A DNA stretch of 34,780 nucleotides from positions 1-34,780 of IMG/VR virus record IMGVR_UViG_3300032516_000091; one strand, written 5' to 3'. This document shows, piece by piece, positions 1 through 34,780 of the stretch (its first letter is position 1; the number at the start of each line of letters is the position of its first letter). Origin of the DNA: a virus. The notes beneath the pieces were generated by a model. It was not told the origin of the DNA and did no database searches. It saw nothing but the letters and a program-made list of their open reading frames with translations. A program made the translations under genes and the position numbers.

Positions 1-127
1 GGGAGAACTCGACGGCAAGGGGCTCGACACGACTCTTGCCGGCCTCGACGACGAGGTTCTCAAATCATTAGACACTTTGAACCTTAGTACCCTCGAGGAG
101 ATTGCAGACGATGTTTTCGACGCAGGG
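1..127. repeat. Left copy of 127-bp terminal direct repeat
   Basis: These bases are identical to 34654-34780. An exact overlap of 127 bases is typical of a circular or circularly permuted genome assembled with a k-mer of 127. The ParB-methyltransferase frame continues across the join without a break, so removing one copy gives a 34,653-bp circle. A genuine terminal repeat of this length is the alternative and cannot be excluded from sequence alone. Confidence 0.93.
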
Positions 128-955
128 ATAAAGGGCCCGGACGTAAAGCCCGGAGATGTATTCCAGTTGGGAAACCACCGCCTCATGTGCGGCGACAGCA
201 CAACTGATGACGTCAGCACTCTCATGGACGGAAAGAAAGCGCAGATGGTCTTCACGGACCCGCCGTATGGGGTCGACTATGACGCCAGCGCGCTAGGCCG
301 CTCGAGCAAGGAATACCGGCCAATAGAAAATGATGCCCTCAAGGACTTCGACCTCGAGGCCTTCTGCGAGGCGTTCCTGAGACAGATGCAATCACACTGT
401 GATAACGAGGCCTCGTTCTACATCTGCTTCGCCAATCGAACCTCGCACAAGCTCCTCGCTGTCATGGAAAGGCTGAGTATCCACTTCGCCGTCCCGCTAG
501 TCTGGGACAAGGGTTCGGCCCCGATTACCTGGGACAGATACCATCCGCAGCACGAGACGATATTCTACTGCGGAGAAGGTTCCAAGCCGACAGGATCTAG
601 CTCGAGGTGGTACGGGCCCAAGAACGAAACGACCGTCTGGGACATCAAAAGAGAGCCGAATATTAACAATTTCCACCCGACACAAAAACCGGTAGCGTTG
701 CCAGCCAGGGCGATACTCAATTCATCGAGGCCAGGAGAGATAGTTCTTGACTTATTCGGAGGCTCGGGGTCCACACTGATTGCCGCAGAGAAGACCAACA
801 GAATCTGCTACATGATGGAAAAAGACGAGCAATATGTGAGCGCCATCGTAGCCCGCTGGGAATCGCTCACTCACAGAAAAGCAAAGCGTCTGTCGGCGGC
901 CTGCGACAACGGGAACGATAAAGCCGCCCTGAAAGTAAAGAAGGAGCCGAGATGA
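1..955 (+). CDS. ParB-DNA methyltransferase fusion, C-terminal part (N-terminus at 34334)
   Basis: This is the 3' part of a gene that starts at GTG 34334 and crosses the contig join, giving a 424-aa protein. The part here is an amino-methyltransferase domain that would transfer a methyl group from S-adenosylmethionine to a DNA base. Visible motifs, in fused-protein numbering, are DPPYGVDY near 193 (catalytic motif IV), HPTQKP near 332, and LDLFGGSGST near 356-365 (SAM-binding motif I). This catalytic-before-SAM order is the beta class, and DPPY suggests N6-adenine methylation. The N-terminal ParB-like domain would supply DNA binding or a separate activity. No cognate restriction enzyme is adjacent, so it is probably an orphan methylase protecting viral DNA or marking it for packaging. 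The stop overlaps the next start (ATGA). Recognition sequence unknown. Confidence 0.9.
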   Translation, partial: GELDGKGLDTTLAGLDDEVLKSLDTLNLSTLEEIADDVFDAGIKGPDVKPGDVFQLGNHRLMCGDSTTDDVSTLMDGKKAQMVFTDPPYGVDYDASALGRSSKEYRPIENDALKDFDLEAFCEAFLRQMQSHCDNEASFYICFANRTSHKLLAVMERLSIHFAVPLVWDKGSAPITWDRYHPQHETIFYCGEGSKPTGSSSRWYGPKNETTVWDIKREPNINNFHPTQKPVALPARAILNSSRPGEIVLDLFGGSGSTLIAAEKTNRICYMMEKDEQYVSAIVARWESLTHRKAKRLSAACDNGNDKAALKVKKEPR

Positions 956-1764
956 AGACGAAGAGGATTACAGACGCCGACATACTAGAGATGAGACGGC
1001 TCTACGCCAATAAGAGAATGTCCTACAGGGAGATTGCCAAGCAGTTCCAGTGCCACCACTCCACTATCGCCCGGTGCATCAAGACCTGCGACCCCGTCTC
1101 TCCGTTCCCCAACAAAAACCAGACAAAGACGCGCGCGCGTAAGGCGACAAAATCCGACACACTCTCTCTCCCGCAAGATAAGCCACGCACGAAGGCTCTC
1201 ATTGCCGGCGCGAAGAACGAGGCACAGGCAATCATGCAGGAACTCGATACTCTCTACAGAGACGAGTCTAGCAGACTCAAGGCGCTTCAAAGATGCGAGT
1301 CTGAGTATAAGAAGAAGCTCTCGGTCAAGGAACTCAGGAACATGGTGGCGATACGGATATACAAAACGGATGGCGTCACTGGCTATGACAATCTCCCGCC
1401 CAAAGGCAAGGCATTGGTTGACGCCCTGCTGCCGAAGTATAAATTTGAGGAACTATACAAGCTCTATTCTAAAATGTCCTCGGCCATGATTGGAATGAAA
1501 GCCACGCTTGACCAGATGGATAGGTGTGCGCGAGGCCTTGCGACAATAAACATAGATGCCAGGCGGCAAACCGTCAACGTGATTGTAGACGCGGAGAGCG
1601 TCATCCGGAACTTTCTGAGATTGGTGGTTCACCCCGCGCTCTCGGACACGCTCCCGCCGAGCCTCTACAAGTCGGTGGCGGGCCGCATGGACGCGCACTA
1701 CACTGACACGAAGGCGATGATACTGGCGAAGGCGGCAGGCGCAGAGGAGGAACGGGAGCAATGA
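952..1764 (+). CDS. HTH protein, candidate terminase small subunit
   Basis: This 270-aa protein begins with a helix-turn-helix of the Hin/resolvase type: residues 7-45 contain SYREIAKQFQCHHSTIARC. A lysine/arginine-rich linker (about 50-80) follows, then a mostly helical region. It lies between the ParB-methylase and the HNH/large-terminase pair, and its start overlaps the upstream stop (ATGA at 952). N-terminal HTH followed by helical oligomerisation sequence, just upstream of the large terminase, is the usual form of a small terminase that recognises the packaging site. I recognise no family-specific signature in the C-terminal 190 residues, so a transcription regulator remains possible. 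Confidence 0.55.
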   Translation: MKTKRITDADILEMRRLYANKRMSYREIAKQFQCHHSTIARCIKTCDPVSPFPNKNQTKTRARKATKSDTLSLPQDKPRTKALIAGAKNEAQAIMQELDTLYRDESSRLKALQRCESEYKKKLSVKELRNMVAIRIYKTDGVTGYDNLPPKGKALVDALLPKYKFEELYKLYSKMSSAMIGMKATLDQMDRCARGLATINIDARRQTVNVIVDAESVIRNFLRLVVHPALSDTLPPSLYKSVAGRMDAHYTDTKAMILAKAAGAEEEREQ

Positions 1765-2399
1765 ATAAGGCATCCTTTTCAAAAATGAAACTCACAGAAA
1801 AAGAGCATTGGGAATTTGCGCACTGGCTCATATCAAAATTAGATGCTGATGGCCACCCCTACCCTTGGTGGTTGGAACGGTTCATCGAAGAAATATTAGT
1901 GCCAAAGATGAAAATTGAAACGGCATCTATTCCTGGTACGAAGTGGGGAAAGCGAAAATGCTTTGGCGGGTACACACCAGCTATAAAGATTTGTAGAGAA
2001 CTATGCACTATCAGGTCAAGATGCGAAATTTTGTCCAGTCATGGAGAATTTAGAAGGTGTGTTCAATGCACTCGCCTGGCAGTGCTTCCTAAAAAATATT
2101 GTTATTATCACCAAGCAATGAAGGATAATAACGAAAGAAGAATCAGGAAAGAAAGGATTGCCAAGGGTCTATGCCAGTTATGCGGAAAAGACAACGACAA
2201 TAAGAATAGGCTTGCAGTAAAAGGTAGGCATCCTGGCAGGCCTTTAACATTGTGCTCTAAATGCCGAGAGCACATCAGAGAACTCCAAAAGATTAAGAAA
2301 GAAAAACATGCGATTTTGTTAAGCGAGCCATTGGGCAACTCGAACATTATCGTAACGGCTGAGCGTGAAGCAGCGATGGAGGCCGAACATGAGGTATGA
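1761..2399 (+). CDS. Zinc-finger protein upstream of HNH nuclease
   Basis: This 212-aa protein has two probable zinc sites: CVQC with CYYH (about residues 100-118) and CQLCG with CSKC (about 139-170). The second resembles the zinc ribbons of phage endonuclease VII-like and HNH proteins, but I see no catalytic HNH residues. The start overlaps the preceding stop (ATGA at 1761), and the end overlaps the HNH gene by 11 bases. The DNA is visibly richer in A and T than the flanking methylase and terminase genes, suggesting the zinc/HNH pair arrived separately. A DNA-binding role in packaging or in homing-like mobility fits the context; function otherwise unknown. Confidence 0.6.
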   Translation: MNKASFSKMKLTEKEHWEFAHWLISKLDADGHPYPWWLERFIEEILVPKMKIETASIPGTKWGKRKCFGGYTPAIKICRELCTIRSRCEILSSHGEFRRCVQCTRLAVLPKKYCYYHQAMKDNNERRIRKERIAKGLCQLCGKDNDNKNRLAVKGRHPGRPLTLCSKCREHIRELQKIKKEKHAILLSEPLGNSNIIVTAEREAAMEAEHEV

Positions 2400-2826
2400 G
2401 GACTGGGCTATTCCCTTTGCCGATTTGGAGCGTTGGAAGGAACGCCATCCTAGAATGAGTAGCGGAGCTGGAGCGCATTTCTTCGTTGATTTCTTGGAAG
2501 GCGGTTCTAAAAAAATTGCAACATCTCGCGGATGCGGCATATACTCATGGACGGCGTGTCGTGACTTAGTAGGCCAGAGAGACCAATGGAAATGCAGGAT
2601 ATGCGGCGAGGCTGGCGACGAAGTACACCACATCCTACCACGAAAGGACGGTGGTTCTGACCATCCAGAGAACCTTATAACGCTGTGTCGGAAACATCAC
2701 CTGCAGACATTTAAGAGGAAATACAAAGGATTGCCAGGAATACCCGATAAGGGACAGAGCATTCTGGAGATTTTTAGAGAACAGACGGACACGGAAACAA
2801 AGTTGGCAGGTAGTGAAGCCAAGTAA
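2389..2826 (+). CDS. HNH endonuclease next to terminase
   Basis: This 145-aa protein has a clear HNH nuclease domain at about residues 67-106: CRICG, then DEVHHILPRKDGG, ENLITLCRKHH. The paired CxxC motifs bind structural zinc, and the HH, N and HH residues form the metal-dependent beta-beta-alpha active site. The start at 2389 is chosen because GGAGG lies six bases upstream. HNH proteins encoded beside the large terminase are known packaging partners that nick or cut concatemers at cos ends in several siphoviruses, so cohesive-end packaging is plausible here. The stop shares bases with the terminase ATG at 2826. A homing endonuclease is the alternative. Confidence 0.85.
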   Translation: MRYEDWAIPFADLERWKERHPRMSSGAGAHFFVDFLEGGSKKIATSRGCGIYSWTACRDLVGQRDQWKCRICGEAGDEVHHILPRKDGGSDHPENLITLCRKHHLQTFKRKYKGLPGIPDKGQSILEIFREQTDTETKLAGSEAK

Positions 2827-4232
2827 TGCAAATATCAGAATACATGGATACCCAGCGGGATATTCTCTCGAACCTCAGAGTGAACTTCGAGCTGGCGCCC
2901 AGGCCCAAGCAGGCCGAGGTCCTGAGCATCATAGGCAGCGGCCAGCATAGGCGGTATGCGATTAAGTCCGTCCACGAATGGGGGAAGACCTGGGTAGCGG
3001 CTGCGGCAGGAATTGACTGGTTGAGCAGGCAGCCGAAGCCCATGCTCCTGTCCACAGCGCCGACAGTGCGGCAAGTTAAGCACATGCTCTGGAAGGAGCT
3101 GAAGGCCATGGCCCGAAAGAAGGCCAAGGATTTCGGCTGGACTGTATTACCGGAAGATTGCCGGATCATGCGCGGCCCGGAGATGATAGCCTATGGTTTC
3201 TCAACGGACGACCCCAGCAAGTTCGAGGGCTACCACCAGCAGATAGTGAGCCTGGGGCAGAGGAAGGGTCAGCTCATGGTCATTGTGGACGAGGCCAAGG
3301 GTGTGCCTGATGAGATATTCGAGTCTATTGACAGCACAGACCCCGCGCTCCTGTTCCTGATAAGCACGCCAGGGAATCCCGCAGGCCGCTTCTATGAGGC
3401 TTTCTTGAAGCCGCACTATCATCACATTACAATCGATGGTCATCTCTATAACGAGAGCACTGGCGAGAATACGCCCATGTCATTTATCGAGGACATGAGG
3501 CTCAATTACGGAGAGGACAGCCCAGTCTACCAGCGGAGGGTGCGGGCGGAGTTCTCCATAGTCGCGGAGCACCCGTACTACAACTCGGAGAGCATAGACA
3601 GGGCCATCGCCAACAACGCATCGTATCCCATGCAGCCTCGCGGCCTGTCGATAGACTGGGGGCGGCACGTTGATTTTACAGCGTTGGCCGACTGGAGGGA
3701 CCGCAGGGTAATCGACGTTCGCACGACGAAAGAAGATTACATGGTCACCATTGGCAAGATTGTCAAGGAGCACCAGGCCTGGCCCTACAATTGGATTGTG
3801 GCCGACATGGGCGCGGGCGAGGGCCAGTTCCTGCGCATGAAGGAGCTGGGGTTGCCGGTGGAGGGCATCAAGAGCAGTAGCGGCCTATCGATGTCATACG
3901 ACGAGATGGAGAGAGTTTACAGGGTCGGAAAGCTGACGCTACATAGCGCCCTGAAGCTCATGCTTGACGGCGGAGAGATGGCGCTGCCTCAGTCTGCAGC
4001 AGCACAGGAAGAGATGGTCATGCAGCTGAAAGTCTACGAGGAGGTGCCCAGGTCTGACGGTTCGATAAAGCTCGGCGCGCCGCACAATCTCCACGACGAT
4101 ATCGTGGATGCTCTGGCGATGGGCGCGTTCAAGCTGCGGCAGCCGCGCAGGGAAGTGAGGATGGCAGGGTTCCCTGGGGACAGAGGCACGGTGCCAGGAC
4201 GGAGAGGGAGGAGGCGGATGCATGGAGGATAA
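2826..4232 (+). CDS. terL: Terminase large subunit
   Basis: This 468-aa protein is the ATP-driven DNA-packaging motor with a C-terminal nuclease. The N-terminal ATPase has a Walker A-like SVHEWGKT at residues 48-55, Walker B LMVIVDEA at 150-157 with the catalytic glutamate, and a coupling motif LISTPGNP at 178-185. The RNase H-like nuclease shows its acidic residues in SIDWG (Asp277), VADMGAGEG (Asp327) and HDDIVDAL (Asp424/425/428). Its length is normal for tailed-virus terminases. It starts at ATG 2826, overlapping the HNH stop, and its 3' end overlaps a small zinc-ribbon gene. The protein would dock on the portal encoded at 7337. Confidence 0.95.
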   Translation: MQISEYMDTQRDILSNLRVNFELAPRPKQAEVLSIIGSGQHRRYAIKSVHEWGKTWVAAAAGIDWLSRQPKPMLLSTAPTVRQVKHMLWKELKAMARKKAKDFGWTVLPEDCRIMRGPEMIAYGFSTDDPSKFEGYHQQIVSLGQRKGQLMVIVDEAKGVPDEIFESIDSTDPALLFLISTPGNPAGRFYEAFLKPHYHHITIDGHLYNESTGENTPMSFIEDMRLNYGEDSPVYQRRVRAEFSIVAEHPYYNSESIDRAIANNASYPMQPRGLSIDWGRHVDFTALADWRDRRVIDVRTTKEDYMVTIGKIVKEHQAWPYNWIVADMGAGEGQFLRMKELGLPVEGIKSSSGLSMSYDEMERVYRVGKLTLHSALKLMLDGGEMALPQSAAAQEEMVMQLKVYEEVPRSDGSIKLGAPHNLHDDIVDALAMGAFKLRQPRREVRMAGFPGDRGTVPGRRGRRRMHGG

Positions 4233-4461
4233 ACTGAAGGGCGTGGCCAAGGCGGCCGCAGCCGATTTGATTTGCCTGGACTGCGGCGCTGGCCTGACGG
4301 TCAGCCTGAAAGAGCAGTACCCCGCCCAGAATACATTGCAATGGGACGGGCCGACTGGAGAGAGGGTTTACAAGGCCGGCAGCAAGGTCCACTGCAAACA
4401 TTGCGGCAGTGCCAGGATGCGAGTGCTGGCACTGAACGGCCTGGTGGCGGAGGCCGCATGA
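4222..4461 (+). CDS. Small zinc-ribbon protein (79 aa)
   Basis: CLDCG at about residues 18-22 and CKHCG at about 58-62 form a four-cysteine zinc ribbon separated by a beta-rich stretch. A good ribosome-binding site (GGAGGAGG) precedes the ATG, which overlaps the terminase stop. The stop overlaps the next start. It is the first of a run of small cysteine-paired proteins between terminase and portal. Such proteins usually bind nucleic acid or transcription machinery; specific function unknown. Confidence 0.7.
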   Translation: MEDKLKGVAKAAAADLICLDCGAGLTVSLKEQYPAQNTLQWDGPTGERVYKAGSKVHCKHCGSARMRVLALNGLVAEAA

Positions 4462-4772
4462 GCGATGATAAAATCATGGTAGGGGTGAGAGTGGTTCCGG
4501 AGGAACTGCGGGACTGGCTTTTCAATAAGAGGGACTGGTATCAGGACGATTGGGAGCGCGCTGTCAAGGCTGCGGAGGGTCTGCCGAAGGCGACGATAAT
4601 CCTCCGGGCGCTCCAGCACTTGTACAATTTTCTGAAGGACGTTCCTGCATACGTTCGCAGGGACGGAGCAGAGGTCACGGTTAGGTTTCCCAGCGAGACG
4701 GCGGCAATAGATTTCTGCCGGCTGGTCTCCAGGGAAAACATGATAAAGAAACAGGAGGCACGGAAACGATGA
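4458..4772 (+). CDS. Hypothetical protein (104 aa)
   Basis: The start at ATG 4458 is preferred because GGAGG lies five bases upstream and it overlaps the previous stop; a longer upstream reading frame only shadows the zinc-ribbon gene. The protein begins with a short beta strand (MVGVRVVPEEL) and continues with amphipathic helices containing several tryptophans. I recognise no family. It sits in a coupled chain of small genes and overlaps the following zinc-ribbon start at 4769. Confidence 0.65.
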   Translation: MSDDKIMVGVRVVPEELRDWLFNKRDWYQDDWERAVKAAEGLPKATIILRALQHLYNFLKDVPAYVRRDGAEVTVRFPSETAAIDFCRLVSRENMIKKQEARKR

Positions 4773-4918
4773 AAGAAATATTGGGGCTGAAGTGCAAGCA
4801 ATGTGGAGGAGCCCTGTCTGGCTCCAGGTGTCCATGGTGTGGGACTGAGTACAGGATTGAGGCTGAGCATAGCCTGGAGCTCCAAGAGATTGGCAAGGCA
4901 GAGACCAGGGAGATGTGA
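4769..4918 (+). CDS. Mini zinc-ribbon protein (49 aa)
   Basis: This short gene overlaps the preceding stop (ATGA at 4769) and has AGGAGG upstream. Near its N-terminus are CKQCGG (about 9-14) and CPWCG (about 21-25), a compact zinc ribbon, followed by an acidic helix rich in glutamate. Proteins of this size and form are common in archaeal viruses and plasmids. Function unknown. Confidence 0.65.
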   Translation: MKEILGLKCKQCGGALSGSRCPWCGTEYRIEAEHSLELQEIGKAETREM

Positions 4919-4923
4919 TTGCC

Positions 4924-5166
4924 ATGATCGAGGTATACAAGGGGCCCGGGAGACCCAGCCTGACAACACCCTACTTCTGCTGGGATTGTGAGCAGACGCA
5001 TAAGCATTCGGATGGCGCGGTATTTTGTCAGGTGTATTGTGCCAGGAGAGAGGAAGGAGACCGGCCTCTTGATTGGTGTGAGCACGGTCAGGCGCGGTCT
5101 GGGAAGATGGGGCGTGCACCGAGTACAGTGAGCCAGCAGATTGAAAGCAGAGAGGTGAAGGTATGA
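4924..5166 (+). CDS. Small cysteine-rich protein with AT-hook-like motif (80 aa)
   Basis: An ATG at 4924 gives 80 residues; a GTG at 4915 overlapping the preceding stop would give 83, and I cannot choose firmly. Near the N-terminus is GPGRPS, similar to the AT-hook core (RGRP) that inserts into the minor groove of AT-rich DNA. It is followed by CWDCEQTHKH, CQVYC and CEHG, enough Cys/His to hold one or two zinc ions. A DNA-binding accessory protein is a reasonable inference. The stop overlaps the next ATG at 5163. Confidence 0.6.
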   Translation: MIEVYKGPGRPSLTTPYFCWDCEQTHKHSDGAVFCQVYCARREEGDRPLDWCEHGQARSGKMGRAPSTVSQQIESREVKV

Positions 5167-6707
5167 GAGACAGAAAAGAAATTGAAGGTGAGAAAGGCAG
5201 TGAGCCAGATAAGAAGGAAGCGCCCTTGACCGAGTTGAAAGGCATGGGCAAATTTCCCAGGACTTTCGGTCAGGCACTCAAGGAGCGTGCAAAGGAAATA
5301 GAGTTCACAGCGCCGAAGGAAGCCAAGATTCAAATGCTGAAGCAGGGGGAGGGGTCGCCGAAAGTAATATTGCCAATACAGAAGGGGCACTCTCCAGCAG
5401 AACACCTACCAAAAGAATCAGAACCGAAAGTAATCCCTGGTAGGCCATTGAACGAGATGCCCACTAAGGAAGAGCTGGAGGGCCAGGGCCAGCAGGTAGT
5501 TGAGGCTACGGAGAAGCTGGCAAAGATACTCAAGTGCAGCCCAGGCCAAGTCATGCAGGCGCTCAACATAATCATGGACGGGAAATCAGAGACTCCCGCC
5601 GCCCTGATTGACGGCAATGATTACAAAGGCCCTTTCTATTCCTGCCAGAATAAAATCACCAAGGAGATACGCTATGCTGTTCAAATGCCTGGCCTGTATG
5701 TGATAACCAACGACAAAGGCACGTTCTACGGAGACGAGGGCGATTTCCTGATTGTAGAGTTCGACAGGGACAGGATAGAGCTGCGGAGGCAATCGTTCAG
5801 CTTCGTGAAGTTCGCTGGCATGTTCACCTGGATACCTTACGGGACAGTGATGGCGGGTCTCGACAATAACACGATCGTCGAGAGCGAGAGGCAAGAGAAG
5901 TTTGTACGCAAGGCGGAGAAGATAGAGACGCACAAAACTCAGCGGGCCTGCACAAAACTCAAGAAGCTCTACGACAGGGCATGGGGAGTTGACGCCAAGG
6001 TGGTTCTGGATCAGGAGGGCATTGCAATCAGCCCGCCGCCAGCCAAGGACGTGAAGATTCTGCCAGCCGAGAATGAGGGACCGAAGTATGGCTTTAACTT
6101 CGCCAGGTGGCCCAACGGCTACTGCATGATTACAGACCTGGGAGGGATGCAGTACCCGAAGCTCCAAGGCAAAGCGCATCACGTTATCCCGGAGCTGATA
6201 GAAATGCTCAAGGAAAGCGAAAAAATGGAGACGTATGGCCGCTTTTCATACAACATGGCAAGCCTCTACAATTTCGTTGAAAAGTTTTACCATCACGGAA
6301 ACAAAATACTGGAGACCAAGGACATTTTCAACGAATGGGTTTTTGCATTTGAAGCTCTGGACTATTACAAGAAGCTGATAGAGTGCAGGCCGCCGAAGGA
6401 AATGAACTTGACCAAGGCCGAGGCTGACGGGATTGAAGCGGCGCTGTGCCAGGGCCTCAACGCTTTCGAGATGAATAAAGGCCAGCACACAATCACCAAG
6501 CGCCTGACAGCCAACGGGACTGACGTAGTAATAAACATACTGGATGAGGCCGACACCAAGAAGCGCGGCGTGGAGAAGGCCAGCCTGGAGAGACCGACCA
6601 GGCGGCGCAAGTTCAAAGACGGAATCGACAAGCCAAGAGCTATTATAGACAAAGTGCCTGTCCCCATACTGCCGCAGTTTCCGAAGGATGAAAAGAAGGA
6701 GGTTTGA
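5163..6707 (+). CDS. Unrecognised 514-aa protein between terminase and portal
   Basis: This large gene has a good start (GAGGTGAAGGT before ATG 5163). The first 110 residues are charged and probably disordered, with proline- and lysine-rich stretches. Residues about 150-260 look beta-rich and globular (LYVITNDKGTFYGDEGDF), and residues about 310-440 look alpha/beta and helical. I see no nucleotide-binding loop, polymerase, helicase or nuclease signature. Its position just before the portal would suit a packaging or early capsid-related protein, or a replication initiator too diverged to recognise. Codon use matches the neighbouring virion genes, so it is probably native to the virus. Confidence 0.7.
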   Translation: MRDRKEIEGEKGSEPDKKEAPLTELKGMGKFPRTFGQALKERAKEIEFTAPKEAKIQMLKQGEGSPKVILPIQKGHSPAEHLPKESEPKVIPGRPLNEMPTKEELEGQGQQVVEATEKLAKILKCSPGQVMQALNIIMDGKSETPAALIDGNDYKGPFYSCQNKITKEIRYAVQMPGLYVITNDKGTFYGDEGDFLIVEFDRDRIELRRQSFSFVKFAGMFTWIPYGTVMAGLDNNTIVESERQEKFVRKAEKIETHKTQRACTKLKKLYDRAWGVDAKVVLDQEGIAISPPPAKDVKILPAENEGPKYGFNFARWPNGYCMITDLGGMQYPKLQGKAHHVIPELIEMLKESEKMETYGRFSYNMASLYNFVEKFYHHGNKILETKDIFNEWVFAFEALDYYKKLIECRPPKEMNLTKAEADGIEAALCQGLNAFEMNKGQHTITKRLTANGTDVVINILDEADTKKRGVEKASLERPTRRRKFKDGIDKPRAIIDKVPVPILPQFPKDEKKEV

Positions 6708-6711
6708 GAAA

Positions 6712-7230
6712 ATGGGAGTCGATGTAAAAGTGGTTTGCTATGACTGCAAATGCTCAGTGGACATAGGAAAGAAATGGGTTGGTATAAATAATGACATCAA
6801 ACTGAGGGAGCCAGAACGACAATATGAGACTAAACTCTGGCTATTTCTGCAAAAGCACGACTATCATAAAATCGGGCTAATACACGATAATAATGATTGC
6901 TATTATGAAGGCTGGCCTGAAGACGAAGGAATCTTGAAAGAGATTGCTAATAGCATGTTGCAGGAATCGCAGACTCGAACTGTTGGGCCAAGTGAAGACT
7001 TACCCGCCTTGACTGATGAGCCAGTGGGGCCACATTCAATTACCGGATTACATCGTCTAAAGGAAATGGGCCCGGAGACGCAAGGTGTAAATGCAAATGT
7101 GTTTCTTCGTGACCTGCCAGACCCCGAAAAATTAATGTCGTATCAGATGCCAGATGTTGTTCTGGACAAGAGCCTTCCGTTGCTAAGAGATGTCAGTCTG
7201 ACAAAGCCACAAAAAGCGGAGGAAAAATAA
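6712..7230 (+). CDS. Hypothetical protein with N-terminal cysteine cluster (172 aa)
   Basis: ATG 6712 is chosen because AAGGAGG lies just upstream; an in-frame ATG at 6688 lies inside the end of the previous gene. The N-terminal part contains CYDCKC and later KLWLFLQKHDYHKIGLIHDNN broken by short loops, a W-x-F-L-x-K-H pattern that I associate with small uncharacterised phage zinc proteins. The C-terminal 80 residues look disordered. The DNA is more AT-rich than its neighbours. It is the last gene before the promoter at 7265. Confidence 0.6.
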   Translation: MGVDVKVVCYDCKCSVDIGKKWVGINNDIKLREPERQYETKLWLFLQKHDYHKIGLIHDNNDCYYEGWPEDEGILKEIANSMLQESQTRTVGPSEDLPALTDEPVGPHSITGLHRLKEMGPETQGVNANVFLRDLPDPEKLMSYQMPDVVLDKSLPLLRDVSLTKPQKAEEK

Positions 7231-7264
7231 CCCGATAATTATTTTTCGGAAATCGCAAGTGCCT

Positions 7265-7313
7265 GGGTATATATATGTTAACTCATGCTAACATTAGCGC
7301 AATATATATACCC
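7265..7313. promoter_or_regulatory. Dyad-symmetric double TATA promoter of the virion operon
   Basis: GGGTATATATAT at 7265-7276 and ATATATATACCC at 7302-7313 are perfect 12-bp inverted repeats. Between them TGTTA (7276-7280) and TAACA (7289-7293) form a smaller dyad. The right-hand box is spaced to start transcription near 7332-7338, right at the portal ATG (7337), which has no Shine-Dalgarno sequence. This suggests an archaeal TATA promoter giving a leaderless message. The symmetry may also bind a dimeric regulator. Confidence 0.6.
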
Positions 7314-7336
7314 TTGAATTAAATTACACATAGTTA

Positions 7337-9532
7337 ATGGGGCACTCTACTAAGAAAGGTAATATTCGGTCAAGTAAAAAGGGAACGACACGGGGCTTTG
7401 TTCCAAACTGGGACACCTACCCGCTTGGAAGCGCGATTTTTGACGAGTTCGGCGGCAACTTCCGGGAGCGGGTGACAGACCTACAACTGGAGTACCTGAT
7501 GCTCCGGGATCCTGCGGGCCGCAAGGTGGTCGTGGGGCCTGCGAAGGATGCGTTCAAGCGGCCGCCGACGATTTATTCTGAGAACGAGGATTTCATGAAG
7601 GAGGCCAATGCGCTCATGGAGCGCCTTGGCTATTATGCGAGGCTGGAGGAAGCATACGAGAGCGCGAGGGGCTGGGGGTTCGGCCTGGTGGCGCTGGGCC
7701 TGGAGACGGTCAGCGACTTCGACCAGCCGCCAAACGACGTGCGGGGAATTGCCAATGTCGTGGCCATATCCAAGAAGCAGGTGAAGGAGTACGCGTTCAG
7801 CGACGTGCCCAGCGATGCCCGGTATGGTCAAATAAAGAGCTACAAGGTCAAGTTCACTGTCAACAAGCAAACCGTGGAAAGGGTTATTGATGCGGGCAGA
7901 GTCCAGCACGTGACCCATGACGTTCACAATTCCAACCCGGAGGGCGTGTCAGTGTTGCTCCCACTGTACGACGCCCTCCAGGGCAAAAAGGGCATGGACC
8001 TGGCGCTGGCCATGGCCATACTCAAGTACGCGATGCCTTTCACCACGGTCACCCTGCCGGCTGATGCGACCTCTGACGAGTTCGAGGGCCTGTCCCAGAC
8101 GTTCTACCTGGGGAGCAAGGGCCGTAACGAGTTCATCATGCCCTACGGGTATGAGTTCAACCAGTACGGAGCGACCAATGCGCTGAATCCGGACCCGTAC
8201 ATCAAATACATGTGGGAGCAGATATGCGCCGGGAGCGAGTACGATCAGGTACAGCTCAAGGGCACGGAAGCCGGGGCAGTGACCGGCAGCTGGGTGAATC
8301 AGGCAGTGTACTTCGGCCACATTGCAGACATTCAGAAGTCGAAGCTCGAGCCTCACATAGTAGATTTCCTAAGAAAGATGCAGGGCTGGGGAGTGTTGTC
8401 GGCAGCGACCTTCGAGGTGCGCTGGCCTGTTCTGTGGGAGCTGGACCAGAAGGAGCTCGCACAGCTAGAGAACCAGAAGGCCCAATCGCTGATGTACTAC
8501 AGCGCCAGCATTGAGCGTTTCAAGGGCATGGGCTTCGATGTGCAGCTGGACGAGAAGGGCTTTTACATTCAAGCTGGAGGCGTCAAGCACTACCTAATGG
8601 AGTTGAAGGGCCAGAAGGTGAACATCCAGGCCCAGGCGAACAGCCATCAATCCGCCCACGTCTGCAAGTATGATCCGGAGGCCAGCCGCAAGCTCTGGGA
8701 CAGATGGGGATACAACGACAGCGCCCTGGTGATGCGGTACAAGGCCGCGATGGATGAGGGCTACATCAAGATTTACGAGAGCCTCTGGCAGCAGACCGAA
8801 CTGATTTTAGAGAAGCACGTTCCGATGATAAACCAGCCGGAGAGCAAGAAGACAACGAAGTGCAGGAACATACACAAGGGCGCAGCCTGGGCGCGAAGGA
8901 ATAACATTGAGCCGTCCGTGCTAGCCAAAGATGTACAGGTCAGGCTTAACCAAATCAATGAGGCCATAGACGAGATAACGAAGAAACTGAAGATAGACAA
9001 GATGCTTGGGCAGACCAAGTTGATTGATGAGATGATGAAAGATGGCCACAAGCTAGGCTGGGAAAGTACGGCCACAGCTATGAACCAGGACGTTAATTGG
9101 CGGCTGGCAGATAATACGACGGTCCTGTTTTTGCAGAGGTCAAATTTATTATGGGAGCAGAAAAACACAGATTGCTTGGGCGCTGCCAAGAACCAAATCG
9201 TCGAGGGCATCCTAGCCGGAGAGAGTTATAAGGCAATCGAGGACAGGATCAAGGATGCGATAACGCAGGTAGCAAGGCCTGCCGTGTTTGTTCAGACAGA
9301 AGTTCACAGGGCTGCCGAGTTGGGCAGGACATCGCTCTACAAGGAGATGGGCGTCGAAAAGGTCGAATGGCTGACAGCAGGGGATGAGCGGGTCAGACCG
9401 GAACACGCGGCCAGGGAGGGTCAAATCTTTACCATCGCCGAGGCCGAGGCGCTGATACATGATTTTGGATGTCGGTGTAGCCTTTTGCCAGTGATACCCA
9501 GCGTGGAAGAGTTGGAGGCGCATAATCCATGA
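7337..9532 (+). CDS. Portal protein fused to MuF-like minor head protein
   Basis: This 731-aa protein combines two head proteins that are often separate. Residues about 20-430 are portal-like; the segment LKGTEAGAVTGSWVN at about 307-321, followed by a Q-K-S-K-L-E-P helix, is typical of dodecameric portal families. A helical middle region with two cysteines follows. Residues about 650-731 are a MuF domain, with R-V-R-P-E-H near 686 and C-R-C near 712. The portal forms the vertex channel on which the terminase docks, and MuF proteins act inside the head. The ATG at 7337 lacks a ribosome-binding site, consistent with a leaderless transcript. The stop overlaps the protease gene (ATGA at 9529). 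Confidence 0.88.
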   Translation: MGHSTKKGNIRSSKKGTTRGFVPNWDTYPLGSAIFDEFGGNFRERVTDLQLEYLMLRDPAGRKVVVGPAKDAFKRPPTIYSENEDFMKEANALMERLGYYARLEEAYESARGWGFGLVALGLETVSDFDQPPNDVRGIANVVAISKKQVKEYAFSDVPSDARYGQIKSYKVKFTVNKQTVERVIDAGRVQHVTHDVHNSNPEGVSVLLPLYDALQGKKGMDLALAMAILKYAMPFTTVTLPADATSDEFEGLSQTFYLGSKGRNEFIMPYGYEFNQYGATNALNPDPYIKYMWEQICAGSEYDQVQLKGTEAGAVTGSWVNQAVYFGHIADIQKSKLEPHIVDFLRKMQGWGVLSAATFEVRWPVLWELDQKELAQLENQKAQSLMYYSASIERFKGMGFDVQLDEKGFYIQAGGVKHYLMELKGQKVNIQAQANSHQSAHVCKYDPEASRKLWDRWGYNDSALVMRYKAAMDEGYIKIYESLWQQTELILEKHVPMINQPESKKTTKCRNIHKGAAWARRNNIEPSVLAKDVQVRLNQINEAIDEITKKLKIDKMLGQTKLIDEMMKDGHKLGWESTATAMNQDVNWRLADNTTVLFLQRSNLLWEQKNTDCLGAAKNQIVEGILAGESYKAIEDRIKDAITQVARPAVFVQTEVHRAAELGRTSLYKEMGVEKVEWLTAGDERVRPEHAAREGQIFTIAEAEALIHDFGCRCSLLPVIPSVEELEAHNP

Positions 9533-10905
9533 CCGAGACTGGCGAGATGAAAGCAGATGTGGTGATGATAGAGACGCCCCTCGGAGGCACTCGCAAGACC
9601 TGCACCGCCGAGCTTCTGACCGACAGCCAGGAGTTCAAGACGAACGAGGTAGGGGTTAAGACCCAGGACTACGAGGGCCTGGAGTTAATCGTTCCTTGCG
9701 CAATCACAATGGAGGGAGTGCAGAACCAGGCGCTCAAGGCGAAGGAGGAAATCATTGCGGCGCTGGCCCTGGCTGATGGGCGCTATGTCTGTACCGGAAA
9801 TAATCACCCGGAAGGCTTTGTCGTAACCAAGCGCCAGGATGTCCGGGGCTTCATGCGCAACCTCCGGTTGCGTAATATCAAGGTGGACGTGAACGCCCAG
9901 AAGGTCGAGCTGGTTCAAATGCTGTCTGACCTTCATGTAAGAAAGGGCTGGACGCCCAAGGGGGAATACAATAACATCAAGTCGGGCAAGTCCAAGTCCG
10001 TGAGTATCGGGTACTGGTGCGTAGATACCCCGACAGACAAGCCTCAGATATTTCTAAATCAATCTTACAGGTCTAAAGAGACCAACATCTTGATAGATCA
10101 TACGCTGATAATAAATCCAGAGGGGGAGCCTGCCGCCTGCCCGTACCGAACCGACGGCCTGGGCTGCGGAATGCTGAACACTCAAAGGGAGGCAGGGCCA
10201 GGCCCAGCCATCAAAGAGGACAATAGCGTTCCGTCTAACCTGGCTGACGCTCCCTCTGATGATGGGCAAACTGTCCCTGCCTCTGACATTCAGGAGGCCA
10301 AGAGAGATTGCGAAAATTGTCCATGTCATAAACAAGCGGAACGCGGAGACGAGCAAGGCAGCGCCCAGGACACAGAGCAAAACCAGGGCGCGAGAGAGAA
10401 AAATGTTATGGAGGAAACCTCTATGGCAGACGAAGAAATAAAAGAGCCTGACAAGGCCAAAGCGGATGCGCAGAAGAAAGCAGATACTCAGGTGCAGGCA
10501 CCCCTGCCGAAGCCTGACGCTGCCCAAGATGCGCAGCTCGCGAAGGAAGTAGCCAGAGCTAATGTTGCGGAGGTTCAGCTCAAAGCGTACCAAGACGCTG
10601 AGAAGAGCAGGATAATCGGCAACATAATGAAGCTCACCGGGAGAGATGCGAAGGATGACAAATCCATTGCGTCCTTCAACGCCATGTCCCTTCCAGAGTT
10701 GAAGGTACATGAGAGAACGATAACTGACGCGGTAGCTGCGGCAAGGGCCAATCTCTTGCATGGGGCGAGCGCTGCGATGGGCAACCAGTCTGATACCAGC
10801 TCCAAGCCTCTTGTGAACACCAAGACCGGATTGACGGTTGGAAGGTTCAATCAAGAGTCTGGGAAATGGGAAGATGGCTGGGACGCACCACCAAAGGAGG
10901 CTTAG
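9529..10905 (+). CDS. Prohead maturation protease-scaffold fusion (DUF2213-like)
   Basis: This 458-aa protein has an N-terminal serine protease domain (about 1-205) and a C-terminal scaffold region (about 290-458). Candidate catalytic residues are His93 in GNNHPEG, Ser159 in SVSIGY and His191 in LIDHTLI, matching the Ser-His-His order of herpesvirus-assemblin-like prohead proteases such as DUF2213. The linker (about 205-300) is acidic, contains CENCPCHK and looks disordered. The scaffold region is rich in Ala, Lys, Glu and Gln and should form coiled coil. The enzyme would cleave scaffold, and perhaps capsid protein, after assembly. An in-frame start with a strong ribosome-binding site lies at 10423. 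Confidence 0.8.
   Translation: MTETGEMKADVVMIETPLGGTRKTCTAELLTDSQEFKTNEVGVKTQDYEGLELIVPCAITMEGVQNQALKAKEEIIAALALADGRYVCTGNNHPEGFVVTKRQDVRGFMRNLRLRNIKVDVNAQKVELVQMLSDLHVRKGWTPKGEYNNIKSGKSKSVSIGYWCVDTPTDKPQIFLNQSYRSKETNILIDHTLIINPEGEPAACPYRTDGLGCGMLNTQREAGPGPAIKEDNSVPSNLADAPSDDGQTVPASDIQEAKRDCENCPCHKQAERGDEQGSAQDTEQNQGAREKNVMEETSMADEEIKEPDKAKADAQKKADTQVQAPLPKPDAAQDAQLAKEVARANVAEVQLKAYQDAEKSRIIGNIMKLTGRDAKDDKSIASFNAMSLPELKVHERTITDAVAAARANLLHGASAAMGNQSDTSSKPLVNTKTGLTVGRFNQESGKWEDGWDAPPKEA
10423..10905 (+). CDS. Nested in-frame scaffold protein (internal start)
   Basis: ATG 10423 lies inside the protease-scaffold gene in the same frame, with GGAGG at 10410-10414 eight bases upstream, as good a ribosome-binding site as any in the genome. 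Translation from it gives a 160-aa protein (MADEEIKEPDKAK onward) consisting only of the coiled-coil scaffold region. Making free scaffold from an internal start of the protease gene is the known arrangement of phage lambda C/Nu3. A second in-frame ATG lies at 10408. Confidence 0.6.
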   Translation: MADEEIKEPDKAKADAQKKADTQVQAPLPKPDAAQDAQLAKEVARANVAEVQLKAYQDAEKSRIIGNIMKLTGRDAKDDKSIASFNAMSLPELKVHERTITDAVAAARANLLHGASAAMGNQSDTSSKPLVNTKTGLTVGRFNQESGKWEDGWDAPPKEA

Positions 10906-10907
10906 AC

Positions 10908-11804
10908 ATGACGCACATCGGAGGCTTCGTCAGGCCGACTACAAAAACCGTAGTCGCCAATGACGAGAACGCCATAGTTCAAGATCTCAAGCTCCTCACC
11001 GGGACGGACTGCTATGCAGGTCGGTTGGTGGGACGCGGCACCGGAGATCAGGACGCCGTCGTATGCACTGGAGTCCTTGCTCCAATCGGGTTCATCAGCT
11101 ACGAGCACACCCCAGACGTCTATCAGCCAGCGACACCAGCCACAGCATTCGCGGCCAACGACATCGCGGGGATTGTCGCTGGGCCAATCGTGGTCAATGG
11201 GAAATTGGCCGCAGGGTTCTACGCAACCAAGGGCGACCTGCTCTGTAATTGGGAGGCTGGCTATGTTGCAGCCTGCGCAATTATAGACGGTAGGATAGCG
11301 CTCAAGATTCCCTATACCAAGAAGACCAGCGAGTTCGATACAGGCGTGGACTTGCCTCTTGGGGCAGTAGTCCATGATGTTCGATGCTATTCTGTCGTTG
11401 CAGACGCCAGCGGAACCATTGAAATCGGGACGGCAGAAGCCGTGGCAGAAACCGGAGGCGATGCAGACGGATTTCTGGACGTTGAAGCACTCGCAGCGAC
11501 AGGCTGGGTAGCTCACAACACGGTGGACGCAACAGCATCCAATAACACTCTCGGAGTTCTGCTCGTTGAGGCTGATATAAAAACCGCAGACTCCACAGCC
11601 CTCTACTATTCAGCTCCGGTTGTCGGAGGCTACAAGTGCGGGGGCACACAAAAATCCATCACATACACCACGTCCAACCACACGCAATCGGGGTACTTCT
11701 ATGTCCTCGTCTCGACGCCTGGCTTGCAGATTGTAGGCAAGGCTTATGAAACGGTGGACGCCACAGCAGCGGCGGCAGCTCTCATGTTGAGGTGCTTAAT
11801 ATGA
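10908..11804 (+). CDS. Capsid decoration/head-stabilising protein candidate
   Basis: The start at 10908 has a near-perfect AAAGGAGG seven bases upstream. The 298-aa protein is rich in Ala, Gly, Thr and Val. Residues about 50-135 (GVLAPIGF, FAANDIAGIVAGPIVVNGK, GDLLCNWEAGY) resemble the short beta-barrel of head-decoration proteins of the lambda gpD/DUF2190 sort, which handle parameters such as G-x-I-V-x-G and cap capsid three-fold axes. The C-terminal half is another beta domain. Its place between scaffold and major capsid protein supports this. The stop overlaps the capsid ATG. Confidence 0.65.
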   Translation: MTHIGGFVRPTTKTVVANDENAIVQDLKLLTGTDCYAGRLVGRGTGDQDAVVCTGVLAPIGFISYEHTPDVYQPATPATAFAANDIAGIVAGPIVVNGKLAAGFYATKGDLLCNWEAGYVAACAIIDGRIALKIPYTKKTSEFDTGVDLPLGAVVHDVRCYSVVADASGTIEIGTAEAVAETGGDADGFLDVEALAATGWVAHNTVDATASNNTLGVLLVEADIKTADSTALYYSAPVVGGYKCGGTQKSITYTTSNHTQSGYFYVLVSTPGLQIVGKAYETVDATAAAAALMLRCLI

Positions 11805-12796
11805 ACGACTTCCCAGATTTAGAGGTCGGCACCATTGGCAGCTCGCAGTTGCAGGAGCTGAGACAAAACATCGCCGATATCAGAACCCCCAAGACGCTTC
11901 GCAAGGGCAACGTCATTCTGTCCACAGAGCAGTACCGGGAAATCCTCGAAACAGTTTATTGGGCAGCCAGAAAGAACATGATAGCAAGGGCGCTGGTAGG
12001 TTCAGACCTGATAAACTACGGAGCTGGCGGAGAAGGCATCGAGAGCATAGGCTACGATGTTGGAACCGAGGTAAGCGCCGCAGAGCTGGACTTCGATTTC
12101 CTGGACGACAGCGAAGACATTGCAGGCAAGACGAGAACCAACGCAGCAGTTCCCATAATCCAGAAGACCTTCAACATCAAGAGAAGGGCGCTGGCCGCAT
12201 CACAGAGATACGGAACGCCGCTTGACAAGTCCACAGCGAACAGCGCAGCTTTCAGGGTAGCCTCGCTTGAGGATACCACAATCATCCAGGGATATTCCAG
12301 GGACGGTTCGACCTACGAGATACCAGGATTCTATCAGGGCGCTGGGCTGACAGAAAGCACAGCCAAGGACTTCGGCACCGCAGGCTACGCACTCGCAAAG
12401 ATAGGGCTGGCAATGGCCGCATTCGAAGCGGTGAACGTCAGACCTCCATTCAACCTCGTCCTCAACCCCACGCAATACGCAGAGCTGGCAGTCAGCGTTC
12501 TCGGTTCTGGCGCGGGCCAGAGTGAAATGCTGCTTGTCAAGAACCTACTCTCAACTGGCGACATCAACAAGGCTGGCGCTGGCGGAATGATTCTGCCATC
12601 CACAGACATTACCGCAGGCACGGGCCTGATGATGGCAACCCCAGGCAGAGGACAATTCAGCTATCATGTCCCGGTGGACGTGGCGACAGAGCTGGAGATC
12701 CTTGAGAAGTCCCACAACGTATTCGGCCGAGTGTTCCTGTGCAGCAGGTTAATCCTGATGGATACCTACTGCTCACAGAAGCTCACAGGTATCTAA
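11801..12796 (+). CDS. Major capsid protein, HK97 fold, encapsulin-like
   Basis: This 331-aa protein follows scaffold and decoration genes, the normal place for the shell protein. GAGGTG lies seven bases before ATG 11801. It has the layout of the short, encapsulin-like HK97 family: helical N-arm (about 15-60), E-loop region (about 75-120, with DVGTEVSAAELDFDFLDD), a P-domain with DTTIIQGYSRDGSTYEIPG near 160-178, and an A-domain ending in a beta segment with DVATELEI near 290. No long N-terminal delta domain is seen, which agrees with a separate scaffold. Confidence 0.85.
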   Translation: MNDFPDLEVGTIGSSQLQELRQNIADIRTPKTLRKGNVILSTEQYREILETVYWAARKNMIARALVGSDLINYGAGGEGIESIGYDVGTEVSAAELDFDFLDDSEDIAGKTRTNAAVPIIQKTFNIKRRALAASQRYGTPLDKSTANSAAFRVASLEDTTIIQGYSRDGSTYEIPGFYQGAGLTESTAKDFGTAGYALAKIGLAMAAFEAVNVRPPFNLVLNPTQYAELAVSVLGSGAGQSEMLLVKNLLSTGDINKAGAGGMILPSTDITAGTGLMMATPGRGQFSYHVPVDVATELEILEKSHNVFGRVFLCSRLILMDTYCSQKLTGI

Positions 12797-12812
12797 GGGC
12801 CAGGTGATTGAA

Positions 12813-13262
12813 ATGGAGACGGTATTAGCGAAGGTAAAACCAGGACAGACCATCAGCTTCAAGGAGTGGCCGTGTCGCCTCGCATACGAAACGAAAATGG
12901 GCGTCAAGTCTGAGACTGTATTGTTAAAGCCAGGCGACTTGGTAGAGATACCCAAGGCGCTCTACGATACAAACAAGCACGCTTTCGAGATGGTCAATGT
13001 CCCGGTCCCAGAGAAGCCAGCAGGCAGAGGCAGGGCAGCAGCGAAAGCAGCTCCCCAGCCCGAACCTGAACCGGCAAAGCCAGAGGCCGAGAAAGAACCT
13101 GAAACTTCAGAGACCGATGTCGAGTTCACCAAGAGGGATATGCTTAACAGCATGCCGCCCGCAGAGTTGCGAGTAGCCTGCGAGAAAGCAACCCCTCCAA
13201 TCAAGTGGACACCAGCTGACAAAAAGAAGGACTTGGTCGAGAAGCTAATGGCAGGGTCGTAA
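12813..13262 (+). CDS. Head-region protein with C-terminal SAP-like domain (149 aa)
   Basis: ATG 12813 is chosen because AGGTGAT, fully complementary to the usual 16S tail, ends four bases upstream. The first 65 residues are a small beta domain (LLKPGDLVEIP). A proline/alanine/glutamate linker (about 68-105) follows, and then a helix-extended-helix end (FTKRDMLNSMPPAEL to KDLVEKLMAG) similar to SAP/HeH DNA-binding motifs found in phage head proteins. It may contact packaged DNA or connect head proteins. A terminator overlaps its stop codon. Confidence 0.6.
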   Translation: METVLAKVKPGQTISFKEWPCRLAYETKMGVKSETVLLKPGDLVEIPKALYDTNKHAFEMVNVPVPEKPAGRGRAAAKAAPQPEPEPAKPEAEKEPETSETDVEFTKRDMLNSMPPAELRVACEKATPPIKWTPADKKKDLVEKLMAGS

Positions 13263-13284
13263 GCCCTGCCTCCTTTAATTTTTT
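13250..13284 (+). terminator. Hairpin plus T-tract terminator after capsid genes
   Basis: GGCAGGG (13250-13256) and CCCTGCC (13264-13270) form a perfect 7-bp stem with a 7-base loop that contains the stop codon, followed by TTTAATTTTTT to 13284. This is a classical intrinsic terminator and could reduce transcription from abundant capsid genes into the connector and tail genes. Confidence 0.6.
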
Positions 13285-13317
13285 GAACACTGAACGTTAG
13301 CAGCCTGGAGGCCAATA

Positions 13318-13644
13318 ATGCTGACCGATATAGTGATACCGCTAATAAGCGGGTTAAGTGGAGCTGGCATAGGTGGAGGCCTATTACTATGGGTACTGTC
13401 CAGGCTTGAAGCAAGGCAGGCAGCCTTGGAGCTTCGCCAGGATGCGATGCGCGAGCAATCATCCGAGGCTGTCGGAAATCTATACGATAAAATTGAGGCC
13501 AATGAAGATTGTGTAGAAGGAGAATTGAAGAAGTTTAACGACAGCATGGGTTCTGTCCTCAATTATCTGCTCGCGACAGCAGATAAATCGAATCCCCCTG
13601 CTGTAAAAATATTGGAGGACGCAATGGAACGGAGGAATAGATAA
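13318..13644 (+). CDS. Membrane-anchored coiled-coil protein (108 aa)
   Basis: Residues about 4-27 (IVIPLISGLSGAGIGGGLLL) form one glycine-rich transmembrane segment. The rest is a charged amphipathic helix likely to be a coiled coil. It starts after a possible GGAGG (GCCTGGAGGCCAATA) and its TAA overlaps the next ATG (TAATG at 13642-13646). One transmembrane helix with a soluble coiled coil resembles spanin-like, holin-accessory or phage membrane-anchor proteins. Its position between capsid and connector genes is unusual for lysis genes. Function not assigned. Confidence 0.65.
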   Translation: MLTDIVIPLISGLSGAGIGGGLLLWVLSRLEARQAALELRQDAMREQSSEAVGNLYDKIEANEDCVEGELKKFNDSMGSVLNYLLATADKSNPPAVKILEDAMERRNR

Positions 13645-13853
13645 TGAAAATAAAAGTGATTGAGACTTTGAAGGCGATGTTGACGAAGAAGGCATTAGGG
13701 AACGGGACGCTACTGGCGGGAGCAGGAGGAATTGCTGCGCTGGGGTTGTCGATAATCATTGGCGCGGGAACGAACTTCGAACTGCTAAAAGGTTGTGCAG
13801 TGCTCGTAATCGGTTCAGTCATCGGGATATTCCGCGAAGTCGTACTGAACTGA
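13644..13853 (+). CDS. Two-helix membrane protein, holin-like (69 aa)
   Basis: Two hydrophobic segments, about residues 20-40 (LLAGAGGIAALGLSIIIGAG) and 47-64 (LLKGCAVLVIGSVIGIF), are joined by a short turn, with basic residues at the N-terminus. Size and topology fit a class II holin, which would open the cytoplasmic membrane for lysis. It is translationally coupled to the upstream membrane protein (TAATG). No endolysin is adjacent, so holin is an inference from topology only; a capsid- or tail-associated membrane protein is possible. Confidence 0.55.
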   Translation: MKIKVIETLKAMLTKKALGNGTLLAGAGGIAALGLSIIIGAGTNFELLKGCAVLVIGSVIGIFREVVLN

Positions 13854-13858
13854 GCCAT

Positions 13859-14299
13859 ATGACGACGACGTACTGCACCTATACGGAACTCGCCAACCTG
13901 ACGGGCTCAACGCTCTCTCAGACCATACTGGAGGCGATAATCAACGAGGCGGAGCGCGAGGTGAATGATTACCTGGCTCTGAGCGGTCTGACGGGCGTCG
14001 CGGGCAACGCGATGAAGTCCGCGACCTTGAAGCTGTCCATTGCCGGCCTGATTACGAGGCGGAGGATGGACGGCACGCAGCCCGGCTCTCTGACGCTTGA
14101 CGGAAGCCTGGTCACGAGCGACAATCTGGACGCAGCAATCAGCGGGCTCAGAAAGGCGGCGTTTGCCATACTGGACAATTATATCATGACGGCGGCGGGT
14201 GTTGTTCCTAGCGGCTTGAGCAGCAGGGTCAATCTGGCCCGGAGGGTGGATTACGAGCATTTCGACGATAATAACGTGCCGCAAGATGGTCATTTCTAA
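13859..14299 (+). CDS. Head-tail adaptor (gp6-like connector)
   Basis: ATG 13859 gives a 146-aa, mostly helical protein beginning TTTYCTYTELANLTG and continuing with LEAIINEAEREVNDYL, the arrangement of the HK97 gp6/SPP1 gp15 connector family, where short polar residues precede two long helices forming a ring below the portal. It opens the head-tail joining genes, and later neighbours (gp10-like, minor capsid 3-like, tail tube) are in normal order apart from the inserted duplicated cassette. Confidence 0.65.
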   Translation: MTTTYCTYTELANLTGSTLSQTILEAIINEAEREVNDYLALSGLTGVAGNAMKSATLKLSIAGLITRRRMDGTQPGSLTLDGSLVTSDNLDAAISGLRKAAFAILDNYIMTAAGVVPSGLSSRVNLARRVDYEHFDDNNVPQDGHF

Positions 14300-14302
14300 G
14301 GA

Positions 14303-14554
14303 TTGGTGAGTGCCTTGCCTCTTGTCACGTCCGAAAAGCAGTACAAGCGATTTTTAGACGGCGTAAACACAATCAGAGGCAAGGGAAAAAAGGACAAGGG
14401 CGTCGAGATTTTCGAGAGAGCGACTTGCAAGGACTCAGACGTCATTCGCGTTCTCAACATGTTCGTCTGGCTGGAGCGCATTGAGGTTCATGATGATGGC
14501 GAGATTGCGTTGTTCGACGACACTGGTAAGAGAGAGGTGCTGACCGTTGAGTGA
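14303..14554 (+). CDS. Hypothetical protein (about 83 aa), possible winged helix
   Basis: The start is uncertain: TTG 14303, GTG 14306 or TTG 14315 are all possible, with AAGGATTGGTGAG as the only ribosome-binding candidate. The protein has a lysine-rich N-terminal half (GKGKKDKGVEIFERATCK) followed by helix, helix and beta hairpin (VLNMFVWLERIEVHDDGEIAL), which could be a small winged-helix fold. The stop overlaps the TTG start of the next gene. Function unknown. Confidence 0.5.
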   Translation: MVSALPLVTSEKQYKRFLDGVNTIRGKGKKDKGVEIFERATCKDSDVIRVLNMFVWLERIEVHDDGEIALFDDTGKREVLTVE

Positions 14555-15719
14555 TTGGGCTGTGAATAATCTCGCTGGGTTCGATGCTGGCACGAAATCT
14601 AATTTAATAACTGCGACAGACCAGTATATCATAGCCATAGACCGGCTGGGTATCTCGATGCCCTACGCTGCGAAGCACGCAAATCTTTTATCATATTATA
14701 GGCTCGAAAACAATGGCACAGACCAAACAGGGAACAACAACGGAACACCAACAGGCTCACCGAGTTATGCTTCCGCAAAATTCGACAATGGCATGACCAT
14801 TGCATCGGGAAAATACTTAAGTTGCGGAACGTATTTTTCTAAACCAGTTAATTTCACAATCGCATTATGGATAAAGCCAACAGCGTGGACAAACGCCTCG
14901 CCAGCAGTATCTTGCGCCGCAGATGGCTCGGACACAAATTTGTGGGGGATAATTGGGCGGGACACAGGCGACAATATTGAGTGCTATGTTTCTAACGGGT
15001 CGGTAAGTCAAGCAAAAATAATTGCAAGTCATTGGAATAGCACAAATTATCCTAATAATGTTTTTACGTTTATTGTGATGACCGTTGATGGTAGTTATAT
15101 TCGATTTTATCGCAATGGGGTCGAGGTTGGAACGGGAACTGTGCAGACCGTTCAGAACGGGCTTGGGGTGGTTAAAGAATTTTGTGTTGGAAGACTTGGG
15201 GCATATAACGGATATTATTTCACAGGGTTAGAGGATGAGGTCAAAATATACAACACAGCGTTGTCAGACGCGCAAATTTCTGCATTATATAATTCAGGAA
15301 ATAGATATAAGACGAGTGGGAATTGGACGAGCGCAACGCAGGCCATGACCGCAGGCTGCAAGATGAGCAACCTGAAAATCACGCTGGCAAACACGGACGC
15401 GAACAACTACATTGACAAGATTGAAGTCCTGGACGCCAGCGATGACAGCGTGATAACGACGGCGGCTGGCAACATAACAGCGACGGGACAAACGACGTTG
15501 GTGGCAGGTGATTTCGATAATGGGCTTGACGGCACGCTGGATACGGATTTCAAGGTCAAAGTATACATGGTCGCGCAAGCAGCGGCAGCGGCTCAGCCGT
15601 ACGTTTCCGCAATTGAGGGCGATTATATCTCGGCTGTCAAGCCGTACGTGAAGTTCGACGGCGAGCAATACTCAACGGGAGGGCATTTGAAGTTCGACGG
15701 GACGGTGTTCTCAGTTTGA
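14547..15719 (+). CDS. LamG/concanavalin-like lectin protein, cassette copy 1
   Basis: This 390-aa protein starts at TTG 14547, overlapping the previous stop, with GAGGTG upstream. Residues about 45-255 form a concanavalin A/LamG jelly roll: YYRLENNGTDQTGNNNG near 51, FTIALWIKP near 105, YRNGVEVGTG near 190, and the typical end DEVKIYNTALSDAQISAL near 230. Such domains bind glycans. The C-terminal 130 residues (IDKIEVLDASDD, DFDNGLDGTLD, VKFDGE) are a separate beta domain that is repeated in the protein at 17032. The lectin part is AT-rich and the rest GC-rich, pointing to domain exchange. A surface adhesin is the likely role. Confidence 0.8.
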   Translation: MSDWAVNNLAGFDAGTKSNLITATDQYIIAIDRLGISMPYAAKHANLLSYYRLENNGTDQTGNNNGTPTGSPSYASAKFDNGMTIASGKYLSCGTYFSKPVNFTIALWIKPTAWTNASPAVSCAADGSDTNLWGIIGRDTGDNIECYVSNGSVSQAKIIASHWNSTNYPNNVFTFIVMTVDGSYIRFYRNGVEVGTGTVQTVQNGLGVVKEFCVGRLGAYNGYYFTGLEDEVKIYNTALSDAQISALYNSGNRYKTSGNWTSATQAMTAGCKMSNLKITLANTDANNYIDKIEVLDASDDSVITTAAGNITATGQTTLVAGDFDNGLDGTLDTDFKVKVYMVAQAAAAAQPYVSAIEGDYISAVKPYVKFDGEQYSTGGHLKFDGTVFSV

Positions 15720-17035
15720 CGAAATCCCTGAAAATCTATTCAGACGCCGGCCTGACGGTAGAGTGCGCCACGTTCATCAAGGGCAACACCATCTACGTCA
15801 ACGGCGAAATCACGAGCCACGACGCCACGACTGACAGCACGGTTCTAATCCAGCTGCTCACGCTCGCGGACGCGGTCGTTGCCACGCTGCTCAATACAAC
15901 ATATTCATTCGCGGCCAACACGGTGACATCAATCACCACAATCAACGGCGCGGCCTTGTCCTACGTCCTGGCCAGCAACCCCGCGACATACAAGGTTCGA
16001 TTGACGGTCAGCGACGCGGAGCTGGACACGGGATATGACGAGGCGACGTTCGAGATAATCACGACGAAGGCGACGAAATGCACGATCTGGATTGAGGACA
16101 GCACCGGCAACGAGCAGGGAGCGTTCAAGCTGAACGACGTTGCGTACTGGAACGGGACGCTCAGACTGAACAAGACGCTGGCGGGAGTGACGGTATCGCT
16201 GAGCGTCACACTCCCGAAAGGCCAGTCGGTTAACATATCAAACACGACCTGGGACTTCACGGCGGACACGGACTACGACCTGATAGCGGACATATTCGCA
16301 ACGGCGAGCCAGACTCGTACATTGCTGACGGCAGGAGATTACCAGTGCTGGCTTGGGATTTCAAAGAGTAATTATTTGGAAGCGGTTAGCCAATATTGCT
16401 GGATAACTGTTCCCACCTTGCCGGACCTGCTGAGCAACCCCGCGATATCAGACGCCACAATCACCCAGGACGTTTCGGTAGATATTACGGCAACCCTGGC
16501 GGCGACGGTCAGCGAGGCCGTTGTAAAAATCAAGGACGCGGCGGGAGTGGTCATCTGCACCAAGAACATGAGCATCTCCGGGGGAGTGGGAACGGCAACG
16601 ATTGAGGGCTGGACGTTGCCGATTGGCACATATTCGGCGGGGCAGATTGAGATTTATGCTGCGGACACGGTCAACTATATCTTCGAGATGGACGAGAGTT
16701 TGTCTCTGGTAGTGAGCGCGGGCGGGAGCGGGTTTGAGAGCTGGTTCAGACAATCAATCACATTAGAACCGTTCTCAGCGCTGGACGATTACGGCGCGAA
16801 GACCTACGGCTCGCCGGTCGAGGTCGCGTGCAGGATCGCGCAGAAGGACAAGAAGGTCAGGTCGGCATCCGCCGAGGACATTATCAGCACCACTCAGATT
16901 TACATTTCTGGAGCGCAGACGGTGACCGTGAAGGACAGGATAACGCTCCCGGATAATACACAGCCGGTGATACTGGAGGTCAGGCCGGTCAAGGGTGCGA
17001 CAGGAACCGCAGTCATGAAGGTGATACTTACATGA
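15716..17035 (+). CDS. Ig-like protein with head-closure-like C-terminal domain, cassette copy 1
   Basis: This 439-aa protein starts at TTG 15716 inside a TTGA overlap. The first 330 residues are repeated beta-sandwich domains with many Thr, Val and Asp. The last 100 residues (DDYGAKTYGSP, KKVRSASAEDIISTTQIYI, VKDRITLPDNTQPVI) resemble head-closure/minor capsid 1 proteins, which seal the connector. The gene at 18144 is homologous over its whole length, so this is half of a duplicated two-gene unit. I infer a structural protein that carries or anchors the lectin protein. Confidence 0.7.
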   Translation: MTKSLKIYSDAGLTVECATFIKGNTIYVNGEITSHDATTDSTVLIQLLTLADAVVATLLNTTYSFAANTVTSITTINGAALSYVLASNPATYKVRLTVSDAELDTGYDEATFEIITTKATKCTIWIEDSTGNEQGAFKLNDVAYWNGTLRLNKTLAGVTVSLSVTLPKGQSVNISNTTWDFTADTDYDLIADIFATASQTRTLLTAGDYQCWLGISKSNYLEAVSQYCWITVPTLPDLLSNPAISDATITQDVSVDITATLAATVSEAVVKIKDAAGVVICTKNMSISGGVGTATIEGWTLPIGTYSAGQIEIYAADTVNYIFEMDESLSLVVSAGGSGFESWFRQSITLEPFSALDDYGAKTYGSPVEVACRIAQKDKKVRSASAEDIISTTQIYISGAQTVTVKDRITLPDNTQPVILEVRPVKGATGTAVMKVILT

Positions 17036-18147
17036 CGCTGATTGGCGGATCTACTGCGGCCTGGAACGCATGCACGAAATCGCAGCCGACCAGCCCGGAC
17101 GGGAACTACGAGGTCGAAACCATAACGGACAACCCTTCGATAACAGCAGATAAGTTGGTTCTGGCGAACAGACACGGTGACGGTTTTACTATTGATGATA
17201 ACGATGTTGAAACATGGAAATGGAATTTATTATTGGCTGGCAATCATGATTATTTTAGACTGGCTAATCAACGCCTCGAATATGATACTGGAATAACAGG
17301 AAATAACAACTCATATAGAAAAATGGAATTAGATAACTCAGGACAAGGCAACATAGATTTTCAGGCAAATAACACGATAACCCACCTTAAAACAGCGGGG
17401 TATTATTGCACTCAGCATTATTTTTGTATGAGTATAAAAATAGATGATAATAATTTTGTGAATCTTATACACGGATTGTATAATGGCATACCTCGTATAA
17501 TTGCATTTGTTTATAAAAACGGTGTTCAGGTATCCTTGGGTGTAGGGACGTATTCCCCGACAGCACGATTAAGAATCTATATAAGCGGAATAAATATTCA
17601 TTGTCAGTATGCCGATTATAACGGAACGAATTGGGTTACGATAACATCATATAATAATTTTCCTACGGGCAATAGGATTCCTTCTGCATGGGTTTATATG
17701 TATAACGGATGGAATTATGGAGAACAACGAATAACGGGATACATGGACACCCTATCGTTGCCTGTATTTACTCCGACAGCAGCGAGTTATCGAGCATCTG
17801 GGAACGTAACGAGCGGAAAGCAGGAACTCTCTGCGCCTGACAAATACTGTGCCAGTGTTAATTTCAATTTGAGTGGCGGGACGTCCGCATTGTGCATTGA
17901 CAAGGTTGAAATCTATGACGACGAGAAGACATTATTAACAACTGCGGATACCGACATAACAGAGAACAAAACACTATTAGCCTCGGATTTTGACAACGGG
18001 TTGCTGTGCACGACAGGAAAGGATTTCTATTTCAAGGTTTATTTCAAGGGTGATGGCACTGGCTCATGCGCTCTAAATTGGTTTGATTGGGCAGAGGCAT
18101 TATCTATCGAGCCTGTAAGATTTGACGGGGGTGTGTTTGTCGGGTGA
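17032..18147 (+). CDS. Lectin-like protein, cassette copy 2
   Basis: This 371-aa protein has a different N-terminal beta domain (about 50-240, with DNNFVNLIHGLYNG and YSPTARLRIYISGI) that reads as a jelly-roll fold, and a C-terminal domain homologous to the protein at 14547: both share SGN-x-TS, IDKVEIYDD or IDKIEVLDA, DFDNGL, and V-R/K-FDG near the end. The N-terminal domain is strongly AT-rich, while its flanks match neighbouring genes. It starts at ATGA 17032 and ends in the GTGA overlap at 18144. It probably gives a second binding specificity. Confidence 0.7.
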   Translation: MTLIGGSTAAWNACTKSQPTSPDGNYEVETITDNPSITADKLVLANRHGDGFTIDDNDVETWKWNLLLAGNHDYFRLANQRLEYDTGITGNNNSYRKMELDNSGQGNIDFQANNTITHLKTAGYYCTQHYFCMSIKIDDNNFVNLIHGLYNGIPRIIAFVYKNGVQVSLGVGTYSPTARLRIYISGINIHCQYADYNGTNWVTITSYNNFPTGNRIPSAWVYMYNGWNYGEQRITGYMDTLSLPVFTPTAASYRASGNVTSGKQELSAPDKYCASVNFNLSGGTSALCIDKVEIYDDEKTLLTTADTDITENKTLLASDFDNGLLCTTGKDFYFKVYFKGDGTGSCALNWFDWAEALSIEPVRFDGGVFVG

Positions 18148-19196
18148 CGGATGACATGGCCATATACTCGGACAATATCGGGACGTTGCCAGCGACAAGC
18201 ATAAAATTAGGAAACATATATTATATAAACGGAAAGATAACAATCAAAGAGGAACGGTCATATACATCTGTCACGATTGACGTTTGCAAAAGTGATGGCA
18301 CGTTCGTCGAGGAAATAATGAATAGCCTGTATGATTTCAGTGCCAACACCCCTGCAACCATACGCACGATCAACAACAACATCACAGCGACGTGTCCCCC
18401 TTTGGTTTTGAGCAAGGAAAAATATTCTCCGCAACGATATTATCTGCGATTGCGTGTTGCTGGCAACGGCGTTGAGACCACGCAGGCGTTTGAGAAATTC
18501 GTGGTCGAGCATTGCAACGTCCAGAACACGCACTATTACACGACCAATAACGCAGACGACCAAAAGATAACGAAGTACAATGCCGGCGACGTGGCCTATG
18601 TCGAGGGGTCGTTCTACACCGACGTTGGGATCGATGACGTCCAGGTCGTGATAACGATTACCGACCCCAACGCCATTGCGACAGAGGCATTGAACACGAC
18701 CTTTGACGCGGCTGCTGCCGATGACAACGACCTGCGGGACGACGTGAACGGCGGGACCGCGATAACGTACCAGCTCGGAACGGTCGGCGGGATGTATCAG
18801 ATCGCCGTCCAGGTCATAAGAGACGGCTGGGTGACCCCGGACACGAGCTATTCTTATTTCTACGTCCCGGAGCAGACGACCTTCGGCGAAGAAGCATGGT
18901 TCAACGAGACGATAGTTTACGAGCAATGGACTGGCGCGTATGGTGATTTCGGAAGCAAAACTTACGGCACACCGCAGAGCATTCCGGCGCGAATAAAGCA
19001 GTCCGAAAAGAAGGTCAAAATAGCCAACGGGGAAAAGGTGCTGAGCGTGGCGCAGATCCTTATCGGAGCGAGCGAGATTATTGTCTCGGCGAACGACAGG
19101 ATCACACTGCCGGACGCTACGCAGCCAGTAATTCTGACTGTCAAGGCGACGACCAACCCGGACGGCTCGAAGAGAATGCAGGAGGTGTTCACTTGA
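18144..19196 (+). CDS. Ig-like protein with head-closure-like domain, cassette copy 2
   Basis: This 350-aa protein is a diverged copy of the one at 15716. Both begin with an IYSD segment, then a GN-I/T-IY-(I/V)NG-K/E-IT strand, then Y-x-F-(S/A)-ANT and a TIN motif, and end with (F/Y)-G-(S/A)-KTYG-(T/S)-P, KKVK/KKVR and DRITLPD-(A/N)-TQPVIL. It is about 90 residues shorter, having one fewer beta-sandwich. GTG start in a GTGA overlap, TTGA at its end. One of the two copies may be the true head-closure protein and the other a decorative paralogue. Confidence 0.7.
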   Translation: MTDDMAIYSDNIGTLPATSIKLGNIYYINGKITIKEERSYTSVTIDVCKSDGTFVEEIMNSLYDFSANTPATIRTINNNITATCPPLVLSKEKYSPQRYYLRLRVAGNGVETTQAFEKFVVEHCNVQNTHYYTTNNADDQKITKYNAGDVAYVEGSFYTDVGIDDVQVVITITDPNAIATEALNTTFDAAAADDNDLRDDVNGGTAITYQLGTVGGMYQIAVQVIRDGWVTPDTSYSYFYVPEQTTFGEEAWFNETIVYEQWTGAYGDFGSKTYGTPQSIPARIKQSEKKVKIANGEKVLSVAQILIGASEIIVSANDRITLPDATQPVILTVKATTNPDGSKRMQEVFT

Positions 19197-19741
19197 TAAT
19201 CGAATGCGACGGCCCGGAGGACGTGGCAGCCAGGATAAAGGAATTTGCGGAGCGGTTCCCGGAATCGACAGCACAGGCACTATGGGAGGAATCGCAGATA
19301 ACGATGAATCGCTCTATGCGCCAGTGCCCGGTCGACTCTGGCCGATTAAGAGCAACCGGGCAGAACATGGTCTGGAACGGAGGAGACACGAGGGACCCGG
19401 AGGAGCTCGTGGCGATGAGAATAGAGGCGGGGGGCATAGAGGCAGAGCTCGGCTATTACACGGACTATGCAATCTACGTCCACGAGGACCTGACGAAGCA
19501 GCACGGCGTTGGGTTGCTGAAGGCCAATAAACTGTCACTCAGGACCGGCCTGCCGACGAAGAGGAATCTCAGGATCAAGGAATGGGGCGGGTACGAGGAT
19601 GCGCAGCAGAGGATGGCGCAGAGCGGCACCGGAATCACCAAGGCCAAGTTCCTGGAGGACCCGGTCAACGAGCGCGCCCCGATGTTCTTGCAACTGCTGA
19701 CAAGACGGATAAAAGCCTACGCTGGCATGTGGGGGCGATGA
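19193..19741 (+). CDS. Tail completion protein (HK97 gp10/minor capsid 2-like)
   Basis: This 182-aa protein starts at TTG 19193. It has the hallmarks of the gp10-like family: CPVDSGRLRATG (about 44-55), followed by a strand pair, YYTDYAIYVHED (about 85-96), a histidine- and glycine-containing loop, then KFLEDPVNE near the end. These proteins join head connector to tail. The neighbours (connector upstream, tail-terminator-like gene next, tail tube after) are in normal order. Confidence 0.75.
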   Translation: MIIECDGPEDVAARIKEFAERFPESTAQALWEESQITMNRSMRQCPVDSGRLRATGQNMVWNGGDTRDPEELVAMRIEAGGIEAELGYYTDYAIYVHEDLTKQHGVGLLKANKLSLRTGLPTKRNLRIKEWGGYEDAQQRMAQSGTGITKAKFLEDPVNERAPMFLQLLTRRIKAYAGMWGR

Positions 19742-19742
19742 T

Positions 19743-20132
19743 GTGCCGTTGCTGAATGACATCGGAGAAAAGCTCGAGGACGAGTCGATAGGAACGGTCG
19801 GAACAAACATTTTCTTGGGCTATATGCCAGACTCTCCGGACATTTGCATTGGACTGTTCATTTACGCGGGCGCGCCTCCGGACGAGGTCTCTGAGGACGT
19901 GGAGTACCCTGGGCTTCAGGTCCGGGTCAGAGGGGCGGCAGCCGGGTTCGAGGACGCTCTGGAGAAGGCGTACGATATTTTCAACGCGTTGCACGGCCTG
20001 ACGGACACCACGCTTACGGCAACGTATTATTACCGTATAAGCGCGAACCAGTCACCCGCGCAGATGGGCGTCGACGAGAAGGACAGGCCGGAGTTCGTTA
20101 TCAATTTCAGTGTTATGAAGGAGGTCGAATAA
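19743..20132 (+). CDS. Tail terminator (minor capsid 3-like)
   Basis: This 129-aa protein starts at GTG 19743 in a TGATG(TG) junction. It contains FLGYMPDSPDICIGLFIY (about 24-41), GLQVRVRG (about 57-64), a helix, and YYRISANQSPAQMGVDEKDR, matching the small alpha/beta tail-terminator proteins annotated as minor capsid protein 3. It would cap the tail tube and dock to the head. Confidence 0.7.
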   Translation: MPLLNDIGEKLEDESIGTVGTNIFLGYMPDSPDICIGLFIYAGAPPDEVSEDVEYPGLQVRVRGAAAGFEDALEKAYDIFNALHGLTDTTLTATYYYRISANQSPAQMGVDEKDRPEFVINFSVMKEVE

Positions 20133-20134
20133 AC

Positions 20135-21073
20135 ATGACAGGATATACAGCTGGAGAACTGAAGAGGATGTACTACGTGCCGGAAGTCACATACGGCACG
20201 ACACCGACTGCCGCGCTGACCTATGGCGGCGCGATACTACGCATGACACCGAAGGTAAACATGGCGATGGAACGACACTGGCTCGGGGACACGCAGGGAT
20301 ACACGCAGGTCACCAGGGGGCCGTACAAGGCTGGCTACGAGCTGGAATACTATGCCCATGTGGACAGCGGCGCATATTACTGGTACAACTTCGCGGCGGT
20401 CTACGGCCTCGGAGCCGCAGCTGCGTTCGCCGACCATCTGGGTTCGTTCACGACGCAGTTCATGAAGTATGTGAACCCGACATATTACTACGATTTCTAC
20501 AACGGCTGCAAGATAAATCAGCTCGACCTGTTGTTCAACAAACCGGGCCAGCCGATTGTGTTCAAGGCCGACGTGAAATCGCAGTTCCTGACCCTGGGCA
20601 CGTCCAAGACCATGACTGGGCTGCAGAACGGCGTGGTCGTGGGCGCGAACCCGACAGACATAGCCACGAACCTGCTGTGCAGGAATGGCATCAGCCAGAT
20701 AAACCTCGGCGCTGGCGGGCTGGTCAACTGGTACCCGAAGACCATGGCCCTATCAATTCCCAGGAATCTCGAACCTGTGGAGGGCGTGAAGCTGGGCGCG
20801 GACTCCGTGAACTATCCTCTTGAGGTCCTACAGCTTGACGAGGGACAAAGGGAGGTCACGCTTACTTGCGACATCAGGTATGGGAATACGACGTACAAGG
20901 CTGCGAAGCTGGCAGGAACCGCAATCACGGCGCTGACCATTCCTATTGGCAACCAGCTGATAACGCTGGCGAACGGTGATTTTGCGGCTGACGACTTTCC
21001 GGAGGAGCGCCAGGCGATCAGGGATGAACCGCTCAAGATGCACTTCAAGGCCCTGACGATTTCGACGCCGTGA
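20135..21073 (+). CDS. Major tail tube protein
   Basis: AAGGAGG precedes ATG 20135. The 312-aa protein begins with the characteristic tail-tube opening (YVPEVTYGTTPT, about 12-23), in which an adaptor-like Tyr-Gly-Thr-Thr motif precedes the beta-barrel. Further strands include YELEYYAHVDSG and TLTCDIRYGN. Its position after the completion proteins and before the chaperone and tape-measure-like genes is canonical. It is longer than many siphovirus tube proteins, perhaps with an extra surface domain. Confidence 0.78.
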   Translation: MTGYTAGELKRMYYVPEVTYGTTPTAALTYGGAILRMTPKVNMAMERHWLGDTQGYTQVTRGPYKAGYELEYYAHVDSGAYYWYNFAAVYGLGAAAAFADHLGSFTTQFMKYVNPTYYYDFYNGCKINQLDLLFNKPGQPIVFKADVKSQFLTLGTSKTMTGLQNGVVVGANPTDIATNLLCRNGISQINLGAGGLVNWYPKTMALSIPRNLEPVEGVKLGADSVNYPLEVLQLDEGQREVTLTCDIRYGNTTYKAAKLAGTAITALTIPIGNQLITLANGDFAADDFPEERQAIRDEPLKMHFKALTISTP

Positions 21074-21082
21074 GGTGAAAAC

Positions 21083-21721
21083 ATGGTTGAAGTTCCAAGA
21101 CCGCCAATAGAGATTTGCGACAAGGCCCCGACAGACCTGCGTCAAGTGCCGCTCCGGGAGATCATCCTGCAGCACAGGACGCGTTACAGGGTCAGGACGA
21201 CCCTCGGGGACATGATTTTCAAGCACATTGGCCGGTTGGAAAAAGACCAGATTTATTCCGCCCTGGCGTCCATGTGTCCCGAATACGAGCCGATGCGCCT
21301 GGAGTTCTCGGAGCTGTTCGAGAAATCGAGATACGAGAACGGGCTGACCGGCGAGGAAATGAAACGCATGCACGAGCTTGACAAGCTGCTGGAACCGTTC
21401 ACATACGAGTATTGTCTACCCTGTATAGTGTACCCGAAATTCGCCTCGGTGGAGGAATTGGAAGCATTTCTGACGATGCTCCCCAAGGCTGAGTCTGATG
21501 TCGCGCTTGACATGCTCGGCAGAATGCAAACGGACAGCGGGGTCGCGCTCTCTCCGGAGGGCGTGCTGCTGATTCAGGAGCTTAAGATACCCCTGCCAGC
21601 GGACCTGACCATCGAGACCATCACAGCGGAGCAGGCGCAGGCGTTCATCGAGGGTGCGAAGGAACTGGGAGAGCAGGCCATGGCAGTGATAAAAGGAGCG
21701 ATGAAATCCAATGCCCCTTGA
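21083..21721 (+). CDS. Tail assembly chaperone-like protein (212 aa)
   Basis: This helical 212-aa protein lies between tail tube and tape-measure-like genes, where siphoviruses encode their tail assembly chaperone. It contains a CPEYEP turn and acidic helices (ELFEKSRYENGLTGEEMKRM), and ends with a long helix. I do not see the frameshifted second chaperone that many phages make. It overlaps the next gene by 11 bases. The assignment rests on position and composition. Confidence 0.5.
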   Translation: MVEVPRPPIEICDKAPTDLRQVPLREIILQHRTRYRVRTTLGDMIFKHIGRLEKDQIYSALASMCPEYEPMRLEFSELFEKSRYENGLTGEEMKRMHELDKLLEPFTYEYCLPCIVYPKFASVEELEAFLTMLPKAESDVALDMLGRMQTDSGVALSPEGVLLIQELKIPLPADLTIETITAEQAQAFIEGAKELGEQAMAVIKGAMKSNAP

Positions 21722-22232
21722 GATTGGCGGGAAGGATTACGGAGCAGTGACGGAGGACTACTCGACCAAGCTCTACGAGGTCGGTGACAGTCTCTCCGCC
21801 CATACGCAGCTCGACGTCGGCGGGCAGGTGCAGTTCACCAGGGCGATGCGGAACCCGATTGGCACGGTCATATTCCCAGCGCGGCAGATACTGTCAGGCC
21901 TGGGCGTGAGTTTGGATAATTCCTCTCGGGCCCTGCGCGCAATCAACATTGCAGTGCATTTAGACGCAGGGATGATGGGCATGTATGTGGTCGCGCGCGC
22001 GACCGTTCTCACGCAGACGGCGCGGGAAACCACCTTGGCGGCCATAGAAACGGCTATACAGGCAGCCTTGCAGAACTGGGGGGGAATCGCCCTTGCAGCC
22101 ACGGCAGCGGCATCGGTAGCCGCAGGGTTCGCAGTGGGCTCCATGCACATAGGCGGTGGGGACATGAGCAACCCGACCATAAGGAGGACTTCATTTTCAG
22201 AAATGAAATATGCGGTCAGGGAGGGCAGTTAA
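21711..22232 (+). CDS. Tail protein with hydrophobic C-terminal helix (173 aa)
   Basis: The N-terminal 100 residues are beta-rich (GGQVQFTRAMRNPIGTVIF). A long helix follows, with a hydrophobic alanine-rich stretch (GIALAATAAASVAAGFAVG, about 126-144) able to cross a membrane. It overlaps the upstream gene and is joined to the next by TAATG at 22230. Together with the following gene it occupies the slot of the tape-measure protein. Membrane-active tape-measure parts that help DNA entry are known in siphoviruses. Confidence 0.5.
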   Translation: MPLEIGGKDYGAVTEDYSTKLYEVGDSLSAHTQLDVGGQVQFTRAMRNPIGTVIFPARQILSGLGVSLDNSSRALRAINIAVHLDAGMMGMYVVARATVLTQTARETTLAAIETAIQAALQNWGGIALAATAAASVAAGFAVGSMHIGGGDMSNPTIRRTSFSEMKYAVREGS

Positions 22233-22798
22233 TGGAAGAAAGTGTAACCTTCACATATAGGGTTCAAGATAATATCAGCAAGCCGTCAAACGAGGCCGCG
22301 GATGCGCAACGGCAACTGGGCGCGCAGACGGAGGACACGACGCGAAAGACGGACTCGCAGAGAATATCGTTCATGACGCAGATCGTGGCAGTGACCGCGC
22401 TGCATAGAGGGCTGAGCAACATAAACTCAGGATTGCAGGAGCTCGGCATTCTCAGCGGCGGAGCTGCGGTGTTCATGAACAAACTGAACTCGATAGTTCA
22501 GGTCACAGCCGGCGGGTTCCAGCTTTTCAAGGGCGCTGCGCAAATAGTGAACATGCTCACGAAGGCAGAGATAGGCCTGGCAACCGTGAGAACATACAAC
22601 GCGGTACTATCGAATCCCGCACGGGTCGCGGTGGCGGCGGCGGGTCTGGCGGTCGCTGGCGGCGTTGCTGGCTACCTGATGGGCGGCGCGAACAAGGGCA
22701 CCACTGTCAATCAGCAAGTGAACTTCAGCGGGCAAATGTCACAGACTGACCAGCGGAGCATTCAGAGAGATTCGATGGAAGTAATGGGAGGCGGGTAG
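22232..22798 (+). CDS. Very short tape-measure-like protein (188 aa)
   Basis: The N-terminal half is a Gln-, Ala- and Thr-rich coiled coil (NEAADAQRQLGAQ, RISFMTQIVAVTALHRGLSN), and the C-terminal half has two hydrophobic helices, the second being VAVAAAGLAVAGGVAGYLMGG (about 131-150). This is the layout of a tape-measure protein but at roughly a quarter of the usual length. Position before a Dit-like protein and the hub supports the call. If it does set tail length, the tail would be very short. Confidence 0.5.
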   Translation: MEESVTFTYRVQDNISKPSNEAADAQRQLGAQTEDTTRKTDSQRISFMTQIVAVTALHRGLSNINSGLQELGILSGGAAVFMNKLNSIVQVTAGGFQLFKGAAQIVNMLTKAEIGLATVRTYNAVLSNPARVAVAAAGLAVAGGVAGYLMGGANKGTTVNQQVNFSGQMSQTDQRSIQRDSMEVMGGG

Positions 22799-22800
22799 AT

Positions 22801-23559
22801 TTGGCGACGATTAACAGCACGCAGGCAGGGAACTGGACGACGGGCGCAACCTGGGTTGGTGGAGTGGCTCCAGGAGCGCCTGATATCGGCGCGTGCAAGC
22901 ATGCCGTCATTGTGAACCAGGCAATAACGATTCTTGGATTCCAGATTGACGGCGGGTCCTTGGCGATAAACCATGACATCACGTTCAGCGACGCTGCAGG
23001 CGCGGGCTTTTCAATCAAGGCCACGACGCTTGGGGCTATAACCTCTAACGGCACGGCTGCAGCTCCGAGGCAGTTAAAGAGTGCGTCGACGTCACCGACG
23101 AATCCCTGGACGATAACATACTATTGCCAGGCCACGATTCCGGATGACCGGTCGATTGACTTCTCGTTCTGCGAGTTCATTGGCAACCTGTGGTACCTGG
23201 GCAACAGCTCGAATTACATTAATTTCAACGCCAGCGGGACGACATCGCCGTTCATCACGATCACGCCGCCGTTCGGGCGCGCTCCGATACTCGACAACAT
23301 CAAAATCGAAGGCAGGATGCGGTCCCGAATATACCAGAGCGGATGCTGGGCCGGAGCCCTGCCGGTGACCGGGAGGGCGCCCTGGAGCTCGTACATGTGG
23401 CAGACTCTCCTGGACCTGATGGAGAGCAAGGAACGGTTCGCGTTCTTCAGCAAGTACGTTCACATACCTCATTGCAGGTTCGAGCAGGAACCGCGGTTCA
23501 AGCCGCAGGCCGGGTCCCTGTACTTCGGGTTTGACCTGGCGCTGATAGAGGATGCGTGA
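22801..23559 (+). CDS. Distal tail-like protein with N-terminal beta-helix domain (252 aa)
   Basis: TTG start at 22801. Residues about 1-135 begin with STQAGNWTTGATWVGGVAPG, a pattern I associate with G8/beta-helix-type adhesins and tail fibres. The C-terminal 60 residues (LLDLMESKERFAFFSKYVHI, RFEQEPRF, GSLYFGFDLALIED) look like a distal tail (Dit) type domain. The Dit ring joins tail tube to hub, and it lies just before the hub gene, so this fits. Beta-helix naming is tentative. Confidence 0.5.
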   Translation: MATINSTQAGNWTTGATWVGGVAPGAPDIGACKHAVIVNQAITILGFQIDGGSLAINHDITFSDAAGAGFSIKATTLGAITSNGTAAAPRQLKSASTSPTNPWTITYYCQATIPDDRSIDFSFCEFIGNLWYLGNSSNYINFNASGTTSPFITITPPFGRAPILDNIKIEGRMRSRIYQSGCWAGALPVTGRAPWSSYMWQTLLDLMESKERFAFFSKYVHIPHCRFEQEPRFKPQAGSLYFGFDLALIEDA

Positions 23560-23563
23560 GAAC

Positions 23564-23689
23564 ATGGCTGAGACCCCGAAGTGCTTTGGGAACTATGACA
23601 TACTGAACAATTACAAATGCGTTATTTGTCCAGGGGACACGAGGCTCAACTGCGTCGCGGAGAAGCGCAGGAAACGGGAGGGAATATAA
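23564..23689 (+). CDS. Mini cysteine-rich protein between tail genes (41 aa)
   Basis: This short gene (MAETPKCFGNYDILNNYK..., 41 aa) has four cysteines in a CFGNYD, CVIC, NC arrangement that should bind one zinc. It fits exactly between two tail genes: its stop at 23687-23689 is directly followed by the TTG of the hub gene, and its 3' end supplies the hub's GGAGG. Similar C-F-G-x-Y-D small proteins are frequent in phages. Role unknown. Confidence 0.6.
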   Translation: MAETPKCFGNYDILNNYKCVICPGDTRLNCVAEKRRKREGI

Positions 23690-26089
23690 TTGGCAGAGGG
23701 CGACTATGAGATTACCATCTGGAGGCGCGTCGCTGGGACATACGTCACGTACACGAACGTGAACAACAATAACCGGGTGATATCGAGGAACTGGATTTGG
23801 AACGAGAACTATCCGAAGGAGTTCACGTTCAAGGTCGACAACCCGGTGAATGACGCGACGAAGAACATGCTGTCCTCGTCTTTCGCGGGCTGGTCCTCCG
23901 GGACCGGAGCTCTGGCGATGGGCGACCTAGTGCATTACAAGCTGAAGACCAACGCCTCTCCGGGCACGTTCCTGAATCTCCTCTGGGGTAAAATCGTCAA
24001 GCTGGAGCCGGTCGGAAACGCACTAACGGTCATGGTGAAGTGCTTCGCTACTACGTTAGAAAATCACCGTGAGGATTTTGTGTACTTCAAATCGTATCGT
24101 GACCAGATGCCGATTGGCTACGATAATTCCGAAGGACTTATCCAGCTGACAGATTTAACGGATGCGAATGTTCAAGTGCCGCTGGCACTCGTGGAGTTTG
24201 CGCTCACGGATATTAGAAAAGAATACGGAGAAGGTGCCGGATACGACACCTTTAAATTATGGGATGAGGGAGATTCAGACTATTTTGATGTCGCACAAGC
24301 ATTCGTTGCAGATGGAAACGGGCTGCTGGCAGTTATAGGCTTGCTGGACGCCTTTGATTTTGACAGTGCAATCGGGACATTATATTGTGGACTATATGCG
24401 AACAACCCCCTAACAAACACCCCAAACATTGATGACAGTAATTATGTTGGTCACCAGGGAGATGCTTTTGGTGATACGGCGATTGCATTCAAATCAAAAG
24501 CATACACTGCCGGAATGGGGAACCACAATTTTGAATTTGATTTTATTAATTCTAGCGAGCCATTACGATTAGAAAAGGGTCAGAAGTACTGGGTTGTCTT
24601 GCATTGGGTGGATAATGGAAGCACATCCGATGTGAACATTGCGGTCGATGACGCGAACGCAGGCGAGATAATTCATTCTCATTATTATAGAGACTACGAT
24701 ACGGCATGGCAACTCGGTGTCGGTTTTGGTAAGAATATAAAAATAAAAATAGACCAGGCGGATTACGAGGAGGTCAAGCCAGATAAATACATGGTCAACT
24801 TACCACACGTCTGTCTTCACGGCGTTGGCGGCTCGATTACCGAGATTGGCGGCACGTCTTACTCCTTCTGTCGCGGGCGTTTAAGCTATTACTACGGGGT
24901 CAGGGAGTTCTACGAGGTCGCCGAGTTCCTGACGGAGTATGCCAATCCTCTTCTTACCGCCGAAGCCAGTCTTAGCATGGTCGAGGACATCAAGACCTTT
25001 ACGACCAGGGGGAAGTCCAGGGGCGACTGCATGAGGGAGCTGGCGGACCTGACGGAATCCGGCGGGAGCTGGTCAGGATACCAACACGCCTTCGGGCACT
25101 ATAACAGCAACTGGGGAACCCCAATGTCAGGAACTAATAAATTAAAATTCAACAAGCGGTACAAGACCAGCGACAGTTCCTACGCTACGTTCTCGCATGC
25201 GCTCGATGCGGCCACAGACCAGGAGGCCAGGATTATCTCTCATAAGTTGAAGAACACGGTCAACGAGCGCCCCTACCTGATGCGGTTGATCGGCAAGGGC
25301 TCTGACGGCCAGCCCCTGGTGCTCTCGAAGCACGACCTGGCTTCTGCCAATTCCCTCGGCATCGCAATCCAGGGGTTCGCCCCGGTTCAGTCCAGTCTCG
25401 ACGAGAGCCTGACCGCCCTGGCCGACGTGAACACGAAGGTTGATTGTGACATCAACGCAGTTCGCAGGAACACCTGGGCGGGAAGCATAACGCTGGCCGG
25501 AGTGTTTCCGGAGCTCATGCAGCTGGATGATGCCGGGGACTATTACGGCAGCGGCAGGATCATCACGCTCAACTACTCGCCGCTCGGAATATCCGCGACC
25601 AAGTTCAAGGTCACCGGCGTCGAGGTCGGAGCGTTCACGACCACAGTGCATCTGACTAACATGGACATTTTACTTAAAAACTTCTTAACAAACACTGTCA
25701 AGAAGGCCAACATGACCGAGGGCTTCTACGCGCCGGTCGGCCTGCCTGATGTGTTCTACATCATGGTCTACGATGATACGCCGATGAACGATGCTGGCGT
25801 GGTCTATATGCACCTCTGCACGGCTGACGACACGCCGATAACCGGCATGACCCAGGTGCAATGCACGAAGTTCGCAAACACCGTTCTGAACCTGAACGTC
25901 TTTCATGCGGAGTTCGAGGCAGCCAACGGTTTCACGGTTGATGGCACCCCGGTGACCAGGATAGAGATCTGGGACGATTCCAGCCCGCAGGTCGAGCTGG
26001 CGCAGAAGGTCATAGCGAACGATTCCATGTCGTTCCCAAAGTGGAAAAGTTTGCGCGTCATAGTCGATTACACATGCCCGATAGCTTAG
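23690..26089 (+). CDS. Tail hub/tail-tip protein with inserted AT-rich beta domain (799 aa)
   Basis: This is the largest protein and the last of the late operon, starting at TTG 23690 after GGAGG. The N-terminal 140 residues (WNENYPKEFTFKVDN, VHYKLKTN, LLWGKIVKLEPVGN) resemble the first beta-barrels of gp27/Tal-type tail hubs, and about 370-660 continue the hub fold. Residues about 150-365 are an inserted beta-sandwich (TAGMGNHNFEFDFINSS, GQKYWVVLHWVDNG) whose DNA (about 24130-24790) is clearly AT-richer than the rest. I infer a carbohydrate-binding insertion. No tail-associated peptidase or lysozyme motif is visible. Confidence 0.65.
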   Translation: MAEGDYEITIWRRVAGTYVTYTNVNNNNRVISRNWIWNENYPKEFTFKVDNPVNDATKNMLSSSFAGWSSGTGALAMGDLVHYKLKTNASPGTFLNLLWGKIVKLEPVGNALTVMVKCFATTLENHREDFVYFKSYRDQMPIGYDNSEGLIQLTDLTDANVQVPLALVEFALTDIRKEYGEGAGYDTFKLWDEGDSDYFDVAQAFVADGNGLLAVIGLLDAFDFDSAIGTLYCGLYANNPLTNTPNIDDSNYVGHQGDAFGDTAIAFKSKAYTAGMGNHNFEFDFINSSEPLRLEKGQKYWVVLHWVDNGSTSDVNIAVDDANAGEIIHSHYYRDYDTAWQLGVGFGKNIKIKIDQADYEEVKPDKYMVNLPHVCLHGVGGSITEIGGTSYSFCRGRLSYYYGVREFYEVAEFLTEYANPLLTAEASLSMVEDIKTFTTRGKSRGDCMRELADLTESGGSWSGYQHAFGHYNSNWGTPMSGTNKLKFNKRYKTSDSSYATFSHALDAATDQEARIISHKLKNTVNERPYLMRLIGKGSDGQPLVLSKHDLASANSLGIAIQGFAPVQSSLDESLTALADVNTKVDCDINAVRRNTWAGSITLAGVFPELMQLDDAGDYYGSGRIITLNYSPLGISATKFKVTGVEVGAFTTTVHLTNMDILLKNFLTNTVKKANMTEGFYAPVGLPDVFYIMVYDDTPMNDAGVVYMHLCTADDTPITGMTQVQCTKFANTVLNLNVFHAEFEAANGFTVDGTPVTRIEIWDDSSPQVELAQKVIANDSMSFPKWKSLRVIVDYTCPIA

Positions 26090-26109
26090 ACTTACCTCCC
26101 TCCGAAAGT

Positions 26110-26144
26110 CGCCCCGTTTAGAGTGCTGGGCGCAATCTTTTTTT
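26110..26144 (+). terminator. Terminator after the late (virion) operon
   Basis: CGCCC (26110-26114) and GGGCG (26128-26132) can pair, followed closely by seven T residues at 26138-26144. The T-tract alone would suffice in archaea, and the weak hairpin would help in bacteria. It follows the last tail gene by about 50 bases. Confidence 0.5.
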
Positions 26145-26196
26145 GTTATCCGGTATGGGTTCATCCGTGAACCCGCCGTCAATCTGACGGAATAAC
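26145..26196. other. Twin-hairpin cruciform-like element
   Basis: GGGTTCA/TGAACCC (26157-26163, 26168-26174, loop TCCG) and CCGTCA/TGACGG (26176-26181, 26185-26190, loop 3) are two adjacent perfect hairpins. GTTAT (26145-26149) and ATAAC (26192-26196) can pair around them, making a three-way junction. It sits directly after the late terminator in the only stretch above 300 bases without a gene (26090-26420). It could be a structured RNA 3' end, an origin element or a protein-binding site. Confidence 0.5.
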
Positions 26197-26211
26197 GGAA
26201 GGATGGCGGAA

Positions 26212-26258
26212 AAATATTATAAATAATATTTATCATATTCCTAACATAAATAATATTT
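26212..26258. repeat. AT-rich inverted and direct repeats
   Basis: AAATATTAT (26212-26220) and ATAATATTT (26223-26231) are a perfect inverted repeat. ATAAATAATATTT occurs twice as a direct repeat (26219-26231 and 26246-26258), 27 bases apart. Closely spaced AT-rich repeats next to hairpins suggest a replication origin unwinding region or a regulator array. Confidence 0.5.
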
Positions 26259-26290
26259 GTACCTACACAGACAATAATATGCCCTGTGGG

Positions 26291-26309
26291 ATACCAATTT
26301 GGTATATAA
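26291..26309. promoter_or_regulatory. Palindromic operator overlapping TATA-like box
   Basis: ATACCAA-T-TTGGTAT (26291-26305) is a perfect 7-bp dyad with a one-base centre, and its right arm runs into TATATAAT. Further possible boxes before the gene at 26421 are TATAAAAA (26341-26348) and CTTATATG (26369-26376). A dimeric repressor covering a promoter is a natural reading, but the start site cannot be fixed by eye. Confidence 0.45.
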
Positions 26310-26420
26310 TCATCCCTTGTAATCAATCCTTTTAACTACCTATAAAAACACTTTCGGAGACCCCTCTCTTATATGTCTAAATATTGAAAAAGAGATATCT
26401 ATAATTCAGGGAGGCATGAC

Positions 26421-26606
26421 ATGAGAGTATCGGTAGATACGGGGGCGGGAACGAAGGCCAGGTGCACAGCGCATTTTGAGATAACGGGCTACGAGCTGGC
26501 CGTCAGCAAGGGGAGCCGCAGGATAACCTTTGCATCGAAGCACGGCGGCCTCGAGCTGGAGTTCACGCCCAAAGAGATAAACGACCTGAAGGCGAGCATG
26601 CAGTAG
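26421..26606 (+). CDS. Small beta-rich protein (61 aa)
   Basis: The first gene after the late-operon intergenic region. GGGAGG lies upstream of the ATG. The 61-aa product is a probable beta-sheet (CTAHFEITGYELAVSKGSRR) ending with a short helix. It has one cysteine and no family that I recognise. As the first gene of the accessory region, behind an operator-like palindrome, it may be expressed early. Confidence 0.6.
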   Translation: MRVSVDTGAGTKARCTAHFEITGYELAVSKGSRRITFASKHGGLELEFTPKEINDLKASMQ

Positions 26607-26631
26607 CGGGGTGAGAAGAATTAATAATGCA

Positions 26632-26744
26632 ATCGTCGATGTACCCGCTGCGGTAGAGCAACCGCAGGCACGACGATATGAGACGGGGAGCCAAGCCCCG
26701 GAACATGATCGGCGTAGAATCAAGAAGCGCAAGGGCGGAAGCCC
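26632..26744 (+). ncRNA. Candidate structured RNA upstream of integrase fragment
   Basis: ATCGTCG (26632-26638) pairs perfectly with CGACGAT (26671-26677), and inside it CTGCGGT (26648-26654) pairs with ACCGCAG (26661-26667). Two more hairpins follow: CGGGG/CCCCG (26684-26688, 26696-26700) and GGGC-GGAA-GCCC (26733-26744), the latter closed by a GNRA-type tetraloop. The stretch lies between the stop at 26606 and the preferred ATG at 26779. A GTG at 26611 would instead make it an N-terminal extension, so non-coding status is not certain. Confidence 0.4.
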
Positions 26745-26778
26745 AAGACAGCCAAGGAAACGCGGGGGCGCGATAAGC

Positions 26779-27168
26779 ATGGGCCGCTATCCCCTGCAGG
26801 CATACATCAATCAATACCTGGAGAAGCGGCGCGAGAAGTGGGCTCCGGAGACGTACATCGAGAGAACCCGGAAGCTGAAGTATATCGGCAGGGCAATCGT
26901 CGAGATGCACAGAGCCGGAGAGATACGCACCGAGAACCCCAAGCAGTTCGGAGAGCCGGAGATCCGGGCAATCGAGAGCTGGATGAAACGCATCGGCTTG
27001 GACCCGGCCACGAGGTCGAAGTACAGGGGCATGGTCTCGAACTTCCTGGCATACCTAGGAAACACCACATACCTGAACGAGATAAAGTACGGAGAGATAG
27101 ATACCAGGGTGCCGCCGAAGACCATCAAGACGCTGTCCAGCCATTACTACGGGGCATTGCTGGCATGA
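26779..27168 (+). CDS. Integrase core-binding domain without catalytic domain (129 aa)
   Basis: The protein matches the N-terminal SAM-like, core-DNA-binding domain of tyrosine recombinases: YINQYLEKRREKWAPETYIE, a T-x-x-x-Y-x-x-x-L helix pattern, then SKYRGMVSNFLAYL and the linker PPKTIKTLSSHYYGALL, which corresponds to the very start of the catalytic domain. The stop follows at once, so the R-K-H-x-x-R-H-Y catalytic domain is missing and no downstream frame restores it. GTG 26611 would add 56 basic, low-complexity residues, but that stretch folds as RNA, so ATG 26779 is preferred. It could be a domesticated DNA-binding protein or a decayed integrase. Confidence 0.65.
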   Translation: MGRYPLQAYINQYLEKRREKWAPETYIERTRKLKYIGRAIVEMHRAGEIRTENPKQFGEPEIRAIESWMKRIGLDPATRSKYRGMVSNFLAYLGNTTYLNEIKYGEIDTRVPPKTIKTLSSHYYGALLA

Positions 27169-27173
27169 CAACT

Positions 27174-27196
27174 TATATATATGCCGTCGCATATAT
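27174..27196. promoter_or_regulatory. Dyad TATA promoter of the small-zinc-protein operon
   Basis: TATATATATGC begins at 27174. ATATATGC (27177-27184) and GCATATAT (27189-27196) form a perfect 8-bp inverted repeat with a CGTC centre. An archaeal TATA box at 27174-27181 would start transcription near 27203-27208, leaving a leader of about 30 bases with AAGGAG before ATG 27239. The architecture echoes the dyad at 7265-7313. Confidence 0.55.
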
Positions 27197-27238
27197 CACT
27201 TCAGAGTGTCTTACAAGGCACTTAAGGAGCTAACGGAC

Positions 27239-27376
27239 ATGGAAAATGGCACAACGATAGGAGACAGAGCGAGCGGCCAGGGTGATGAACCTGGTGTTAG
27301 AAACTGTAAGAAGTGTATGGACGCTGGAAACAACACCTGGTGTTCAGACTGCAACGACTGGATTAAGGGAGGCTGA
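27239..27376 (+). CDS. Mini zinc-ribbon protein (45 aa)
   Basis: ATG 27239 has AAGGAG nine bases upstream and lies behind the TATA dyad. The protein carries CKKC (about 23-26) and CSDC (about 35-38) with tryptophans beside them, a four-cysteine zinc ribbon. An overlapping ORF in another frame starting at 27282 covers the region but lacks these signals. Confidence 0.6.
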   Translation: MENGTTIGDRASGQGDEPGVRNCKKCMDAGNNTWCSDCNDWIKGG

Positions 27377-27380
27377 GCGC

Positions 27381-27482
27381 GTGAATCCGATTTGTGCGAA
27401 GTCCGGCCACGCCGGAGACGGAACGCACTGCGAGAGATGCGGCCTGCCGAAGAGAACAGAGGAACTGGGGGAGGCGTTCTGA
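27381..27482 (+). CDS. Micro zinc-binding protein (33 aa)
   Basis: GTG 27381 follows GGGAGG by eight bases. The 33-residue product, MNPICAKSGHAGDGTHCERC then GLPKRTEELGEAF, has one Cys, one His and a CxxC, enough for one zinc. Its stop overlaps the next ATG (TGATG at 27480-27484). A longer reading frame beginning at 27282 exists, but its N-terminal part overlaps the preceding zinc-ribbon gene. Confidence 0.5.
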   Translation: MNPICAKSGHAGDGTHCERCGLPKRTEELGEAF

Positions 27483-27769
27483 TGCCGAAGTATTGTTGCG
27501 AGAATCATTCTGAGTGCGAGCTTTTGCAAGAGGTCATCGCGGAGCGCGACGGATTGCTCGAAGAGAAGGACAAACTCGTCGAGGAAAGGGACGCGCTAAT
27601 TACCAGGCTGGAATCCCTGCAAAAAGAGTACAGCGAGATGGAGCTGAGCCTGCTTGAACCAGAACCAGAGATTGCCGAGAAGAAGTGCAAGCTCCTGGGC
27701 CACGACTGGAGCGAAGAGATGCCGACCCAGACGTGCACGCGATGTGGGAAAACGAAGGCGGAGGTCTGA
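27482..27769 (+). CDS. Coiled-coil protein with C-terminal zinc motif (95 aa)
   Basis: ATG 27482 overlaps the preceding stop. The protein starts with CCENHSEC, continues as a long acidic coiled coil (about 12-70, with LLEEKDKLVEERDALITRL), and ends with CKLLGHDW and CTRCGKTK. This C-x-x-x-G-H-x-W...C-x-x-C-G end is a common small zinc module of phage proteins. Probably dimeric, with nucleic-acid-binding ends; role unknown. Confidence 0.65.
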   Translation: MPKYCCENHSECELLQEVIAERDGLLEEKDKLVEERDALITRLESLQKEYSEMELSLLEPEPEIAEKKCKLLGHDWSEEMPTQTCTRCGKTKAEV

Positions 27770-27771
27770 GC

Positions 27772-28698
27772 ATGAAAGGCTACAAGATGACAAAGCCAGA
27801 TGGGACGTGTTTCTACAACGGCCTGATAAAATACGAAGTAGGAAAAACAATACTGGCGAACAAGAAGAACATGGACAGGACCAACACTCTCTCGCTGGGC
27901 ATCAGCGTTGCGAAAGAGCCGCACGTCCCTCTGAAATATAATGCTCGATACCCCTGGCGGCTGTTCGAGGTCAAGTTCGATAAAAAGGATATCATCGAGG
28001 AGACAGAGGACAAGTACATCGTCGAGCCGATAACCGTTGTGAAGGAACTCAAGCCCTGGGACATAGATTTACCCAATGCGAAGCGAGTGTATGATAAGAT
28101 TGCATCTGCCAGCAAAATCAGAATGCTAGCGCAGACAGCCGAGCGAAAGAAAAAGATTACCGCTCTTGTAAAGCAGCACGTTGCGAGACTGAACAGAAAG
28201 CACGGCTCACAAACTGTAAAGTTAACCGACATACAATTTCATACAATAAAAGAGTGGGCCAGCGTCAGGGACAGCGTCTGGGACAGCGCCTGGGACAGCG
28301 CCTGGGACAGCGTCTGGGACAGCGTCAGGGACAGCGCCTGGGACAGCGTCTGGGACAGCGTCTGGGACAGCATCAGAGCCAGCATCAGAGCCAGCATCAG
28401 AGCCAGCATCTACGCCAGCATCGACGCCAGCATCGACGCCAGCATCTACGCCAGCATCGACGCCAGCATCTACGCCAGCAGCAGAGCCAGCATCTACGCC
28501 AGCATCAGAGCCAGCATCTACGCCAGCATCAGAGCCAGCATCAGAGCCAGCATCTACGCCAGCATCATAGATGAGGATGCCAGCAATCCATTTTTACCCC
28601 TGCAAAAAATCTGCGAGGCCGGTGGAGTATTCTACGGCATTGACAAGGATGGCGTGGCTCACGTAATCATGCCAGATAAGTCGGAGGTGGCCGAATGA
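27772..28698 (+). CDS. Tetrapeptide-repeat protein with DUF7666-like N-terminus (308 aa)
   Basis: The start is ATG 27772, just after the previous stop. Residues 1-110 (KYEVGKTILAN, PWRLFEVKFDKKDI, YIVEPITVVKELKPWDI) resemble an uncharacterised N-terminal domain seen in phage proteins that carry repeats (DUF7666-like, from memory). A basic helical linker (about 110-162) follows, then 26 four-residue units: nine of the W/R-DS-x type and about seventeen of the ASI-R/Y/D type. A short C-terminal domain (NPFLPLQKICEAGG) closes the protein. Serine at every fourth position suggests a regular solenoid or helix. Expansion or contraction of 12-bp units would keep the frame. Function unknown. Confidence 0.7.
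   Translation: MKGYKMTKPDGTCFYNGLIKYEVGKTILANKKNMDRTNTLSLGISVAKEPHVPLKYNARYPWRLFEVKFDKKDIIEETEDKYIVEPITVVKELKPWDIDLPNAKRVYDKIASASKIRMLAQTAERKKKITALVKQHVARLNRKHGSQTVKLTDIQFHTIKEWASVRDSVWDSAWDSAWDSVWDSVRDSAWDSVWDSVWDSIRASIRASIRASIYASIDASIDASIYASIDASIYASSRASIYASIRASIYASIRASIRASIYASIIDEDASNPFLPLQKICEAGGVFYGIDKDGVAHVIMPDKSEVAE
28258..28569 (+). repeat. Coding 12-bp tandem repeat array, about 26 units
   Basis: Consensus units are GACAGCGTCTGG (nine units of the first type, including variants) and then GCCAGCATCTAC, GCCAGCATCAGA or GCCAGCATCGAC (seventeen). The change of type occurs once, near 28366-28377. Units match the codon frame exactly, so any change in unit number only adds or removes four residues. 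Confidence 0.9.
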
Positions 28699-28866
28699 TA
28701 ACGGAAAAGACGTTCGAGGAATTGGCAACGCTGAAAAAGGAAAGCGACAGACTGGAACAGGAAATTAATCACCCTGGCAGACGCCGGGGTTCTCAGTCAG
28801 TCGCTCGTGTGCATCCTGAAAACCTACACGATCGCGCTGACGTTCCCGAAGGAGCAATCAGAATGA
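28695..28866 (+). CDS. Small gene apparently read through a +1 frameshift
   Basis: The ATG at 28695 overlaps the stop of the repeat protein. The first 25 codons (MITEKTFEELATLKKESDRL...) form a plausible helix. After about 28765 the original frame turns into unlikely, proline/arginine-rich sequence that runs through the hairpins downstream. The +1 frame, by contrast, gives TLADAGVLSQSLVCILKTYT then IALTFPKEQSE and a TGA at 28864-28866, just 17 bases before a strong terminator. I infer either programmed +1 shifting or an inactivating indel. Confidence 0.45.
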
Positions 28867-28883
28867 ACTTCTCCAACCTAGGG

Positions 28884-28955
28884 AGCACGGGGTTAGGTGA
28901 GAACGACAGTGCAAAGCTATCGTTCTCACCTAACCCCGTGCTTCTTTTTTTATTT
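28884..28955 (+). terminator. Long perfect hairpin with T-tract
   Basis: Bases 28884-28906 and 28920-28942 form a 23-bp perfect stem with a 13-base loop, with a few more pairs possible at its base. They are followed by a T-rich run (TTCTTTTTTTATTTT). It is the strongest terminator-like element in the window and lies just past the probable stop at 28866. The stem is longer than terminators need, so processing or an RNA-based role is also possible. Confidence 0.7.
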
Positions 28956-28976
28956 TCACGGATCAGTCTTTTTTTA

Positions 28977-29088
28977 GCGGGGTATGGCGGAGCACAGACT
29001 ACTTTTGAGAAGGATGGGTTGTTTCCATTACCAGGGGCTGCTGCCCCTGGTACACCTCAATCGTTGTGCCAATCCGCTCATGCCCTGC
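28977..29088 (+). ncRNA. Candidate structured ncRNA R1
   Basis: The outer helix pairs 28977-28996 with 29065-29088: ten pairs (two of them G-U), a one-base bulge, five pairs, a three-base bulge, five pairs. Inside, TTGAG (29005-29009) pairs with CTCAA (29056-29060), and TACCAGGGGC (29029-29038) pairs with GCCCCTGGTA (29043-29052) around a TGCT loop. The G-U pairs suggest selection on RNA. A seven-T run lies just before it and the gene at 29131 just after. It may be an independent small RNA or a 5' leader element. Confidence 0.55.
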
Positions 29089-29130
29089 ATTTAGAGTTAA
29101 TAAGTTTCGGAGTGCAGGAGGTAAACAAGG

Positions 29131-29382
29131 ATGGCAACTAAGATATCGTTGGAAGTGGAGCTGAAGGAGATCGTCACCAAGACCGTAGAAAAGGATGACG
29201 AGGAGACGGAGTCGTTCACCTACAAGATGGAAGGGAACGCCGGGGAAAAGCTGGCATTGACCACGTCCTTGAAGAGAGAAATCTACCCAGGGGCGAAGTT
29301 CACTGTATCGTTCAACAACGATCAGAAGACGCTCGATGAAACACCCGAGAAGCCGGCAGGGAAGGGAAAGAAGAAACAGTGA
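29131..29382 (+). CDS. Small acidic/basic protein between two RNA candidates (83 aa)
   Basis: AGGAGG lies upstream of ATG 29131. The product is a beta-rich domain (ISLEVELKEIVTKTVEKDDE, YPGAKFTVSFNNDQKTL) with a basic tail (KPAGKGKKKQ) that could bind nucleic acid. I recognise no family. The gene is framed by structured intergenic stretches on both sides (28977-29088 and 29391-29565), so an RNA-related role is worth testing but is only inferred from position. Confidence 0.6.
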   Translation: MATKISLEVELKEIVTKTVEKDDEETESFTYKMEGNAGEKLALTTSLKREIYPGAKFTVSFNNDQKTLDETPEKPAGKGKKKQ

Positions 29383-29390
29383 GCGGCGGG

Positions 29391-29565
29391 ACTTTTGTGT
29401 GTGTGTGCAACCGTCAGTCCTAACGGGCTAACCGACGCGGTCGAAGGCGGCACACGGAGCAGACGCAGGGTCGGGATGCAGTGGCAGGTCTGTTGCCACG
29501 GAAAACGGTAAAAGCCAGCATCCTACGGCCCTGCACACAAAACTCCGCACACACACACAAAACTC
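29391..29565 (+). ncRNA. Candidate structured ncRNA R2 with nested helices
   Basis: TTTTGTGTGTGTGTGC (29393-29408) pairs perfectly with GCACACACACACAAAA (29547-29562). Nested inside are GCAGGG/CCCTGC (29465-29470, 29529-29534), GGATGC/GCATCC (29474-29479, 29518-29523) and hairpin GTGGCA/TGCCAC (29481-29486, 29494-29499). Two small hairpins, CCGT/ACGG (29411-29426) and ACCG/CGGT (29431-29441), branch from the 5' side. A second, shorter copy of the 3' strand (29533-29542) could compete for pairing. No convincing gene occupies the stretch. Confidence 0.55.
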
Positions 29566-29591
29566 GTCAACATAAAAGGGATAGGGAAAAA

Positions 29592-29915
29592 ATGAAACGA
29601 AAATCAAGAGAGGGGTCAGCGTTCCGACTAAAATACAACAAGGTTGCGAATGCGATACGAAATGCAAGCGTGGATGGTAGGATCAGGGAAAAAGTGCTGA
29701 AGAACATAATTAGAGACATAATCCCAAATGCCTTAGATACTAGGACTCAGGAAAGGTGGCTGGTTGACTTGCAATACCCACCAGCCTGGTCGGGGTGTGC
29801 GCCGGTGCTGTCCGCGATTGGCCGCGCAACGGGACAGGTTTATTACGAAGTTCTCCCGGAGCGGACTCAAAAAGTTTCGATAGAAACGATTGTTTTTCAG
29901 GAGGCGAACAGGTGA
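29592..29915 (+). CDS. Hypothetical protein (107 aa)
   Basis: ATG 29592 is preferred; an in-frame ATG at 29481 would run through the structured RNA candidate and adds a low-complexity start. The protein has a basic N-terminus, two helices (NAIRNASVDGRIREKVLKNI), and a C-terminal beta part (GQVYYEVLPERTQKVSIETI). No family recognised. Its stop overlaps the GTG of the following gene, so the two are probably co-translated. Confidence 0.55.
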   Translation: MKRKSREGSAFRLKYNKVANAIRNASVDGRIREKVLKNIIRDIIPNALDTRTQERWLVDLQYPPAWSGCAPVLSAIGRATGQVYYEVLPERTQKVSIETIVFQEANR

Positions 29916-30142
29916 AGTGGCACTGCCCGAAACTAAAGCAGGACATTAGGCCGGACGAGTGCTGGGAGATACGCGTCAAGCTTAGCACGTGCAACAACAA
30001 GGAGTGCCCGCACTACGAAACCGACACTATGCTGGAGGCAATGCGAAAGAGAGCGACCAGGGCGGAATCCCAGAAAAGCATTGTTGCCAGCCTCTCGGCT
30101 GGCGCGGTGATATTTACTTTGAAACAGGAGGTTTCCCGATGA
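29912..30142 (+). CDS. Small cysteine-rich protein (76 aa)
   Basis: GTG 29912 overlaps the previous stop (GTGA) and has GGAGG upstream. The first 33 residues contain CPKL, CWEI, C, and CPHY, enough for one zinc. The C-terminal half contains a helix and, at 30086-30103, a palindromic GCCAGCC-TCTC-GGCTGGC element within the coding frame. Its stop overlaps the methyltransferase ATG. Function unknown. Confidence 0.6.
   Translation: MKWHCPKLKQDIRPDECWEIRVKLSTCNNKECPHYETDTMLEAMRKRATRAESQKSIVASLSAGAVIFTLKQEVSR
30086..30103. repeat. Palindrome GCCAGCC/GGCTGGC, copy 1
   Basis: A perfect 7-bp inverted repeat with loop TCTC lies in the coding sequence of the small cysteine-rich gene. The same arms recur at 31211-31245 and 31800-31825, each extended as GGCTGGCG, suggesting a family of palindromic elements confined to this cassette. 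Confidence 0.6.
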
Positions 30143-31104
30143 ACGAAGCAATATCCGAAACACCCCAAAGAGATGCCTCGCTCGGGGCGGATGCCCCGAT
30201 TGCGAGGGGGGGCGACTTGCCGAAGTGGTGGCCAAGTGCTAACCCCTATATCATCGGTGACAACCTCGACATAATGCCACTTCTCCCCGACGATTGCATA
30301 GACCTAACGGTGACAAGCCCCCCGTATGACAATCTCCGAGAATACGGCGGTCATACATGGAACTTCGACAAGTTCAAGGATTGCGCCAAGCAACTGTTCA
30401 GGATAACCAAACCTGGCGGCGTGGTTGTGTGGGTTGTCGGGGATGCCACGATTGACGGGAGCGAAACTGGCACATCATTTAGGCAGGCTCTTTACTTTAA
30501 GGAAGTGGGGTTTAATCTGCACGATACGATGATATGGAATAAAGATGGTGGCGGTGCTGTTGGCTCTAATAAGTGTTATACCCAAAATTGGGAGTTTATG
30601 TTTGTATTTAGCAAAGGAACCCCTAAGTGCATCAACCTTATTTATGACAAACCTAATAAATCCTTCGGACAAGATAAGAGTGGAGTCGGTAGAAGATTGG
30701 TATCTGGGGAGCATAAAATAGAGAATCGTAAGCCGTCGGCAGAGTTTAGCAGGAGAAATAATTATTGGTATATTCCGACAGAGCGAGGCGAACATCCCGC
30801 AGTATTTCCAGTCGCCGTGGCGCACGACCACATCGTAAGCTGGAGCAACCCTGGCGCAATCGTTTTAGACCCGTTCGCGGGAAGCGGTACGACCTTGCAT
30901 CAATGCCGCAAACTTGACCGCGTGGGGCTTGGAATAGAAATCAACCCCAAATACGAGGCATTACTGCGGGATAGGTCAATGTCCAACATCGCCAGGTTAG
31001 ACGCCTTCGCCCCCCCTCGCAACCGTGAGGGCGGGGTAAGCGAAGGAACTCAACAATCGAACCAACTAACCAAGGTCACTTTGGTTGGAAAGGAGGATTC
31101 CTGA
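30139..31104 (+). CDS. DNA methyltransferase, TSPPY type (321 aa)
   Basis: This complete amino-methyltransferase has catalytic motif TSPPY at residues 59-63 and SAM-binding DPFAGSGTT at 244-252, with a target-recognition region between (beta class). TSPPY occurs in both N4-cytosine and N6-adenine enzymes, so base specificity is open. GGAGG precedes ATG 30139, which overlaps the previous stop. The centre of the gene is AT-rich, while its two ends carry GC-rich palindromes at 30176-30207 and 31004-31046 that code for disordered residues. No restriction partner is adjacent. It is probably an orphan protective or regulatory methylase acquired as a cassette. Confidence 0.88.
   Translation: MNEAISETPQRDASLGADAPIARGGDLPKWWPSANPYIIGDNLDIMPLLPDDCIDLTVTSPPYDNLREYGGHTWNFDKFKDCAKQLFRITKPGGVVVWVVGDATIDGSETGTSFRQALYFKEVGFNLHDTMIWNKDGGGAVGSNKCYTQNWEFMFVFSKGTPKCINLIYDKPNKSFGQDKSGVGRRLVSGEHKIENRKPSAEFSRRNNYWYIPTERGEHPAVFPVAVAHDHIVSWSNPGAIVLDPFAGSGTTLHQCRKLDRVGLGIEINPKYEALLRDRSMSNIARLDAFAPPRNREGGVSEGTQQSNQLTKVTLVGKEDS
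30176..30207. repeat. Palindromic element with GGAT loop, copy 1
   Basis: CCTCGC-TCGGGGC-GGAT-GCCCCGA-TT-GCGAGG is a nearly perfect hairpin inside the methyltransferase N-terminus. The element at 31246-31273 starts with the same GATGCCTCGC, has the same GGAT loop and continues with TTG, so the two look like diverged copies whose stems changed in concert. Confidence 0.6.
31004..31046. repeat. GC-rich hairpin at 3' end of methyltransferase gene
   Basis: CCTTCGC (31004-31010) pairs with GCGAAGG (31040-31046), and CCCC..CCTC with GAGG..GGGG inside, with small bulges. It codes for the odd AFAPPRNREGGVSEG tail of the methylase, which follows the expected end of the domain. Confidence 0.5.
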
Positions 31105-31506
31105 ATGTTGCTCGAAGATGCTCGGAAGCAAATAAGGAAGGACTTAATGATGGCATTACTGAGGCGGTCTGGATACTCAATCGTCAATCCCTCGGTTGAT
31201 TACTCTAACTGCCAGCCGAGCGGAGAGAACGGAGCGAAGGCTGGCGATGCCTCGCCCGAGCCGGATGGCTCGGTTGAAGGGCGACGGAGCGAGAGCGAGG
31301 GGGTGAGGGACGAATCCCCGAAGGGTTCGAGCGTAGGGAGCCCGACAACACTTGTGGCGGGGTGTAAGGATTCGAGGCGCGAAACAATACCAAACCTCTG
31401 CATGAATTTGAAAGACATCGGGGGATTGACTTATCTTTATTGTGGAATGTGCAATGGGCGCAATCCAAACTGCAAAACATACGTTCCATCGAGCAGGAGG
31501 GAATGA
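31105..31506 (+). CDS. Hypothetical protein interrupted by palindromic insert (133 aa)
   Basis: AGGAGG precedes ATG 31105. The N-terminal 35 residues (LEDARKQIRKDLMMALLRRS) and the C-terminal 35 (NLKDIGGLTYLYCGMCNGRN) look like normal protein, the latter with a CxxC. Between them, about residues 36-85 are low-complexity Gly/Ser/Glu/Pro sequence encoded by GC-rich palindromes (31211-31245, 31256-31273). This looks like an in-frame insertion of mobile repeat DNA into a small zinc-binding gene. Function unknown. Confidence 0.5.
   Translation: MLLEDARKQIRKDLMMALLRRSGYSIVNPSVDYSNCQPSGENGAKAGDASPEPDGSVEGRRSESEGVRDESPKGSSVGSPTTLVAGCKDSRRETIPNLCMNLKDIGGLTYLYCGMCNGRNPNCKTYVPSSRRE
31211..31340. repeat. 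Composite palindromic repeat insert
   Basis: GCCAGCC (31211-31217) and GGCTGGC (31239-31245) form an inverted repeat, followed at once by GATGCCTCGC and the hairpin CCGAGCC-GGAT-GGCTCGG (31256-31273), then GA-rich sequence and GGGA-CGAA-TCCC (31307-31318). The run is much richer in G and C than the gene around it and combines both palindrome types found elsewhere in the cassette. Confidence 0.6.
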
Positions 31507-31565
31507 TTTTGTTATTGAGCGCCGAGAGTCCGGTCACTTGCGTTGAACGGAGGCAATCGCTATGA
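31503..31565 (+). CDS. Micro-ORF (20 aa) coupled to both neighbours
   Basis: ATG 31503 overlaps the previous stop (ATGA) and has GGAGG upstream. The 20-residue product is MILLLSAESPVTCVERRQSL, and its TGA overlaps the ATG at 31562. It may serve only to carry ribosomes to the next gene, which has its own GGAGG inside it. Confidence 0.35.
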   Translation: MILLLSAESPVTCVERRQSL

Positions 31566-31798
31566 GACTCAAGGGGCGACGTGCAGGCTCTGCTATTATC
31601 CTATCGGCACCGCGCTCGTGGGAACGCACTTTGCCAGGTTATTTTTACTGCGATGTGAGCAAAATTGAGATTCATTGCAACTACGAGCTCCGGGTCCCAT
31701 CCGACCTTGGCATTATTTTGTCGGAAGTGGAACACCACCTAACGAGGCTCGCAGAGGCATTGAAGCTATGCGAAGAAAAAGAAAAGGGAGGGATTTAG
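31562..31798 (+). CDS. Hypothetical protein (78 aa)
   Basis: GGAGG lies eight bases before ATG 31562. The protein starts basic, contains PGYFYCDVSKIEIHCNYEL, and ends with a long acidic helix likely to form a coiled coil (SEVEHHLTRLAEALKLCEEK). Two cysteines and a few histidines are present but no clear zinc motif. No family recognised. A hairpin follows the stop. Confidence 0.5.
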   Translation: MRLKGRRAGSAIILSAPRSWERTLPGYFYCDVSKIEIHCNYELRVPSDLGIILSEVEHHLTRLAEALKLCEEKEKGGI

Positions 31799-31799
31799 T

Positions 31800-31834
31800 G
31801 GCTGGCGCGCATCCCCAAGCCAGCCTATTTTTAT
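31800..31834 (+). terminator. Hairpin with T-rich tail (palindrome copy 3)
   Basis: GGCTGGC (31800-31806) and GCCAGCC (31819-31825) pair around a 12-base loop and are followed by TATTTTTATT. It may stop transcription before the DNA-transaction operon. Its arms equal those of the palindromic elements at 30086 and 31211, so repeats of that family may have been recruited as terminators. Confidence 0.5.
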
Positions 31835-31850
31835 TGTCAGGAGGTTCAAA

Positions 31851-31886
31851 ATGAGACACGACATCGAGGAGGTAAAGTATGGCTAA
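31851..31886 (+). CDS. Leader micro-ORF (11 aa) before zinc-ribbon gene
   Basis: CAGGAGG is seven bases upstream of ATG 31851. The short product is MRHDIEEVKYG. Its GAGGAGG codons double as the ribosome-binding site of the next gene, whose ATG (31879) lies inside the end of this ORF. A leader peptide controlling translation by coupling is possible; no protein function is implied. Confidence 0.35.
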   Translation: MRHDIEEVKYG

Positions 31887-32166
31887 ACTAAAAAAGTGTT
31901 TGGATTGTAGACGTGTGTTAGGAAAGAAAGACGCCGGATTTCAAACTTGCAGCACATGCCGGTTGAAATCTGAGAACAGGCAACTAAGGGTTGAACTCTC
32001 TGACACAAAAACGAAATTAAAGAAGCTCAAAGAGACAGCCCAATATCCCGTATGGTTTAAAATCAAAGAATCGACCAGAAGTTGCACACAAGAATACCTA
32101 CAACAATTACTGACTGCCATTGCTCCATTTAGCACCAGTATTATCATCGAGACGGGGAGGAACTGA
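31879..32166 (+). CDS. Zinc-ribbon/coiled-coil protein (95 aa)
   Basis: CLDCRRVL (about 7-14) and CSTCRLK (about 24-30) form a zinc ribbon. A basic coiled coil (about 30-52, NRQLRVELSDTKTKLKKLKE) follows and then a short alpha/beta end with one Cys. AT-rich compared with the operon downstream. GAGGAGG precedes the ATG. It is a probable nucleic-acid-binding dimer. Confidence 0.6.
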   Translation: MAKLKKCLDCRRVLGKKDAGFQTCSTCRLKSENRQLRVELSDTKTKLKKLKETAQYPVWFKIKESTRSCTQEYLQQLLTAIAPFSTSIIIETGRN

Positions 32167-32168
32167 TT

Positions 32169-32789
32169 ATGGCTAAAAAGAAAACAGGGGAGTTCAAGCA
32201 CTCCCGAACGGTGAGCATTGAAAGGAAAGTCAATCTGGGCAACTACGAGAGCCTCGGGCTGTTCGAGTCGGCGACGACAAAGTACGATGATGAGAAAGAC
32301 GCCGATAAGATTCACGCTCAGCTCGTCGCCGAGGTCGAGAACAGTATAGGAGAGCGCCTGGTGGCGATTGGGAAAAAGCCGGAGCATGCTCCGGAAGAGC
32401 CTGAGAAAGAGGTCGAGCCCGTCAAGGCAGAGCCAGCCCCAGGACCGTCAGGAGAAAGATTTGTAGATGGTCATACGGAAGGAAAGGACGACTTGCACGA
32501 GGCCATCGAGAAGGTCGTCAAGAAGGCCAACGGTTCGACTCAGAAGCCAGTAGAAGTTCCCGACGGCTTCCAGCAGTTCGACGCGAGCATAGACCCGTAC
32601 CGGCTGGCAAAGGACATCTACAACACGCACGGGTACGCGCCGGACCAGTTCAAGCAGCTCGGAGCGTTGGTCAGGATTCACGTCGGGCACGGGGAGAACG
32701 TCACACCTGAGAACATCGCCAAAGTTCCGAGGGAGAAGCTGGCCGCGTTCCTGCTGAAGCACGGACTCATAAGGGAGAAGGATGGATGA
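32169..32789 (+). CDS. Hypothetical protein heading the recombination/ParB operon (206 aa)
   Basis: The N-terminal 60 residues (RTVSIERKVNLGNYESLGLF, then an acidic helix) form a small beta domain that I have seen at the start of uncharacterised phage proteins near recombination genes. A Pro/Glu-rich linker (about 65-105) follows, and a C-terminal helical domain (about 135-206, DPYRLAKDIYNTHGYAPDQF). GGGAGG precedes the ATG. The stop overlaps the SWIM gene (ATGA at 32786). It may be a single-stranded-DNA-binding or recombination helper, but no diagnostic motif is visible. Confidence 0.6.
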   Translation: MAKKKTGEFKHSRTVSIERKVNLGNYESLGLFESATTKYDDEKDADKIHAQLVAEVENSIGERLVAIGKKPEHAPEEPEKEVEPVKAEPAPGPSGERFVDGHTEGKDDLHEAIEKVVKKANGSTQKPVEVPDGFQQFDASIDPYRLAKDIYNTHGYAPDQFKQLGALVRIHVGHGENVTPENIAKVPREKLAAFLLKHGLIREKDG

Positions 32790-33355
32790 AACAGGAAACC
32801 CTCGATTCACGCACAAAGGGCGAGGCGCTGCCGCCGATCCCGCAACCCAACGACCTGATGCCGAGGGACCAGTACCATTCCACTCACGAGATGAAAGACA
32901 CGTCCATGGACGTCTTTAGCAAAATGGTGGAGACCGGCGACAAACTCGCAAGGAAAGACCTGGTCCTCGGGTACGTCATCAAGCACCCAGACCTGACCGC
33001 GAAGGAACTGGTCAGGGAGATGGTCAAGGACGGGCATTTCGCGTTCAACGACGGCAACCTGGCCCGCCCCCGCCTGACGGAGCTCCAAGACGAGCTGAAG
33101 ATTTTCACGCCTTACAAGCGCGTCTGCGCGGTGACGAGTGAGTACGCCTATGTCTACCGGAGCGCGCAGGTGAAGTACCTGCTCACGATTGAAAGCCGGT
33201 CCGAGCCAGGAACCAACAACGTCACGATTTACTACACCGACGGGACGATTCACTGCACGTGCAAGGGCCGCAGGATCCATGGGCACTGTCACCACGCCGA
33301 GGGAATGCTGCTGATGGTCGAGGGGAAGCGGATTAATCTGGAGGCGAAGGAATGA
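32786..33355 (+). CDS. SWIM zinc-finger protein with winged-helix-like region (189 aa)
   Basis: The C-terminal part has CTCKGRRIHGHCHH at about residues 152-165, the CxCx(n)CxH signature of a SWIM zinc finger, which binds DNA or protein in recombination and transposition proteins. Residues about 60-130 (LVLGYVIKHPDLTAKELVRE, RPRLTELQDELKIF) read as a winged helix. Both flanking junctions are ATGA overlaps, next to an Hjc-like nuclease. I infer a DNA-binding role in recombination or repair. Confidence 0.75.
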   Translation: MKQETLDSRTKGEALPPIPQPNDLMPRDQYHSTHEMKDTSMDVFSKMVETGDKLARKDLVLGYVIKHPDLTAKELVREMVKDGHFAFNDGNLARPRLTELQDELKIFTPYKRVCAVTSEYAYVYRSAQVKYLLTIESRSEPGTNNVTIYYTDGTIHCTCKGRRIHGHCHHAEGMLLMVEGKRINLEAKE

Positions 33356-33663
33356 ACTCAGACCGTAAGGGGAAGGTCGGGGAACGCGAGCTGGCGAACG
33401 AATTGAAACGGTATGGTTACCAGGCGCGGAGGGGCCAGCAATTCTCCGGCATCGAAGGCGAGGACGTCGTAGGTTTGCCTGGCATACACATCGAGTGCAA
33501 GCGCGTGGAGCTGATAAACATCAACAAGGCCATGGACCAGGCCGTCGAGGACGCGAAGCCGGGCGACATGCCGGCGGTCTTCAGCCGGAAGAATAGCAAG
33601 CCCTGGCTGGTGACGATGAGATTAGAGGATTGGATTAAACTATATGGGAGGGACAGGACATGA
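33352..33663 (+). CDS. PD-(D/E)XK nuclease, Holliday-junction-resolvase-like (103 aa)
   Basis: The compact 103-aa protein has the resolvase/VRR-type order: KGKVGERELANELKRYGY (Glu12 helix), then GEDVVGLPGIHIECKRV, giving Asp38 and E-x-K (Glu49, Lys51), and a final DAVFS-like segment (PAVFSRKN). These metal-binding residues define PD-(D/E)XK nucleases, and size and order suit Hjc-like enzymes, which resolve branched DNA before packaging. Translationally coupled to SWIM and ParB-like genes on either side. Confidence 0.8.
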   Translation: MNSDRKGKVGERELANELKRYGYQARRGQQFSGIEGEDVVGLPGIHIECKRVELININKAMDQAVEDAKPGDMPAVFSRKNSKPWLVTMRLEDWIKLYGRDRT

Positions 33664-34337
33664 AAGAAACTCAGACGAATTTGGAGCAAATAGTGGAGCT
33701 GGAATTTAAGAACGTGAGGGAGAGCAACCTCAACCCGCGCATGAACTTTGACGGCCTCGAGGACCTGATACAGAGCATCAAGGAGAACGGTATCCTCGTG
33801 CCGATGCTGGCCAGGAAACAAAAAGACAAATGCGAGCTGCTGGACGGCGCGCGAAGGCTCAGGGCTGCGAAGAAGGCAGGCCTGACCAAAGGGCCGTTCA
33901 TCATCCGGGACGTCCCGGACAAGCTCGTCGCGGAGACGATGTTCAACGCCAACGAGCATGCAAGCCTGAAGCCGGTGGAGCAGGCTCGAGCACTGAAATC
34001 CATGCAGGACGCAGGGCACACGATCAAGGAGATCGCCAAGAGGACCGGGCGCTCGGAGGCGGCGATAACAGAAGCGCCAGCAAAAGAGAAAGACCCGGAA
34101 CCAATGGAACTCATGCCGGGGCAAAAGGAAATTCTGAAGCACATAAGAGCGCACCCTGACGCGCAGCACACATCAACGACCCTGGCCATTCAACTCAATC
34201 AATCAACAAAGACAATCGAGGACCTGGCGCTACCAATGATATCAAGTGGCCTCCTTGTCACCAAGGACGGATTCATCGACATTGCGGTGAAGCCGAGAGC
34301 CAACCAGGAATCGGCAAAGCCAGAGGCGATCCAGTGA
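33660..34337 (+). CDS. ParB-like partition/nuclease protein (225 aa)
   Basis: The ParB N-terminal domain spans about residues 14-100: NPRMNFDGLEDLIQSIKENG near 26-45, then LLDGARRLRAAKKAG (ParB box II) near 60-74, and NEHASLKPVEQARAL near 97-111. A short helix-turn-helix (TIKEIAKRTGRSEAAI) follows, but the rest of the central ParB domain is missing and is replaced by a Pro/Glu linker and a winged-helix-like end. It may bind a centromere-like site or regulate the operon. It is followed by a second ParB domain, fused to a methylase, in a GTGA overlap. Confidence 0.8.
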   Translation: MKETQTNLEQIVELEFKNVRESNLNPRMNFDGLEDLIQSIKENGILVPMLARKQKDKCELLDGARRLRAAKKAGLTKGPFIIRDVPDKLVAETMFNANEHASLKPVEQARALKSMQDAGHTIKEIAKRTGRSEAAITEAPAKEKDPEPMELMPGQKEILKHIRAHPDAQHTSTTLAIQLNQSTKTIEDLALPMISSGLLVTKDGFIDIAVKPRANQESAKPEAIQ

Positions 34338-34780
34338 AACCAAAGCTGCAGATGCGGATGGTGAAACTCGCCGATATTCGTCTCTCCGGACGGAATCCGA
34401 GGAAGATGTCAGAGGTTCAAAGGGATCAGTTGAGACGCTCAATCCTGGAGTTCGGATTCAAGGATCCCGTCACAGTTGACAGGAGCATGCTCCTGATTGA
34501 TGGATACCATCGTCTGAACATCGCCTGGGAGATTGGCATCGAGACCGTGCCCGCCGTCATAGTAGATATCACTCCCGAGAAGAGGGAGCTCCTGGGCATC
34601 GCGTTGAACAGCATCAAGGGCGAATGGAACCTCAGCATGCTGAAGGATATCCTGGGAGAACTCGACGGCAAGGGGCTCGACACGACTCTTGCCGGCCTCG
34701 ACGACGAGGTTCTCAAATCATTAGACACTTTGAACCTTAGTACCCTCGAGGAGATTGCAGACGATGTTTTCGACGCAGGG
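34334..34780 (+). CDS. ParB-DNA methyltransferase fusion, N-terminal part (continues at 1)
   Basis: GTG 34334 overlaps the previous stop (GTGA), with AGAGGCGAT upstream. The frame is open to the contig end, and codons continue unchanged at base 2 of the window. Residues about 9-75 are a ParB/Srx-type domain: GRNPRKMSEVQRDQLRRSIL, DGYHRLNIAWEIG, VPAVIVD. Such ParB domains fused to adenine methylases are known in phages and mobile elements. The methylase half is described at 1-955. Confidence 0.85.
   Translation, partial: MKPKLQMRMVKLADIRLSGRNPRKMSEVQRDQLRRSILEFGFKDPVTVDRSMLLIDGYHRLNIAWEIGIETVPAVIVDITPEKRELLGIALNSIKGEWNLSMLKDILGELDGKGLDTTLAGLDDEVLKSLDTLNLSTLEEIADDVFDAG
34654..34780. repeat. 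Right copy of 127-bp terminal direct repeat
   Basis: Identical to bases 1-127. See the left copy: circular closure with a 127-base assembly overlap is the best explanation, giving a 34,653-bp genome. Confidence 0.93.

Follow-up and report, generated by a model that had tools for sequence, protein, structure and literature searches.

The window analysed here is a whole contig of 34,780 bases from an unclassified tailed virus. It has no end repeats and encodes a terminase large subunit, a portal/Mu-F fusion and a major head protein, together with a ParB-like protein, a RusA-like protein and two DNA methylases, with all predicted genes carried on the + strand. The terminase large subunit belongs to phrog_2, and the contig may be incomplete. 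We found no close relatives of the virus in the collections searched: the best matches of the terminase, all in distant records, had only about 30% identity, and the search with the capsid protein gave no match. The best single shared genes were a methylase (63% identity, in one contig) and the small PDDEXK/RusA-like gene at 33352-33663 (65% identity to a gene in another contig, L010). The terminase of L010 is only about 31% identical to that of our virus, so the higher identity of the small gene can be taken as a sign of gene exchange. ARAGORN detected no tRNA genes in the whole window. Other features are a truncated tyrosine-recombinase-like protein at 26611-27168, of which only the N-terminal part matched an integrase (phrog_1, E 0.002), a DUF7666-like gene ending in a series of coding repeats at 28240-28580 (WDSVWDSA followed by RASIYASID units), and a 12-bp perfect inverted repeat, GGGTATATATAT/ATATATATACCC, at 7265-7313, directly upstream of the portal gene.

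The element studied here, R2 (29385-29568, + strand, ~184 nt), occupies the space between two small + strand genes of no known family, one of 83 aa (29131-29382) and one of 107 aa (29592-29915). It starts two bases past the stop codon of the former (29380-29382) and ends 23 bases before the start codon of the latter, at 29592. The structures modeled for the proteins on either side were of insufficient quality for use (mean pLDDT 47 and 49), neither flanking gene nor the nearby genes scanned matched reverse transcriptase families, and no match to a sigma-70-type promoter was found near R2 or the 83-aa gene. The stretch is non-coding. The codon score across R2 reached only -0.19 in the best frame, versus 0.25 ± 0.15 in real virus genes, and a coding explanation was rejected since no frame uses codons as the virus genes do. 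Farther upstream lies the hairpin R1 (28884-28942), the strongest fold of the contig, with 23 perfect pairs plus three more, a 5-base loop and then a T-rich tract. The initial annotation had grouped R1, the small gene and R2 into one RNA island, but R1 is better read, and most simply, as an intrinsic terminator of great length serving the upstream genes; in that case R2 would belong to the next transcript, along with the 83-aa gene. A second perfect hairpin, UACCAGGGGC/GCCCCUGGUA (29030-29053, -21 kcal/mol), is located between R1 and the 83-aa gene, and no T-run follows it.

The ends of R2 are held by the closing helix P1, in which the 16-nt strand UUUUGUGUGUGUGUGC (29393-29408, + strand) pairs without mismatch with GCACACACACACAAAA (29547-29562), with a mean pair probability of 0.99. 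This is the second-longest perfect inverted repeat of the contig and one of only three of at least 12 nt with arms within 200 bases. As a null we used 100 dinucleotide shuffles of the whole window, again with arms within 200 nt; the longest perfect inverted repeat across all of them was 14 nt, indicating that the length of P1 is beyond chance and bearing out the perfect 16-bp helix described in the initial annotation. That description had left out six additional pairs across an AC bulge (GGCGGG, 29385-29390, with CUCGUC, 29563-29568), present both in the prefix fold to 29570 and in the constrained fold, which bring the clamp to 22 pairs in all. CA/GT runs of at least four units occur only twice in the contig, namely in the two arms of R2. 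The non-repeat ends of these arms pair as well (UUUU/AAAA and GC/GC).

The whole element folds at -88.0 kcal/mol on the + strand with a z of -6.5, compared with -3.9 on the minus strand. A + strand fold of -81.5 kcal/mol likewise gave a z of -6.5 against -4.0 on the minus strand, and none of 200 shuffles was as good. Among the 788 window-strands scanned, R2 was the second most structured locus, after the hairpin R1. Without the CA/GT arms the z of the interior is only -3.0. P1 and the inner helices P3-P7 kept their probability in 570- and 750-nt contexts (400-570 bases added), which indicates that the R2 domain folds on its own. The five G-U pairs, in five different helices (P2, P2a, P4, P6 and P7), fit a + strand RNA better than a DNA palindrome.

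Inside P1, the initial annotation had drawn three nested 6-bp helices; the lengths obtained here for P3 to P6 are instead 4, 9, 6 and 7 pairs, and the minimum-energy fold contains in addition a 5' three-way branch that had been overlooked. This branch (29411-29450, + strand) consists of P2 (CCGUC/GGCGG) and the hairpins P2a (29416-29429) and P2b (29433-29443), with pair probabilities of 0.63, 0.95 and 0.38, respectively; with these values and a z of its own of -0.5, it is the least certain part of R2. Then follows P3 (GGAG, 29456-29459, with CUCC, 29543-29546; probability 0.96), which leads to a 70-nt arm free of repeats (29465-29534, + strand) with a z of -4.8 by itself and pair probabilities of 0.95-1.0. 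In the minimum-energy fold this arm is made of P4 (29465-29473/29526-29534) and, beyond a UA bulge, P5 (29474-29479/29518-29523), which opens into a three-way junction with P6 (29481-29487/29493-29499) and the 3-bp P7 (29507-29509/29514-29516).

The complete linker between P3 and P4, CAGAC (29460-29464), and the complete hairpin loop of P6, GUCUG (29488-29492), are exact reverse complements of each other, a relationship absent from the initial annotation. In shuffles redistributing the unpaired letters a 5-nt loop-linker match was reached in 7 of 5000, although the match was noticed only post hoc, after inspection of the fold. The complementarity suggests a pseudoknot or a loop-linker dimer, a type of pairing with a precedent in the phage RNA GOLLD (PMC12286853). 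If P4-P6 were stacked straight, the P6 loop would be ~22 bp away from the linker, so that either P6 must fold back or the pairing would join two molecules.

A shorter duplicate of the closing 3' strand, also reported initially, does exist: CACACAAAACTC is found at 29534-29545, where it could pair, more weakly, with the P1 5' strand instead, and again at 29554-29565, inside P1 and its extension. The switch proposed on this basis fared less well. When the pairing with the first copy was forced by constrained folding the energy was -74.3 kcal/mol versus -89.5, i.e., about 15 worse, which makes the second state thermodynamically negligible, and we reject a two-state switch at equilibrium. The alternative pairing does appear as a folding intermediate. 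In growing prefixes the GU strand pairs with its earliest available partner, a local CACAC (29451-29455), then with the first copy of CACACAAAACTC, and ends in the final helix with the second copy. This partner exchange may plausibly be a folding path rather than a demonstrated two-state device.

Searches for known families and for relatives returned R2 as a single sequence. None of the 4227 models of Rfam release 15 matched the window at gathering score, and at E values up to 10 there was no plausible match within 29385-29568; the relaxed matches were discarded as chance or as microRNA-precursor look-alikes on hairpin R1. The earlier statement that no known RNA class fits thus stands, with a strong + strand fold, a non-coding stretch and no Rfam match. 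We detected no DNA similarity to R2 in phage and plasmid collections, no match of the exact 19-mer of the arm in viral contigs, no match of a 29-mer of the 5' domain (one free position) in genomes and no second copy in the contig. Protein searches with the neighboring genes gave no relatives. Following the protein route with the terminase and the methylase gave distant records only. When covariance models for R2 as a whole and for its arm were run over these records, only R2 itself scored above chance level. For linker plus P6, a degenerate pattern had many matches in IMG/VR, all of them judged chance by context and model score. In sum, no homologue of R2 was found in the virus, genome, phage or plasmid collections searched.

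We consider that R2 is probably an orphan structured RNA, with a function that is unproven. The claim is held at this level because the prediction of a fold from a single sequence is in itself no evidence of functional structure (PMC8250186). It seems to us likely that R2 functions as some form of + strand RNA structure, either self-contained or acting in cis. The more specific reading that we favor, tentatively and at somewhat below an even chance, is that of a self-contained virus RNA domain released from the mRNA. We observe its sequence, thermodynamic fold, strand bias, non-coding nature and single copy; its transcription, release and compaction, and any partner, we infer. R2 would be made from the + strand, in a transcript that also bears the 83-aa gene upstream, and its ends would be clamped by the 16-pair helix plus the six pairs across the bulge. 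With the tip loop of the P3-P7 arm complementing the linker at the arm base, the RNA would probably be compact or pair with a second copy. R2 could be freed from the mRNA by cuts in the long end helix or its flanks, for which RNase III is the obvious candidate, and the freed molecule would be protected by its end helix.

The main competing explanation, which we regard as rather unlikely, is a cis-acting intercistronic element, i.e., a fold retained in the mRNA that governs stability or translation between the genes of 83 and 107 aa, for example by blocking exonucleases behind the former or by responding to ribosomes that stop two bases ahead. The location of R2 exactly between stop and start codon, with the predicted genes all on the same strand, is what such an element would have, a clamp of 22 pairs is an obvious barrier to exonucleases, and the prefix folds show the GU strand swapping partners as the transcript grows. 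However, a simple block needs neither the branched interior nor the loop-linker complement, and the alternative state costs 15 kcal/mol. Control of the 107-aa gene through a hidden ribosome-binding site (29578-29587) seems less likely because this site is predicted to be mostly open when either of two longer stretches is folded (29131-29700 or 28950-29700); when only 29383-29640 is folded, pairing is predicted for the last bases of the site and for the start codon.

The two remaining explanations deny the fold a function. CA and GT microsatellites might have grown by slippage beside a moderately stable intergenic stretch, as could be expected from the restriction of such runs to the two R2 arms and from the 12-nt direct repeat, 20 bp apart, that the 3' arm carries, as slippage would leave. 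Nevertheless, the non-repeat ends of the arms match too, the total length exceeds that of every shuffle, the repeat-free arm is significant alone and chance seldom produces the loop-linker match. We therefore view slippage as improbable, and the alternative of a CA-repeat expansion without structure is disfavored. Still more doubtful, and very improbable in our opinion, is that R2 represents the remains of a small inserted element, namely a miniature transposable element whose terminal inverted repeats are the CA/GT arms, the fold being a by-product. The 19-nt arms, 95% complementary, do surround a single block of 175 bp. Against this, we found no target-site duplication at either the 29385/29568 or the 29393/29562 boundaries, the contig contains a single copy and searches of phages and plasmids yielded no other, and the fold favors the + strand and has an interior arm significant by itself. 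R2 thus differs from miniature inverted-repeat transposable elements in having no flanking direct repeat and only one copy.

Several known systems can be compared with R2. The phi29-type prohead RNA (pRNA) has one end-clamping helix, a branched interior and a loop able to pair between molecules; it is bound to the portal of proheads, in a virus with a phi29-type packaging ATPase. R2 has a similar size, helix-clamped ends, a branched interior and a loop with possible intermolecular pairing, but has no Rfam match, and the contig, which may be incomplete, encodes an ordinary terminase large subunit rather than a phi29-type packaging ATPase. In the msr-msd RNA of retrons, hairpins are enclosed by a long inverted repeat, as in R2, and a reverse transcriptase adjoins the RNA, whereas no reverse transcriptase is present among the window genes scanned and R2 has no match to the Rfam models.

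A further parallel is offered by GOLLD and ROOL, structured RNAs of phages and prophages that are virus-encoded, intergenic and without known protein partner (PMC12286853), all of which also applies to R2. They are families with covariation that form cages and are often found near tRNA islands, many GOLLD being >800 nt (PMC12286853). A GOLLD loop pairs with a nearby linker, as proposed here for GUCUG and CAGAC. The differences are that GOLLD and ROOL are several times longer, that R2 matches no Rfam model, and that its window has no tRNA gene, tRNA neighbors being frequent in GOLLD and ROOL but not universal. A bolder proposal, which we think distinctly unlikely, is that R2 would be the first example of an RNA class not yet described, made up of ~180-nt virus-encoded molecules that are clamped and branched, assemble by intra- or intermolecular loop-linker pairing and act on their own in infection. 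The present value of R2 is that of a strong candidate resting on one sequence. GOLLD and ROOL turned out large and widespread, with a function still unsolved; if R2 is an RNA of this kind, being compact, undescribed and shorter than 200 bases, it would be a much more tractable RNA to probe and to solve.
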